NCBI GenBank assembly: GCA_021463145.1 | Contig: JAJTWZ010000002.1 | Coordinates: 124,001-188,000 of the forward strand | Direction of reading: 5' to 3' | DNA: 64,000 nt | Source: Blastocatellia bacterium | Lineage (GTDB): Bacteria > Acidobacteriota > Blastocatellia > UBA7656 > JADIYM01 | Part shown: piece after piece, positions 1 to 64,000 of the stretch | Numbering within the stretch: position 1 is the first letter of the stretch | Layout: every line of letters begins with the position of its first letter | Translations under genes and position numbers: made by a program | Notes under the pieces: generated by a model | Database searches by the model: none | Told to the model about the DNA's origin: nothing | What the model saw: the letters and a program-made list of their open reading frames with translations, nothing else

Positions 1-167
1 GCTCCGGCCAGCTCTTCTGTTACGAAACCTTTCGTATTCCTTGAGTCGCAATGCCGCGTGAAGGAGTCGCCATCGCGTTCTTCCGGAGCTCCGGTGCATC
101 GAGAGGGCTACACTCCGGCGCTTCGAAAGGGCGGCGCCTGCCCGCCGCAGAAAGCCCACTACACGCG

Positions 168-722
168 TTAAGGCATCAGGTTCCTTCGCAGCGCCTCGTG
201 CGCATACGGAATTATCACCTCTGCGACGAGAAATCCCGGCTTGACGGTGGCAACGGCCGCGGCAACGGCGGAACGAACCGCACCTACTTCCCCGGTCACG
301 ACGACCATGCCCTTTCCGCCCGGTTGATTGCGCGCTTCGATGAGGTCGACGTTGGCAGCCTTCACGGCAGCATCGCCGGCGTAAATGGCAGGAGCTACTT
401 CCTTGGTCTCGACGATGCCCAACGCCTCGATCCGGTCTACCTTCACGCGACCCTTTATAGCTGGCGGCAACTGCGGGTGCACGTTCCGAATGATGAACTG
501 GTCCAGCACGACACCGTCCGCCGTCGTCGTTCCGGCCCGCATCGACGCTTCGACGTCAGCGACCGAACCTCCGATCATCACGAGATGTTTGCCGCGCGGA
601 ATGCTGAGTGTCATCAGCAGCTCCACACCCGCCATCTTGAGCATAGCGTCAGTGGCCTCGATGCCGCGCGCGATTGAACTCACTTCCAAAAATCCAATGG
701 CTTCTTCGTATCCGGCCATCAA
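168..722 (-). CDS. Tandem-domain bacterial microcompartment shell protein (BMC-T)
   Basis: Two BMC-like halves: 'EEAIGFLEVSSIARGIEATDAMLKMAGVELL...' and 'EALGIVETKEVAPAIYAGDAAVKAANVDLIEAR...GEVGAVRSAVAAA'. ATG at 722 or 719. Confidence 0.85.
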   Translation of the reverse strand: MMAGYEEAIGFLEVSSIARGIEATDAMLKMAGVELLMTLSIPRGKHLVMIGGSVADVEASMRAGTTTADGVVLDQFIIRNVHPQLPPAIKGRVKVDRIEALGIVETKEVAPAIYAGDAAVKAANVDLIEARNQPGGKGMVVVTGEVGAVRSAVAAAVATVKPGFLVAEVIIPYAHEALRRNLMP

Positions 723-861
723 GCTGTCTCCTGCTCGAAGATGGTTGGCGCTGCAGAGGGCGCGCCGGATTCTACTCTCGGGCCGGGCCGGCCGAAAACC
801 GGATACGAAGGTTCGCTCGCGGACCTCCAGACTCTCGGCTCTGCACGACGCCGAAGTCGAT

Positions 862-1980
862 TCAGGCCGCGATCACGATGCGGAATCCGGTGTCCGAGTG
901 CCGGTACTGGGGCGGTGCCGAAAACCGCGCCGCGGACCGGCAGAACACGGGAGGCGTGCGCCAGGACCCGCCGCGTCGAACACGCGCCGTGCCCGAGCAC
1001 GCGCCCCACGGATCGACGACAACGGAAGTCGAGTAAGTGTCACGAGCGTGCCAGTCCCGGCACCACTCCCAGACGTTGCCGTGCATGTCGACGAGGCCAA
1101 ACGGATTCGCAACGCCGTAACAGCCCACGCCAGTAGGCCTGCCGATGGGCTCGGCGCGTGGCCCCCCGGCGAACTTCTCGGAGCAGTGGTAGTTCGCAAC
1201 TTCCGGCGTCAACGTCTCACCGAATGCGAAGGGCGCTTCGGTGCCACCCCTGCACGCATACTCCCACTCGGCTTCGGACGGCAGACGGACGGTTCGGCCG
1301 GTGAGCGCGGCGAGCCGGTCGCAGAACTCTCTGGCCTCGATCCACGACACTCGCTCGACCGGATTGTCGTCGCCACGAAACTCGGACGGCTCAGGATCGA
1401 GGCTGAATGAACACTGAGGAAGCGCCGCAACTTCACGCCACTGCCGCTGCGTGACTGGCGTTCGTCCGATTGCGAACGGCGAAACGGTCACCTCGCGACG
1501 TGGTTGCTCTTCCTGGATCCACCGCAACGCCGTGCCGGCCGCGGCGTGCGAAAGCTCACGTCTCGCGGCCATGGCCTCGATATTCGTAGCTCCCATACGA
1601 AACACGCCGCCCGGCAGGCGGATGACATCGATCGTCACGCCGCCGCCCAACGTCAGACGATCGACGGATGCTTCGATCTCGCATTCCGTCGTCGTCGTGC
1701 CCGTTGCGTCGAGCGTGAGGAAACGCGAGCGCTCGGCCGGCGCCGGATCCGAAGGAACGGGAGTGCAAGCTGGGGCGACGGGAACGGACTCGGCGCCTGC
1801 CCTGGCAATACGCAGCCGCGCGAGTCCGGCGAAGGGGCTGGCCGGGAACGCGGCAATGAAGGCCTGCAGTTCCTCGACCCGGCCGCTGCCGTTCGCCGCC
1901 TTCCAGAACTCGAGTTCCGAGAGGCTCGAGGCGTCGCTCCCGAATACGTAGGTATCGTCGTCCGCCACGTGCGCGAGCAT
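862..1980 (-). CDS. SUMF1/formylglycine-generating-enzyme-fold (FGE-sulfatase) domain protein
   Basis: 'GGVFRMGA', 'TPVTQRQWREV', 'NPVERVSWIEAREFCDRLAALTGRTVRLPSEAEWEYACRGG', 'GLVDMHGNVWEWCRDW', 'RRGGSW...GFRI' are family hallmarks. Confidence 0.85.
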   Translation of the reverse strand: MLAHVADDDTYVFGSDASSLSELEFWKAANGSGRVEELQAFIAAFPASPFAGLARLRIARAGAESVPVAPACTPVPSDPAPAERSRFLTLDATGTTTTECEIEASVDRLTLGGGVTIDVIRLPGGVFRMGATNIEAMAARRELSHAAAGTALRWIQEEQPRREVTVSPFAIGRTPVTQRQWREVAALPQCSFSLDPEPSEFRGDDNPVERVSWIEAREFCDRLAALTGRTVRLPSEAEWEYACRGGTEAPFAFGETLTPEVANYHCSEKFAGGPRAEPIGRPTGVGCYGVANPFGLVDMHGNVWEWCRDWHARDTYSTSVVVDPWGACSGTARVRRGGSWRTPPVFCRSAARFSAPPQYRHSDTGFRIVIAA

Positions 1981-2000
1981 CGATTCCCCGACGGATCAAG

Positions 2001-4682
2001 TCAAGCGTCCGGAGTGTCCGAACCGGTTCCCTGATCGGCGATGTCACCTTCATCCGGGTACTTCCCGCCACTCTTGCGCTTCCCTGGAACCGCCGCCAGC
2101 AGGATCACCGCCACGATTCCCACCCCCGACAACCAGAGACCGGCAAGAAGCGGCCGGGGACGATAGACGAAGCGAATCTCGTGAGGCCCGGCCTCGATTC
2201 GAACACATCGGAAGACACCCTCGGCCGAGAGCAATTCCGCCGGTTGACCGTCTACCTCGACCTTCCAGTTCGGATCGTACAGATCGCGGAGCTTCACGAA
2301 TCCTCCGCCCTTGCCGGCGAAGGCGCGAATCACTATTTCAGTGGGTGACTCAAAGACGATCTCAGCCTCTGAGCTGCCATCTGGAAGTCCCTGCTGCCCG
2401 GCGGAGTGCCGCTTCGGGCTTTCGCCGGAAATCGACTCGCTCGCTTCCGGGACGATCTCGGTGCGGACTCCAGCGGCCGGCGGGGGCTCTGCCGATAGTA
2501 CGGCAACGGCGTCAGTGTCGGTCTGTTCATCGAAGAGCGCGTCAATCTGTGCGATCACGCCATCGCGTACTTCGCCAGCGGGAACGACGACGGCCCTCGG
2601 CGACGGTTCCCATACGTAAAGCGACATTGCCTCGAGCGTATCGATGGAAATGAGTTGGCGCGCGTCTTCCGATGGAGGGACCCGGGCGATGACGTAGCGG
2701 ACGTTCGACCGGCGCAGCATCCTGGCTCGCGCCGCCATGTCGACATCGAATGTGCGGCTCACCAGATCGTTGTAACGTCGGGGCGCCAGCACTGCCAGGT
2801 CGATCGTCAGGCCGTCACGGCGTCCATTGCCCATGCCATAGATCGGAAGCGCCGCGCACCAGACGGCCGCCTCGCGAACCGGAGACAGCCGAGGGAAAAC
2901 CGAACTGCGCGTCAGTCCCGACTCGTAGGCAAGTTCCGAGTTCCCCGTGATGAAAATTCGATCGTTCGGATGCTCTGCCGTCAGTTGAACCCACGGCGGC
3001 GCCGAGAGTTCGTCGAGAGGGATCGTGGGGTTCAGGTTCGAGTTGGCCGCGGTCAGGTCGGCGACGACCGCCACGAACAGCGCGGCGCGCAACCAACTGC
3101 CGTATCCGCGCGCCGAAGCGCCGAGCCAGATGCACAACACGGCTATGACAGACACGACGAGGACACGCGGCGCCACGTTCCCTGCCTGTTCGATCAATGC
3201 GGCCCCGTGCGCGTCAGCAAGGGGCAGCGCGAGCGAAGCCGCGTAGCGCGAAGCCACGGAACGGGCCTCCGCCGGCCAGAGCCGGCACCAGGCGAGGGCG
3301 TAGACGGCGAGCGTAACGAATGCGGCGCCGCCTCCAAGCGCAAGCCAGTGCCGCCATCGGCCGAACGCTGCCAAGGGCCGACGCAGCGCGTCCCAACCCT
3401 CGGCGGCGAGTCCCGAAAGGCCGAGGACGACGAAGGCCATGAACTTCAACGGAATTCGGGACGCCGAAAAAATCGGCAGGTGCTTGAGCGCGGGATAAAA
3501 GGGTGTCGACATCCCGAGAGACAGGACGACCGACGCGAGGACGAGCACGGCAAGCAGGATCGCCCACCTGGTATGGCGGCCGGAAGTGATCCCGACGAGC
3601 GCCAGGATAACCGCTCCCGCTCCGCAGTAGAGCGAGAGAATCACCGGCTCGTTCCAGCCGTGCATTGCATAGAACCAGTGTCCCCACAGATCCGCCGGGG
3701 AGAGGGTACTGCCGAAGAGGTTCGGCGCGATCGTATCGAAAAGCATGAAGAACCGCGGGTGGTACTCGTCCGACAGCGCCCCGTCCGACCTGAGCGACCG
3801 AGTCGACTGGTCGTACGCGATGAGCAACTGCGCCGCCGCGACGAGCGCGCCGAGAAGTCCCGCCGCAAGCACAAAGGCCGTAGACCTGAAGATCGACCTG
3901 AGCGACGACGGTCCTGATGCCGCAGCACCGGTGGCGGCGGAAATCACGGCAACCGAGGCCGTCACGGCCAGCACGAGCGGTTCGCCCGCGAATGCAAGCA
4001 GCGCGAAGAGGACTGCCAGAGCCGCAACCGAGCGGCGGCAAGGACGTGCGACTACTCCATCGGTACCCCAAAGTATCCACGGCGCCAGCGCAACCGACCA
4101 CGAGAGGTTGAGCATGTAGCCCATCGCGAGAAACGGTCCTGACGCCACGAAGAGCGACGCACCGAGCGAAGCGGCGCCGGGCGTCATCCGCCGGCGCAGC
4201 CAGAGATATGCACCAACTGCCGCCACCGGATACGCGAGCGAGACCGACAGGTTGATGCCGTATGGGTCGGGCAGGAAAGCACGCGCCAGAATCGTGAACG
4301 GGAAGAAGAGTTGAAGCGAAGGGTCGCCCACGACCGATTGGCCAAACGCGACCGACGGATTCCAGAGCGGCAGGTGTCCCTCGGCCACCGTGGCGCGTAT
4401 CCATCTGGTGAGGGGCCACGTGTAAAGCGTCAGGTCCCGAACGTAGAAGATGCGGTCCGTCGTGAAAACGCCGCGAACCATCCATATCGCCAGTAGCGGC
4501 GGCAGGAACGGCAGGGTGCGGTCGAGCACGGCGCGCACCCGGTCGAGCCGGTTTCGCGGCGGTGCAACTTCGGCTTCCTGCTGTTCGGGGGACGACATTG
4601 GAGGACATCGACCAGTCGGTTCGACGCCGACGATAGCACGGCTGGGGGAATCGAACGTCCGGAGTAAGGAGATGCCCGCCAC
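2001..4682 (-). CDS. YfhO-like large multi-spanning membrane protein
   Basis: 893 aa, many hydrophobic helices, 'DLTLYTWPLTRWIRATVAEGHLPLWNPSVAFGQSVVGDPSLQLFFPF' and C-terminal 'LRDLYDPNWKVEVDGQPAELLSAEGVFRCVRIEAGPHEIRFVYRP' typical of YfhO. Start ambiguous (GTG 4682 or ATG 4598). Confidence 0.75.
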   Translation of the reverse strand: MAGISLLRTFDSPSRAIVGVEPTGRCPPMSSPEQQEAEVAPPRNRLDRVRAVLDRTLPFLPPLLAIWMVRGVFTTDRIFYVRDLTLYTWPLTRWIRATVAEGHLPLWNPSVAFGQSVVGDPSLQLFFPFTILARAFLPDPYGINLSVSLAYPVAAVGAYLWLRRRMTPGAASLGASLFVASGPFLAMGYMLNLSWSVALAPWILWGTDGVVARPCRRSVAALAVLFALLAFAGEPLVLAVTASVAVISAATGAAASGPSSLRSIFRSTAFVLAAGLLGALVAAAQLLIAYDQSTRSLRSDGALSDEYHPRFFMLFDTIAPNLFGSTLSPADLWGHWFYAMHGWNEPVILSLYCGAGAVILALVGITSGRHTRWAILLAVLVLASVVLSLGMSTPFYPALKHLPIFSASRIPLKFMAFVVLGLSGLAAEGWDALRRPLAAFGRWRHWLALGGGAAFVTLAVYALAWCRLWPAEARSVASRYAASLALPLADAHGAALIEQAGNVAPRVLVVSVIAVLCIWLGASARGYGSWLRAALFVAVVADLTAANSNLNPTIPLDELSAPPWVQLTAEHPNDRIFITGNSELAYESGLTRSSVFPRLSPVREAAVWCAALPIYGMGNGRRDGLTIDLAVLAPRRYNDLVSRTFDVDMAARARMLRRSNVRYVIARVPPSEDARQLISIDTLEAMSLYVWEPSPRAVVVPAGEVRDGVIAQIDALFDEQTDTDAVAVLSAEPPPAAGVRTEIVPEASESISGESPKRHSAGQQGLPDGSSEAEIVFESPTEIVIRAFAGKGGGFVKLRDLYDPNWKVEVDGQPAELLSAEGVFRCVRIEAGPHEIRFVYRPRPLLAGLWLSGVGIVAVILLAAVPGKRKSGGKYPDEGDIADQGTGSDTPDA

Positions 4683-4758
4683 GGCGCCAAGCCACCCCGA
4701 TCGCGGCGGCGCCAGCCGGCGGCGTCTGGATGTGCTGAGACGCTCTAGTGACGTGGCG

Positions 4759-5265
4759 TCAGATGTACGTCAGATTTCTGTGCTGGAACGCGCCCTCGGG
4801 GTCTTCGTATTCGCGGCCTCCGAGGTCCGTCCCGTCCCAGCGCAGAGTCACGAGCGCGAGACCGGCGAAAATGTGCTCCGGCCGCTGAATCGTCAACTCG
4901 GCCTCGGGCGACATGACGATCATTGCCATCCGGTGCCCGATCTTGTCGCTTGCGAGCACACGGATTCGCCGATCCCGCTGATAGGGCCGGATTCGGGAAC
5001 TGCGCGACACCTTAACGAAAACGAGAGCGCGATCGGTGTCGCCTTCGAGCTCGGGCATGAGCCAGTAACGCCCGAAGGATTCCTCGGCCACGGATGCGCG
5101 CTCGACGATCGATAGCCGCTCACCTACTTCGCACACCACCTTGTGGTGGGCGAAGAAGTGAGTGCCTCCGCCTGCCCCCCGGTCGAAGTACAGGAACGGT
5201 TGCTGGCCGTCCGTCAGTTCGATCCTCGAGAGAATGCTGCTTTCCGTCGCCGTGAACACCTTCAC
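4759..5265 (-). CDS. Hypothetical protein
   Basis: 168 aa ORF with plausible composition; no family recognised. Confidence 0.5.
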   Translation of the reverse strand: MKVFTATESSILSRIELTDGQQPFLYFDRGAGGGTHFFAHHKVVCEVGERLSIVERASVAEESFGRYWLMPELEGDTDRALVFVKVSRSSRIRPYQRDRRIRVLASDKIGHRMAMIVMSPEAELTIQRPEHIFAGLALVTLRWDGTDLGGREYEDPEGAFQHRNLTYI

Positions 5266-5417
5266 GATCAGCCTCCGTTCGACTGCGCCGGTTCGGCGCG
5301 GATCCGATACTCGTTCACGGGGGCTGGCGGTTTGCGGCTCGGGTCGGCTCCGTTACATGCGGAGGCAGAAAGCAAAAACGGCCACCGCAGGGGTGACCGA
5401 ACTTCGCAGATTTCGAG

Positions 5418-5490
<73 letters not shown>

Positions 5491-5821
5491 AAACGCGTGG
5501 ATACTACGAATCGTCCGAAACCTTGTCAACCCCCGCTCCAGAACAGGTTCCGTGCGGCCAAAGCGTGATCCGCGCACTGCAAAACAGCTCAAAACGGGCC
5601 GGATTCCTGCCCTCGAGGCCCGGCTGGGCGACTCTCCGGCGGACTTCCGTCTCGACCTGATCAGATCCGGGGCGACATCGCCTTCCGTACTGGAGACGGA
5701 CGGGCCGGGCCGACCCGGCTCACAAATTTCACGACCCGACGGGCATCTCGAAGACGATGGCAGGCGCTCTCACGAATGTGACGACCGGATGTAAAATCTC
5801 GGTCAACGCGACACAATCTTC

Positions 5822-5850
5822 TTTGCACGCTTGACCTTGCGCGCTATGAT
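5822..5850 (+). promoter_or_regulatory. Sigma70-like promoter (TTTGCA-N17-TATGAT) upstream of the phosphatase gene
   Basis: TTTGCA at 5822-5827, TATGAT at 5845-5850, 17-nt spacer. Confidence 0.4.
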
Positions 5851-5948
5851 TCCGTGGATCACCTTGGCAACCGTTTGAGGGGATTGCGGCATCAGAGGCC
5901 GTGTTCCACTCAATTTCATATCAGCGTGGTTAGGGAGCCGTACTCATT

Positions 5949-6614
5949 ATGACGAAGTCTCTTTTTGTTCGAAGGCTGTTCGCCGCCGTAGTTTCGGCGC
6001 CGTTGTTTGCGCTCTCGGCGATCGCAGGCGGCGGCGGTGGTGGAGCAGTAGTTGCGCCGGCGATGCGCGACTCGTTTCAACCGATCGAGGTCCAGGGTCT
6101 CACTCTGAGCAACTTCGGTGTTGTTGATGGAAAGCTCTTCAGAGGTGATCAGCCGAAGGGTGACGAGTTCCGCCAGCTCAAGGCGCTCGGCGTCAAGACT
6201 GTCATCGACCTCCGCCTCGATGCGAAGAAGGATTCGCGCGAGCTTGCCGAAGCGGCCGGTCTCGTCTACGTGAACATTCCGATCGACGATTCGAAGCGTC
6301 CCTCCGACCAGGACGTCGCCACTTTCTTCAAGGTGATCGACGAGATGGACGGCGCCGCCTACGTGCACTGCGCCGGTGGCCGCCACCGAACCGGATCGAT
6401 GATCGCCGTGTATCGAATGACGCAGAATGGCTGGAACGTCGACCAGGCGTACCAGGAGATGCTCAACTACGATTTCTACACTCGCTGGGGACACGGCGGT
6501 TTCAAGGACTTCGTTTTCGAGTACTACTCCCGGATGCAGGAAGACCCGAAGAGCGTACCTGTGGCTTGCACGACGATCCCGAGTGCTGAAGTGACGGTAC
6601 CGGCCTACAAGTAA
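5949..6614 (+). CDS. Secreted or membrane-anchored dual-specificity/tyrosine phosphatase-like protein
   Basis: N-terminal signal-like segment; active-site-like 'VHCAGGRHRTG' (C-x5-R) and 'LFRGDQPKGDEFRQLKALGVKTVIDLR'. Confidence 0.75.
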   Translation: MTKSLFVRRLFAAVVSAPLFALSAIAGGGGGGAVVAPAMRDSFQPIEVQGLTLSNFGVVDGKLFRGDQPKGDEFRQLKALGVKTVIDLRLDAKKDSRELAEAAGLVYVNIPIDDSKRPSDQDVATFFKVIDEMDGAAYVHCAGGRHRTGSMIAVYRMTQNGWNVDQAYQEMLNYDFYTRWGHGGFKDFVFEYYSRMQEDPKSVPVACTTIPSAEVTVPAYK

Positions 6615-6636
6615 CTTCCACCGAACCTGACATCTG

Positions 6637-6673
6637 AAACGGCGCGTTCCCGCGAAGGGACGCGCCGTTTTTC
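6637..6673 (+). terminator. Rho-independent terminator
   Basis: AAACGGCGCGT (6637-6647) pairs with ACGCGCCGTTT (6660-6670) followed by TT. Confidence 0.75.
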
Positions 6674-6817
6674 CGTCCGGGCGACGACAGGCGATCGCCG
6701 CCGTTTGCGAGCTTTCGGCGACCGGCCCATAATGGCGCGTCGAACCAGAACCTGTGATGCGCTCGATTCGATTCAAATGGTGACCTTCCTGTCTCGAACC
6801 GGCGCGATGGCGGCATC

Positions 6818-7156
6818 GTGACGGTTGGCGCAAATCGCGGGCTCGGCGCGGGCTTCGCCATCGCGGGCCTGCTCTCGGCCGCGCTGGCGTACTTCGCATT
6901 CGACCTCGGCCTGATGAGCGGCTCTTCGTGGAGGCCGGTGCTGGTTGCGTTCGCGATCGGAGCGCTCTCCGCCGGGCTCGTCACCGCCATCGATCGAAAG
7001 ATGCGACGCGAGAAACAGCCCCGAATCGCGAAGCCAAAGGGCCCGTGGGCATGCCCCAAATGCGGATCGGCCTACGTCGCAGAGGCGACCTCGTGTTCGG
7101 ATTGCGGCGTGCCACTCGCCGGTGACAGGTCCAAGGCCGAGTCCGCAAGTGCCTGA
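6818..7156 (+). CDS. Small membrane protein with C-terminal zinc ribbon
   Basis: Two hydrophobic segments, then 'WACPKCGSAYVAEATSCSDCGVPL' (CxxC...CxxC). GTG start. Confidence 0.55.
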   Translation: MTVGANRGLGAGFAIAGLLSAALAYFAFDLGLMSGSSWRPVLVAFAIGALSAGLVTAIDRKMRREKQPRIAKPKGPWACPKCGSAYVAEATSCSDCGVPLAGDRSKAESASA

Positions 7157-7176
7157 CGATCGGCCGCGCAGAGCGC

Positions 7177-7262
7177 TGGCGGAGGGTGAGGGACTCGAAC
7201 CCCCAAGCGCTTTCGCGCGGCGGTTTTCAAGACCGCTGACTTACCAATTAGCCTAACCCTCC
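7177..7262 (-). tRNA. tRNA-Ser (anticodon TGA)
   Basis: Reverse complement GGAGGGTTAGGCTAATTGGTAAGTCAGCGGTCTTGAAAACCGC...TTGGGGGTTCGAGTCCCTCACCCTCCGCCA; long variable arm, G73, encoded CCA. Confidence 0.93.
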
Positions 7263-7389
7263 AGCCGGGCGGGAAGTATACGCGTGCTTCGGCCAAGGGC
7301 GCGAATTCAAACTCGCCTGGCACTCCATCCGGCGACCATGGCGCCGATGTTGGTATACTCCGGCCTTCCAATCGACGAAGGACGACCCA

Positions 7390-7791
7390 ATGACCGAATC
7401 CTCCCTCAGCCCCGAGGCCAGTACCCTCGATTCCGACACGGACACCGAAGCGACCCTCGACGATTCGCCTGACGCGGCGAGTGTAGCCAGGTCGCGGGCG
7501 ACAGATCGCAAGACGCTCTACTGCCCTTCATGCCACTCCAGATTCCTGAACGCTTCCGAGGAATGCTCCGCCTGTCACGTCAAACTAGTTGGCGTGCAAC
7601 CGCGAGACGTTTCGCTCTTCCGGCCGCTGATCGATGTACCCTTCGTGCTTGCAGCGATGCTCTTTTATTTCGGCTATGACCGTCTGAATGGCGAAGCACA
7701 GAGCTTCGGACTCATCTTCCTGATTCTCGGCTTCGCAACTCTCGTCACATTCCGCGCCATCGGATATGCCGAATGGCTCGGCCGCCGATGA
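7390..7791 (+). CDS. Small zinc-ribbon membrane protein
   Basis: 'LYCPSCHSRFLNASEECSACHVKLV' followed by two hydrophobic helices. Confidence 0.55.
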   Translation: MTESSLSPEASTLDSDTDTEATLDDSPDAASVARSRATDRKTLYCPSCHSRFLNASEECSACHVKLVGVQPRDVSLFRPLIDVPFVLAAMLFYFGYDRLNGEAQSFGLIFLILGFATLVTFRAIGYAEWLGRR

Positions 7792-7845
7792 CTCGTGTAT
7801 TCTCGTCGTGATCCGTATCAGGATTCGAATCGGGACATTTCCGGC

Positions 7846-8934
7846 ATGAGCACTCCAGCATCCGCGACCGCCACCGAACTCGCTCAGAGGATCGAGGCCG
7901 GCGACACGCTCTCAGACGCAGACTGGCTGCTTGCGGTGCAGGAAGTCTCGACGGGCGAACTCCTTCGGCTCGCCGACGGCGTCCGGCGCCGCTGGCATCC
8001 CGAGCCTGAAGTTACTTACGTCATCGACCGCAATATCAACTATTCGAACGTGTGCTCGGCGATCTGCACGTTCTGCGCCTTCTACCGGAAGCCCGGCCAC
8101 GCCGAAGGCTACGTCCTGCCGAACGAGCAGATCTTCCGGAGTGTCGAGGAGATGCTCGAACTCGGGGGAAGCGGCGTGCTGATGCAGGGTGGATTGCATC
8201 CCGACCTGCCCCTCGACTACTACGAGACTCTCCTGTCAGAGCTGAAAAGGCGCTATCCGGGCATCTACCTGCATTGCTTCTCGCCGCCGGAGATCGTCAA
8301 CATCTCCGAAGTGTCAGGCCGGCCGATCCCCGAAGTGCTAATACGGCTCAGGGATGCCGGGCTCGATTCGATTCCCGGGGGCGGCGCCGAAATCCTCGTC
8401 GACTCGTTCCGCAAGCGGCGCGCCACCAAATGCACCGGCGTCGAGTGGCTGAATGTCATGGAGACGGCGCACGACCTCGGCATCCGCACGACCGCCACGA
8501 TGATGTTCGGAATGGGCGAGAGACTCGAGCATCGCATCGAGCACATGCGAATGATCAAGGACGTGCAGAGCCGCACGAACGGCTTCTACGCGTTCATCAT
8601 GTGGACGTTCCAGCCAGACAATACACCGCTTGGACGCGCCTACCCCGATCGGGTTCCGGCAGACGAGTTCCTTCGCTGGTTCGCAGTCGGGCGACTGTAC
8701 CTCGACACGATTCCGAACCATCAGGTCTCGTGGCTGACGCAGGGACTCGATGTCGGACGCCGAGCGCTTCACGGCGGAGCAAACGACCTCGGATCGATAA
8801 TGATCGAAGAGAACGTGATCTCGGCCGCCGGCGCGAGCCACAAGGCCACTGAAGAAATGCTGCGGGGAGTCATCGAGTCGGAGGGCTTCCGGGCAGTACG
8901 GCGCAACGCCGCTTACGAGCGCCTCGACCCGTAA
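7846..8934 (+). CDS. mqnC: Cyclic dehypoxanthinyl futalosine synthase (radical SAM, menaquinone via futalosine)
   Basis: '[27 protein letters not shown]' CxxxCxxC, '[20 protein letters not shown]', '[13 protein letters not shown]'. Start set at ATG 7846. Confidence 0.88.
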
Positions 8935-8972
8935 CCGGGCCGAGCGCGCGGCCGCGGTATTTGTCACACGCG

Positions 8973-10313
8973 ATGTCCACGAAACTCTCTCCGGAAGTCT
9001 TTGGCGAGCGGCGCGAACGGTTCCTCGATGCGCTCGGCGACGCCGTTGCGATCCTCCCGGCGGCGCCGGTTCGGGTGCGAAGCAACGACTCTGACCATCG
9101 TTACCGTCCGGACAACGACGTGCTCTACCTGACGGACTTCGCCGAACCCGAAGCCGTCGCGGTGTTCGCTCCCCAGCATCCCGAGCACCGGTACGTGCTC
9201 TTCGTCCGTCCGCGCGATCCCGAACGCGAAACGTGGGACGGACGCCGGGCAGGCGTCGAAGGCGCGGTCTCGACTTTCGGGGCCGACGCAGCGTTTCCGA
9301 TCGCCGAGCTCGAAGAACGGTTGCCTGATTTCGTGGATGGCCGCGAGCGCGTCGCCTACCGGTTGGGCCGCGACGAAGTATTCGACCGGCGCTTCATCGA
9401 GTTGCTCTCGAGTTATTCGACGACGCGGCGCGCGAAGGGTCCCGGTCCTCACACCATCTTCGATCCAGGTGAGATCGTCCACGAGATGCGGCTCCACAAG
9501 TCGCCCGAGGAGGTTGCCGTCATGCGGCACGCCGCGGCCTCGAGCGCCGAAGCGCACCGCGCGGCGATGGCGTCCGCCGCTCCCGGCCAGTGCGAGTCCG
9601 AAATCGAGGCACTCATCGAGTACACGTTTCGGCGCCTCGGGGGAATTGGACCGGCCTACCCGTCGATCGTCGGCTCGGGTGCGAATGCGACTATCCTGCA
9701 CTACATCGAGAACTCGCGCCGGATAGAAGACGGCGACCTCGTGCTCGTCGACGCGGGCGGCGAGTTCGCCTACTACGCCGCGGACATCACGCGGACCTGG
9801 CCAGTCTCGGGTCGCTTCACTGCCGAACAACGCGCGATATACGAGATCGTCCTTCACGCGCAACTCGAGGCGATCGAGCGGGTACGCCCCGGCATATCGC
9901 AACACGAGATTCACGAAGGCGTGGTGAAGTCGCTGACCGAAGGACTCGTCGAACTGGGACTGCTCGAGGGACCGGTCGACGAGGCCATCGAGAACGGGAA
10001 GTACAAGGCGTTCTACATGCACAAGACCGGGCACTACCTTGGAATGGATGTGCACGACGTCGGCAAGTACAAGACCGCCGGCCAGTGGCGAACTCTCGAA
10101 CCCTCGATGGTGATCACCATCGAGCCGGGACTCTACATCGCCGAAGACTGCGAGTCCGTTGGCCCACAATGGCGCGGGATCGGGGTGCGCATCGAAGACG
10201 ACGTGCTCGTCACGACCGATGGGCACGAGGTGCTCTCGGCTGGGGCGCCGAAACTCGTCGCCGACATCGAACGTATCGTCGGCACGTCAGCGGGGGCTGG
10301 CGTCGGAACCTGA
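8973..10313 (+). CDS. pepP: Xaa-Pro aminopeptidase (M24B)
   Basis: N-terminal 'NDSDHRYRPDNDVLYLTDFAEPEAVAV'; 'GGEFAYYAADITRTWPVSGRFT', 'HKTGHYLGMDVHDVG', 'ITIEPGLYI'. Confidence 0.92.
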   Translation: MSTKLSPEVFGERRERFLDALGDAVAILPAAPVRVRSNDSDHRYRPDNDVLYLTDFAEPEAVAVFAPQHPEHRYVLFVRPRDPERETWDGRRAGVEGAVSTFGADAAFPIAELEERLPDFVDGRERVAYRLGRDEVFDRRFIELLSSYSTTRRAKGPGPHTIFDPGEIVHEMRLHKSPEEVAVMRHAAASSAEAHRAAMASAAPGQCESEIEALIEYTFRRLGGIGPAYPSIVGSGANATILHYIENSRRIEDGDLVLVDAGGEFAYYAADITRTWPVSGRFTAEQRAIYEIVLHAQLEAIERVRPGISQHEIHEGVVKSLTEGLVELGLLEGPVDEAIENGKYKAFYMHKTGHYLGMDVHDVGKYKTAGQWRTLEPSMVITIEPGLYIAEDCESVGPQWRGIGVRIEDDVLVTTDGHEVLSAGAPKLVADIERIVGTSAGAGVGT

Positions 10314-10454
10314 GAGTCTGACGAGGGGCGCGGAACTGGTTTTCAGCTTCGCTCCACACGCGGCAGGGCACGGACGTGCGAACCAATCCCGGTGCGCGTC
10401 ACGCCTGCCGGTGGTATGGTCCCGCTTTCCCGATCACCATTCGGAGGTACTCCC

Positions 10455-11867
10455 GTGCGTCATCTCGTTTCAGTCGCGCTCGCCGTCTTGTTGGCCGCTT
10501 CCCTCGGCTCGGCTTCGTTCGCCCAGTCCGGCGCCACTCCGGCCGGTTCTTCCGGTTTCCGGCCGGCCGAGCATCGCGAGACCGCTGGCCGCATCATCGG
10601 CGCCGCTCTCGTCGATGACACCGGCTGGAGCCGCCTCGCCTATCTTGGCGACCGCATTGGACCTCGCTTGAGCGGATCCGCCGGGCTCGAGAAGGCGATC
10701 GCCTGGGCCGTCGACGAGATGAAGAAAGACGGACTCGACAACGTCCACACCGAGAAGGTCATGGTTCCGCATTGGGTGCGCGGCGCCGAAAGCGCTACGT
10801 TGCTCGAGCCTCACGAATATCCGCTTACGATGCTCGGGCTCGGAAACAGTGTCGGAACGGGGCCGGAAGGCGTTACGGCCGAGGTGGCAGTCGTTCGCAA
10901 CTTCGACGAGCTCGAACGGCTTGGCGAATCCGTGCGCGGCAAGATCGTCTGCTACAACGTTCCCTATACGAACTATGGCGCAACCGTGCAGTATCGCGGC
11001 TCCGGCGCGTCCCGTGCGGCGAAGTACGGCGCAGTTGCGGTACTGGTCCGCTCGGTCGGTCCTGTCAGTCTGAATACGGCTCATACCGGGGCGATGCGAT
11101 ACGACGACGCGCTTCCCAGGATTCCCGCGGCCGCAATCACCATCGAGGGCGCCGAAATGCTCGACCGCATGCAGGCGCGCGGCGATCGTATCCGGCTGCG
11201 ACTCGTCATGAACGCGCAGATGTTGCCCGACGCCGAGTCGGCGAATGTCGTCGCGGATCTCACGGGCTCGAAGTATCCGGACCAGATCATCCTGCTCGGC
11301 GCTCATTTCGACTCGTGGGACGTTGGAACCGGCTCTCACGACGACGGTGGCGGCTGCATCCAGATCTGGGAGGCCGTTCGCCTGCTGAAGAAGCTTGGGT
11401 TGCGTCCCGCCCGTACGATTCGAATCGTGCTCTTCACGAACGAGGAGAACGGACTTCGCGGTGCAACGGGATACCTTGAAGCGCATCGCGCGGAACTGGC
11501 CGGTCACCTGCTGGCCGTCGAGACCGACTCCGGGACGTTCCGGCCAAGGGGCTTTGACATCACGACGAAGAACGATGCGCTCTTCGCTACGCTTACCGAC
11601 ATCGTCTCGCTGCTCGAACCGATCGGGTCGGCGACGCTGGGCAAGGAAGGTGGTGGCGCCGATGTCGGCCCGTTGATGAGAGAGGGAGTGTCGGGCGGAA
11701 ATCTGGACGTGGAGGGCTCGGCATACTTCCATTACCACCACACTCACTCCGACACGCTCGACAAGATCGACCGGCGCGACCTGAAACTGTGCGTGGCGGC
11801 ATTTGCCGTGATGGCGTACATGGTGGCGAACCTGGAAGTATGGCCGTCGATGGAGAAGCCTGCATGA
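10455..11867 (+). CDS. M28-family metallopeptidase (carboxypeptidase Q-like), secreted
   Basis: GTG start with signal peptide VRHLVSVALAVLLAASLGSASFAQ; 'LLGAHFDSWDVGTGSHDDGGG', 'LFTNEENGLRGATGYLEAH'. Confidence 0.85.
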   Translation: MRHLVSVALAVLLAASLGSASFAQSGATPAGSSGFRPAEHRETAGRIIGAALVDDTGWSRLAYLGDRIGPRLSGSAGLEKAIAWAVDEMKKDGLDNVHTEKVMVPHWVRGAESATLLEPHEYPLTMLGLGNSVGTGPEGVTAEVAVVRNFDELERLGESVRGKIVCYNVPYTNYGATVQYRGSGASRAAKYGAVAVLVRSVGPVSLNTAHTGAMRYDDALPRIPAAAITIEGAEMLDRMQARGDRIRLRLVMNAQMLPDAESANVVADLTGSKYPDQIILLGAHFDSWDVGTGSHDDGGGCIQIWEAVRLLKKLGLRPARTIRIVLFTNEENGLRGATGYLEAHRAELAGHLLAVETDSGTFRPRGFDITTKNDALFATLTDIVSLLEPIGSATLGKEGGGADVGPLMREGVSGGNLDVEGSAYFHYHHTHSDTLDKIDRRDLKLCVAAFAVMAYMVANLEVWPSMEKPA

Positions 11868-12637
11868 CGAATCTACGAAATCGGACCGTTTTCATCACGG
11901 GAGCCAGCTCGGGAATTGGCGAAGCGTGTGCGCGCGCGTTCGCTTCGGAAGGAGCGCGAATCCTGCTTGCGGCGCGGCGCGTGGATCGGCTCGAATCGCT
12001 CGCCGACTCGCTTGCGGACGGAATGGACACCGAGGCGCATGTCATCGAGCTCGACGTTCGCGATGCGGAAGCCGTCTCTTCGACGATTGACGCGCTGCCG
12101 GCGGAATGGAAGTCAATCGACGTTCTCGTAAACAATGCCGGCCTCGGCCTCGGTCTCGGAAAGCTCCACGACGGCGACATCTCTCACTGGGATCGGATGA
12201 TCGACACGAACGTGAAGGGGCTGCTCTACGTCTCGAGAGCGGTCATTCCCGGCATGGTCGCGCGTAGTCGCGGCCACGTGATCAACATCGGCTCGATCGC
12301 CGGGCACGAGCCATATCCCGGCGGGAACGTCTACTGCGCGACGAAGTACGCTGTCGATGCAATTACGAAAGGCCTTCGAATGGACCTGGTGGACACGCCG
12401 CTGCGCGTGAGCACGGTGGATCCGGGACTTGTGGAGACCGAGTTCAGCATCGTGCGATTCGAGGGAGACGTCGAACGCGCCAGCCGGGTCTACGAAGGGC
12501 TCGAGGCGCTTTGCGCAAACGACGTAGCGGACGCCGTCATCTATTGCGCCACGCGACCCGCCCACGTCCAGATCAACGAGATCGTCCTGACGCCGACGAA
12601 CCAGGCCTCGGCGCTCGTCACGAGCCGCAAGACATAG
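11864..12637 (+). CDS. SDR-family NAD(P)-dependent oxidoreductase
   Basis: 'VFITGASSGIGEACARAFASEGARILLAARR', 'NNAGLGLG', 'YCATKYAV' YxxxK. ATGA overlap with preceding stop. Confidence 0.9.
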   Translation: MTNLRNRTVFITGASSGIGEACARAFASEGARILLAARRVDRLESLADSLADGMDTEAHVIELDVRDAEAVSSTIDALPAEWKSIDVLVNNAGLGLGLGKLHDGDISHWDRMIDTNVKGLLYVSRAVIPGMVARSRGHVINIGSIAGHEPYPGGNVYCATKYAVDAITKGLRMDLVDTPLRVSTVDPGLVETEFSIVRFEGDVERASRVYEGLEALCANDVADAVIYCATRPAHVQINEIVLTPTNQASALVTSRKT

Positions 12638-12649
12638 TTACTTGCACGA

Positions 12650-12735
12650 AGCGCCGCTTTTACTCTTCAACAAGACCCGGATTCTCCAATCCAGAGCGGC
12701 TCTGTCGCGCCGCACTCCAGGGCGCTTCGCGCGGG
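12650..12735. repeat. Dispersed intergenic repeat, copy 1
   Basis: 'CGCCGCACTCCAGGGCGCTTCGCGCG' (12708-12733) shared with copies near 28749 and 59488. Confidence 0.6.
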
Positions 12736-12746
12736 AACGCGGTGCT

Positions 12747-13586
12747 TCAATCCGTCGCGCCACCCAGGAACTCCGTAACGGTCTCGACGAACCGGCCCCC
12801 TGCCTCGAACGCCGGCAAGTGTCCACAACCTTCGAAGACCACCAACCGGGCCCCCTCGATGCCATCGCGCAAGGCTTCCGCCTGCGCGCGCCCCACGACA
12901 CCGTCCCTGTCGCCCCAGATGACGAGTGTCGGGCACGTAATCCGTCGTAATCTACGCGCGAGCTTCGGACTGGCAAGCGACGGCGCCAGTGCCGTCGCAC
13001 ACCCTATCGTCCGGCGCGCCGACTCCACTCGATCCGATCCCGCCTTGAACGGGAGGGCAATGTCCGCCATCGGTCCACCCGGATCGGCGAACATCGCGCG
13101 TCGCATCGCCGCGACGTCGCCGGTCCAGGCCGCCGGGCCTTCCTCCGACTCTCCGTCGCGCGCGAGACCGAACGCGTCAACGAGCACGAGCCGCCGGACG
13201 CGGTCCGGCGCACGCACCGCGAGCTCGGCCGCAATCCATCCGCCAAAACTCGCGCCGACCACGTTCGCGCTCCGCACACCAAGCGCGTCGAGGAGGTCGA
13301 GATAGTGAAAAACCACATCCTCCACGAGATCGATTTCGACGGCTTCGGTCGATCCGACACCTGGGTGCGCGGGAGCGATCACATCGAACTTCTTCGCAAG
13401 CTCCTGGTGAAACGGAAGCCAGCTCGTCTCGCCAACGATGCTGTGCAGATAGAGCAACGGCGGCCCGCCGCCCCCTCTGACAAGATCGACGTGATGGTCG
13501 ACCGCGACGACATCCTTCCGTTTTCCGGACTCGTACAGTTTCGTCTTCAGGCCGTAGACGAGTTTCGTGATTGTCTTTCGGATCAT
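12747..13586 (-). CDS. Alpha/beta hydrolase
   Basis: 'GGPPLLYLHSIVGETSWLPFHQELAKKFDVIAPAHPGVGST', nucleophile elbow 'VVGASFGGWIA', 'VIWGDRDGVV', 'GCGHLP'. Start ATG at 13586. Confidence 0.85.
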   Translation of the reverse strand: MIRKTITKLVYGLKTKLYESGKRKDVVAVDHHVDLVRGGGGPPLLYLHSIVGETSWLPFHQELAKKFDVIAPAHPGVGSTEAVEIDLVEDVVFHYLDLLDALGVRSANVVGASFGGWIAAELAVRAPDRVRRLVLVDAFGLARDGESEEGPAAWTGDVAAMRRAMFADPGGPMADIALPFKAGSDRVESARRTIGCATALAPSLASPKLARRLRRITCPTLVIWGDRDGVVGRAQAEALRDGIEGARLVVFEGCGHLPAFEAGGRFVETVTEFLGGATD

Positions 13587-13605
13587 CGGGCAGCCCTGGC
13601 GTAAT

Positions 13606-14433
13606 TCAGTCGACCGGAAAGGCCGGAGCAAAGTCACGCTGCGGCTCGTCGGAAATGTATCGCACCTGCTCCAGGAACAATCCGGAAGGCGGCGCCGTGA
13701 GGAGTGCAGGCACTCGCGAATCCGTGAGCAGCAACTGTTGAACGTCGGTCGCGGCAAGAGACCCGCGGCCCACCGCGACGAGCGTGCCAACGAGGCGCCG
13801 CACCATCTTCCACAGAAAATGCGAGGCTGCCACTCTGTAGAGCAGCAGGTCGCCCGCCCCCGCCAGCCGCGACTCACGCACGTGGACCAGCGTCGAGCCC
13901 TTCGAATCGTCACGGTCGCAGAAACTGGCGAAGTCGTGACGCCCCTCGAAAAGCGAAGCCGCTTCCATCATGGCATCTTCGTCGAGCCGGTCCTTCACCC
14001 ACCACACGAACCGTTTCCCGAACGCCGTGCGCCGTGTCGAGATCTGGTAGAGGTACGAACGCTCGAGCGCCTGATGGCGCGCGTGAAACGACGGCGCGGC
14101 CGGATCGACACGAAGCAGGTTGACATCGGGAGGCAACGCGTCATTCAGGCCGTAGTAGAGCGTCTGCGACGGCAACTTCTTCGTGGCGCGCAGATGCGCG
14201 ACCTGTCCCAGCGCGTGGACGCCTGCGTCGGTGCGGCCGGCGCCTCCTATTTCGACTCGCTCCTCGAACACCTTTTCGGCCGCCGCGCGCAGCATTCCCT
14301 GAACCGTCGTCGCATTCCGCTGCTCCTGCCAGCCTCCATATCGAGTTCCGTCGTACTCCAGGACGAGCTTCCAGCAATGCGCCGCCGGACGCGGCGGGCG
14401 GACCGCCGGCGACGTTGGCCGCTGGCGGCTCAG
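13606..14433 (-). CDS. truA: tRNA pseudouridine synthase A
   Basis: '[16 protein letters not shown]', '[20 protein letters not shown]', '[10 protein letters not shown]', '[20 protein letters not shown]'. No ATG/GTG/TTG near the conserved start; CTG at 14433 overlapping the pdxJ stop (CTGA) is proposed. Confidence 0.85.
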
Positions 14434-15200
14434 AGCAATCCCCGATCGATTGCGGCCCGCATCTCGCGAACGGCGCGATCCAGCCCGACAAGTATCGAGC
14501 GCGCAACGATGTTGTGGCCGATGTTGAGCTCTTCCATCTCGGCAATCCCCGCAATAGGGCCAACATTGAGGTAGGTTAGACCGTGGCCGGCCGCAACTCG
14601 CAGGCCCGCGGCCGCCGCGTGTCGCGCCGCAACGCGGTGGCGCGCGGTTTCTGCTTCCACTTCGGCGGCGCGCGACGCGCGATGGACGGTGGCGCCGCGC
14701 GCAGCTTCGGTCAACACTGCATACCGCGCAGTGCAAAGCTCGATCTGGTGCGCTCCGGCAGCGGCAGCCGTTTCGATCTGAGCGGCGTCGGGCTCTATGA
14801 AGATGCTCACATCCAGGCCACACTCGGCCAGACGCCGCACGGCCGCCTCTGTCCGCTCACGATGTGCGATGACGTCGAGCCCGCCTTCGGTCGTGATCTC
14901 GTCCGGCGACTCGGGGACGAGCGTCACCGTGTCGGGTCGCAGGTCCATCGCGATCGCGACCATCTCGTCGGTCGCCGCCATTTCGACGTTCAGGTGCGTC
15001 GTCACGAGTCCGCGCAAGACGCGGACGTCTTCGTCTTGGATGTGCCGACGATCGGACCGCAAGTGCACGGTAATGCCGTCCGCGCCGGCAATTTCACAAA
15101 GCGAAGCCGCCGCTCCGACGCTCGGATCGCAGGCGCGCCGCGCCTGCCGGACCGTCGCCACGTGGTCGATGTTGACGTGCAACCGAACGTGAGTCTTCAT
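14430..15200 (-). CDS. pdxJ: Pyridoxine 5'-phosphate synthase
   Basis: '[17 protein letters not shown]', '[21 protein letters not shown]', '[42 protein letters not shown]'. Confidence 0.95.
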
Positions 15201-15239
15201 TCGCCCGGGCCTCCCACCCTTGAAGCAGCTTGTCCCGCC

Positions 15240-16031
15240 TCAGGCCGCTGCCTTCGTCTTTCCAGTCGATCGCGCTCCGTACCGTCCGCGCAGGTCGTTG
15301 AAGCGAACGCGCAGGACATCGGCGTATCCGTTCAGCCCGTTCATCAGGTTGACGGTCGACCCCGCGACGTCGTTCCACACCACCGGCACTTCGAGAACCG
15401 CAAAGCCGAGACGCCTCGCAACGTAGAGCGCTTCGACATCGAAGCCGAACCGCTCGATCAGCACCCTCGAAAAGACCTCGCGCGACGCATCGGCGCTGAA
15501 TGCCTTGAAACCGCACTGCGTGTCCCGGAATGGCATGCCGGTCAGAACGCGCATCAGGAGATTGAACGTGCGTCCGGCAATCTCTCGCGCCGCGGGCTGA
15601 TGGACGCCAATGAGAGACCGGTCTATCGCACGCGATCCAATCACTATGTCGGCATCGCCCGCACGGATCGGGTCGACGAGTTTCGGCAGTTCTTCGATCG
15701 GCGCCGACAGATCGGCATCCGTGAAAAGCACGATCGGACCACGAGCGGCGAGCATGCCAACACGCACGGCCGCGCCTTTGCCGTGATTTCGCCCGTCTCC
15801 GAGCAATCTCAGATCGATGCCGGCTTCGGCAAATCGCGAAATCTCGCGCTCGACCACACCCGACGTGCCGTCGGAAGAGCCATCGTCGACTACGATGACT
15901 TCGACGGATTCGGCGTGCCCTTCGAGGTACGAACGGAGCCGTTCGAGCGTAGGAACGATGCGCTGCGCCTCGTTGTAGGCCGGTACGACGATCGAAAGGG
16001 TCGGCTTCGTGGTGCGTTCCGTCAACGACAC
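15240..16031 (-). CDS. Glycosyltransferase family 2 (dolichyl-phosphate beta-glucosyltransferase-like)
   Basis: 'LSIVVPAYNEAQRIVPTLERL', 'VIVVDDGSSDGTSGVV', 'LFTDADLSAPIEELPKL', 'DTQCGFKAF'. Confidence 0.85.
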   Translation of the reverse strand: MSLTERTTKPTLSIVVPAYNEAQRIVPTLERLRSYLEGHAESVEVIVVDDGSSDGTSGVVEREISRFAEAGIDLRLLGDGRNHGKGAAVRVGMLAARGPIVLFTDADLSAPIEELPKLVDPIRAGDADIVIGSRAIDRSLIGVHQPAAREIAGRTFNLLMRVLTGMPFRDTQCGFKAFSADASREVFSRVLIERFGFDVEALYVARRLGFAVLEVPVVWNDVAGSTVNLMNGLNGYADVLRVRFNDLRGRYGARSTGKTKAAA

Positions 16032-16220
16032 TCCCCCGCAGGCAGTTCATCCTCAGCGAAAGCGTGAGACTATAGCACGCCGCCCCGCGTTGTATCGGTG
16101 GTTGCAGTGTTCGCCTGGTGTGCCGAATCGCGCAAATTTGGCAACCGGACCGCGACTTTCGCGTATTGTTCAGTCTCTGGCGCCCGGGGGGCGTCACACA
16201 TTTCCGGAGGACCTCACTTC

Positions 16221-17429
16221 ATGAAGCAGATAGCACTCACTCTGGCACTCGCGTTCGGCGCGGGCCTCGCCGTTCCGGTGGTCAACGCGCAGGCGCCTGC
16301 GGCCGACGACCGCGCGGCATATCTGAAAGCATCCCGAACCGAATCTCCGGCCGAACGAATCACGGAGTTGCGAGCGTTCATCGCCGCTCATCCGGACAGC
16401 GGTTACGTGCCAGACGCCAGGAGCCGCATCGTCCGATCGCTTATCGCGGCAAAGTCGCCCTCGGCCGATATCCTCAAAGCGCTCGACGAAGCGGCCGCCG
16501 CCGCACAGAACCCCGTCGAGAAGGCGATGCTGCAGAACGCCGTCGCGTTAACGCTCGTCGACCGGAACGAAATGGTCGACAAGGCCGCAGTGCTCGCGTC
16601 CGATGCGTTGGCCGCTCTTCCGAACGATCTGCCGGCCGAGATGAAGGCCGACGTGCAGGACACGCTTGGCTGGGCGCTCGCGCGGAAGGGCGATCTGCCC
16701 GCGGCGGTGAAGAACCTTCGTGCTGCCGACACCGTAACCCCGGGCGATCAGGAGATCCTCTTCCATCTCGGCTTCGCACTCGAGAAACTGGGCGACGTCG
16801 ATGCCGCGATCGACGCTTACGCCCGTTCGCTCAGCGTCTATCTTGGAACCGACACGTCGGCGGAAGCGCCACTGCGGGCGCTCTGGACGAAGAAGAACGG
16901 ATCGGAAGCCGGCCTCGATGCGAAGCTCGCTACCGAGCGCGAGGCTTCACGGAACTTCGTCATCTTCGAGTCGCGAAAATTCGAAATGCCCGCCCCGCCG
17001 TTTCAGCTCAAGGATCTCGCGGGCAAGGACGTCAAGCTCTCCGACTTCGCCGGCAAGGTCGTCGTGATGGATTTCTGGGGAACGTGGTGTCCGCCGTGCC
17101 GCGAAGAACTGCCCAAGTTCCAGGAGCTCTACCTGAAGTACAAGGACAATCCGGGCGTCGCATTCCTGAGCATGAACTGGGAGAGGCCGGGTGAAGCAGC
17201 CACCCGCGTCAAACTCGTGACCGACTTCATGGCGGCGAACAAGTACACTTTCCCGGTCGTCCTCGATCACGATCGCGTGGCCGTTGAGGCTTACGACATT
17301 CCGGGGTTTCCGACTGTGTTCATGATCGACGGCGCCGGTCAGGTCCGGTACCGGAACGTCGGCTACGAGCACGGCGTCGAGCAGATCCTCGAAGCCCAGT
17401 TGCAGCAGATCCTCGGCGCGAAGAAGTAG
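16221..17429 (+). CDS. Secreted TPR protein with C-terminal TlpA-like thioredoxin domain
   Basis: Signal peptide MKQIALTLALAFGAGLAVPVVNAQ; TPR-like middle; 'VVVMDFWGTWCPPCREELPKFQELY' CxxC. Confidence 0.85.
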   Translation: MKQIALTLALAFGAGLAVPVVNAQAPAADDRAAYLKASRTESPAERITELRAFIAAHPDSGYVPDARSRIVRSLIAAKSPSADILKALDEAAAAAQNPVEKAMLQNAVALTLVDRNEMVDKAAVLASDALAALPNDLPAEMKADVQDTLGWALARKGDLPAAVKNLRAADTVTPGDQEILFHLGFALEKLGDVDAAIDAYARSLSVYLGTDTSAEAPLRALWTKKNGSEAGLDAKLATEREASRNFVIFESRKFEMPAPPFQLKDLAGKDVKLSDFAGKVVVMDFWGTWCPPCREELPKFQELYLKYKDNPGVAFLSMNWERPGEAATRVKLVTDFMAANKYTFPVVLDHDRVAVEAYDIPGFPTVFMIDGAGQVRYRNVGYEHGVEQILEAQLQQILGAKK

Positions 17430-17470
17430 GGATTCCGATTTCATACCGGAACCTGAAGAGCCGGCTATCG

Positions 17471-17503
17471 GGTGAGGCCCGCCGGCGATGACTGAGCCTC
17501 ACC
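17471..17503. terminator. Possible terminator hairpin
   Basis: GGTGAGGC (17471-17478) ... GCCTCACC (17496-17503); no clear U tract. Confidence 0.35.
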
Positions 17504-17654
17504 CGGCCGACAGCGCGCCCGGCTCCGATCGTATTCAGGCCGGCTTCCCGGGAGCCGGCGCCGCATTCGTCGGCTACACCCCGACTGCGCCGAAGGCCGC
17601 GTTGCAAAGCCGTGGCCGTTCCGCGAGCCGTCGGAGTATCATTGCTGTCCGGAA

Positions 17655-18977
17655 ATGGCGGCGCGCACACCACAGGACATGCTGATCGCGGGCGGACGGG
17701 TCGTCGATCCGTCTCAACGGCTCGACGACTTCGCCGACGTGAGGATTCGCGGCGGACGTATAGCGGAAGTTGGCGCGAATCTGGCGCGCGGGTCCGATGA
17801 GCTGCACGTCTCCGCCGCCGGTCTCGTCGTCGCACCGGGACTCGTCGACGTTCACGTTCACTTCAGAGAGCCAGGTCAGGAGCACAAGGAGACGATCGCC
17901 ACTGGCTCGCGCTCCGCTGCGGCCGGCGGCTTCACGTCCGTCTGTGTAATGCCGAACACATCTCCGACGAACGACAGCGTCGCCATCACTGAGCTTATCC
18001 GCGCTCGTGCTGCCGCCGTCGGTCTCGTGAACGTGTTTCCCGTCGGCGCGATTACAAAGGGGCTCGCCGGCGAAGAGTTGTCGCCGATCGGATCGCTCGC
18101 TCGAGCTGGCGCCGTAGCGATCTCCGATGACGGGCATCCCGTGATGAACGGCCAGATAATGCGACGCGCGATGGAATGGGCGGCCGAGATCGATATTCCC
18201 GTTGTCGATCATTGCGAGGATCGCAATCTCGCGGCCGAAGGCGTCGTCAACGAAGGCTGTTGCTCGGCGAGGCTCGGGCTCAAAGGCATGAACCGGGTAG
18301 CGGAAGAAGTGCAGGTCGTACGCGACTGCCTTCTCGCCGAGTTGACCGGCGCCCATGTCCATATCGCCCACCTGTCGTCCGCTCGCTCTCTCGATTTCGT
18401 ACGAGATGCGAAAGCCCGCGGCGTACGGGTGACTTGCGAAGTCACTCCCCATCACTTCAGCCTGACCGAAAACGCCGTGTCCGAATTCGAAACTGACGCG
18501 AAGATGAATCCGCCTCTGCGCACCGGAGACGACGTCTCGGCGCTGGTCGCCGGTCTCGCGGACGGGACCATCGACTGCATCGCTACCGACCACGCTCCCC
18601 ATCACACCGACGAGAAAGCGCTCGAGTTCGATCGAGCTCCTTTCGGCATCGTCGGCCTCGAAACCAGCCTCGCAATCGGCCTCACTCACCTCGTGGAAAC
18701 GGGCCGGGTGGACCTCTCGCGCCTCGTCGAACTCATGTCGACCGTACCGTCTCGCCTGTTCCGGCTCGGACGGGGAACCCTGGCACCGGGGTCGCCGGCG
18801 GACGTCGTCGCCTTCGACCCGGCGGCCGAATACCGGGTCGACTCGACTCAGTTCGCAAGTCTGGGGCGAAATACCCCATTCAATGGGTCAAAATTGAAAG
18901 GGCGGGTGGCGATTACCGTTCTGGGTGGTAGTATTTCGTTCCGCGCGAGTGAAACTTTGGCCGTGGCCACCCCGTAG
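17655..18977 (+). CDS. pyrC: Dihydroorotase
   Basis: 'DVHVHFREPGQEHKETIATGSRSAAAGGFTSVCVMPNT', 'HIAHLSSARSLDFV', 'IATDHAPHHTDEK'. Confidence 0.92.
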   Translation: MAARTPQDMLIAGGRVVDPSQRLDDFADVRIRGGRIAEVGANLARGSDELHVSAAGLVVAPGLVDVHVHFREPGQEHKETIATGSRSAAAGGFTSVCVMPNTSPTNDSVAITELIRARAAAVGLVNVFPVGAITKGLAGEELSPIGSLARAGAVAISDDGHPVMNGQIMRRAMEWAAEIDIPVVDHCEDRNLAAEGVVNEGCCSARLGLKGMNRVAEEVQVVRDCLLAELTGAHVHIAHLSSARSLDFVRDAKARGVRVTCEVTPHHFSLTENAVSEFETDAKMNPPLRTGDDVSALVAGLADGTIDCIATDHAPHHTDEKALEFDRAPFGIVGLETSLAIGLTHLVETGRVDLSRLVELMSTVPSRLFRLGRGTLAPGSPADVVAFDPAAEYRVDSTQFASLGRNTPFNGSKLKGRVAITVLGGSISFRASETLAVATP

Positions 18978-19001
18978 TTTCACCGCGTCGGCGAAAGCCA
19001 G

Positions 19002-19652
19002 ATGTCCCTCGTGCGGGGATGGGACGCGAAGAAAGGTACTTGGAGAGCTTTTAGTTTGACGGCAATCGCAACTGCAGTCGTTCCGGATACCGAATTAGTT
19101 GCCCGCGCTGCCACCGGCGAAGGGGCCTGTTTCGATCGACTCGTTGAGCGCTACCATCGGCAAATCGCCAACTTCGTATTTCGAATGGTTGGCAACTACG
19201 AAACGGCCCTGGATCTCTCGCAGGAGGTCTTCATCAAGGTCTACGGGTCGCTCGATCGCTACAACCCCGATTTCAAGTTTTCCACCTGGATCTACAAGAT
19301 CGCGTCCAACACCGCGATCGACTATCTGCGAAAGCAGTCGGTACCCGTGACGTCCCTGTACTCCGTCAGCGGTGACGACGAGGAATTCGAGCTCCCGATA
19401 CCGTCGAAGAGTCCGTCGCCCGAGCGTGTGCTCGAGCACTCGGAGAGATCGGCACAGATCGAGGAAGTAATCTCGAAGCTTCCGCCGCGTTACCGCGAGC
19501 TGATCGTGCTGAGACACGTCAGCGAACTGAGTTACGATGAGATCGCCGAGGTGACGGGACTCCCGCTCGGCACGGTGAAGAATCGCATCTTTCGCGCCCG
19601 CGAGGCGATGCGCAAGCACCTGCTCCGACTGGGAATCGAAGGGATCGCCTGA
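19002..19652 (+). CDS. ECF RNA polymerase sigma factor (RpoE-like)
   Basis: 'RLVERYHRQIANFVFRMVGNYETALDLSQEVFIKVY', 'TWIYKIASNTAIDYLRK', 'RELIVLRHVSELSYDEIAEVTGLPLGTVKNRIFRARE'. Confidence 0.93.
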   Translation: MSLVRGWDAKKGTWRAFSLTAIATAVVPDTELVARAATGEGACFDRLVERYHRQIANFVFRMVGNYETALDLSQEVFIKVYGSLDRYNPDFKFSTWIYKIASNTAIDYLRKQSVPVTSLYSVSGDDEEFELPIPSKSPSPERVLEHSERSAQIEEVISKLPPRYRELIVLRHVSELSYDEIAEVTGLPLGTVKNRIFRAREAMRKHLLRLGIEGIA

Positions 19653-19754
19653 TCGCGGAATCAGCAGCCGCTTCCAACTCTCGAACCGCACCCGAAGAAG
19701 AGACTCACGAATGCCGACGCAGTGCCGGACAGCCGGCCTGTGCGGACTTGATGT

Positions 19755-20318
19755 ATGACGTGCAATCCGGAACAGATTCTGGCGTATATCGACGGCGAAC
19801 TCTCGCCGGACGATGCCGCTCGCGTGCGCGCCCACACGGCGTCGTGCGAGTCGTGCCGCCAGATCCTGCAGGCCGAGCAGGCGATCGAGAGCGCCCTGTG
19901 CGGAATGTCGTCGCTGGCGCCACCGCCTGAATTCGCTGACGACACGGTCCGCCGGGCCAAGTGCGATGTCGGACACGCACTGCATTCTCCGAAGGAGAGA
20001 AAGCAAGCGGCCGCGGTCGCCTGCGGGCTCGGATCTCTGTCTTTGCTGCTTCTGTGGCCAACGGGGTTTTACTCCACGTTGCTCACAAGCCTCGGGCCTC
20101 TTCGGTGCATGGGGCGGTTCGCACTCGGCTGGGTGGAAAGCAGCGCGCTGAGCCTGTTCATCGTCTGCAAGACGATCTCACGTGGAGCCATGAACGCCGT
20201 TCACATGCCGGTCAGCGGACTCGTGTTGCTGCTCGTGCTGCTCGTCGCGGTCCTCGTATGGATGCTTGTCGGATACCGGCAACAGTCCAGGGCGTCCTCC
20301 CGTAGTAGTCTCCCATGA
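19755..20318 (+). CDS. Zinc-finger (ZAS/zf-HC2) anti-sigma factor, membrane protein
   Basis: 'YIDGELSPDDAARVRAHTASCESCRQIL' (H-x3-C-x2-C), two hydrophobic segments; directly follows the sigma gene. Confidence 0.8.
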   Translation: MTCNPEQILAYIDGELSPDDAARVRAHTASCESCRQILQAEQAIESALCGMSSLAPPPEFADDTVRRAKCDVGHALHSPKERKQAAAVACGLGSLSLLLLWPTGFYSTLLTSLGPLRCMGRFALGWVESSALSLFIVCKTISRGAMNAVHMPVSGLVLLLVLLVAVLVWMLVGYRQQSRASSRSSLP

Positions 20319-21265
20319 GTTCCGGCGCGGTTCGCATTGCCAGCATCGTCGTGATCACGATCGCGGCGCTGGCGTTCGGCTGGCTCGCTCTCGCGGCGCT
20401 CGTCGCGGAATCCGGTCCCGGAGAGACGCTCGTCGTCACCGAAAGCGACGAAATCAGCGAGGATCTGGTCGTCATTGGGCGGTCGACAGAGGTCGTCGGA
20501 CACGTGCGTGGCGGTGTGCTCGCGCTTGGCGGCGACGTTACCGTCATCGGCTCTGTCGACGGAGATGTCGCGGCGATCGGCGGATCGGTGATTCAGAAGT
20601 CCGGCAGCCACATCAGCGGCGACGTTCTCATCGTAGGCGGACATTACAAACCAGACTCGAACAGTCGGTGCCGGGGAGACGGTACCGAGACGGTCGTGAT
20701 GGCCGGAAGCGGGCAGCAGCTCCGCGACTTCTTCTCCAACCCCACTCGAGAACTGCTTGTGCCCGAGATCGACCGCAACTACCTTGGCTGGCGAGTCGCT
20801 GCGGCACTCTCCTCGTTCCTGCTTGCAATAATCCTCGTCGCCATCGCGCCCGCGCAGGTAAGCCGCGCGTCCGAACGACTCTCGGCGGATGCTCTGCGGA
20901 TCGGAGCAATTGGATTCATCGGCACGCTCGCGGGGACTGTCCTCGTCGGACTCTCGCTGGTGGCGCTGCCGGGACCGTTCTCCGCGGTCATCTCGGGCCT
21001 GTTGCTGCTCGCCGTGATCGTCATCCAGTTGTTCGGACGAGTCGTCGCCTATTTCCTCGTCGGACGCTGGCTGCAGCGCCGAATCTTCGGAGAACGCAGC
21101 AGATCGCAGAGCGTGGCGCTGCTGCTTGGCGTCCTTGCCCTCGCGCTTCTCGGATCGCTTCCGGTCGTAGGCGCCCTGCTCGTCTTTGCAATCTTCATCC
21201 TGAGCATCGGTCTCGTACTGACGATACCCGCGACGCCAGACTCGGCGGCAGCGGCGACGGATTGA
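20315..21265 (+). CDS. Membrane protein with bactofilin-like/polymer-forming N-terminal repeats
   Basis: 'SEDLVVIGRSTEVVGHVRGGVLALGGDVTVIGSVDGDVAAIGGSVIQKSGSHISGDVLIVGG' beta-helix-like repeats plus C-terminal TM helices; ATGA overlap with anti-sigma gene. Confidence 0.65.
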   Translation: MSSGAVRIASIVVITIAALAFGWLALAALVAESGPGETLVVTESDEISEDLVVIGRSTEVVGHVRGGVLALGGDVTVIGSVDGDVAAIGGSVIQKSGSHISGDVLIVGGHYKPDSNSRCRGDGTETVVMAGSGQQLRDFFSNPTRELLVPEIDRNYLGWRVAAALSSFLLAIILVAIAPAQVSRASERLSADALRIGAIGFIGTLAGTVLVGLSLVALPGPFSAVISGLLLLAVIVIQLFGRVVAYFLVGRWLQRRIFGERSRSQSVALLLGVLALALLGSLPVVGALLVFAIFILSIGLVLTIPATPDSAAAATD

Positions 21266-21398
21266 CGAGAGTTCGGCGTCAGAGGGCGTAAATGCTTCGC
21301 CTGCACGGCGATTCCGGGTATTCTGCCGCCACGTTCCACCGCGTGGCGGCGCATACGTGCCATTGCGGAATCAGACTCATCGCTAACGGAGGCCCGGC

Positions 21399-22208
21399 AT
21401 GGCAACTCGAAAGGGACAGGCGGCGGCAAAAGCCCGTCCGAAATCGGCGTCGAAGGCACGTCCCAATGCGGCGGCGAAGAAGTCCGCCTCCCGCGTGAAG
21501 AAGGCGGCGGCCAGGAAGCCGCTCGTCACCCTGGCGGTCGATATCGGTGGTACTGGCGTGAAGTCGATGCTCCTCGACGAGTCGGGCAATCCAGTATCGG
21601 AGCGCCTTCGTGACGATACGCCGCGACCGGCCGAGCCACTGCCGATCGTCGAGATCATCGTGGCGCAAGCCGCGAAGCACGGGGCCTTCAACCGCGTGTC
21701 CGTCGGATTTCCGGGCGTCGTTCACGACGGTGTCGTTGCGACGGCGCCGAACCTCGACTCGAGCTGGGCGGGCGTCGATCTGGCGGCCACACTGTCGGAG
21801 CGGCTCAAGAGGCCGACGCGCGTGCTCAACGACGCCGACGTGCAGGGTTTCGGCGCGATAGCAGGAAAGGGGGTCGAGCTCGTCGTGACGCTCGGAACCG
21901 GCCTCGGCTCGGCGCTGTTCGTCGATGGACGGCTCGTGCCGAACCTCGAGTTGGCGCACCACGCATTCCACGACGGAAAGACCTACGAGGAATGCGTCGG
22001 TGCCAAGGCACTCAAGAAGCTCGGGAAGAAGGCGTGGAACAAGCAGGTGCGCAAGGCCATCGCCCAGCTCGATCACGCGATCAACTACCACGCCCTGTTC
22101 ATCGGTGGCGGAAACGCAAAGAAGCTCGAGGGCGACCTGCCGCCACGCACGTCCACAGTCAGCAACGCTTGTGGACTTCTGGGCGGTATAGCGCTCTGGC
22201 GGAATTGA
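21399..22208 (+). CDS. ppgK: ROK-family polyphosphate glucokinase-like protein with basic N-terminal tail
   Basis: 'TLAVDIGGTGVKSMLLDESGNPV', 'VSVGFPGVVHDGVV', 'VTLGTGLGSALFVDGRLVPNLELAHH', 'HALFIGGGNAKKL'; ~40-aa K/R/A-rich N-terminus. Confidence 0.8.
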   Translation: MATRKGQAAAKARPKSASKARPNAAAKKSASRVKKAAARKPLVTLAVDIGGTGVKSMLLDESGNPVSERLRDDTPRPAEPLPIVEIIVAQAAKHGAFNRVSVGFPGVVHDGVVATAPNLDSSWAGVDLAATLSERLKRPTRVLNDADVQGFGAIAGKGVELVVTLGTGLGSALFVDGRLVPNLELAHHAFHDGKTYEECVGAKALKKLGKKAWNKQVRKAIAQLDHAINYHALFIGGGNAKKLEGDLPPRTSTVSNACGLLGGIALWRN

Positions 22209-22215
22209 CGTGGTG

Positions 22216-22241
22216 GGAGGCACACCCCGCAGTGTGCCTCC
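22216..22241. terminator. Bidirectional terminator-like hairpin between convergent genes
   Basis: GGAGGCACAC-CCCGCA-GTGTGCCTCC, 10-bp perfect stem. Confidence 0.55.
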
Positions 22242-22281
22242 GGCTCGCGTCATCACCGCACCCAGCGGCTCGTACACCTAC

Positions 22282-25200
22282 TCACTGGACCGACGAGCCG
22301 TCACGCTCCGGATTCATCGCCACGGCCACGATCTCCTCAAGTGGAAGCGTGCTGCCTTTCCGCGCCGCTTCGGCAGCGCCGTCGTCTGACTCGGCGTTGA
22401 ATCGGTCGATGAACTGGGCGTAGTACGCACGCTCTTCCTTCGTCGTGCGTACGCCGAATCGTGCACCGAGCGCTTCGGCGGCCGCCGTCAGGAAAACGAC
22501 TCGCCGCCCGTACTGCCGTTCGGCTGCCAGGATCGCCAGGGCCCTGAGTCCAAAGGACACCGATTGAAGGTATCCGCCCTCGTGCGCAGCCTCCAGTCCC
22601 TCTGCGACGAGTTCCTGCCCGTACTCGACGTAGCCATCCAGCCCCGTAGCCAGTCCGAGACCAATTCGCGCGTGGGCGGCGATTTTCGCAAATCCAATCC
22701 GGTCGGCGACCACACTGGATTCGCGGAACCGAGCGGCGGCTTCCCCCGCGTCGTGCAACCGAAGTGCCAACTCACCAAGGTTGGCCAATGTCAGCGCGCA
22801 TCTCCACTCGTCATTCAGCCGTCGCGCGATCTCCAGCGTTGCCTGGATTCGGCTGCGAGCCTCTTCATAGGCCGCACGTTCGAAATACACCAGCCCGAGA
22901 TAGAACTCCAGAATGACGATGTCGATCTCCCTGCAGATCGATTGCTGTCGCCGAATGTCGAGGCATTCCAGGAAGCCCGCCTCCGCCTCGTCTGAACGGC
23001 CAAGAAAGAGCAGAGCCTCACTCCTACCGGTCAGCGCCCTGGAAATTGCGTCCCAATCGCCGACTTCTCTCGCGACCGACAAACTGCGCTCGTACTGTTC
23101 CAGGCCCTTCTGATCATTGCCTATGCCGGAATACAGAAACCCCACCGCGAAAATGGCGGCTGCAAGTTCAGGAGTCGGTCCCATCGCAGCGGCTGCGGTC
23201 TCGGCCTCAGTGAGCAACGCGATACCTTCGAGTGAACGCGCGCGCATATCCCAGTAAAGACAGAGCTTCGCCGCCAGCAACATCCCTGCCGTCACGTCGC
23301 AGCCCTTCGTGATGGCCCAGCGCAGGGCCGCCAGGAAGTTGTCCGACTCGCTGTCACACCGATCCAGCAACACCTTCTGGTCTCGGCTTTGCGCGAAGCT
23401 GACCTGCGTAATGTCGGCCTCCTTGCAGACCCAGTCGAAGAATCGCCGCCGAATCACAGGTTCTTCCTTCGACTCCATCAACTTCTCGCCGGCGTACTCG
23501 CGAATCGTGTCGAGCATTCGATACCGGGCGCCGCCCTCCCTTTCCTCGAGCGTGGCGAGTGACTTGTCGACGAGCGCCGCGACTACGTCGAGCGGGTCTT
23601 CCGTCGAACCTTCCGGTAGCAGGCACACGCTTCGAATGGCCTCGAGCGTGCACCCGCCCTCGAACACCGACATCTGGCTGAACAACCTGCGTTCGGTGTC
23701 CGTCAGGAGTTGGTAACTCCAATCGATGACCGCCCGGAGTGTGCGCTGCCGGCCTGGCGTGCCCCCTACAGTCAGCAGCGCGAATCGGTCCACCATGCGA
23801 TCCAGCATCTGCCGAACCGTCATCGCATTCGATCTGGCGGCGGCAAGCTCAATGGCCAATGGAATTCCGTCGAGCTGCGTACAGAGTATGCCTATCAGCC
23901 GCACGTTCTCGGCCCCGAGGTCCAGGCCCCGACGCTTCTGCAGCGCCCGCTCGATGAAGAGCTGCACGGCGGCAGCCGACAAGACCTGGTCCTGACCGGA
24001 ACCTCGTCTTGTTGCACCGGGCACAGCCAATGGCAGCACGTGGAAGAGTGTTTCTCCCTCCCTGTTGAGCGCCTCACGGCTCGTCGTCACGACACGAAGG
24101 CGCGGCGCTGCATCGAGCAACGCTTCCACCACACTCCCGGCTGCATCGATCACGTGCTCGCACGTGTCGACAATGATGAGCATCGAGCGCTCGCAAAGCG
24201 CCTCGCCGAGGCTTTCGAGGATCGGTTTGCGGGAATCCTCCTGCACGCCGAACACCTCGGCGAACGCCCGGGCCACATCCAGACTGTTCGAACGGTTCCG
24301 CAAGTCTACCGCGAACACACCGTCATCGAATCGGCCCCTCATGACGCGCCCCGCCTCGAACGCAAGCCTCGTTTTCCCGATCCCGCCAGGTCCGATGAGG
24401 GTGATGAACCGGCTCGACTCGATCGACGAGACGAGCGCCGACAGATCGACGGCCCGGCCAATGAAGCTCGTCACCGGCGCCGGCAGATTCGACTCGCGCG
24501 GACCGGTCGTCGAAGACGACTCCAGGGCCTCCCGCAGTTCCGACGGAGGCGCCTCCTGCGACACCTCGTACCGCGCGCCCACCGCGTGACGCATCTGCGC
24601 GGCGAATTCTGCTGCGGATGGTTGTCGCTCGTCCGGCATCTTGTTGAGCGCCCGCAGGACGACGTCGTCGAGTGCTTCCGGAATATCGGGATTGAATGAT
24701 GAAGGGTGCGGCGGAACGCCGTCGACGTGGCGCGCAAGCAGGCTCACCACCGATCCCCCGATGAACGGTGGGCGTCCGGTCAGGCAGGCGAAGAGTACGC
24801 ACCCGAGCGCATAGACATCCGAACGCGGATCGATCGCGTCGTCTCTGCATTGTTCTGGTGACATGTAAGCTGGTGTTCCGATGCAACCCCCGAAGCCCTC
24901 CGGTTCGGATCCGTCCCCCGTCTCCCTCAGTTTGGCAATGCCGAAGTCGAGCACCTTCACCACGTCCGATCCGCCCGGCGCGCTCTCGATGAACACGTTG
25001 TCCGGTTTGAGATCCCGATGAATCACTCCGGCCGCGTGCGCGGCCTCCACTGCCTTGCAGACATCGCCAACTATGGAAACTGCGCGCTCGACGTCCAACC
25101 GGCCGGCCTTTCGGATCTCCTGCCCGAGCGTTACGCCTTCGAGCATTTCCATCACGAAGTAGGCGCCGGCATCTACCGAAATCCCAAAGTCATAGATCGT

Positions 25201-25680
25201 GACGATGTTCGGGTGCTTGAGCCGCGCCATCACGACCGCTTCGCGTTCGAATCCGCGAATTGCATTCGCGTCGACTAGATGAGCATTCGACACGAGTTTG
25301 ACAGCCACTCGCCTATCAAGCGCCACGTGCTTCGCGAGATAGACGACGCCCATCCCGCCTGCGCCGATGCGCTGTTCGAGCAGATACTTGCCATCGATAA
25401 GCGTGCCGGCGTCGACAGGCCGTCGAGTTACCGCAACAACGGGCCCGTCGGGTGGCGATTCGGATGAAATCGTCGACGGCACGGCAAAGGCGGGGTCCAC
25501 CGCCCGCGGCTGTCCGGCATTGGTTCCGGCAAGCCGGTCGAGCAGCATCGCCACGCGCCGTCGTCGCGATGGATCGTCTGCACAGGTGCGATGCAGAAAC
25601 GACTCTCGTTCCCGCTCCGCGCCGGCGCAATCTTCAGCGGCTGGATCGCGTGAATTCGCGTTGTCGGAGCGCTCGTCCAT
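22282..25680 (-). CDS. Ser/Thr protein kinase fused to a STAND/NB-ARC-type ATPase and TPR-like C-terminus
   Basis: Kinase: 'RIGAGGMGVVYLAKHVALDRRVAVKLV', 'VIHRDLKPDNVFIE', 'DFGIAK'; P-loop 'FITLIGPGGIGKTRLAFEAG', 'GIPLAIELAAAR'; long helical-repeat C-terminus. 1132 aa. Confidence 0.88.
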   Translation of the reverse strand: MDERSDNANSRDPAAEDCAGAERERESFLHRTCADDPSRRRRVAMLLDRLAGTNAGQPRAVDPAFAVPSTISSESPPDGPVVAVTRRPVDAGTLIDGKYLLEQRIGAGGMGVVYLAKHVALDRRVAVKLVSNAHLVDANAIRGFEREAVVMARLKHPNIVTIYDFGISVDAGAYFVMEMLEGVTLGQEIRKAGRLDVERAVSIVGDVCKAVEAAHAAGVIHRDLKPDNVFIESAPGGSDVVKVLDFGIAKLRETGDGSEPEGFGGCIGTPAYMSPEQCRDDAIDPRSDVYALGCVLFACLTGRPPFIGGSVVSLLARHVDGVPPHPSSFNPDIPEALDDVVLRALNKMPDERQPSAAEFAAQMRHAVGARYEVSQEAPPSELREALESSSTTGPRESNLPAPVTSFIGRAVDLSALVSSIESSRFITLIGPGGIGKTRLAFEAGRVMRGRFDDGVFAVDLRNRSNSLDVARAFAEVFGVQEDSRKPILESLGEALCERSMLIIVDTCEHVIDAAGSVVEALLDAAPRLRVVTTSREALNREGETLFHVLPLAVPGATRRGSGQDQVLSAAAVQLFIERALQKRRGLDLGAENVRLIGILCTQLDGIPLAIELAAARSNAMTVRQMLDRMVDRFALLTVGGTPGRQRTLRAVIDWSYQLLTDTERRLFSQMSVFEGGCTLEAIRSVCLLPEGSTEDPLDVVAALVDKSLATLEEREGGARYRMLDTIREYAGEKLMESKEEPVIRRRFFDWVCKEADITQVSFAQSRDQKVLLDRCDSESDNFLAALRWAITKGCDVTAGMLLAAKLCLYWDMRARSLEGIALLTEAETAAAAMGPTPELAAAIFAVGFLYSGIGNDQKGLEQYERSLSVAREVGDWDAISRALTGRSEALLFLGRSDEAEAGFLECLDIRRQQSICREIDIVILEFYLGLVYFERAAYEEARSRIQATLEIARRLNDEWRCALTLANLGELALRLHDAGEAAARFRESSVVADRIGFAKIAAHARIGLGLATGLDGYVEYGQELVAEGLEAAHEGGYLQSVSFGLRALAILAAERQYGRRVVFLTAAAEALGARFGVRTTKEERAYYAQFIDRFNAESDDGAAEAARKGSTLPLEEIVAVAMNPERDGSSVQ

Positions 25681-26005
25681 TCCGGATCCGTTCGACTCCC
25701 CTGCGCGGCGGCAGTTCTGCCCGTCCCGCCCGCCCAGATCCTACGCCGTCACGGCACCTGGCACCACGCGCCGGCTGCGTGCCAGCGCCCAGACCCAAGG
25801 CCGGACGGTTCCACACGACTCAAACGGCCGGGGTGGAAATCCCTTCGTGTCCAGGCAAGGGTCTTCAGACGACCACGGGCGATTGGGCCAGGGCAACCAT
25901 GCGCATGGCAGCAGCCGTTTCATTGTGGTAGCTTCCGCGCAAGAGGGTCCGTTAGGCAGCTTCACAGCTGCCGGGGCCGAATTCGATTCGCCGTGGAGGT
26001 TGAAC

Positions 26006-27898
26006 GTGCCGAATCGTAGGTTCCCTTGTAATTTCGAGGCTGTCGCAGCAACTGCTGCCGTAGCCGCGCTTCTCGTCTCCGTTCTCGCATCGCCGGCGTC
26101 ATCGCATACACGACTCGCTCCCCGCGCCGACGGCGAGCGCGGGACTGCGCCGCACGTCGTGTTCTCTACGCTGCTCGGCGGCGAAGCAGGAAATTTTGAC
26201 GGCGCAAGCGACGTGACAGTCGATTCGTCCGGAAACGCCGTTCTAGTCGGCTCTACGGAATCTGCTGACTTCCCGACGAAAAGCGCGCTGCAGGACTCGC
26301 TCAAAGGCAGCCACGATGGCTTCCTGGCGAAGTTCGCTCCGGATGGTACGCTGCTGTTCTCGACCTTTCTTGGCGGCGACGAAGCCGATTCGGCTTCCGC
26401 GGTCGCGGTCGACTCTAGTGGAGCCATCTACGTTGCCGGCTCCACGAGCTCCGACGACTTTCCAGTCACTGATGCTTACCAGGTCAACCGGGCCGGCTTC
26501 TCGGACGTGTTCGTCACGAAACTCTCGGCAGACGGATCGACGATCGTCTGGTCGACTTTGCTGGGCGGCAGCGGGATCGATTCGGCGTCCGACGTCACCG
26601 TCGACGGAACGGGTCGCGTGATCGTGACGGGAGAGGTGTCGCCGGTCGCGGCGGAGATTCCTACCTTCCCGAATGTCGGCGCCGTGCAACCGCTGTACGC
26701 GGGCGGGTCGTCGGATGCATTCGTGAGTACATTCTCCGCGGACGGACGGGAACTTCTCGCATCTACGTTGCTCGACATGCAGATGCAGAGCGGCGCCGGC
26801 GCTCCCGGTCGCGATGCGATCACGGCTGTCCGGGTGCTGTCGGGCGGGACGGACGTGTTTGTTTCCGGATTCGCCGAGTTCGCAGACGGAAACGGCGAGA
26901 TTGCGTTCATCGCACGACTCGACGTTCACGATGGAAGGATGCAGCGCCCCGAGTCATTCATCGGCCTGCTTTTCGGTGCCTATCCGCGGGCCCGGGAATT
27001 GCTGGCGCATCCGGAAACGATCGGATGGAAGCTTACTCGTGGGATGTTGTTGCGATATCCCGATGCGATTTCCGACGGATCGCGGCGTGGAGGCGGGGGC
27101 GATCTCGCGATGCTAGCCGAAGGCCTCTGCCATCCGGGACCTAACGGGAAGTGCAACGACGCCGTATCGCTCGTACGCTACACACCTGACATCGTTCCGA
27201 CCGAGTTCGCGAATCTCGCACCATTGAACGATTTCTTCCTCGATGCCGTTTCGACCGACTCGCAGGGTGCGTTGTACATTGCTGGCGACCTCCATACGGA
27301 CCGGTTGACGACTATCAATCCGTTCCAGCCTGACTTCGGCGGCAACAACGACGTGATCGTGGCCGCGCTCGCTCCGCAGTCGCTCGAGCCGGCGATGGTG
27401 TCGTTTTTCGGCGGCGACGGTTTCGACACGCCCAGTGCGATCACGACCGATGCGGAAGGCAACATCTTCGTCGCCGGCGTGACAACGCTTTCAACGACTT
27501 TCCCGGTGACGCCAGACGCGGTCCAATCTGTTCCCAAAGGTCGCAACGACGCATTCCTCGTCAAGATCTCGGCGGTCGGACCCTTCCCGGAATTGCCGGA
27601 CTTCGCTCTCGCGTTCGATCCGGCCACCGTTCGCGTCCAACGGAACACCAAGGTGAGCGTGCCGCTGCTCCTGGAGCGCATTGGCGGATTCGTCGGCGGC
27701 GTGAAGATCACACCGCCCTCTCAGGTGCCTGGATTCAAGTCGCCGAAGAAAAGGCCGACCGTCACGGGCAACTCGACTCTCCTGAAGTTCAAGGTCAAGT
27801 CGACGGCTCCGCTCGGTCCGACGTCGTTTCGGTTCTCCGGCACGGACTCGGAAGGCAGAACGCGATCGGCGACGATCCAGCTCGAGGTCGTCGAATGA
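26006..27898 (+). CDS. Secreted SBBP-type beta-propeller repeat protein
   Basis: GTG start after GGAGG; signal-like N-terminus; repeats such as 'SDVFVTKLSADGSTIVWSTLLGGSGIDSASDVTVDGTGRVIVTG' and 'DGFLAKFAPDGTLLFSTFLGGDEADSASAVAVDSSGAIYVAGST'. Confidence 0.8.
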   Translation: MPNRRFPCNFEAVAATAAVAALLVSVLASPASSHTRLAPRADGERGTAPHVVFSTLLGGEAGNFDGASDVTVDSSGNAVLVGSTESADFPTKSALQDSLKGSHDGFLAKFAPDGTLLFSTFLGGDEADSASAVAVDSSGAIYVAGSTSSDDFPVTDAYQVNRAGFSDVFVTKLSADGSTIVWSTLLGGSGIDSASDVTVDGTGRVIVTGEVSPVAAEIPTFPNVGAVQPLYAGGSSDAFVSTFSADGRELLASTLLDMQMQSGAGAPGRDAITAVRVLSGGTDVFVSGFAEFADGNGEIAFIARLDVHDGRMQRPESFIGLLFGAYPRARELLAHPETIGWKLTRGMLLRYPDAISDGSRRGGGGDLAMLAEGLCHPGPNGKCNDAVSLVRYTPDIVPTEFANLAPLNDFFLDAVSTDSQGALYIAGDLHTDRLTTINPFQPDFGGNNDVIVAALAPQSLEPAMVSFFGGDGFDTPSAITTDAEGNIFVAGVTTLSTTFPVTPDAVQSVPKGRNDAFLVKISAVGPFPELPDFALAFDPATVRVQRNTKVSVPLLLERIGGFVGGVKITPPSQVPGFKSPKKRPTVTGNSTLLKFKVKSTAPLGPTSFRFSGTDSEGRTRSATIQLEVVE

Positions 27899-27927
27899 CG
27901 TCCGGCTCCCTGACGAACCGAGAACTC

Positions 27928-27966
27928 CCGAAACGACCCCGCTCGCGGCGAGCGGGGTCGTTTCGG
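27928..27966. terminator. Strong bidirectional terminator-like hairpin
   Basis: CCGAAACGACCCCGCTCG-CGG-CGAGCGGGGTCGTTTCGG, 18-bp perfect stem between convergent genes. Confidence 0.75.
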
Positions 27967-27971
27967 ACGCG

Positions 27972-28208
27972 CTACTTCAGGGCGTCGAGTCCGGCCCCGA
28001 AGTTGATGTGAAACGGCAGCCCGTCCAGTACCAGCGCCGGCACCGATTTCACGCCAGCAGCCGCGGCTTCGTCGACCCGATTCTTCTGCTCGCCGAGGTG
28101 TACTATCTCGAGATCGAAGCGGGATCGGTCGAGTGCCTCCGCAACATTCTGTTCCGCTTCCACGCACACCGAACAACCTGCATGGTAAAACACCGCTTTC
28201 TTCGCCAT
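27972..28208 (-). CDS. Small thioredoxin/glutaredoxin-like protein
   Basis: 'MAKKAVFYHAGCSVCVEAEQNVAEAL' CxxC, 'GVKSVPALVLDG' cis-Pro motif. Confidence 0.8.
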   Translation of the reverse strand: MAKKAVFYHAGCSVCVEAEQNVAEALDRSRFDLEIVHLGEQKNRVDEAAAAGVKSVPALVLDGLPFHINFGAGLDALK

Positions 28209-28222
28209 TGTTCAACTCCCGT

Positions 28223-28270
28223 CGGATGTGATGGTGACTTCGTGTCACCTGCCACATTGTTCACATCCGG
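28223..28270. promoter_or_regulatory. Nested palindromic operator candidate between thioredoxin-like gene and HxlR regulator
   Basis: Outer CGGATGTGA (28223-28231)/TCACATCCG (28262-28270); inner GGTGAC-TTCGT-GTCACC (28233-28249). Confidence 0.5.
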
Positions 28271-28294
28271 AGAGATCTGACGAGAGGGCACAAT

Positions 28295-28630
28295 ATGGTT
28301 CCCGTACACAAATCGGTAACGGTCCAGCCGGCGAGCATTACCCGCCTGCTCGAGGACGTCCTGGGCTGCAAGTGGTCGTGGAACGTTCTCCGGGCAATCC
28401 ACGCCGGCACGGTTCGACCTGGTCAGCTGGAGCGGGCCATTCCCGGAATCTCGACAAAAGTGCTCAACGAGCGGCTTCGAAAGCTCGTAGCTCACGGGGT
28501 TCTCGTGAAGACCGAATACCCGGAGTTACCCCCTCGCGTCGAGTACGCGTTCTCCGGCCTCGGCGAGAAATTCCTCGCCGTGCTGCAACAGATCGAAGCG
28601 CTCGAGCGCGAGATCGACAAGCGGCCCTGA
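28295..28630 (+). CDS. HxlR-family winged-helix transcriptional regulator
   Basis: 'LLEDVLGCKWSWNVLRAIHAGTVRPGQLERAIPGISTKVLNERLRKLVAHGVLVKTEYPELPPRVEYAFSGLGEKF'. Confidence 0.88.
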   Translation: MVPVHKSVTVQPASITRLLEDVLGCKWSWNVLRAIHAGTVRPGQLERAIPGISTKVLNERLRKLVAHGVLVKTEYPELPPRVEYAFSGLGEKFLAVLQQIEALEREIDKRP

Positions 28631-28635
28631 TCCCC

Positions 28636-28775
28636 GCGCGAAGCGCCCTGGAGTGTTGCGGGAAGGGCCGCTTTGGCAGTTGTTCGATTGACAGGGTTGC
28701 GATACCTCGAACGTCTCCCCCTCCCCGCATCTGAAAAGCGGCGCTGCACGCCGCACTCCAAGGCGCTTCGCGCTA
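28636..28775. repeat. Dispersed intergenic repeat, copy 2, with inverted terminal arms
   Basis: GCGCGAAGCGCCCTGGAGTGTTGCG (28636-28660) is nearly the reverse complement of CGCCGCACTCCAAGGCGCTTCGCGC (28749-28773). Confidence 0.7.
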
Positions 28776-29723
28776 GAGAGCCGAACGAAAACGATCGGTC
28801 GCGTTGAGAAGCGCCGAGACGATGCCGGGCTCCGACACCGCGTGCCCCGCGTCCGCGATGACGTTGAAGTCGGCCTCCGGCCAGGCCACGTGAAGGTCCC
28901 ACGCACTCATCATCGGACAGACGACGTCGTACCGCCCCTGGACTATCACCGCCGGAATATGGCGGATCCTGTCGACGTTCTCGATAAGCCAGTTGTCGGT
29001 CTCGAAAAACGCTCCGTTCACGAAGTAGTGGCACTCGATGCGGGCAAGCGAAAGCGCGAGATGCGCCTCGTCGAATCGCGCGATGACGTCGGGGTCCGGA
29101 AAGAGCTTGCTGGTGCTGCCCTCCCAGACGCTCCACGCGCGTGCAGCCGAGAGCCTCACCCCTTCGTCCTCGCTCGTCAGGCGTCTGTAGTAGGCCGAGA
29201 TGACGTCGTCACGCTCCTCCCTGGGAATCTCGGCGATATAGGCCGCAAAGCGGTCGGGAAAAATCGCATCGGCCCCCTGCTGGTAGAACCAGACGAGCTC
29301 CTTGCGCCGGCAAAGGAATATGCCGCGCAGCACGAGCGCCCTGCACCGGTCCGGATGCGTCTCCGCGTATGCCAGTGCGAGCGTGCTGCCCCAGGACCCG
29401 CCGAAGACAACCCACGTGTCGATGCCGAGGTGCTCGCGGAGCAGCTCGATGTCGTCGACGAGATGCCAGGTTGTGTTGTCCTCGAGGTTTGCGTGAGGTG
29501 TGCTCTGCCCCGACCCGCGTTGGTCGAAGAGCACGATCCGATACGCCTCGGGGTCGAAGTACTGGCGATAATCCCCTTTCGTGCCTCCACCGGGACCGCC
29601 GTGCAGAAACACGACCGGGGTTCCGTTCGGATTGCCGGACTGTTCGTAATAGAGCGTGTGAACTGGAGAGACCGGCAGCATTCCGGTTTCGAAGGGTTCG
29701 ATCGGCGGATAGAGCGTTCGCAT
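28773..29723 (-). CDS. pip: Prolyl iminopeptidase
   Basis: 'SGNPNGTPVVFLHGGPGGGTKGDYRQYFDPEAYRIVLFDQRGSGQSTPHA', 'FGGSWGSTLALAYAETHP', 'IVQGRYDVVCPM'. Confidence 0.92.
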   Translation of the reverse strand: MRTLYPPIEPFETGMLPVSPVHTLYYEQSGNPNGTPVVFLHGGPGGGTKGDYRQYFDPEAYRIVLFDQRGSGQSTPHANLEDNTTWHLVDDIELLREHLGIDTWVVFGGSWGSTLALAYAETHPDRCRALVLRGIFLCRRKELVWFYQQGADAIFPDRFAAYIAEIPREERDDVISAYYRRLTSEDEGVRLSAARAWSVWEGSTSKLFPDPDVIARFDEAHLALSLARIECHYFVNGAFFETDNWLIENVDRIRHIPAVIVQGRYDVVCPMMSAWDLHVAWPEADFNVIADAGHAVSEPGIVSALLNATDRFRSAL

Positions 29724-29771
29724 TCTGGTGTTCGGACTCCGGGTTCAGATACTGGTGCAGTTGAATGGGCA

Positions 29772-29806
29772 AAGCGCCCGGGCGCGGACTGAGCGCGCGG
29801 GCGCTT
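29772..29806 (-). terminator. Possible terminator hairpin
   Basis: AAGCGCCCG ... CGGGCGCTT, 9-bp stem, downstream of the SRPBCC gene. Confidence 0.4.
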
Positions 29807-29840
29807 CGATCGAGACTACAGCGAGGTGCACCTTCGGGCG

Positions 29841-30281
29841 TCAGGCCGACGCAGCGCTGGATCCCTCGACGTAGTCCTTGAAGGACGCCAGTTCCGTGGG
29901 AAGCTCGCTGCAGGGGTCTTCGTGGAGCACTCTTGCGAGTGCTTCGCCGATCTTCCCAAGTGGCGCGTGGTACTCCATATCCACGCTGACGCGGGTCGAA
30001 TTCGGCGCAAGTTCCGTGAAGCTGACCTTGCCGAGAAAATCCACGTCGCCCGTCATCGTGTGCCACTGGAACGACTCGCCCGGGTGCTCGTTGGCAAGTT
30101 CGATGTGGCACTCGACCTTTCCGACCGGCGTCGATACCCGGGCGATTGCCGTCCTGTCGCCAGTGTCGTGAACCTCGGCAAGGAATGGAATGAACCTGGG
30201 CCAGTTCTCAAAGTCCCGCCATACCGCGTACGCGCGATCGAGCGAGACGCTTACGTCGATGCTGTGTGAGGCGTTGCTCAT
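29841..30281 (-). CDS. SRPBCC/polyketide cyclase-like protein
   Basis: 'SIDVSVSLDRAYAVWRDFENWPRFIPFLAEV...WHTMTGDVDFLGKVSFTELAPNSTRVSVDMEYHAPLG'. ATG at 30281. Confidence 0.8.
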   Translation of the reverse strand: MSNASHSIDVSVSLDRAYAVWRDFENWPRFIPFLAEVHDTGDRTAIARVSTPVGKVECHIELANEHPGESFQWHTMTGDVDFLGKVSFTELAPNSTRVSVDMEYHAPLGKIGEALARVLHEDPCSELPTELASFKDYVEGSSAASA

Positions 30282-30547
30282 AACGGTTCGCTCCTGAGTG
30301 AAATGGTCCCTTGCAGCATTTGTAGCACCGGCGATGCCCGCTGTACACCGTGAAGCGGCAACGCCCGTGGAAATCGAAAGATGCTCAGGAAATTGACGCC
30401 GACTGACGAGAGAGATCGAGCCGGGATGCCGATCGCGGCTGGACATGCAAACGGTCCATTGCTACGGCTCCCGGCTTGAACGGCAGATTGCGCGAAGTCA
30501 CTCTTGCCTTGAACTGACGGCAACCCGCGGCTTCGAAAAGGAAGAAG

Positions 30548-32485
30548 CTAGCGCAGGAACTCCTCCCGGAAATACCCCGCCGGAATCGTGCCCATCTTCA
30601 TGAGCCTTTCGTGGAAGTCCTTCGCCGAGTAGTCTGCCCCGGCCTTTGCTTTGAACGCCTCACGAAGCGACAGGATCTCGTTCTTCCCGAGATTGTAGGT
30701 GATCGCCTGCGTCGGCCACTTCGAGTATCGGTACATCGCCCGCCGGCTCGAGCCGCAAATCGCCCGCGCTTCGTCATCCGAGCCCGCTTGCGCGCACGCG
30801 TCCGGTGCGAACGCGACGTGTGCCGTGAAGTAATCTACGGCCTCGTCGAAACTCATACGACCCGTGTGGATACCCGTGTCGACGCGTACGCGCACCGCCC
30901 GCAGGAGCTGCCCCTGCAGTTCGTACAGGTACTCCTCCGGCGTGTAGAACCCGTACGGCCGCCCCGGTACCGGCTCGGCCATGAGCTCCTCGGCCCACAA
31001 TCCCCAGCCCTCGGCGGCCATCGAGTCTTCCCACATCGACGCCGATCCCTCGACCTCGCCCGGTGTGAGCCACCGGATGTTCGATATCTCGCGCGCGTGC
31101 TCCGTCATGAACTTGAAGTGCCAGTCGTGGCCCGGGAAGCCTTCGTGGATCGCGGTATCGGCAACCGACGCCCTGTTGTTGAGGCGCAGCGCCGCCGGAT
31201 CGTTCTCCGTCGGCGTGAGGTAGAACCTTCCGATGCCGGCCTTTTTGAACGGAGGCGCCATGTAGTACGCCGCGTCGATCGTGCTGCGCAGGACTGGCGG
31301 CGTCGGCACGACGTCGAGCCGGTAGGTTGCCGGAATGTCGAACAGCCTGTGTTCGCGGCCGTACGCGACCGCGCGCTCGCCGGCTTCGCGGTACCACCGG
31401 AAGAGTTCCTCGTCGTCCTTCGGCGATTCCTTCGAAAGGTGGTTCATCACCGCCTTGATCGACACGCGCTTCTCGGCGTCGGTGCCGAAAGCGAGTCCAA
31501 GTTTCGCGTCAGTCGCGACGCGTTCCGCCGCCTCGAAGATCTTCGCTTCGTAAAGTGCGACCTGTGCCGCGCCGTAGTCGAAAAGCTCGGCTACGCTTCG
31601 GTTGACGCGCAGACAGTTTGTCACTCGCCACTGGTACTCCTTCTCGCCCGAGGCGAAGCGGTCGGCCTTCTCGTTCACGTCGAAGTTCTTCGAAAGGAAG
31701 TCGGCGAAGCCGCGGTACGACTCGGCCGCCTTCGCGCCAGCGTCGCCTAGCCGTCCGAGCATCTTCGTCGCGAACGGGCGCGTGCCGAGGAATGCCTTCG
31801 CAGTCGCTCCAAGCGTGGATGCGAAGAACTCGGCGTTCGCGCGACTGCCGTCGATGCCGTCGAACTGCACCATCCGCCGGTCGGGGATGTTGCCGGAGCG
31901 TTTGCCGGCAAGAAGGTTCTCCTTCGCCACGGCGAGGAACTTCGGAATCGCGGCAACTCGCGCCGCCACCTGCGCCCACTCGTTCTCGGTCCCGAGCATT
32001 CCGCTGCCGGCGTCCGTCATCTGCTGGATCTGAAGGTCGACCCCTCGGAATGGCTCGGCCACGTAGGTGTCGACGCTGCGCTCGTGGTATCGCAGATCCG
32101 AGATCTGGTGGAGGTTGAAGCCGATCTGCGCCTGAAGAACGGTGTGGTCGATGCGACTTGCGGCGGACAGGTCCTGCGGACGGACGGCGCGAAGTTCGGT
32201 CTCGAGGCCGCGGTAGTACTTCGCTTCGGCTGCGAGTGCGCCGGCGCGCCAGTCGCGCAGGTGCTCGTTTACGCGCGCAAGGACCGGGCTGTAGCCGTTG
32301 CCGCCGAGATAGGTGGACGTGACCGGATTCAGCCGGAGCGTGCGGAGGAAATAGGCTTCGCGTATGGCGGCGAAGCGCTCGTCGGCGGTTCGGGCGGCGG
32401 CGAGCGCGGACGGGCTTAGCAGTCCGGTGAGGCCTGCGGCTGCGCCCGAAGCCGCCGAGAGCACGAGGAAGTCTCTGCGTTGCAT
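30548..32485 (-). CDS. DUF885-family protein, TAT-like signal
   Basis: MQRRDFLVLSAASGAAAGLTG TAT-like leader; 'TAIHEGFPGHDWHFKF' HExxGH motif typical of DUF885. Confidence 0.85.
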   Translation of the reverse strand: MQRRDFLVLSAASGAAAGLTGLLSPSALAAARTADERFAAIREAYFLRTLRLNPVTSTYLGGNGYSPVLARVNEHLRDWRAGALAAEAKYYRGLETELRAVRPQDLSAASRIDHTVLQAQIGFNLHQISDLRYHERSVDTYVAEPFRGVDLQIQQMTDAGSGMLGTENEWAQVAARVAAIPKFLAVAKENLLAGKRSGNIPDRRMVQFDGIDGSRANAEFFASTLGATAKAFLGTRPFATKMLGRLGDAGAKAAESYRGFADFLSKNFDVNEKADRFASGEKEYQWRVTNCLRVNRSVAELFDYGAAQVALYEAKIFEAAERVATDAKLGLAFGTDAEKRVSIKAVMNHLSKESPKDDEELFRWYREAGERAVAYGREHRLFDIPATYRLDVVPTPPVLRSTIDAAYYMAPPFKKAGIGRFYLTPTENDPAALRLNNRASVADTAIHEGFPGHDWHFKFMTEHAREISNIRWLTPGEVEGSASMWEDSMAAEGWGLWAEELMAEPVPGRPYGFYTPEEYLYELQGQLLRAVRVRVDTGIHTGRMSFDEAVDYFTAHVAFAPDACAQAGSDDEARAICGSSRRAMYRYSKWPTQAITYNLGKNEILSLREAFKAKAGADYSAKDFHERLMKMGTIPAGYFREEFLR

Positions 32486-32745
32486 CCTGGGTCGATCTCC
32501 TCTGGCGTGGTTGACGTACCCGGAGCCTACCGCGACTTCGGCTCGGATTCGAGGCGATCGGTGAACCGTGCCGGATTCGCGATTAATTGCGCCCGAACGG
32601 CCGCGCCATCGCTCGAGCTCGGCGGTCAGCCGTCCCGGCCGTGACGCCGTCCGCGACCGCCGATTCCAGTAACTCGGCGCCGGGTTCTTCCGTAAACAGA
32701 ATCGTTCGGAAATCACCGGGCCACACTCTCAGGGAGCACACCACC

Positions 32746-34764
32746 ATGCGTTCTATCGGATTCCTCGTTATCGTCGTGCTGCTTTCGTCCACCGTCCTGG
32801 CCCAGGGCCCGAAGGGCATCGAGGTCGGGGATATCGACTCGAGCGTCGCACCTTGCGCCGACTTCTTCGAATACGCGAACGGGACGTGGCGCAAGTCGAA
32901 CCCGATCCCTCCGTCGATGGTGCGATGGAGCCGGCGCTGGGCCGCGGGCGAACTTTCGAAGGATCGGCTCAAGGAGATCCTCGAACAGGCCGCCTCGAAG
33001 AAGGACGCGCCAGCCGGGAGTCCCGAGCGGCTCATCGGCGACTTCTACGCTTCCGGAATGGACGAAGCGCGCATAAACACTCTCGGCGTCGAGCCGCTCA
33101 AGCCCTGGATGGCCGAGATCGACGCGCTGAAGAACGCCGCGGACGTGCAGGTGACGATCCGCAAGTTGCACGACATCGGCGTCAACGTGCCGTTCGCGAT
33201 ATATGGAGCCTCCGACAACCACGAGCCGAACAACGTTATCGCGCACGTCTCCGCGAGCGGACTCGGCCTGCCCGACCGCGACTACTACGTGAAGTCCGAA
33301 CCGCGCTTCGTGGAGGCGCGCGAGAAGTATCTCGTCCACGTCGCGACAATGTTCCGCCTCGCGGGAGCGAACGAAGCCGGCGCGAAGGCAGCGGCAGAAA
33401 CGGTCATGCGCTTCGAGACGGAGCTCGCCAGTCAATCGCTCGACAACGTCGCACTGCGCGATCCGAAGGCGACCGATCACAAGACGTCGATTGCGGACCT
33501 CCAGAAGATGACCCCGGCGTTCGACTGGAACGCGTACTTTACGGCCACGAAGATCGCGCGTGTCGACGTGAACGTCGCCGAGCCGCAGTTCCTCGCCGAG
33601 GTGAACCGCAAGCTCGAGAAGACGCCCGTCGCCGAATGGAAGGCGTACCTGAAGTTCCACCTGCTCCGCGTCGCGTCAAGGGCGCTCTCCGAGCCGTTCG
33701 TTCGCGAAGATTTCGAGTTCAACCAGAAGTACCTCGGCGGCGCGAAGGAAATGAAGCCGCGCTGGAAGCGCATTGTCGAAACGACCGACGACCTGCTCGG
33801 CGACGCACTCGGCAAGATCTACACGGACAAGTACTTCCCGCCCGCGGCAAAGGCGCGCATGCAGGAGATGGTGAAGAACCTGCTGTGGGCGATGGGCGAC
33901 AACATCCAGAAGCTCGACTGGATGGGTCCCGAAACGAAGAAGCGCGCGATGGAGAAGCTCTCCACTTTCAATCCGAAGGTCGGCTATCCCGACACCTGGA
34001 AAGACTACAGCTCGCTTAAGATCGATCGCTCGTCGTACTGGAACAACGTCGTCGAAGGCGCTCGATTCGCCGTCAACGACAACCGGTCGACGATCGGCAA
34101 GCCGGTCGACAGGGGCCGCTGGGGAATGACGCCGCCGACGTCGAACGCCTACTACGACCCGTCGTTGAACGAGATCGTGTTTCCCGCGGGCATCCTTCAG
34201 TCGCCAGCCTTCAGCATGGGGGTCACCGATGCGGTGAACTACGGCGCCATTGGCGTCATCATCGGTCACGAGATCAGTCACGGATTCGACGACCAGGGAG
34301 CGCAATACGACGCGCAAGGACGGCTGAGGAACTGGTGGACGGACGAGGACCTCAAGCGCTTCCAGGAGCGGACGGCGTGTGTGGTCGCGCAGTTCGAGGA
34401 GTACTTCATCGAGCCCGGCATCCATCACAACGGCAAGCTCGTGCTCGGCGAGAGCATCGGCGACATCGCGGGCGCGAAGATCGCGCTCAAGGCTTACCAG
34501 CATTCGCGCGAGGGCAAGGGTCCGGAGCCGACGATCGACGGCTTTACACCGGAGCAGCAGTTTTTCATCGCCTGGGGACAGTTCCGCGGCGATGCGATCC
34601 GGCCGGAAACACAGCGGCTCATGGTTCAGGGAGACCCGCATCCGATCGGGAAGTACCGCGTGATTGGAACCGTGTCGAACATGCCCGAGTTCTGGAAGGC
34701 GTTCGGCTGCCCTGAGACGTCGGCGATGGTTCGCGAGAAGGCGAAGCGCTGCTCGGTATGGTAA
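32746..34764 (+). CDS. M13-family metallopeptidase (PepO/neprilysin-like), secreted
   Basis: 'CADFFEYANGTW', 'GVIIGHEISHGFDDQGAQYD' (HExxH), 'GESIGDIAGAKIALKAYQ'. Confidence 0.92.
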   Translation: MRSIGFLVIVVLLSSTVLAQGPKGIEVGDIDSSVAPCADFFEYANGTWRKSNPIPPSMVRWSRRWAAGELSKDRLKEILEQAASKKDAPAGSPERLIGDFYASGMDEARINTLGVEPLKPWMAEIDALKNAADVQVTIRKLHDIGVNVPFAIYGASDNHEPNNVIAHVSASGLGLPDRDYYVKSEPRFVEAREKYLVHVATMFRLAGANEAGAKAAAETVMRFETELASQSLDNVALRDPKATDHKTSIADLQKMTPAFDWNAYFTATKIARVDVNVAEPQFLAEVNRKLEKTPVAEWKAYLKFHLLRVASRALSEPFVREDFEFNQKYLGGAKEMKPRWKRIVETTDDLLGDALGKIYTDKYFPPAAKARMQEMVKNLLWAMGDNIQKLDWMGPETKKRAMEKLSTFNPKVGYPDTWKDYSSLKIDRSSYWNNVVEGARFAVNDNRSTIGKPVDRGRWGMTPPTSNAYYDPSLNEIVFPAGILQSPAFSMGVTDAVNYGAIGVIIGHEISHGFDDQGAQYDAQGRLRNWWTDEDLKRFQERTACVVAQFEEYFIEPGIHHNGKLVLGESIGDIAGAKIALKAYQHSREGKGPEPTIDGFTPEQQFFIAWGQFRGDAIRPETQRLMVQGDPHPIGKYRVIGTVSNMPEFWKAFGCPETSAMVREKAKRCSVW

Positions 34765-34793
34765 CGAGACAGCGACGGTCCGATGCCGGGTCC

Positions 34794-34874
34794 GTGCCGT
34801 GAGCGGAAACGAGCGGGGTGATCCACGGGCAGCGCGCCCCTGGAGCACCGCCCGCTCGCTGCCGCTCGCGGTAC
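34794..34874. repeat. REP-like inverted repeat, degenerate copy
   Basis: Right arm CACCGCCCGCTCGCTGCCGCTCGCGGTAC (34846-34874) matches the arms at 36337 and 36542; imperfect left arm at 34794-34820. Confidence 0.6.
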
Positions 34875-35099
34875 TGACTGGGGTGGCTCGACCGTTTGGA
34901 GTGCGGACCGGCGGCGCAGCCAGGTCCACGCCGGGCGCCAGGCCGTCGTCACGCGCGGTCCGCACGTGTGCACGCCGTACTCGAGTCCGTGCGTTTTCCC
35001 GTTCCCTCCAAATCGTCGTTGCTCTTTTCTGCCCGACTCCTTAGACTTTTTGGTTTTCCTGGCATCGTGGCCGAACACAGAAGGAGTATCAGCATAAAC

Positions 35100-36272
35100 A
35101 TGGAGACAATTGCACCGCACGGCGGCGTGCTCGTGAACCGCGAGGTCGCCGGCGCCGATCGCGACGCGCTCCTCGCGCGCGCAACTTCGCTTCCCGTAGT
35201 CACACTCGACGAGCGACAGCTCTCGGACCTCGAAATGATCGCCATCGGCGCGTTCAGCCCGCTCAAGGGCTTCATGGGACCGGCCGACTACAATCGTGTC
35301 GTAAACGAAATGCGCCTTGCAAACGGGCTGCCCTGGACGATCCCGGTAACGCTCGCGGTCTCGACCGAAGTTGGCGAGTCCATCGAGCCAGGCTCGGATA
35401 TCGCTCTGGCCGAGGCCACCGGCCGCATCCTCGCCGTGATGACCGTCGAGGATCGCTTCACCTACGACAAGTCTCACGAAAGCGAGAAGGTCTATCGCAC
35501 CACGGATGCGGCGCATCCCGGCGTGGCGGCCGTCCTCGCCCAGGGCGACGTTTTGCTCGGCGGTCCAATCTCGGTCGTCGATCGTCCGTCGAACCCCGAT
35601 TTCCCTGAGTACAGGCTGGACCCGGCGGCTACTCGCGCGGCGTTTGCCGAACGCGGCTGGCGGACGATCGTCGCGTTCCAGACTCGCAATCCGATCCACC
35701 GGGCGCACGAGTACCTGCAGAAGTGCGCGATGGAGACCGTCGACGGCCTTCTGCTCCATCCGCTTGTCGGAGCGACGAAGTCCGACGACGTGTCAGCCGA
35801 AGTACGGATGGCCTGCTACACCGAGATCCTCGACAAGTACTACCCGGCCGACCGGACGCTGCTCGCCGTCAATCCGGCGAACATGCGCTACGCGGGGCCG
35901 CGCGAGGCGATATTCCACGCGCTCATCCGCAAGAACTATGGCTGCACGCACTTCATCGTGGGACGCGATCACGCCGGCGTTGGCAACTACTACGGCACGT
36001 TTGACGCTCACCACATCTTCCGCGAGTTCGCGCCGGAGGAGATCGGAATCACGCCGATGTTCTTCGATCACGCGTTTTTCTGCCGGGTCTGCGGTGGAAT
36101 GGCGTCGGTGAAGACGTGCCCGCACGGCAAGGAGCACCACGTGTTCCTCAGCGGAACCAAGGTGCGCGAGATGCTGCAGGCCGGGGAGGCCCCGCCTCCG
36201 GAGTTCAGCCGCGCTGAAGTGGCGCGCATCCTCATCGGCGCAATGCGCGACGCGGCCGCCGCTCAGGCCTGA
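35100..36272 (+). CDS. sat: Sulfate adenylyltransferase (ATP sulfurylase)
   Basis: '[35 protein letters not shown]', '[17 protein letters not shown]', '[33 protein letters not shown]'. Confidence 0.95.
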
Positions 36273-36284
36273 TCGGACGGCCGG

Positions 36285-36617
36285 ACCGCGAGCGACGGCG
36301 AGCGGGTGCTGCCTCGAGTGTAAGTCGCTCGAAGCTCACCCGCTCGCTGTCGCTCGCGGTACTGATCCTGACAACCCCGGGCATGATCGCGTACCGCCGC
36401 GACTCCGGCCCCGGATCGGTCCATCCAACGGACCCCGACGCCTGATCGCCATTGAGTACGCGGCGCCGGCCCTCGCCGTCGCTCGGTACCGCGAGCGACG
36501 GCGAGCGGATGCGGTCCGGAGTGCGGGTCGCCCGAGGCCAACCCGCTCGCTGTCGCTCGCGGTACCGATCCTGGCCTCGGGACGCCGTCAGTCCGGACGA
36601 TCGCTCGCGGTACTGAC
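36285..36617. repeat. Cluster of REP-like long inverted repeats
   Basis: ACCGCGAGCGACGGCGAGCGGGTG (36285-36308)/CACCCGCTCGCTGTCGCTCGCGGT (36337-36360); GGTACCGCGAGCGACGGCGAGCGG (36485-36508)/CCCGCTCGCTGTCGCTCGCGGTACC (36542-36566); partial arm 36600-36617. Confidence 0.85.
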
Positions 36618-36712
36618 TTGCCGGGTGTTTGCGTGTATTCTTGCGGCCGGGTTCTTCTCGTCCAACACACCCGACGCCAATCCAGACCGCACCCGAGCGA
36701 ACGAGAACCGAT

Positions 36713-37483
36713 ATGAAGGTCCGGCTCCTGCCGAGCAACGTTTCGCGACCCTACGATTGCCAGACGCTTACGTCGTTCGTGATCAACGACAAGTTGGTCA
36801 TCGACGGCGGCAGCATCGGCTTCGCGATGAATCCCCAGGACCAGCTCGGGATTCACCACTTCGTCGTGACTCATACGCACGCGGATCACATCGCGTCGCT
36901 GCCGGTCATGGTCGCCGATCTCTACGCGTTCCTGAAGGAGCCGATGCTCGTCTATGGTATCGGTCCGGTCATCACGGACCTCATGCAGCACGTGTTCAAC
37001 AACCGGATATGGCCGGATTTCACCAAGATTCCCCTCCCGGACGGCAGCGGGCCGACGCTCGTGTTCAAACTGATCGAGGTGAACAAGCCGTTCGAGGCTG
37101 CCGGGCTTCGCATCACTCCGATCGAAGTGAATCATCCCGTCACTTGCACGGGCCTGCTCGTTCAGGACGGCGACAAGAGTCTCGCGTTCACATCGGACAC
37201 CTACAAGACCGATCTATTCTGGGCGGAAGCGAGCAAGCTGCCGAACCTCAAGGCCGTATTCGTCGACGTTTCTTTCCCAAGTACCGAGGAGCCACTGGCC
37301 GAGCGCTCCGGGCACCTGACTCCCCGTTCGCTCGTCGAGGAGCTCCCCAAGCTCGCCGGCGAACCCGATATCTTTGCCGTGCACATCAAGCCGTTCTTCA
37401 GGAGGGCGGTCGTGGCCGAATTCGCCGAGATCGGCCACCCGCGCATCCACGTAATGGAAATCGGCCGGGAGTACGAGTGGTGA
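36713..37483 (+). CDS. MBL-fold hydrolase, class II cAMP-phosphodiesterase-like
   Basis: 'LGIHHFVVTHTHADHIASLPVMVADL' (HxHxDH), 'VNHPVTCTGLLV', 'AFTSDTYKTDLFW'. Confidence 0.75.
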   Translation: MKVRLLPSNVSRPYDCQTLTSFVINDKLVIDGGSIGFAMNPQDQLGIHHFVVTHTHADHIASLPVMVADLYAFLKEPMLVYGIGPVITDLMQHVFNNRIWPDFTKIPLPDGSGPTLVFKLIEVNKPFEAAGLRITPIEVNHPVTCTGLLVQDGDKSLAFTSDTYKTDLFWAEASKLPNLKAVFVDVSFPSTEEPLAERSGHLTPRSLVEELPKLAGEPDIFAVHIKPFFRRAVVAEFAEIGHPRIHVMEIGREYEW

Positions 37484-37509
37484 AGCCAGTTTCGGAGGCG
37501 CGGTAGAGC

Positions 37510-39123
37510 ATGGCGAAGTTCGTTATTCACGGTCCGGACGGCAAGGAGTCGGTGCACGAACTCGCCTCGAAAGAAACGCGCATCGGGCGCGTCGCTCCAA
37601 TGGTAGATCTCGTTCTGCGCGATGGCCGCGCCTCGCGCCTCCACGCGGTCGTAAGGAAACTGCAGAGCGGCTTCACCGTCGTTGATCTCAACAGCGCGAA
37701 CGGCACCTTCGTCAACGAGAAGCGGATCAAGGAACACCTGCTTCGCGAAGGCGATGTGCTTCGGATCGGCGAAACGACCATGCGATTCGAGGCATCGCGC
37801 AGCGCGCCCCAGGTTGAGCAGGTCGACGGTCCCATTCCGAAGGGCGGCACGGTCATGCTCGTCCAGTCCGATTCGTTCAAGGTCGGACGCCTCGAAAAGA
37901 ACGCGACACAGGAAGAAGTCGCGAAGCTACGCTCGAAGGCCGAGATCCTGTCCTACATGTTCGAGCTCAGCAAGACGCTTTCCTCGGTCTTCAACATGGA
38001 CGAGATCTTCAAGAAGGTCTCGGATCTGCTGTTCGAGCTCACACCGGCGCATCGCGTCGTCGTTTTCGAGCGGCACGGCGGCGGCGATCTGGTCGCGACG
38101 ATCGCGAACTTCAAGGACAAGAGCTCAGCCGTCGAGACGGGAGGCGTCACGGTCAGCCGCACCATTCTGCGTCAGGCGGTCGACGACCGCGTCTCCGTGC
38201 TGGTGACCGACGCGCTCAACGAGTTCAAGGGCGCCAAGAGCGTACTCTTCCAGAACATCACATCGGCCATCTGCGCGCCGATGATCGGGCAGTCTGGCGT
38301 GCTTGGCGCGATATACGTCGATTCGAGCAGCGCGAACCCGCTCGACATCTTCACGGAAGACCACCTCGAGCTGATGAACGCCGTCGCGGCACAGGTCTCG
38401 GTCGCCGTCGAAAGCGCAATCACCCACAAGCAGCTCTCGAGGGCGGCGCTCGCGAGGGCCGCGTATCAGCGCTTCCTGCCGGCTCACGTCGTTGAGCAGA
38501 TCGTCGAATCGCCGGACAGCCTCAAGCTCGGCGGCGTCACTCAGCAGGTCACGGTGCTCTTCGCCGACGTATGCGGTTTCACGACGATGTCGGCCAAATC
38601 GCACCCCGAGCAGATCGTCGAGATGCTCAACCGGCTCTTCAGCGTGTTGACCGAAATCATCTTCAAGAACGATGGAACGCTCGACAAGTACATCGGCGAC
38701 GCCGTCATGGCGCTGTTCGGCGCTCCGTACGTCGGCGACCACGACGCCGAAAACGCCGCCATTGCAGCCATCGAGATGCGCGAAGCCCTTGCGCGGATCA
38801 ACGAGGAGATCTCCGAGCTCGGGTTTCCGCCCGTAAACCTCTCGATCGGACTCAACACGGGCCGCGCGACGGTCGGATACATCGGATCGGAACGCCGCAC
38901 GGACTACACAGCCATCGGCGACACCGTGAATCTGGCCGCGCGGCTGCAATCGGCGGCCAAACCCGGCCACATCCTGATCAGCGAAGAGACGATGAAGGCG
39001 ATCGGCCCTCGCTTCATAACGGCCGAAATGGGCGCGCTCGAGCTGAAGGGCTACGACAGCGAAATCCTGGCGTTCGACATTCTCTCGGTAAGCGGCGAAA
39101 CGGACGAAACCTCGATCGGCTGA
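37510..39123 (+). CDS. FHA-GAF-class III adenylate cyclase
   Basis: FHA: 'TRIGRVAPMVDLVLRDGRASRLHAVVRK...VVDLNSANGTFVN'; cyclase: 'VTVLFADVCGFTTMSAKSHPEQIVEMLN...GTLDKYIGDAVMALFGAP...RRTDYTAIGDTVNLAARLQ'. Confidence 0.92.
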   Translation: MAKFVIHGPDGKESVHELASKETRIGRVAPMVDLVLRDGRASRLHAVVRKLQSGFTVVDLNSANGTFVNEKRIKEHLLREGDVLRIGETTMRFEASRSAPQVEQVDGPIPKGGTVMLVQSDSFKVGRLEKNATQEEVAKLRSKAEILSYMFELSKTLSSVFNMDEIFKKVSDLLFELTPAHRVVVFERHGGGDLVATIANFKDKSSAVETGGVTVSRTILRQAVDDRVSVLVTDALNEFKGAKSVLFQNITSAICAPMIGQSGVLGAIYVDSSSANPLDIFTEDHLELMNAVAAQVSVAVESAITHKQLSRAALARAAYQRFLPAHVVEQIVESPDSLKLGGVTQQVTVLFADVCGFTTMSAKSHPEQIVEMLNRLFSVLTEIIFKNDGTLDKYIGDAVMALFGAPYVGDHDAENAAIAAIEMREALARINEEISELGFPPVNLSIGLNTGRATVGYIGSERRTDYTAIGDTVNLAARLQSAAKPGHILISEETMKAIGPRFITAEMGALELKGYDSEILAFDILSVSGETDETSIG

Positions 39124-39131
39124 CGTCCGGG

Positions 39132-40172
39132 CTACGCCTTCGCCCGCGCCGACAACGCCTCCACGCGGTCGCGGCTGCCCATGACGATGATCACGACCCC
39201 GGGGGCAAGGCGGTCGTTCGTATCCGGCTCGAAGTGAAAGTCCGCGTCATCCCGCGCGCGAAGCGCGAGCACCGGAAGCCCCGGGTCGACGTCGATTCGA
39301 GCTTCGCCGAGGGTCAGTCCCGACAACACAGAGCCCTCCTCCACCGTCACCTCCGCGAAGCGAATGTTCTTCGTCGTATCTCGCAACATCGAGTCGAGAA
39401 ATGTAGTCACCGACGGCCGGATCAACTCCGACACCAGGCGCAGTCCTCCGATTCGGTTCGGCGACACCGCGGAGTTGGCCCCCGCGCGGATCATCTTTGG
39501 CCGGGCTCCGATCTCCTGATTCTGGGCGACGATGCGGAAATCGGGATTGATCTGGCGGGCGGTCACCGTGAGATACAGGTTGGCCTTGTCGTCGTTAAGG
39601 CAAGCGCCAAGGCCCGCTGCCGTGCCGATTCCCGCTTCCAAAAGCGTCGCATCCTCCGTCGCGTCACCCTCGACGATGAACGGACAGCCCATCTGCCGGA
39701 GTCTCTCGATTCGTTCGGGGTTCTGGTCGACCACGACGAACGGCGTGCCGGTGTCCATCAATTCGCGAACGACGTACAGCCCGGTCTTGCCGGCGCCGCA
39801 GACGATGAAATGCCCGGAAAGTGCTTGAATCTTCTTCTGCATGCGACGCTTCTCCAGGAGGTGCTTCAACTCGCCCTCCACGATGAATGCCGTCGCGGCC
39901 GACGCGGCATACACGAGGAAGCCGGCTCCGAATACCAGGACGAACATCGTGTAGACCCGGGCCGCCGGATAGCGTTCCATGGCTTCGAGGGTCTCGCCGA
40001 ATCCGGTCGTCGTCAGCGTGATCGTGCTCATGTAAAAGCACTCGAACAACGTCCATCTGACCTTCGGATCCGGGTGAAAGTATCCGAGGACGTAGTAGCC
40101 AAGCCCGCTCGTGAGATACGTCGTGACGAGCAGCAGGATGGCCTTGAAGAGCTGAGTCTGACGAAACGACAT
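39132..40172 (-). CDS. Potassium-channel-like protein with TrkA-N/TrkA-C (RCK) domains
   Basis: Pore 'FYMSTITLTTTGFGETLE', RCK 'GHFIVCGAGKTGLYVVRELMDTGTPFVVVDQNPERIERLRQMGCPFIVEGDATEDATLLEAGI'. Confidence 0.85.
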   Translation of the reverse strand: MSFRQTQLFKAILLLVTTYLTSGLGYYVLGYFHPDPKVRWTLFECFYMSTITLTTTGFGETLEAMERYPAARVYTMFVLVFGAGFLVYAASAATAFIVEGELKHLLEKRRMQKKIQALSGHFIVCGAGKTGLYVVRELMDTGTPFVVVDQNPERIERLRQMGCPFIVEGDATEDATLLEAGIGTAAGLGACLNDDKANLYLTVTARQINPDFRIVAQNQEIGARPKMIRAGANSAVSPNRIGGLRLVSELIRPSVTTFLDSMLRDTTKNIRFAEVTVEEGSVLSGLTLGEARIDVDPGLPVLALRARDDADFHFEPDTNDRLAPGVVIIVMGSRDRVEALSARAKA

Positions 40173-40355
40173 GACAGGCAGGCTGCGCGATTGCGGCAGG
40201 CGGCACAGTATAAGCCACCGCTGCGGCGGCGGGCCACATTATGAAACGGACGGCATTGCCGGCCAGGGGCCCGAACTGCTCCCGGGGCTCGTTGCCGGTT
40301 CGCATGGTTCTGGCCTCGTCTGCGATAATCGCGGGCGGAAAAGGCGGACACCACG

Positions 40356-42389
40356 ATGTGCGGAATTTGCGGCATCTTCGAGTACGGACGCTCGAACGGC
40401 ACGGTAAGCTGGGATCTCGTGACCTCGATGCGCGACGTCATGGTGCACCGCGGCCCGGATGACGCCGGCACGTGGGTGAGCGACGACCGCCGGGTTGGCC
40501 TGGGCCACCGCCGGCTCTCCATCCTCGACCTCTCGGCGGCCGGCCACAATCCGATGACCAACGAGACAGGCGACATCCTGATCGTCTTCAACGGTGAGGT
40601 CTACAACCACGAGAAGCTTCGGCCGGGCCTCATTGAGCGGGGTCACACCTACCGCTCACGCACTGACACGGAGTCGCTGTTGCACCTCTACGAAGAGGAA
40701 GGCCCCGACTTCGTCCGTCACCTCGAGGGCGATTACGCGTTCGCAATCTGGGACGAACCAAAGCGGCGGCTGATGCTCGGCCGCGACCGCCTTGGCGTCA
40801 AGCCGCTCTACTACACGATCGCCGGCGGCCGTCTGCTCTTCGCGTCAGAGATAAAGGCACTCCTCGAGCATCCCGAGGTCGATCGCGACGTGGACGAGAC
40901 GTCGCTGTACCACTACCTCACTTTCCTCACGACGCCCGCGCCACGCACGCTTTTCAAGGGCATTTCGAAACTGCCGCCGGGGCACATCCTCCTCTGTGAC
41001 GCGAACGGACACATTGATGTCCGGCGCTACTGGGACGCTGTAGTCGAGAATCCCGAGACGCCGATGACGGTCGACGATACGGTTGACCGTGTCCGCGAAC
41101 TGCTGTCGGAAGCCATCGAAAAGCGGATGATGTCGGACGTGCCGTTCGGCGTATTCCTGTCGGGTGGCGTCGACTCGTCTGCCAACGTCTCGATGATGTC
41201 GAAACTCACCGGCATCCCGGTTCGGACGTTCACCGTCGGCTTCGAAGATCAACCCCAGTACAACGAGCTCGATTACGCGCGCAGGATCGCGAAGCAGTTC
41301 GGCGCCGACCACCACGAAGTCATCATCGGACACGACGACGCCATATCGTTCCTGCCCGACATGATCTTCCACCAGGACGAGCCGATAGCCGATCCGGTCT
41401 GCGTTTCGCTTTACTACGTCTCGAAGCTCGCACGTGAATCGGGCACGATCGTAGTCCAGGCGGGCGAAGGATCGGACGAAATCTTCTCTGGCTACACGAC
41501 GTACGCGGCCTATTTGAAGATGTACGAACGTGTATGGCGGCACGCGGAGCGACTGCCGGCGGGGCTGCGCCGCCGCATTGCGTCGCTCGCGGATTCCGGC
41601 TTTGGCCGCGCGATGATCGCGCGCCTTCCGAAGGGCAAGAAACTCGTGCCTGAGCTTGCCCGCAGGCTCGGTTCGGGCGAAGCGCTGTTCTGGCACGCGG
41701 CCGAGGTCTGGGACGAGACGACGAAGCGAAGCCTCATCACGAAGTCGTACCGGGAGCGCCTGGGCTCGATTTCGAGCTACGAGGTGGTCGAAGAGCACTA
41801 CGACCGTATCGCCGCCGGAAAACCGTCCGCCGATTTCCTCGAACGAATGATCTACGTGGAGCTGAAGCTGCGTCTCGCCGAGTTACTGCTCATGCGCGTC
41901 GACAAAATCACGATGGCGACATCGGTCGAAACTCGCGTCCCGTTTCTGGACCACAAGCTCGTCGAGTTCGCGATGACGATTCCGCGGTCGATGAAGGTTC
42001 GCGATGGCCAGAACAAATGGATCCTGAAGAAGGCGCTCGAGGGCCTGGTGCCGAACGACATCCTTTACCGTCCGAAGCAGGGATTCGGCCTCCCGATCAA
42101 CGAGTGGTTCCTCGAGGGTATGGCGCCGTTCGTCGAACACGCGCTGTTCTCGTCGCCGTTCCGGCGGCGCGGGTTCCTCGACTACGACCTGGTCCGCTCG
42201 ATGTGGGAGATGCACCTCGCCGGAAAGGTGAACTACAGCTTCAACATCTGGAGCCTGTTGAACCTGAGTCTCTGGTACGAGCACTGGATCGAGCGCCGGC
42301 CATTCGGCGTGATCGACGAGCCGGGCAGCGAGAAGTCGGGCGTAATCAACCTGCGGCGAACTCAAACCGACGAGAAGACCGGCGAGTAG
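40356..42389 (+). CDS. asnB: Asparagine synthase (glutamine-hydrolysing)
   Basis: 'MCGICGIFEYG', 'MVHRGPDDAGTW', 'FNGEVYNHEKLR', 'PFGVFLSGGVDSSANVSMM', 'VETRVPFLDHKLVEFAMTIP'. Confidence 0.92.
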   Translation: MCGICGIFEYGRSNGTVSWDLVTSMRDVMVHRGPDDAGTWVSDDRRVGLGHRRLSILDLSAAGHNPMTNETGDILIVFNGEVYNHEKLRPGLIERGHTYRSRTDTESLLHLYEEEGPDFVRHLEGDYAFAIWDEPKRRLMLGRDRLGVKPLYYTIAGGRLLFASEIKALLEHPEVDRDVDETSLYHYLTFLTTPAPRTLFKGISKLPPGHILLCDANGHIDVRRYWDAVVENPETPMTVDDTVDRVRELLSEAIEKRMMSDVPFGVFLSGGVDSSANVSMMSKLTGIPVRTFTVGFEDQPQYNELDYARRIAKQFGADHHEVIIGHDDAISFLPDMIFHQDEPIADPVCVSLYYVSKLARESGTIVVQAGEGSDEIFSGYTTYAAYLKMYERVWRHAERLPAGLRRRIASLADSGFGRAMIARLPKGKKLVPELARRLGSGEALFWHAAEVWDETTKRSLITKSYRERLGSISSYEVVEEHYDRIAAGKPSADFLERMIYVELKLRLAELLLMRVDKITMATSVETRVPFLDHKLVEFAMTIPRSMKVRDGQNKWILKKALEGLVPNDILYRPKQGFGLPINEWFLEGMAPFVEHALFSSPFRRRGFLDYDLVRSMWEMHLAGKVNYSFNIWSLLNLSLWYEHWIERRPFGVIDEPGSEKSGVINLRRTQTDEKTGE

Positions 42390-42407
42390 CGACTGGGAGC
42401 GCGGCTC

Positions 42408-43112
42408 TTACCCGTCGACCGCCGGCAGCTTCTTGCCGTGGCCGTTTCCCTTCGAAAGGCCGGCCATCGCGGCCCGGTACTCGAATGCCTCGACCATCCG
42501 GTGCAGCCGCTCGTCCAGCAGGTCCAGCCGGTGGAGCGTGTCCGTCATCTCCAGCATCTCCTGCTTCGCCGCGTTCTCGATCGCGAGGTTCGCGGCCACG
42601 AGGAACGAGACCATCTCGGGTTCGGCATCCAGATCGGGCGGGTCGAACTCGGATGCATCGCTGGCAAGAGTACGCGCCGCCGCGGCGAGCCGGCCGAACT
42701 GCTCGCGGACGCGTTCGGCAAGCCGCGGCAGGTCAGGACTTGCGGACTCGGCGTCGCTGAAACGCTCGACTCGCGCAAGCAGGAACGGTTCGGTCTGCTC
42801 GTACCCGCGGATTACGTAACGCCCCGTCCCGACCGACAACAGGTTCATCCTTCCTTCGCCGACCGGAACGACTGCGCTTATCTGCGCTTCGCAGCCCACA
42901 CTGCCGATCGCGGGCAAGGTGTCGACGCCGACTTCGGCGTTGTCGACGAACGAGAGCCCGAAGAGGCGCGAGCCCTCGAGCGCAGCCTTCATCAACGCCT
43001 TGTACCGTTCCTCGAAAATGTGAAGCGGCAGCAACTCGCCGGGCACGAGCACTACAGCGAGGGGAAAAATCGGAAGCAGTCCGTCTGCGACATCTGCATC
43101 GCTTGTCATCAT
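42408..43112 (-). CDS. LON N-terminal (substrate-binding) domain protein
   Basis: 'LPIFPLAVVLVPGELLPLHIFEERYKALMKAALEGSRLFGLSFV' ... 'IGSVGCEAQI'; no protease domain. Confidence 0.85.
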   Translation of the reverse strand: MMTSDADVADGLLPIFPLAVVLVPGELLPLHIFEERYKALMKAALEGSRLFGLSFVDNAEVGVDTLPAIGSVGCEAQISAVVPVGEGRMNLLSVGTGRYVIRGYEQTEPFLLARVERFSDAESASPDLPRLAERVREQFGRLAAAARTLASDASEFDPPDLDAEPEMVSFLVAANLAIENAAKQEMLEMTDTLHRLDLLDERLHRMVEAFEYRAAMAGLSKGNGHGKKLPAVDG

Positions 43113-43200
43113 TCGGCGGGATGATAGCAGGCGCAGCGATGCGGCCGGTAGCGAGCGGCGATTGGTCGGGCGCGGACGGCCTCCGCTATACTCGCCTGTT

Positions 43201-45849
43201 ATGACTGGACACGAAATTCGCACCTTGTTCCTCGAATTCTTCGAGAGGCGCGGTCATCGCGTCGTGAAGAGCTCGCCCCTGCTGCCCGCCAACGACCCGA
43301 CCCTGCTCTTCACGAACGCCGGGATGAACCAGTTCAAGGACGTATTCACGGGGCAGGAGACGCGCGATTACAACCGCGCGGTCACCTCGCAGAAGTGCGT
43401 GCGGGCCGGCGGCAAGCACAACGACCTCGACGAGGTCGGCAAGACCGCGCGCCACCACACCTTTTTCGAGATGCTCGGTAATTTTTCGTTCGGCAACTAC
43501 TTCAAAGAAGACGCCATCCGGTTCGCGTGGGATCTGCTCGTCGGCGAGTTGAAGCTGGATCCCGAACGGCTCTGGTTTTCGGTCTTCGAAGGCAACGAAC
43601 GAGTGCCGGCCGACGAGGAAGCGGCGGAGCTGTGGCAGAAGGCCGGCGCGCCAGCGAGCCGCATTCTCCGGTTCGGCGCCAAGGACAACTTCTGGCAGAT
43701 GGGCGACACGGGCCCGTGCGGTCCGTGCTCCGAAATCCACTACTTCATGGGCGACGACCCGGCTCAGAACGTCGCCGAATTCGTCAACGGGCCCGGCGAC
43801 ACGATCATGGAGATCTGGAATCTCGTCTTCATGCAGTACGAGCGGTTCGCCGACGGGTCGTTGACTCCGCTGCCGGCGCCTTCGGTCGATACCGGCATGG
43901 GCCTCGAGCGTATCGCGTGCGTCGTGCAGGACGTCACCTCCAACTACGAAACCGATCTCGTAAAGCCGATCATCGAGTTCACGGCCGGCCTGTGCGGCAA
44001 GACCTACGTTTACGACTCGGACCACGGCGTGTCGATGCGGGTCATCGCCGATCACGCGCGCTCGACTTCGTTCCTGATCGCCGACGGCATCTTTCCCGGC
44101 AACGAGGGGCGCTCGTACGTATTGCGAAAGATCATGCGCCGCGCGCTATGGCACGGAAGGCTGCTCGGTATGGAGACGCCGTTCTTCTCCAAGGTCTGCA
44201 ACTTCGTTGTCGACTGGATGGCAACCGCCTACCCGGAGCTCGGCGATGCGCGGCAGACGATCTCTCGCGTCGTCACGACCGAGGAGAAGCTCTTCGCATC
44301 GACGCTGTCGAACGGATTGAAGCGGCTCGACGATCTGCTCGAAGAGACTGGAGGCGATCTACCGGCGGGCAAGGACCTCGCACGGTTGTACGACACGTTT
44401 GGCCTGCGCCCGGACCTCATCGCCTACGTCCTCGAGTCGAAAGGTCTCGTGTACGACGACGATGCGTTCAAGGCAGGACTCGAGCAGCTGCAGTCCCACG
44501 CCGAGGGCGATGCATTCAAGGCGGCGGGAAAGGAGGTTCGCGAGGTTCTGAAGTCGCTCGCCGGCGAAGGCGTTTCGTCCGAGTTTCGAGGTTACGAGGA
44601 AGTCGAGAGCAGCGGCGTCCGCATTGTCGCGCTGATCGAGGGCGACGCGCGCGTCGCCTCGCTCGGCGCGGGCGGCAGTGGTGAGGTCGTCCTCGACCGC
44701 ACTCCATTCTATGCCGAGGCCGGTGGACAGGTGGGCGACACCGGATGGCTCGAGGGCGACGGTTCGCGCGCGACGGTCGCCGGCACCCGATCGGGGGCGC
44801 CAGGGTTGATCGTCCATTCGGTCACCGTCGATCGCGGAGTGCTGAAGGTCGGCGACACTCTCGACGCTCGCGTCGATGCCGAAAAGCGGCGGCGAACGCG
44901 TGCGAATCACACGGCGACGCACCTTCTGCACGCCGCACTCAAGGAAGTGCTCGGCCTCCACGTCAAGCAGGCGGGCTCGCTCGTGGCGCCTGACCGGCTC
45001 AGATTCGATTTCACCCACTTCGCGCCACTCACGGCCGACGAGATCTTCGAGATCGAGCGGCTCGTCAACGAGCAGATACTGCGCAACCAGCCGCTCGACA
45101 CCCAGGTCCAGGACCTCGAGACCGCGATGGCGTCAGGTGCGGTTGCCCTGTTCGGCGAGAAATACGGCGACCGCGTGCGAGTCGTTTCGGTGCCGGGCTT
45201 CTCGACGGAGCTGTGTGGTGGCACGCACGTGCGAGCAACGGGCGACATCGGACTGTTCAAGATCGTCAGCGACGCATCTATCGCGTCGGGAGTGCGGCGT
45301 CTCGAAGCCCTGACGGCCGATGGCGCCTTCGAACGGTACCAGCAGGACGAAGCGCTGCTCGGGGCGCTCGCCCAGCGCTTCCGGACGACGCCTGCGGAAT
45401 TGCTTGCGCAGATCGACCAATTGAACGATCGGCTGCGCCGCGCGGAGCGCGAGGCCGAGTCGCTGCGGATGAAGCTGGCATCGGCGTCGGCGGCGTCTTC
45501 ACTCGATGCCGCGCGCGAGATCGGCGGCGTGAAGGTTCTCGCTCAACGGGTTGGCGACCTCGACGCGAACGGGATGCGGCAACTCGCCGACCAGCTGGCC
45601 CAGAAACTGCGTTCGGGCGTAGTCGTGCTCGGGCTTGCCGACGATGGCAAGGCATCGCTCGTAGTCCGCGTCACGGACGACCTGACGGGCAGGCTGCAGG
45701 CCGGAAAGCTCGTTAGCGAGATCGCTGCCGTGGTTGGCGGCAAGGGCGGCGGAAAGCCCGACATGGCGATGGCGGGCGGAAAGGAGGCGGAGAAACTCGA
45801 CGCGGCTCTCGAGCAGAGCTTCGTGGCCGTTGCGGCAATGCTGGGTTGA
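43201..45849 (+). CDS. alaS: Alanyl-tRNA synthetase
   Basis: 'RTLFLEFFERRGHRVVKSSPLLPANDPTLLFTNAGMNQFKDVFTG', 'NHTATHLLHAALKEVLG', 'STELCGGTHVRATGDIG'. Confidence 0.97.
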   Translation: MTGHEIRTLFLEFFERRGHRVVKSSPLLPANDPTLLFTNAGMNQFKDVFTGQETRDYNRAVTSQKCVRAGGKHNDLDEVGKTARHHTFFEMLGNFSFGNYFKEDAIRFAWDLLVGELKLDPERLWFSVFEGNERVPADEEAAELWQKAGAPASRILRFGAKDNFWQMGDTGPCGPCSEIHYFMGDDPAQNVAEFVNGPGDTIMEIWNLVFMQYERFADGSLTPLPAPSVDTGMGLERIACVVQDVTSNYETDLVKPIIEFTAGLCGKTYVYDSDHGVSMRVIADHARSTSFLIADGIFPGNEGRSYVLRKIMRRALWHGRLLGMETPFFSKVCNFVVDWMATAYPELGDARQTISRVVTTEEKLFASTLSNGLKRLDDLLEETGGDLPAGKDLARLYDTFGLRPDLIAYVLESKGLVYDDDAFKAGLEQLQSHAEGDAFKAAGKEVREVLKSLAGEGVSSEFRGYEEVESSGVRIVALIEGDARVASLGAGGSGEVVLDRTPFYAEAGGQVGDTGWLEGDGSRATVAGTRSGAPGLIVHSVTVDRGVLKVGDTLDARVDAEKRRRTRANHTATHLLHAALKEVLGLHVKQAGSLVAPDRLRFDFTHFAPLTADEIFEIERLVNEQILRNQPLDTQVQDLETAMASGAVALFGEKYGDRVRVVSVPGFSTELCGGTHVRATGDIGLFKIVSDASIASGVRRLEALTADGAFERYQQDEALLGALAQRFRTTPAELLAQIDQLNDRLRRAEREAESLRMKLASASAASSLDAAREIGGVKVLAQRVGDLDANGMRQLADQLAQKLRSGVVVLGLADDGKASLVVRVTDDLTGRLQAGKLVSEIAAVVGGKGGGKPDMAMAGGKEAEKLDAALEQSFVAVAAMLG

Positions 45850-45931
45850 GGCGGCGTCCGATGCGAGGGCAGAGCCGGCAGCGATCGCGACCGGCTCCGA
45901 TCTCGTATCGCAAGATGCGCTTCCGTCCGGC

Positions 45932-47347
45932 TCAGAACCCCCGGCTGAAGACGAGCCGGACCTTGTCGTCTTCGTTCGAATGCGCGTAGTCGGCCCGGAT
46001 ACCGAACCCCTTCGAGATCCGCACGGCGACGCCGACTCCACCATCCACCTCGAAGAAGTCCGAATCGAAATCCTCCCCGAAATTCAGCGGAGAGCCCGCT
46101 GGCACCTCGAACCCGTGCCCCCACACTTGACCCGCATCTCCGAAAGCGATCACGTCGAGCCCCTTGTCCTCGTCGTCACCGAAGCGCATGACCGTCTGCC
46201 GCAGCTCCAGCTGGAACAGCAGCGAGTTCGAGCCCGTGAAGCGGAACGTGTCGAAGCCCCGCAGGCTCGAATTCCCGCCGAGGCGCGGCAAGCTGTAGAA
46301 CGGAATGAAGCTCCCGCCCTTCGGGTCGTTCAGATCCGTAAAGAACCGGCCCGCCAGCGACGTGCGGTCGCTAAACAGCGGCAGGTAGCCCCGAAGGTCG
46401 AAGGTCGTCTGCACCCAGCCGACGTCGTGGAGCCCCGTGCCGTCGTCGTCTCCGGTGCCGTCGTGCGAGGCGACGCGCGCGTACACGTAGCCGCCCTTCG
46501 TCAGCCCGTCGTCGTTGTTGCGAGCGTCGTACTCGAGATAGGCGCCGTAGCTGATGTACCGCGTGCCTTCCTGCAGTCCCGGAACGATCGGCCGTGAGCC
46601 GTTCGGGTCCGGGAACAGAATGTCGGGATTCCCGGCATAGTAGGGTTGGTACACGGCGAAGATGCTCGGATCCCCGTCGTCATCGCCTTCATAGAGGCTA
46701 TGCGATCGGTGCTCGACGTAGACGCCGATGTCGAGATCCTTTGTGAAGTCGTAGTGAAGAGTCCCGGCAAACGACCGTTGCTCGAGGTCGTAGTTCGTCT
46801 CTCCGCCAAAGAGCAGCCCGTTGACCGGATTCACGCCTGTCTCGACCATGGATTCCGGACCGACGCCGAAGAAGTTGTCCTTCGGCCGGCGCAGGTAGCG
46901 GAAGCGGGCGTCCGCTCCCCAGCCTTCGCCGCCTGGGCTCACGACCGCGCCGACCTCGTAGAGCTGGTACTTCCGGACGGAGAACGCCATCGCGCCGTAG
47001 AGTTCGAAGTTGTCGATCGACTTGCCCGACGTGATCTGCAGGCCGCCCGAAAGCCCCGCACCTTCGGGAATACCGCCGAATATCGCGTTGAAGTGGCCCG
47101 AGCCGTCCTTGCTGTCGAGCCCGATGAGCGTGAAGCTTTCGCGATTCGGCGCGTTGCGCTCGAAGCTTCGCACACGATCCTGGAAGCCGGCCGCCGCTCC
47201 GCCTCCTCCACCCTGCGGTGCCGCCATGATGTCGATCGGGAACATGACGTTCGAGGCACGGCCGCCATCCTGGGCGAGCGCGGGCGCGGCCGCGACGAGG
47301 CAAAGTGCAGCCGCGGCGGCAGAAGGAAGGATCGTGGAAAGTCTCAT
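45932..47347 (-). CDS. Outer-membrane beta-barrel (BamA/surface-antigen-like) protein without obvious POTRA repeats
   Basis: Signal peptide MRLSTILPSAAAAALCLVAAAPALAQ; 'LGGNSSLRGFDTFRFTGSNSLLFQLELR' and C-terminal '...GFGIRADYAHSNEDDKVRLVFSRGF'. Confidence 0.8.
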   Translation of the reverse strand: MRLSTILPSAAAAALCLVAAAPALAQDGGRASNVMFPIDIMAAPQGGGGGAAAGFQDRVRSFERNAPNRESFTLIGLDSKDGSGHFNAIFGGIPEGAGLSGGLQITSGKSIDNFELYGAMAFSVRKYQLYEVGAVVSPGGEGWGADARFRYLRRPKDNFFGVGPESMVETGVNPVNGLLFGGETNYDLEQRSFAGTLHYDFTKDLDIGVYVEHRSHSLYEGDDDGDPSIFAVYQPYYAGNPDILFPDPNGSRPIVPGLQEGTRYISYGAYLEYDARNNDDGLTKGGYVYARVASHDGTGDDDGTGLHDVGWVQTTFDLRGYLPLFSDRTSLAGRFFTDLNDPKGGSFIPFYSLPRLGGNSSLRGFDTFRFTGSNSLLFQLELRQTVMRFGDDEDKGLDVIAFGDAGQVWGHGFEVPAGSPLNFGEDFDSDFFEVDGGVGVAVRISKGFGIRADYAHSNEDDKVRLVFSRGF

Positions 47348-47366
47348 GTATTCGGGCTCCTTGAAA

Positions 47367-47975
47367 TCACCTGGAGAGCTGTTTGAGCGCCTGTCGCAGC
47401 ACGTGTTCGATCGTTCGGTCGGTTTCGGTCTCGAGTACCCGTCCGACGACCTTGTCGGCCGTCGCTTTCGGGTAGCCGAGCGAGACGAGCGCCGCAACGA
47501 CGTCATCGCGGGTGGCATCCACGTCGACGGCCGCAACGGCGGTCGTTTCCTCGTCGGTCCCGGGTTGGGCGAGCTGGCCAATCTTGTCGCGCAACTCGAT
47601 CACGACTCGCTCCGCGGTCTTGCGGCCAACGCCGGGAATCGAGATCAACCGGGCCAGATCGTTGGCCCGTATTGCCGCTATCAGGTCGTCAGGACTCGTG
47701 CCTGAAAGGAACGTGATGCCGAGTTTCGGCCCGATGCCGGATACGGAAGTCAGCCGGAGGAAAAGCTCCTTCTCGCGCGCCGTCCGGAATCCGAAGAGCT
47801 GAATGGCGTCCTCGCGCACGTGCGTGTGCACACGAAGCGACGCTTGAGCCCCGACATCGCCAAGTTCGTAGAAGGTGGAAACGGGGATCGTCACCTCATA
47901 CCCGACGCCGTGAACATCGATGACGACGGAGTTGGGCTGCTTGCCGAGGATCGTCCCGCTGAGGTGCGCAATCAC
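47367..47975 (-). CDS. ruvA: Holliday junction DNA helicase subunit RuvA
   Basis: 'MIAHLSGTILGKQPNSVVIDVHGVGYEV', 'LTSVSGIGPKLGITFLSG', 'SIPGVGRKTAERVVIELRDKI'. Confidence 0.95.
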   Translation of the reverse strand: MIAHLSGTILGKQPNSVVIDVHGVGYEVTIPVSTFYELGDVGAQASLRVHTHVREDAIQLFGFRTAREKELFLRLTSVSGIGPKLGITFLSGTSPDDLIAAIRANDLARLISIPGVGRKTAERVVIELRDKIGQLAQPGTDEETTAVAAVDVDATRDDVVAALVSLGYPKATADKVVGRVLETETDRTIEHVLRQALKQLSR

Positions 47976-48091
47976 TGGGCGGCAGTCTACGGGAGGCTTT
48001 CAGAACTGGTCAATCCGGGGTGAATTGCCGCTCTGGGAGCCGAAAATGGCCGGGTTTTGCGCGAACTGGCGCGTTCGTGTAGATTGCGGCC

Positions 48092-49402
48092 ATGCGAGGA
48101 ATCGAGACGCTGCTCTGCTGCGCGCTGGCCGTCGGAGCGGTGTGGGGCTCCGCACCGGTATCCGGTCAGATTCCGACAACGCGTCCTCGGACCACGACGC
48201 AGTCGCCACCGCCGGCCGGTTCCGCGCCGAAGAGCTCGGCGGCGTCTGAGCCAGATGGGGCGGCGAAGCCCGACGGACCAGCCGCCCGACCGGGGCAAAC
48301 CCCGCCTCGCGACGCGCCCGCGGGATCGACTTTCGTCGAACTTCAGGGCCAGATTGCGGATGCGATCCGCCAGGGACAGCTTGGACGGGCACTCACACTC
48401 GCCGAACGTCAGCGCACGCTGTACCCCAACGAAATGAAGGCCTCGGCCGATCTGGCTGGCGTGTATCTGCTTCGTGGGGATGCGGCACGCGCGGAACCTG
48501 TGCTGCGGGCGGCGATCACGCAGAAGAATGCGCTCTACTCCGGAAACGTCCAGTCGTTGCTGGGCGAGATCTACACGAGTCTCGGACAGATCGCGCTCGA
48601 CTCGAGACGGCCGACGGATGCGATCTCGTTCTTGCTGCGCGCGGTCGACAATGCGCCAACTGCTTCCCGGGCCAGATACCTGCTTGCCGCCGCCCTCGAC
48701 ATGAGCGGCGATCCAGAGCGCGCATCGCGGGAGATTCGCGCTGCGTTCGACGTGGATTCCGCATCTGCGCGTCCCGCAGACTATCGGTTGCTCGCAAGGA
48801 CGGCTCGAGCGACAGGCGACGCGAAAGCAGCCGTGACCTCGCTCTTCCAGGCCACGGCCCGATTTCCGATGGACGTGTCTCTGCGAATGGACTACGCCGC
48901 GTCGCTGGTGGATGCAAAGCAGCCCACGCGGGCGCTCTTCGAGCTTTTGTATCTGAAGTCCGTCCTGCGTGCCGACGCGCCTCAGCATTCCGAGATCGAC
49001 GGAAGGATCGAGAAATTGCGGGCTGAGGCCGAAGCATCCAAGCCCGAGCCCGAACCTCAGCTCGAGGCGATGTTCTCGTACCTTGCAGACGCCGAATCGG
49101 AACAGCACGACAGCGCCTTGCCGACTATCCAGGACGTGGTGGCGATGGACGAAGGCTCCTCGGTCGTGCCGCTGCTCCTGCTGGGCCGAAGCCTCAAGGC
49201 AACGGGGCGGTTTGGCGAGGCGGAGCGCGTGTTGCTGGCGCTCGCCGAACGGGAACCGCAGAGTGTGCCGATCCTCGCCGAACTTGCGGACCTCTACTAT
49301 GCGGAGGGCCGGCTCGAAGGCGCCCGGAGGGTGGTGGACCGGGCGGAGAAGGTCGATCCACAAAACCCGCGCCTCGTCGCGGTGACAACGTACTGGAAGT
49401 AG
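48092..49402 (+). CDS. Secreted TPR-repeat protein
   Basis: Signal peptide plus repeated helical motifs ('ADLAGVYLLRGDAARAEPVLRAAI', 'AELADLYYAEGRLEGARRVVDRAEKVDPQNPRL'). Confidence 0.7.
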   Translation: MRGIETLLCCALAVGAVWGSAPVSGQIPTTRPRTTTQSPPPAGSAPKSSAASEPDGAAKPDGPAARPGQTPPRDAPAGSTFVELQGQIADAIRQGQLGRALTLAERQRTLYPNEMKASADLAGVYLLRGDAARAEPVLRAAITQKNALYSGNVQSLLGEIYTSLGQIALDSRRPTDAISFLLRAVDNAPTASRARYLLAAALDMSGDPERASREIRAAFDVDSASARPADYRLLARTARATGDAKAAVTSLFQATARFPMDVSLRMDYAASLVDAKQPTRALFELLYLKSVLRADAPQHSEIDGRIEKLRAEAEASKPEPEPQLEAMFSYLADAESEQHDSALPTIQDVVAMDEGSSVVPLLLLGRSLKATGRFGEAERVLLALAEREPQSVPILAELADLYYAEGRLEGARRVVDRAEKVDPQNPRLVAVTTYWK

Positions 49403-49540
49403 GCGCGCGACGGCAGTTCGAACCCTCGCCGCCAGACATCGACCCCATTGATTCGATCGGACCTCAGCTCCGCGGTCCAGGCTGCTTCGCGGTGCGCCCT
49501 TCACTCTCGAGCGGCTTAACCGTGCGTAATTAGCGTGCCT

Positions 49541-50143
49541 CTAGCGGTCGAGGCCGCGCACGGCCAACATCTCCTTCAGCTTCGCAAAGCAACGCGCCCG
49601 GGTCGGACCGATACTGCCGATCGGAATGCCCAGGCGGCGCGCAACATCCCGGTAATTCGCGTCGTCGTCGTTCAGGAAGGCTTCGAGAAGTGTCCTGCAG
49701 CGATCGGACATTTCGGAGAGCGCGGAGCGAAGAAGCTGAGCGCGCTCGAGTTTCTCGCGGTCTTCGTCAGCTAACGGCCGAACGTCCGGCAGATCGCTAT
49801 CGGTCGAACTCGCGCCGTCTTCCCGTTCATTCTCGAGGGAGACGGTTCGCTTGGCCCGGCGCGACGCCCGGATTGCCTCGCGGCTTGCGGTCGTGAGCAG
49901 CCAGCCGCCGAGCCGGGCCGGGTCGCGAATCGTGCCAAGCCGTTGGTAGAGCAGGACGCAGACACATTGAAAAATGTCGGCTGACGCTTCCGGGGAAAGG
50001 CCCATTCGGCGCGGGACGGAGTAAATGAGGCCCTGATAACGCGAGATCAGTTCTCGCCAGGCGGCGTCGTCGCCGGCCAGGCATTGATCGATCAGGTCGG
50101 ACTCGGTGGAAGGTTCCTGGGCGGGCATGGCTCGATGCGGCAT
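49541..50143 (-). CDS. ECF-like RNA polymerase sigma factor
   Basis: 'DLIDQCLAGDDAAWRELISRYQGLIYSVPRRMGLSPEASADIFQCVCVLLYQRL' and 'LLEAFLNDDDANYRDVARRLGIPIGSIGPTRARCFAKLKEML'. Confidence 0.85.
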   Translation of the reverse strand: MPHRAMPAQEPSTESDLIDQCLAGDDAAWRELISRYQGLIYSVPRRMGLSPEASADIFQCVCVLLYQRLGTIRDPARLGGWLLTTASREAIRASRRAKRTVSLENEREDGASSTDSDLPDVRPLADEDREKLERAQLLRSALSEMSDRCRTLLEAFLNDDDANYRDVARRLGIPIGSIGPTRARCFAKLKEMLAVRGLDR

Positions 50144-50470
50144 TTCAGCACAAAGCCCGGAACGACTCAACGGACACGACTTGCGGTCTTTGGCCCAGGG
50201 AATGCTGTGTCCGAAGGAAACGATAACAGCCGGGAACTGCCGGTACGCGCAAGGATCGACAGTCCGCACCGGAGCAACCGGAGCCGTTGTGGACACAGAC
50301 GGCGTGCCGGAGGCGTACCAGGAGCGCCAGCGAAGGGCCGGAGGCGCGCACGGCACCGTCCGAGCCACCGTCGGCCGAGCGGAGTCGCACCCGGAGCGCC
50401 CTGCTGCAGAGCGCCCCATACCGAGTGAGGCCTTCGCCGCGCCGCTTTACAACCGGCGCCCGCGAAACGC

Positions 50471-51316
50471 CTACTTGCCCTTTAGCTTCGACTTCGCCGC
50501 CGGGCGCTCGGAGTACTCCTGCCTGGGCCGCGGCGAGTCGTTGAGGTGCAGATGCACGCCGGTAGCCAGCGTGTCGAGGGGCCGGCCGCTCGAGATGACC
50601 TTCAGGTTGTGCGCCGCCACACGCTCCTCGCTCGAGAAGTCGAGCACCCGCATCCGAAGCGATCGCCCGTGCTGCACGATGAACTGCACGTGCGCCGCAT
50701 TCAAATCCCTCACCCTTACATCCACGGCGCGACCGTATCCATACAGGCGCGAGTGAACCGGCGTGTCACGGCCCGTCAGGGTGAACTCGCGGCCGAACTT
50801 CTTCTGGAAACGGCTCTGCAACTCGGCAACTCGAACCAGGAACCTGGCGTCGGCCAAGTCCCCGCCAAGCGCAAGGTCCGCGTCCGTCGGGAGGTCCTCC
50901 TGGCGGAAATCCTCCCTCGTGGCCTCGTACGCCTGCAGCGGCCAGACGGAGTCGCCCTCCGCGTTCACGCCGATAGTCGTGTACCGATTCACCTTCTCGA
51001 CCGTCTCGCGGTACGCGGCCATCAACGCCGGGTCCGAACGCAGATCGAAGCCGGAATCGAGGAACGCATCGACGGCGTCGTCGAACGCCGCGCGCGAGTG
51101 TTCGAAGTCGCCGCGCGTGAAACTTGCCTCACCGGCGGCCAGGCGTGAACTCGCAAGGGCGACGATCCTCCGCTGCTCGTCGGCCGGTGGCGGCGTCCCG
51201 ATGCCCCGCGCCTGCGCGAGCGCTCCGGTGCACGCAAAAGCAAGCACGGCAAACACGCCGGCCGGTCGCGACAGGAATCGCGTTCTGGAATCGCTTCTCT
51301 TCACAGCCTTTGCCAT
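50471..51316 (-). CDS. Secreted protein, possible D-Ala-D-Ala carboxypeptidase-like (M15-like) domain
   Basis: Signal segment 'FAVLAFACTGALAQ'; 'DTPVHSRLYGYGRAVDVRV' is reminiscent of an M15 SxHxxGxAxD motif. Confidence 0.45.
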   Translation of the reverse strand: MAKAVKRSDSRTRFLSRPAGVFAVLAFACTGALAQARGIGTPPPADEQRRIVALASSRLAAGEASFTRGDFEHSRAAFDDAVDAFLDSGFDLRSDPALMAAYRETVEKVNRYTTIGVNAEGDSVWPLQAYEATREDFRQEDLPTDADLALGGDLADARFLVRVAELQSRFQKKFGREFTLTGRDTPVHSRLYGYGRAVDVRVRDLNAAHVQFIVQHGRSLRMRVLDFSSEERVAAHNLKVISSGRPLDTLATGVHLHLNDSPRPRQEYSERPAAKSKLKGK

Positions 51317-51456
51317 CGTAACAAACTCTCCAGCCAGCCGTCGCGTTCCACGAAGTCTCCAGGCAGCGACGCCACCGCTCCCGCCCCCTTGACGCACAGG
51401 CCGCAACGCCAGTCCCAAGACCTCGCCGCCATCGCACTGCCTGCAACGGATCCGAT

Positions 51457-53574
51457 TCAGTGAACGAACGTTGCCTCGACCGAAACGAGACCGTCGACCT
51501 CGACGACGATGCGGTTGCGCTGACCGGGCGGCTTCAGATGAAGCGCCTCGGCCGTCCCCTTCATCTTGAACTGCGCCCCCGACGACGCGACCGTGGCCGC
51601 CAGATCCACCGTCAGGTCGTTGATCCGGACGGCGATACCCGGAGCGAATCCCTCGCCCTTGACCTTGAGCACGAGGTTCGGCCCCTTCACCTTCAACGAC
51701 ACCGACTCGACGACCGGACGAGCCCGAAGCCGCGACGGAGCGTCGCTCGCGTCCGCCGTCTCGACTCCATCCGAATCCCGGACCAGAACGCGCACCAGCA
51801 CTTCCGCGCTGGCCCGTCCCTCCGGAATCCATTCGATCGAGCGCGCGACGGGCGTGAGATCTCCGACGGCGGTCCAGTGCGCTCCTCCGTCCAGACTCGC
51901 CTCGACCGACTGTTCCGAGACGCGGTCGGGATTCTCGATCGTCCACGCCACTCGCGTCGCTTCACCGGCGATGAGCGTCTCGCCGCCGTTCGGGGAAACA
52001 ACGCGGACCGTTCTAGGACTTCGATCCACTGCCCCGCCGCGCGCCGGCAGACCAAGTCCAACGCTTACGATCGTTTCGTCGATCGCGAGCACCGCTCCGA
52101 TGGCGTCGAGCGCCTCGATGCGGAAACGAAGCGCCGCGGTCACGAAATCCGTATCCGGTATCCATTCGATAGACGACTGTTGAGGGGTGGCCCGCCCGAT
52201 CTCGCTCCAGACCTGACCACCGTCCTGCGAGACGCTCAGTACGAACTGCGCGACCGCTCCACGCGGCACGAAATCGACCCAAGAAACCGTCACCGGCGAT
52301 CCGGACACCGCCTGTAGTTCGTAGGCCGGAGCCGTGAGCCGCAGTGGCGCGACAACGCCAACGATGCCCGGCACGATCGTGAACGAGCCGTTCGTCTTTC
52401 GCATTCGAAACGCGCGCGGGCCGGGCAGCGCATCCCGGTCGACGTCGAAGAACGCCTCGAGGAGCCCCACGACTCCCGTCACCTGGATGATCGTGATGTC
52501 GTCACTCAGGGGCTCGACAGCCTCGATCTCGTCGAGGCCCGCGCCTTCGTAGTAGATCCGGACCGTCTGGACACCTCCCCCGGGCGAACACGTCGTCGGT
52601 TCGGCCGTCGTGATCTTGAAGGCCGTGTCGCCACCCACCGGCACGTCGAGGTTCGCGGTCGAGACCTCGCCGGCGTCCACTATTATCTCGTCCGGCGACT
52701 CGACCGTAATGAAGTCGAGCGGCCCGCCCGGATACGTCCCGATGAAATTGCCGTCTACAGCCGGGCCGTCGTTCGGGTCGACGACGAGGCGATATGTCCC
52801 CGGCCAGACTGGCGTGTGGTAGTTGCCCTGTTCGTCCGCGAACGTGCCGAATGCGGTTCGCCCGTTCGATCCGAGGAAATTCACGCGCGCGCCTGACAGT
52901 CCCGCGCCGCCCCGCGTCACGCGGCCGCGAATTTCGGCAAGCGAGTTGGGACCGTCCGTGTACCTGGCGACCGCCTTTGCCGTCTGGTCGGGATCCACCC
53001 AGTTGATTCGATCGGTCAGGACGGGAAACATCACCGTCGACCCCAGAAAGGAGTGGTCGAAACCGAGCCAGTGCCCCATTTCGTGCGTCAGGACGGCTAC
53101 GAGTGACTCGTCGCCACGGCTGAACGGCACGTCGAGCACGATGTCGAGGAACGCGTCCGCGCCCCAGCCGGGGCGTCCGACCGTCGCGCGAGCCGCCTGG
53201 CGAATGTTCTCCGCCCGGATGAGATTGCCACCTTCGCCCGGCCCCACGATCTGAAAGCGGAGATACGTGCCCGGAATCGTCCAGTTCCGTGCGGCCCGAG
53301 TGACGACGCCGACAGGGTCGTCAGTGATCAGCAGCATCGACGGATCGACTTCGATCTTCAGCCCGCCGCCGGCAAAATCATCAGGTCCGAGGCCACGATT
53401 GGGAATGATTCCCGAGAACTCGACGTCGGCAGCCTTCCAGGACTCGCGCTCGTCGGCCGCGCCGCAACTAGTCGACACGGCTCCGTACGATACGCCGTTC
53501 TCGAGCGCGTCATCCGCGCGCACGAACCCGCCGCACATCAGGATTCCGGCAAATATGACGGCGCAGAGCTTCAT
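51457..53574 (-). CDS. Secreted matrixin-like zinc metalloprotease with C-terminal Ig-like domains
   Basis: 'VAVLTHEMGHWLGFDHSFLGSTVMFPV' (HExxHxxGxxH plus Met-turn-like M); carboxypeptidase-regulatory-like and Ig-like repeats. Confidence 0.75.
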   Translation of the reverse strand: MKLCAVIFAGILMCGGFVRADDALENGVSYGAVSTSCGAADERESWKAADVEFSGIIPNRGLGPDDFAGGGLKIEVDPSMLLITDDPVGVVTRAARNWTIPGTYLRFQIVGPGEGGNLIRAENIRQAARATVGRPGWGADAFLDIVLDVPFSRGDESLVAVLTHEMGHWLGFDHSFLGSTVMFPVLTDRINWVDPDQTAKAVARYTDGPNSLAEIRGRVTRGGAGLSGARVNFLGSNGRTAFGTFADEQGNYHTPVWPGTYRLVVDPNDGPAVDGNFIGTYPGGPLDFITVESPDEIIVDAGEVSTANLDVPVGGDTAFKITTAEPTTCSPGGGVQTVRIYYEGAGLDEIEAVEPLSDDITIIQVTGVVGLLEAFFDVDRDALPGPRAFRMRKTNGSFTIVPGIVGVVAPLRLTAPAYELQAVSGSPVTVSWVDFVPRGAVAQFVLSVSQDGGQVWSEIGRATPQQSSIEWIPDTDFVTAALRFRIEALDAIGAVLAIDETIVSVGLGLPARGGAVDRSPRTVRVVSPNGGETLIAGEATRVAWTIENPDRVSEQSVEASLDGGAHWTAVGDLTPVARSIEWIPEGRASAEVLVRVLVRDSDGVETADASDAPSRLRARPVVESVSLKVKGPNLVLKVKGEGFAPGIAVRINDLTVDLAATVASSGAQFKMKGTAEALHLKPPGQRNRIVVEVDGLVSVEATFVH

Positions 53575-53684
53575 GGCGACAACTGGAGGCTCCGGCATTA
53601 TGACACGCTCCGTGGGCGACAGGTCCGATTCCGGCTCCGCAACGGATGTCGTATGCTCACGGTGGCCCGCCGCGAGGTTCCAAG

Positions 53685-55481
53685 ATGACTCTCGAGATCG
53701 CCTACGTCCTCATCCTCTTTCTGCTCGCGCTCGCGCTGTTCGCGACCGAGGTTTTCGCCGTCGACGTCGTAGGCCTCCTCGTGCTGCTCGCCCTCGTCGT
53801 GCCGGGCGCGTTCGGTTTGAAGATCCTGACGCCGAGCGAAGCCCTCGGCGCGTTCGGCGACGAAACCGTGCTGCTGCTCATCGCCGACTTCATGCTCACG
53901 ACTGGCCTGATCCGCACCGGAATCACGGCCGAAATCGGCAACCAGATCTATCGAGTCGGATCGCAGCGGCCCTGGACCGTCGTGCCGCTGCTGCTCGGCG
54001 TCGCTGCGGCCATCTCGTTCTGGATCTCGAACACGGTGACGATGGCCGTCTTTCTGCCCATCGCCGTCGGCATCTCGCAGCGGATGAAGATCAGCCCGTC
54101 GCGGGTCCTGATGCCTCTCGCCTTTTCGATCATTCTGGGCGGCACGGTCACGCTCATCGGGACGTCGACGAACCTCGTCATTTCGGGACGGCTTTCCGAA
54201 TATGGCCAGGCTCCGATCTCTCTGTTCGAAATGACGCCGGTGGGAATCGTGCTCACGATCGCGGGACTTCTCTACGTCTTCACCCTGGGTCGCAGGATCA
54301 TTCCCGAGCGGCACAAAGGCGGCGAGCTCACTTCCGACTACAAGATGCGCGAGTACCTCTGCGAACTCCTGATACTCGAAAACTCGGCGCTCGTGGGACG
54401 AGCCGTGCGGGACGCGAGAATCGGCGAGAAGCTCGACCTGAACATCCTCGGCATTATCCGCGACAAGACGCAGACGCTTTCGCCACGGCCCGACCTCATC
54501 CTCGAGGCCGGCGACCTGATGCTCGTCGAGGGCAAGGTCGCCAACATTATGCGCATCAAGGACACATCGGGCATCGAGATCAAGCCCGACGTGAAACTGC
54601 GCGATCCGGACCTGACTTCGAAAGACGTCGAACTCGCCGAGATCACCATCGTTCCGGGTTCCTGGCTGGTCGGGCGCACGTTGAAGGAGTCCCATTTCCG
54701 GGAGCGGCAGAACCTCACCGTCCTCGCGATCAACCATCACGGCGGCGTGCGCCGTAACAAGCTGAGTATCACGAAACTCCGGGCTGGCGACGTTCTCCTG
54801 GTACAGGGCGCGCGCGAGTCGATCGGCCGTATGGCGCTCGATCGCAACAACTTCATCGTGCTCGGCGAACTGCCGTCGAACATCCTGGTACGGAAGGACC
54901 GTGCCCGTTACGCCGTGGCGATTTTCGTGCTTGTTGTCATTCTCGGCTCGTTGAAGGTCATGCCTTTCTCGATCGCGTTCGTGCTCGGGACCGTGCTGAT
55001 GTTCCTGACGGGCTGCCTGACGCCCGAGGAGGGCTACCGGGGCGTGAACTGGGAGATGATGGTTCTCATCGCCTGCATGATCGCGTTCGGCCTCGCGATG
55101 GAGAAAACGCAGGCGGCGGCGTACGTAGCCGGGATCGTGGTTTCTTACGTCAGTCCGCACGGCGTTTTCTGGGTAATGACGGCGTTTTTTGCCCTCACGG
55201 TATTCCTCACCCAGCCAATGTCGAATCAGGCGTCGGCGCTGGTCGTCTTACCAATCGCGATCAACACGGCGGTATCGATCGGTATAAACCCGCGCACGCT
55301 GATAATGGTCGTGGCGTTCGCCGCTTCGTGCTCGTTCCTGACGCCACTGGAACCGGCCTGCATCATGGCGTACGGACCGGGACGATACCGATTCCGCGAC
55401 TTCGTCGTGGCGGGGTCGGGGCTTACGCTCATCGTCTACGTGATTGTGATGACGATGGTGCCCATGATCTGGGTCCCCTGA
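53685..55481 (+). CDS. SLC13-family permease with internal TrkA-C (RCK_C) domains
   Basis: Hydrophobic halves flanking soluble 'YLCELLILENSALVGRAVRDARIGEKLDLNILGIIRDKTQTLSPRPDLILEAGDLMLVEG' and 'LAEITIVPGSWLVGRTLKESHFRERQNLTVLAINHHG'. Confidence 0.87.
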   Translation: MTLEIAYVLILFLLALALFATEVFAVDVVGLLVLLALVVPGAFGLKILTPSEALGAFGDETVLLLIADFMLTTGLIRTGITAEIGNQIYRVGSQRPWTVVPLLLGVAAAISFWISNTVTMAVFLPIAVGISQRMKISPSRVLMPLAFSIILGGTVTLIGTSTNLVISGRLSEYGQAPISLFEMTPVGIVLTIAGLLYVFTLGRRIIPERHKGGELTSDYKMREYLCELLILENSALVGRAVRDARIGEKLDLNILGIIRDKTQTLSPRPDLILEAGDLMLVEGKVANIMRIKDTSGIEIKPDVKLRDPDLTSKDVELAEITIVPGSWLVGRTLKESHFRERQNLTVLAINHHGGVRRNKLSITKLRAGDVLLVQGARESIGRMALDRNNFIVLGELPSNILVRKDRARYAVAIFVLVVILGSLKVMPFSIAFVLGTVLMFLTGCLTPEEGYRGVNWEMMVLIACMIAFGLAMEKTQAAAYVAGIVVSYVSPHGVFWVMTAFFALTVFLTQPMSNQASALVVLPIAINTAVSIGINPRTLIMVVAFAASCSFLTPLEPACIMAYGPGRYRFRDFVVAGSGLTLIVYVIVMTMVPMIWVP

Positions 55482-55491
55482 GGCGTAAGAC

Positions 55492-56001
55492 TTGGAGCGC
55501 ATCATTCCATGGATTGGGGCAGTCGTTACCGTCGCAGGCTGCGTCGGGCTCGTCTGGATATACGCTACGCAGCCTCGGTCCATCTCCGAACTGCGAACCA
55601 ACGCGGCCGTGCAGGCCAATCTCTACGAGATCGACCGGACACAGTTCGATCTCGGGCGCGCAGCCTTCCGTGAAGGTCAGTTCCGCATCGCGATCGACCG
55701 GTTTGCCCGCGCCGACGCCGCATCGCGCGACCCGCAGTCGCAGTTCCTGATCGCGGCGTCCCATTACGAACTCGGCCGGGGCCACGTCTACGACGACGAC
55801 ACGGAGTTCGCCGCCGCGCTGGCGGCAATTGACCGGTGTCTCGCCAACTCGCCGAACAGGACTTTCACGATGGTTGATCCGACGCTCAACCTGCCGTTCA
55901 CGTCGGCGGAGCGGCTTCGCGAGCGCCTGCGCGAAGGTCTGACTTCAACTGCTGGCGACCTGAACCCGTTCGGAGGCAGCGGAGAGGAGCACTCGAGATG
56001 A
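55492..56001 (+). CDS. Membrane-anchored TPR-like protein
   Basis: TTG start, N-terminal TM helix, 'FDLGRAAFREGQFRIAIDRFARADAASRDPQSQFLIAASHYELGRG'. Confidence 0.55.
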   Translation: MERIIPWIGAVVTVAGCVGLVWIYATQPRSISELRTNAAVQANLYEIDRTQFDLGRAAFREGQFRIAIDRFARADAASRDPQSQFLIAASHYELGRGHVYDDDTEFAAALAAIDRCLANSPNRTFTMVDPTLNLPFTSAERLRERLREGLTSTAGDLNPFGGSGEEHSR

Positions 56002-56771
56002 GCGCCCTGCTCTGGCGTCACATCGGGTTGCCGGCCGTGTTTCTCACTGTTGCCCTGTTCGGCGGGTTTCGGTTCGCTGCGCTCGATCACGCGCTGCGCT
56101 TCGTACCGCCGCCGCTCACTACGCTCCTGCTCGCTTCGGCGGTGTTGCTGCTGTTCGGCCGATCCGGGCTTTTGAACGTCGGACGCGACTGGATCGGTCC
56201 GGATCGAACACCCGAAGTGAACCTTTCGAACGGGCTGACGCTTCTCACGCTTTTCGCTGCCACGGTGCAGGTATTCAATGCCGTGATGCCGGAGGATCCG
56301 CTCTTCTTCGCGGTATTTGCCGTCGTCTTCGCGCTCGCGCTCTGGAACTCGCTGCTTGCGACAATCCTTCCGCGCCGCCTCGTCGTGAGCATCGGAGGAC
56401 TGCTGCTCGCGGCTTTCGTGGTGAAGTACCTGCTGCTCGCATCTCTGTTCGAGCCAACGGACTCGGTCACGAAGTCGATAGTTCAGTCGGTGCTTCGCGG
56501 CGTGACGCTCGGAGGATTGGAGAGCGAGGCGTACGCGCGCGAGACCGGCTACGTGGCGTTCGGCTGTATCGCGTTGTATTTGATCGGGCTGTGGACGTCG
56601 TCGCCAGTCACTGACCCGCGCGAAGACCGGCTTGCTGCCTTACTGGCGCGTCCCGAAGCGTTGTCCGAGGAACAGCGGCAGCGACTGCTCGACGTGCTCG
56701 TGCCGCGCGAACTCGGCGAGGCCGGTGTCGCCGGGGCGGTGGATGCCGAGGAGGAGGGCGTGTCGCGATGA
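55998..56771 (+). CDS. Hypothetical multi-spanning membrane protein
   Basis: 257 aa, several hydrophobic segments; ATGA overlaps at both ends. Confidence 0.6.
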
Positions 56772-57214
56772 GGGCCGTCGTGCAGCGGGTCTCGCGCGCC
56801 GAGGTGCGCGTCGATGGCGAGGTGACGGGACGGATTGGGCGCGGACTTGTCGTACTGCTCGGCGTGGGTCGCGACGACGGTGAAGCGGAAGCCAGGTGGT
56901 TGCTCGAGAAGATCGCCGGGCTGCGGATTTTTGCCGACCGGGAGGGCAGGATGAACCTCGGTCTGGAGGACGTCGGCGGCGGATTGCTGGTCGTCTCGCA
57001 GTTCACCTTGTACGGCGACACGCGAAAGGGTCGCCGGCCGTCGTTCATAGATGCGGCGCCGCCCGAGCGGGCAGCGGCGCTTTACGATCGTTTCGTCGCG
57101 ATGGCGCGCGAGCGGGGCCTCGATGTGGGTACCGGCGTTTTTCAGGCGATGATGGACGTGGAACTCGTAAACGATGGTCCGGTGACGCTGATCGTCGAGA
57201 CGCCAGCGGCGTAA
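56768..57214 (+). CDS. dtd: D-aminoacyl-tRNA deacylase
   Basis: '[37 protein letters not shown]', '[22 protein letters not shown]', '[18 protein letters not shown]'. Confidence 0.95.
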
Positions 57215-57259
57215 GGCGCGGATGGGGAAGCCGCTCCCGGCCAACCCGTTGTCAATCCG

Positions 57260-57287
57260 TTGCCAATCCTGTCGCGACATCTATAAT
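57260..57287 (+). promoter_or_regulatory. Sigma70-like promoter (TTGCCA-N16-TATAAT)
   Basis: TTGCCA 57260-57265, TATAAT 57282-57287, upstream of the PP2C phosphatase gene. Confidence 0.5.
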
Positions 57288-57345
57288 GTGCGCACACGTC
57301 GGTGACGCCAGTCACTGGTCATACAGATTCGGCAGGAGTCCTCGA

Positions 57346-58416
57346 TTGGACGGCACACCCAAGTTATCCAGGGTCAAGGTGGCCCTGTCGGGTCTCTCGC
57401 ACGTCGGCTCGGTGCGGACGAACAACGAGGATCGATTCCTTATCGCCGATATCACGACCGGTGCCGAGATTCAGGGACAGGCGCTCGACGGCCACGTCCT
57501 CACCGATCGCGGCACGCTGCTCGTCGTCTCCGACGGAATGGGTGGAGCGGAAGCCGGCGAAGTCGCGAGCCGTATCGTCGTCGAGAGCCTGCGAGACGGG
57601 CTTGTCCAGGCGCCTCCGTTCGTCGTTGCCAAGGACGCCCTGCGCGGCGTCGTGGAGCAGGTGAACCTCGAGATCCACAACGAGGCGATGACGAATCCGT
57701 CGTGCAAGGGCATGGGCGCGACCCTTGCCGCCGCCTGGATCGTCGGCTCGGACGCATATTTCGCCCACGTCGGAGATTCGCGCGGTTACCTGCTGCGGGC
57801 CGGCCACATGCGCCAGGTCACTCGTGACCAGTCGATGGTCGAATCGCTCGTCGAGGTCGGGATGATCGACAGGTCGGCGGCCGAGAGTCATCCTCAGCGG
57901 AACGTGATTCTCCAGGCCATGGGAGCACGGCCCGAGGTCGCCGTTGCCATCGAGAGGGTCGAGCTCCGTCGCGGTGACTTCTTGTTGTTCTGCTCCGACG
58001 GACTCTCGGGCAAGGTCACGCTCGACGAGATGCGAGACGCCATCCTCACAACAGCGACTCTATCGGACGCCTGTTCCAGGCTCGTCGATCTTGCGAATGC
58101 GCGTGGCGGCGAAGACAACATTACGGTCGTCATTGCGGAGCTCGACGGCGAGGGGCTGCCGGAAACCGCGCTGAACGAGCGGATGACCCGCACGCTGAAG
58201 TCGCTGTCGGCGTTCGACTTCAAGCTGGGGGCGGGATATGCGCCGCCGTCCGCCCAGCCAACGCACTCGCTCGGCAGTGATCCTGTGGCGGATGAAGCGG
58301 CGGGGCCGAAGGTGTACCCTCCGCCAGGACACCCTGGCACGCCGGAAGCGCCACCTCAGAACGAGCTCACCCTGAACATCGGCACGTTGCCCGCCCCGAA
58401 AAAGTCGGAGGACTAA
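57346..58416 (+). CDS. PP2C-family Ser/Thr protein phosphatase (Stp1-like)
   Basis: 'GSVRTNNEDRFLI', 'LLVVSDGMGGAEAGEVAS', 'AYFAHVGDSRGYLLRAG', 'DNITVVIAEL'. Start TTG 57346 or GTG 57379. Confidence 0.88.
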   Translation: MDGTPKLSRVKVALSGLSHVGSVRTNNEDRFLIADITTGAEIQGQALDGHVLTDRGTLLVVSDGMGGAEAGEVASRIVVESLRDGLVQAPPFVVAKDALRGVVEQVNLEIHNEAMTNPSCKGMGATLAAAWIVGSDAYFAHVGDSRGYLLRAGHMRQVTRDQSMVESLVEVGMIDRSAAESHPQRNVILQAMGARPEVAVAIERVELRRGDFLLFCSDGLSGKVTLDEMRDAILTTATLSDACSRLVDLANARGGEDNITVVIAELDGEGLPETALNERMTRTLKSLSAFDFKLGAGYAPPSAQPTHSLGSDPVADEAAGPKVYPPPGHPGTPEAPPQNELTLNIGTLPAPKKSED

Positions 58417-58588
58417 CGCCGGTTCCGCCTTCTGGCGATCCCCGGCTCCCAAGGTCAGGGGCACGGCTGCCAAACTGGTCATCTGTGGGCCGGCCCCGAT
58501 GCGACGCGTAAAACTCTGGCGGGTGACTTAGTAGTTCTCCACGCGCCTGCGGCGCACCAACTCGGATGAAACGCCCTGCGGCCGCGTC

Positions 58589-58819
58589 GTCCGCGACCGC
58601 GGAGCGGTCGATGAAATAGCCGTGGGTCGCGCGCAGGCGAGCGCAGCGAGCCAAGCTGCGACCCGCGGAACCGCCGGCCATGGCGTCTCGACCGCGGAGC
58701 GGTCGCATCGTAAGCCCTAGACGCGCGCGCAAGAAGCAACCATTCCGTATTGGCCGCTGATCGACATTCGCGTGACGTCCGTTGCGATCGGGCCGTGCGA
58801 CCGCTCCGCGGTCGCGGAC
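58589..58819. repeat. 22-bp perfect inverted repeat with an internal third copy
   Basis: GTCCGCGACCGCGGAGCGGTCG (58589-58610) and CGACCGCTCCGCGGTCGCGGAC (58798-58819); CGACCGCGGAGCGGTCGC at 58689-58706. Confidence 0.8.
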
Positions 58820-59407
58820 GCTGTCACTAACCACAACACCTGACTCCGACAGGGGCTTCGTAACAGGTGGGCACCTCTTGAATGCGCGGCAGCGCCAGTT
58901 CCAAACACTTCAAGTGATCTCTCACCCGCACCCGGTCAACCGCCTGTAAAATAAAGTCGTTGACATTGCCAGGCGGTTTGGCGTATCCCTACGGGACCAG
59001 TTTCCGAACTGTGGGGTTATTCGGACACCAACCACTCACCGGCGCGAGCCGGTGGAGGTGCACGGTGAACTCAGCCAATTCAAGCTCGACCGCTCCCGTT
59101 CTTGCGCGTGTTCAACCCGTCGCCGACGGCTCCCGCGCTTCCATTTCACGACCGTCAGGATCCAGGCCGGCGCCTAAGCACGCACCTTTCGTGCAGCGCC
59201 TCGTTGCAAGGCGCCTCACGCAGGAGGCGGCGCGAGTGCGTTCCGGGCGTTGAGCGCGCTTTGCTGCTTTGGCCTCTCGAGAGGCAGGGTGGTCCGCGAC
59301 CGCGGACCCGTTTGCTTCTCGGAAGGCCAAACTCGAGGTATTTCCACCTTGACAGGAAACACCGTTGCTCCGGCTGACCTGGGGTGCAGCGTGAAGCGGT
59401 GCGGCGT

Positions 59408-59513
59408 GGAGAGCCGCTTTGGTTGTCGCTGAATCGAACGAGTTGCGCAACCTCGAACCGCCTCCTCCCTTGAAAGGGGCGCTTCACGCAACACTCCAAG
59501 GCGCTTCGCACAG
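59408..59513. repeat. Dispersed intergenic repeat, copy 3
   Basis: 'AGCCGCTTTGG...GAGTTGCGCAACCTCGAACCGCCTCC...CGCTTCACGCAACACTCCAAGGCGCTTCGCAC' parallels copy 2 at 28666-28775. Confidence 0.65.
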
Positions 59514-59533
59514 ATCTCGAGGAGAAAAGGCTC

Positions 59534-59875
59534 CTACTGCTCTCCACGCGCTACCGCCTCGCGCCACTCCGATTCGGTGACGACGCCTATCGCTTCGAGG
59601 TCAGACGCCCGGAAATCCGCCCGTCCCCACAGGAAGCTCGCCCTGTAGTACCGCACGTGGGCCTCACCCCTCGGATCCCCCATCCCGAGCAGGAACGATC
59701 CCGTCACCCAGCCCAGCCCGGTTCCCGCGCCAGCGTCCAGCGGTCGCACCAGGCTTCCAGTCGCGATCGTCTCCGCCTCCGGCTCGTGCCTGGCACACGC
59801 GGCCGCGATCCCGGCATCCGCGTAGACCGACCCGCACACGTCGCATATGTACGCCGACGTGCGCGAGTCCGCCAT
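59534..59875 (-). CDS. Small hypothetical protein with N-terminal Cys motif
   Basis: 'SAYICDVCGSVYADAGIAAACARHEPEAET' (CxxC...CxxH); 14-nt gap from the upstream GCS2 gene. Confidence 0.6.
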   Translation of the reverse strand: MADSRTSAYICDVCGSVYADAGIAAACARHEPEAETIATGSLVRPLDAGAGTGLGWVTGSFLLGMGDPRGEAHVRYYRASFLWGRADFRASDLEAIGVVTESEWREAVARGEQ

Positions 59876-59889
59876 ACCTCCAGCCAGTC

Positions 59890-61023
59890 CTACGCCTTCT
59901 GCGGGCCAGGCAGGGCCGCACCGTCGACAACGCCTTCGACAGTTTCGGCCATGATCCCGTCGACGACAGCCTTGAGGTCGCCCGTCTCCTCGAAGCGGCG
60001 CAACTGCCGGTCCGCGCTCGTGCCGTTTGCGAGGATCGTGTGCACGTACTCGATCTCCTTCCGCGAACCGAGCTCGTCGACGACGTCGTCGATGAAGTCG
60101 AGCAGCTCCAGAATCAGATCCCGCGTCGGCACTTCCTTCTGCTTCCCGAAATCGATCATCTTTCCATCCAGCCCGTAGCGCACCGCGCGCCATTTGTTCT
60201 CCTGGATGTACGCGCGACGGTAGAGCCGGAAACCCATGTTCTGGCGGTAAAGCTTGTAAAGCTTCGCGATGATCGCCTGGAAGAGCGCCGCGATCGTGAC
60301 GACCTCGTCGACCTTCGACGGCAGATCGCAGATCCGGAACTCGAGCGTCGGGAAGAACGGATGCGGACGGACGTCCCACCAGATCTTCTTCGCGTTGTCG
60401 ATGCAACCGGTCTTGATCAGCAGGTTCACGTACGAGTCGTATTCGCCGATCGAGCTGAAGTAGTCCGGAATGTCGGTCCGCGGGAACTTCTTGAAGACCT
60501 CGCAGCGGTAGCTCTTCAGACCGGTCTGGCGGCCTACCCAGAACGGCGAGCTGGTCGTCAGCGCCAGCACGTGCGGCAGGAAATACCGCGCCGCGTTCAT
60601 GAGGTGCACCGAGGCGTCGCGGTCGTCGATGCCCACGTGGACGTGCATACCGAAGATCAGAAGCGAGCGCGCGACGTACTGCATCTCCTCGATGAGCATG
60701 TAGTACCGCTCGTTCGGCGTGATCTCCGACAACTCCCAGTCCGAGAACGGATGAGTAGACGCCGCGGCGATCCGAAGCCCCTTCTTCGCCGCAAGCTCCG
60801 AGATCGTCCGCCGCAGACGGATGACGTCGGCCCGCGCTTCCTGCACGTTCGCGCAGATGCCGGTGCCGACCTCGATCATCGACTGGTGCATCTCGGGCTT
60901 CACCTGTTCCCCGAGAATCATCTGACCCTCGTCGATCATTTCGGTGATGTGCGAGCGCAGGTCTCGAGTCACCGGATCGACGATCTGAAACTCCTCCTCG
61001 ATCCCCAACGTGAAGTCAGCCAT
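59890..61023 (-). CDS. Carboxylate-amine ligase, YbdK/glutamate-cysteine ligase type 2 family
   Basis: 'FTLGIEEEFQIVDPVTRDLRSHITEMI', 'PEMHQSMIEVGTGICANVQEARADV', 'ASTHPFSDW', 'HVHVGIDDRDASV'. Confidence 0.9.
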   Translation of the reverse strand: MADFTLGIEEEFQIVDPVTRDLRSHITEMIDEGQMILGEQVKPEMHQSMIEVGTGICANVQEARADVIRLRRTISELAAKKGLRIAAASTHPFSDWELSEITPNERYYMLIEEMQYVARSLLIFGMHVHVGIDDRDASVHLMNAARYFLPHVLALTTSSPFWVGRQTGLKSYRCEVFKKFPRTDIPDYFSSIGEYDSYVNLLIKTGCIDNAKKIWWDVRPHPFFPTLEFRICDLPSKVDEVVTIAALFQAIIAKLYKLYRQNMGFRLYRRAYIQENKWRAVRYGLDGKMIDFGKQKEVPTRDLILELLDFIDDVVDELGSRKEIEYVHTILANGTSADRQLRRFEETGDLKAVVDGIMAETVEGVVDGAALPGPQKA

Positions 61024-61059
61024 TTCTGCCTCCGGTAACGTCGTCGGCGGGCGTAACTG

Positions 61060-62436
61060 CTAGCTCTTCAGAATGAACGTCGGCACCATGCCGCCCCCCG
61101 ACGTGACATTGCAGAGCGACGATGTCGAAAGCCGCGTGAAGGCGCTCCCGACCTTTCCAAAAAAGAGCACAGGGTCGAGGTCGACGAGCTGCTCGGCCAG
61201 CTCGTACCCGCCATCGTCGTCCATCGCGGGGAAGACTTCCCTGGCCGTCGGCACGCGTTCCTGCACGAGGTAGTCGCCCGCGAGCGCGGCGTCGATCGCG
61301 GCGGACCACTGGGCTTCGTCCGACTCCCATCCGATGTAGATCCCGTGCCCGCCGTAGTCGTCGTTCGGCTTGAGCACGAGCCGATCGCGGTTTTCGCGGA
61401 CGAACGTCACGAGGTCGATTTCGCGGTCGCGATAGGTCGTGCGCGTGTCCTCGGCTCGCCGCGTCCAGGGCACGTGCGCCGCGATCGCTTCGCGTTCCTC
61501 GTCCGTGAAGAGGTGGGCGTAGCGCTCGCTCGTGAGCACGCCAAAGAACATCTTCTTGTGCACGAACTTCACACGGAAGCTGTTCACCATGACGATCGAC
61601 TGCGTGGCGTAAGCGTCGTGGAGCGCCGAGAGCTCGTCGATCTTCTCGAGGAACTCGTTCGTCAGCACCCGCTTGTAGACGACGTCGATCTCGAAGTCGC
61701 CGTGCCGGAGGCGCCCGCCCTCGAAGGTCAGGTGCCGCGGATCGACGATGATCGTCGGATAGCCGTGCTGTTCGAAGTACTCCTTGAAGAGCTCGAACTC
61801 GGCCTGGGTCGGCAGCCCCTCCCAGTCGACGATCGCAATGTTCGGCGTTCCGCCGTCGGGCCGCACCTGCTTCCACACGTCCGCGAGCACTCCGAGAAGG
61901 CGGTCGCGCCCGTGCAGCGATTCCACCTCGAACTCCCGCATGAAAGCCTTCATCGCGGGTTGTTCGAGGAATATCGCTGTCGCGACGTCCGCATAGGCGA
62001 TGCCAGCCGGGCATTCGGCGTTCAACTCGACGAACGAGTAGGCCCCGGAAGTGAGGAACGAGTCGAGTCGGGCGTTCGGAGAGATGTAGTCGTATCCCGG
62101 ATCGATCTCGACGAGGCGGCGTTCGGCCTCAGTCAGCCCCAGTTCGTCCTGCAGGGCGATGTCGGCGCGAGCGGCGTTGCCGACCTTCTGAACGCACGAC
62201 CACATAGCCTCGCAGACCTTCCGGATGCGAGTCCAGTCGGACTCGACCACGAAGTGCGGACGGAGGTAAGGCGACAGCGGACGGCCCCCGAAGATGAGAT
62301 TGGCGCGCTCGAACTGGTCGCGCATGTACTCGGCGCTGCGGGCTGCGGTATCGCCGTCCGCGAGAATCGCGTGAAATCGATCGACCGCCCTCTCGAGCAG
62401 CGCCGCAGCCTGGGACCGGCCGGGTTCGGTGGCCAT
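61060..62436 (-). CDS. ATP-grasp-like protein, possibly circularly permuted
   Basis: 'SFVELNAECPAGIAYADVATAIFLE', 'NIAIVDWEGLPTQAEFELFKEYFEQHGYPTIIVDPRHLTF', 'DRLVLKPNDDYGGHGIYIGWE', 'YLVQERVP'. Confidence 0.7.
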   Translation of the reverse strand: MATEPGRSQAAALLERAVDRFHAILADGDTAARSAEYMRDQFERANLIFGGRPLSPYLRPHFVVESDWTRIRKVCEAMWSCVQKVGNAARADIALQDELGLTEAERRLVEIDPGYDYISPNARLDSFLTSGAYSFVELNAECPAGIAYADVATAIFLEQPAMKAFMREFEVESLHGRDRLLGVLADVWKQVRPDGGTPNIAIVDWEGLPTQAEFELFKEYFEQHGYPTIIVDPRHLTFEGGRLRHGDFEIDVVYKRVLTNEFLEKIDELSALHDAYATQSIVMVNSFRVKFVHKKMFFGVLTSERYAHLFTDEEREAIAAHVPWTRRAEDTRTTYRDREIDLVTFVRENRDRLVLKPNDDYGGHGIYIGWESDEAQWSAAIDAALAGDYLVQERVPTAREVFPAMDDDGGYELAEQLVDLDPVLFFGKVGSAFTRLSTSSLCNVTSGGGMVPTFILKS

Positions 62437-62439
62437 GAC

Positions 62440-63378
62440 CTACTCCCCTTTTCCGACGACACGCATGTTCAGGAACTCGCTCCAGCGAAGCTCGCCGATC
62501 GACGACTTGCCCTCCTGGGCAGTGCGAATTGCCAGGTCCGCCACCTTCTCGACCATCCACTTGAAGTAGACGGATCCGACCGACCACCAGTCGGCATCTG
62601 GCGCCGGGTTCATGTAGTCGATCGCATACGGCACGCCGTCCTTGATCGCGAACTCGACGGTGTTGATGTCGTAGCCGAGGGCTTCGCAGATCGCAATCGC
62701 TTCACTGCAGCAGCGGTCGTGGACGTCCGGCTCGAGGTAGTCCGGGACGACGAGGTAACGCTGGTGGATCGGATCGTACGGCATTGGCCACACGTCCTTC
62801 TTGCCGATCGTGTACGTGCGGACGTAATGGTCGAACGCGACGTACTCCTGCAGCACCATGCAGTCGGTTCCGCTCTCGTTGTACTTTTCGAACAGCTCTT
62901 CCCAGTTGTTGATCCGCGAGACCCCTCGCCATCCGCCGCCGTCGTAAGGCTTCATGAAAGCGGGAAAACCAATGTGGTCCATGATCTCTTCCCAGTCGAG
63001 CGGGTACTTGAGGTTCCGCAGCGACTCGGAGACGACGCCTTCCTTGTAATCCTTCTGGGGAAGCAGCACGGTCCGCGGCACGGCGATGCCCATGTCGGTC
63101 GCCAGCGCGTAGTTGAAGAACTTGTCGTCGGCGGTCCACCAGAACGGATTGTTGATGACGATCGTGCCGGCGAGCGTCGCATTCTTCAGGTAGGCGCGGT
63201 AGAACGGCACTTCGTGCGAGATGCGGTCGATGATGACGGCGTATTCGCACGGCTCGGCCATCTGGACGCCGCCAAGGCGGATGTACTCGGCCGTGATACC
63301 CGCATTTCGCGAGTTGATCTCATTGATGAGCGCCGGCGGGAACGTGGCCTCGCGGCCGACGAGGACTCCGATCTTCAT
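62440..63378 (-). CDS. ATP-grasp ligase (RimK/D-Ala-D-Ala-ligase-like fold)
   Basis: 'MKIGVLVGREATFPPALINEIN', 'GFPAFMKPYDGGGWRGVSRINNWEELFEKY', 'MVLQEYVAFDHYVRTYTIG', 'VEFAIKDGVPYAIDYMNPAPDAD'. Confidence 0.85.
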   Translation of the reverse strand: MKIGVLVGREATFPPALINEINSRNAGITAEYIRLGGVQMAEPCEYAVIIDRISHEVPFYRAYLKNATLAGTIVINNPFWWTADDKFFNYALATDMGIAVPRTVLLPQKDYKEGVVSESLRNLKYPLDWEEIMDHIGFPAFMKPYDGGGWRGVSRINNWEELFEKYNESGTDCMVLQEYVAFDHYVRTYTIGKKDVWPMPYDPIHQRYLVVPDYLEPDVHDRCCSEAIAICEALGYDINTVEFAIKDGVPYAIDYMNPAPDADWWSVGSVYFKWMVEKVADLAIRTAQEGKSSIGELRWSEFLNMRVVGKGE

Positions 63379-63596
63379 ACGGGATGGGCTCCTTGCAACG
63401 AGGTGATTGACGAGACGGGGAAAAGCGTGCGGATTCTAGCCAAGTGGAAACGGAGAGGGCAACGCGGATTTGGCCGCTTCGAAGGATCGTGCCGGTCACC
63501 GGTTCCGGGCTGTCGGATGCGACCTTGCCCTTCGAGTCCGCAGCGTCCTGCGCCGGACGGTCGGAGGTCGCGCTTGATTGTGGCAGACTGCCGCGC

Positions 63597-64000
63597 GTGA
63601 CGTCCCTTCCGCCAGTTGTTCCCGATCGTCCCGTGGACCGTCTGCTCTGGCCGTTTCGCGAGTTCGCGCGGCTGCAAGTCTCGGGCGGGATCGTGCTCCT
63701 TACCTGCGCGGTGATAGCGATCGCGTGGGCGAACTCGCCATGGTCGGCCGGTTACGAAGCACTCTGGCGAGTGAAGCTGTCGGTAGGACTCGGCGGGCAC
63801 GTGCTCGAAGAATCGCTGCTTCACTGGATCAACGACGGGCTGATGGCGGTCTTCTTCTTCGTCGTAGGACTCGAGATCAAGCGCGAAGTCCTCGCCGGCG
63901 AGCTTGCGTCACCCCGTCAGGCGGCGCTGCCCATCGCCGCCGCGATCGGCGGGATGGCCGTTCCGGCACTCATCTACACCTCTTTTGCTCTCGGAACGCC
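63597..64000 (+). CDS. nhaA: Na+/H+ antiporter NhaA (5' part, truncated by window end)
   Basis: Translation from GTG 63597: VTSLPPVVPDRPVDRLLWPFREFARLQVSGGIVLLTCAVIAIAWANSPWS...LLHWINDGLMAVFFFVVGLEIKREVLAGELASPRQAALPIAAAIGGMAVPALIY. Confidence 0.93.
   Translation, partial: MTSLPPVVPDRPVDRLLWPFREFARLQVSGGIVLLTCAVIAIAWANSPWSAGYEALWRVKLSVGLGGHVLEESLLHWINDGLMAVFFFVVGLEIKREVLAGELASPRQAALPIAAAIGGMAVPALIYTSFALGT

Follow-up and report, generated by a model that had tools for sequence, protein, structure and literature searches.

Organization of the Locus

The 64-kb window analyzed here, the whole stretch of DNA under study, lies on one contig (C86) of a 5.28-Mb draft genome. Four open reading frames, called P1 to P4, follow one another on its minus strand, separated by 3, 36, and 14 nt (Table 1), and their nearest homologues among named records come from Blastocatellia/Acidobacteriota. 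The original prediction had described these four frames with their order, strand, and spacing, and its coordinates proved exact on re-checking. Third-position GC of 0.86–0.88 gives P1–P3 a strong coding signal, and all three have good Shine–Dalgarno sequences. The coding signal of P4 is weaker than that of P1–P3, with an in-frame score of 0.09, the five remaining frames scoring −0.28 to −0.69, and its GGAGGT directly abuts the ATG.

Table 1. Coordinates of the ligase genes and associated features, numbered from the start of the window
Feature	Position	Strand	Description
P1, predicted ATP-grasp ligase of its own unnamed family	62440..63378	−	312 aa; predicted Ddl/LysX/RimK fold (AlphaFold + Foldseek)
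P2, predicted circularly permuted ATP-grasp ligase	61060..62436	−	458 aa; predicted glutathione-synthetase/glutathionylspermidine-synthetase fold
P3, GCS2/YbdK-type carboxylate-amine ligase (by sequence)	59890..61023	−	377 aa; PF04107, NF010039
P4, CxxC...CxxH orphan protein	59534..59875	−	113 aa; no family match
Ribosome-binding-site-like sequence CAAGGAGCC	63386..63394	−	Upstream of the P1 ATG

No RNA element was found between positions 55000 and 64000, and a scan for promoters and terminators over the locus gave no signal exceeding that of shuffled sequences. A phage or defense origin was ruled out: the genes fall into no PHROGs or PADLOC family, and P1 is unmatched in phage and plasmid records.

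Three Predicted Amide-Forming Ligases

Judged by its sequence, P3 is a clear GCS2/YbdK-type ligase. It matches PF04107 over its full length (3e-63, 214 bits, cut-off 21) and NCBIfam NF010039 at 563 bits (cut-off 371), and the YbdK structure 1r8g matches it at 2e-54. A GhExE active-site (Mg/ATP) signature has been described for GCS2 ligases (PMC2588565); in P3 it reads G7-I8-E9-E10-E11, with G7, E9, E10, and E11 invariant among 25 homologues. Within the NF010039 branch, none was found whose physiological substrate is known.

P1 and P2 fall under every curated cut-off, including those for their ATP-grasp Pfam matches, and their class was therefore tested through structure prediction. P1 matches TIGR00768 (2e-8, 33.9 bits, cut-off 143.4) and TIGR02144 (27.3 bits, cut-off 275.6) weakly, reaching neither cut-off. 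Its AlphaFold model (pLDDT 90) has Foldseek top matches to Ddl (3n8d, 7.5e-14), ArgX/LysX, and RimK, and on these matches P1 is predicted to be a canonical ATP-grasp ligase claimed by no curated family model. Residues K143, R187, E242, D254, and N257 are invariant in an alignment of 56 homologues, and in a profile alignment E242, D254, and N257 fall on the metal-binding positions of Ddl 3r23, whose role is established for the Ddl family.

With P2, the Pfam model CP_ATPgrasp_2 scores 2.6e-5 and 23.8 bits, short of its gathering score of 32, which makes P2 a relative of that family and not a Pfam member. The predicted structure (pLDDT 93.8) matches human glutathione synthetase (GSS) at 3.8e-17, and its 50 top PDB matches comprise GSS and GSS-like proteins, GspS, trypanothione synthetase, 3n6x, YgiC/YjfC, and Cp1B. 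From the matches to eukaryotic GSS, GspS, YgiC/YjfC, and Cp1B, P2 is predicted to be a circularly permuted ATP-grasp ligase with the GSS/GspS fold. Its residues R123, D125, E137, N139, and K356 are invariant among 27 homologues. Mutation has shown that R139, D141, E163, and N165 matter in the ligase Cp1B (PMC12568646). The R-x-D...E-x-N arrangement of P2 follows the Cp1B pattern. As alignment of the two sequences stops short of this region, the correspondence rests on motif and fold.

The family calls of the original prediction hold for all three proteins, P3 through PF04107 and NF010039 and P1 and P2 through predicted structure, and the predicted catalytic residues are invariant in each of the three alignments. 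A distant relative of P2 (24% identity) occurs on a Selenomonas plasmid near a glutamate-cysteine-ligase-family gene, a MATE exporter, and an alpha/beta hydrolase; in this instance the neighborhood is consistent with a small product that is exported.

Gene Neighborhoods and Co-inheritance

When 80 loci were retrieved with P1 as the sole query, 69 proved to carry P3 on the same strand as P1 and within 3 kb of it. The commonest order, found in 38 of the 80 and mainly in Terriglobia, is esterase–P1–P3–M29 peptidase–second CP-ATP-grasp-like protein. Seven loci have the order P3–P1–P2–M29 with the esterase on the other strand or absent, and five have P1–P2–P3. Profile comparison of the second CP-ATP-grasp-like protein with P2 (E 1e-4, probability 57%) is only suggestive of a relationship; in Terriglobia this divergent gene may stand in for P2.

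Two hydrolases recur as partners. A PF00756 esterase, in which the G-x-S-x-G elbow is conserved, sits beside P1 in 52 of the 80 loci, and an M29-like peptidase, which is a partner in Acidobacteriota, is near P1 in 55. Neither partner is in the window; the source genome carries a PF00756 esterase at C2:29946-30659, unlinked to P1–P3. In Armatimonadota and Chlorobiota loci, the flotillin FloA adjoins P1–P3.

The distribution of the genes was followed in 39 Acidobacteriota genomes, the source and 38 relatives. P1 is present in 33 and P3 in 31; strong matches to P2 occur in 31 and to the esterase in 32. Among the 33 carriers of P1, 31 have P3, 31 have P2, and 32 have the esterase, and the six genomes that lack P1 also lack P2, P3, and the esterase (Fisher tests: P1–P3, 9e-6; P1–esterase, 2e-6). 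Five of those six genomes belong to one family, so few independent losses stand behind these counts.

Chloroflexota provide the better test of co-inheritance. Across 101 genomes, P1 occurs in 25 and a P3 orthologue in 23, and all 23 overlap (hypergeometric P about 1e-20, with kinship not corrected for). The cut-offs, E below 1e-100 for P1 and below 1e-150 for P3, were chosen by the authors at the gap that separates orthologues from other family members. The two genes adjoin in 17 of the 23 genomes, often as P1–P2–P3 with the esterase. P3 is also present in all 14 P1 genomes picked across phyla (Acidobacteriota, Chloroflexota, Armatimonadota, Chlorobiota, Bacteroidota, and a Caldithrix-like record). 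Co-inheritance of P1 with P3 is seen across phyla, and the set exceeds chance expectation by far.

The proposal that three amide-forming ligases form an operon-like set is borne out by the proximity of P3 to P1 in the retrieved loci and by their joint inheritance in several phyla. Scattering of the genes in related genomes, which had been named as an argument against it, is partly seen: of the 31 Acidobacteriota genomes with both genes, 14 have P1 and P3 apart, so that the two are not invariably one operon, yet both are retained.

P1 and P2 also recur as a pair. The source genome carries a second P1–P2 pair on contig C126, which ends about 200 nt past P2, and a third P2 copy on contig C41; neither the paralogous C126 pair nor similar pairs in other genomes have a GCS2 gene in view. 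This suggests that P1–P2 may be a unit with a function of its own and with more than one use.

P4 appears to stand apart from the ligases. It has no match in Pfam, NCBIfam, PHROGs, or PADLOC, its matches across the 39 genomes are at chance level, and a counterpart is present at none of the 80 P1 loci. No small Cys-rich open reading frame recurs beside the other cassettes, which together with these results excludes P4 as a conserved accessory. The four-gene cassette first envisaged is thereby reduced to a conserved operon-like set of three ligases, and the metal-binding accessory role once suggested for P4 finds no convincing homologue in the 38 other genomes to support it. P4 is probably a passenger outside the conserved module.

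A Proposed Pathway and Its Alternatives

The reading favored here, if with modest confidence, is that P1, P2, and P3 carry out an ATP-dependent assembly, independent of NRPS, of a small gamma-glutamyl-type peptide or peptide–amine conjugate. It builds on the gene set, the predicted folds, the conserved residues, and the co-inheritance, and takes its chemistry from that of the families. P3 would most likely activate glutamate, or an acid resembling it, at the gamma-carboxylate and couple it to an amine. P1, which is Ddl/LysX-like, and P2, which is GSS/GspS/YgiC-like, would then each convert a carboxylate to an acyl phosphate and extend the product by one more amino acid or amine. Maturation or recycling of the product is the probable task of the PF00756 esterase and the M29-type peptidase that other lineages encode next to the ligases. 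The GCS2 and ATP-grasp families each accept many substrates, which was counted against reading a product from them.

A more specific form of this explanation is a peptide–polyamine conjugate, in which P2 would cap a peptide made by P3 and P1 with a polyamine and the hydrolases would reverse the reaction. YgiC and YjfC are peptidylpolyamine synthetases (PMC12568646), and P2 matches both these and GspS in structure; its profile also matches 3n6x, annotated as a "putative glutathionylspermidine synthase," at 2e-9. However, GSS structures, whose acceptors are amino acids, outscore GspS against the P2 model, and no polyamine gene was found among the scanned cassette neighbors, which leaves the polyamine form unlikely. 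The original prediction had named a non-canonical thiol, alongside a polyamine conjugate, among its candidates. For a glutathione-like low-molecular-weight thiol, P3 would make gamma-Glu-Cys or an analogue, P2 would complete the tripeptide, and P1 would add a further residue, and indeed P3 is a GCS2 protein with YbdK as structural kin, with eukaryotic glutathione synthetase the best structural match of P2. The same fold is nevertheless common to polyamine ligases and Cp1B, which are not thiol makers, and a tripeptide thiol requires one ligase fewer than the three present. The bacillithiol gene bshC is found in 36 of the 39 genomes, including cassette-less ones and the source, where it occurs alongside the GCS2 and GSS-fold enzymes. 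Its presence independent of the cassette makes a role for P1–P3 in the main thiol less likely, and the thiol suggestion, weakened accordingly, now seems quite improbable.

Amino-group-carrier or protein tagging would give P4 a part, as a zinc-bound carrier resembling LysW, with the ligases modifying its C-terminus in the manner of LysX with LysW or of RimK and PafA with proteins. The structural matches of P1 to LysX/ArgX and RimK suit such a scheme, as do the small size of P4, its CxxC...CxxH motif, and its Gly-Glu-Gln end; set against the absence of a P4 counterpart or any recurring small Cys-rich frame at the cassettes, and of any family model for P4, it is very improbable. It is also very improbable that the genes share no common product and are separate housekeeping ligases clustered by chance. 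The Acidobacteriota genomes in which P1 and P3 are apart and the P1–P2 paralogues without GCS2 count in favor of this view, but the genes are present or absent together over the 101 genomes of Chloroflexota and are neighbors in several phyla, which speaks against it.

Returning to the favored assembly of a gamma-glutamyl-type product, a set of three ligases with as many as two hydrolases has been kept across several phyla of mostly soil bacteria. Retention of such a set, for which no assigned product was found, suggests a common metabolite so far overlooked by metabolomics, perhaps a redox buffer, osmolyte, storage compound, or signal. It is a tentative further possibility that P1–P2–P3 with the PF00756 esterase and the M29-like peptidase constitute an undescribed pathway, shared by Acidobacteriota, Chloroflexota, and at least three further phyla, for making and recycling a widespread small peptide metabolite new to chemistry.

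Relationship to Known Systems

The kinds of enzyme encoded at the locus are known already; their fixed combination with the P1 family was not found in the literature that could be searched. No exact match to a characterized pathway and no literature on this ligase combination were found in a search whose scope lay outside Iyer et al. 2009, and an earlier prediction is possible. That work reportedly predicted amidoligase operons, in which ATP-grasp and GS-fold ligases occur with peptidases in conserved neighborhoods, and the P1–P3 set shares with them the general idea of ligases combined with peptidases.

At the level of the individual proteins, P3 is like GCS2/YbdK ligases (PF04107, NF010039, 1r8g) in its full-length match above the curated cut-off and its GhExE signature, and its NF010039 branch differs from the family at large in being linked to P1. 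P1 has in common with Ddl, LysX/ArgX, and RimK the predicted fold, an ATP-binding lysine, a glycine loop, and the metal-binding E...D..N set. It departs from them in having D-x-x-N where E-x-N is usual and in exceeding no family's cut-off, and, unlike LysX/ArgX, it has no LysW-like carrier conserved beside it. P2 resembles GspS, YgiC/YjfC, eukaryotic GSS, and fungal Cp1B in its predicted fold and in an active-site pattern that joins KP to R-x-D...E-x-N. Its identity to the solved members of this group is only 9–17% in structural alignment, it has no amidase domain, and in contrast to them it forms its own family adjoining P1 and GCS2.

Related Ligases in the Source Genome

The genome that carries the window cassette holds another pair of the P1 ATP-grasp and P2 circularly permuted ATP-grasp ligases. 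Its P1 is 52% identical, a divergent erythromycin-esterase-family gene adjoins the pair, and the contig ends ~200 nt past P2. A third P2-type ligase, with ~44% identity to the P2 family, lies without an adjoining P1 or GCS2 gene and near a gene with a weak DUF3828 match. In the window, ~1.1 kb between P4, the CxxC...CxxH orphan, and a PP2C phosphatase gene is without a clear gene and includes a G+C-rich inverted repeat.

Features and their coordinates (G000, source genome; L, locus)
Feature	Coordinates	Locus
Gene-poor stretch	window 58417-59533	
Inverted repeat	window 59291-59308	
Second P1–P2 pair	G000:C126:25560-27857	L101
Third P2-type ligase	G000:C41:4750-6300	L133
P1–P3, then FloA	4889-8361	L045
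P1–P3, then FloA	7992-11795	L049
Divergent P1–P3 pair	5843-8274	L199
pSRC2 P2 relative	NC_017076.1 13664-24959	L205

Relatives in Other Genomes

On Selenomonas ruminantium plasmid pSRC2, genes for a glutamate-cysteine-ligase-family protein, a MATE exporter, and a distant P2 relative are consecutive, with an alpha/beta hydrolase ~1.6 kb beyond. A flotillin-like FloA gene follows P1 and P3, the GCS2/YbdK-type ligase, in Armatimonadota and Chlorobiota. In a Chloroflexota genome, P1 and P3 form a side-by-side, divergent pair (31% and 39% identity), which suggests a family of greater age and breadth.
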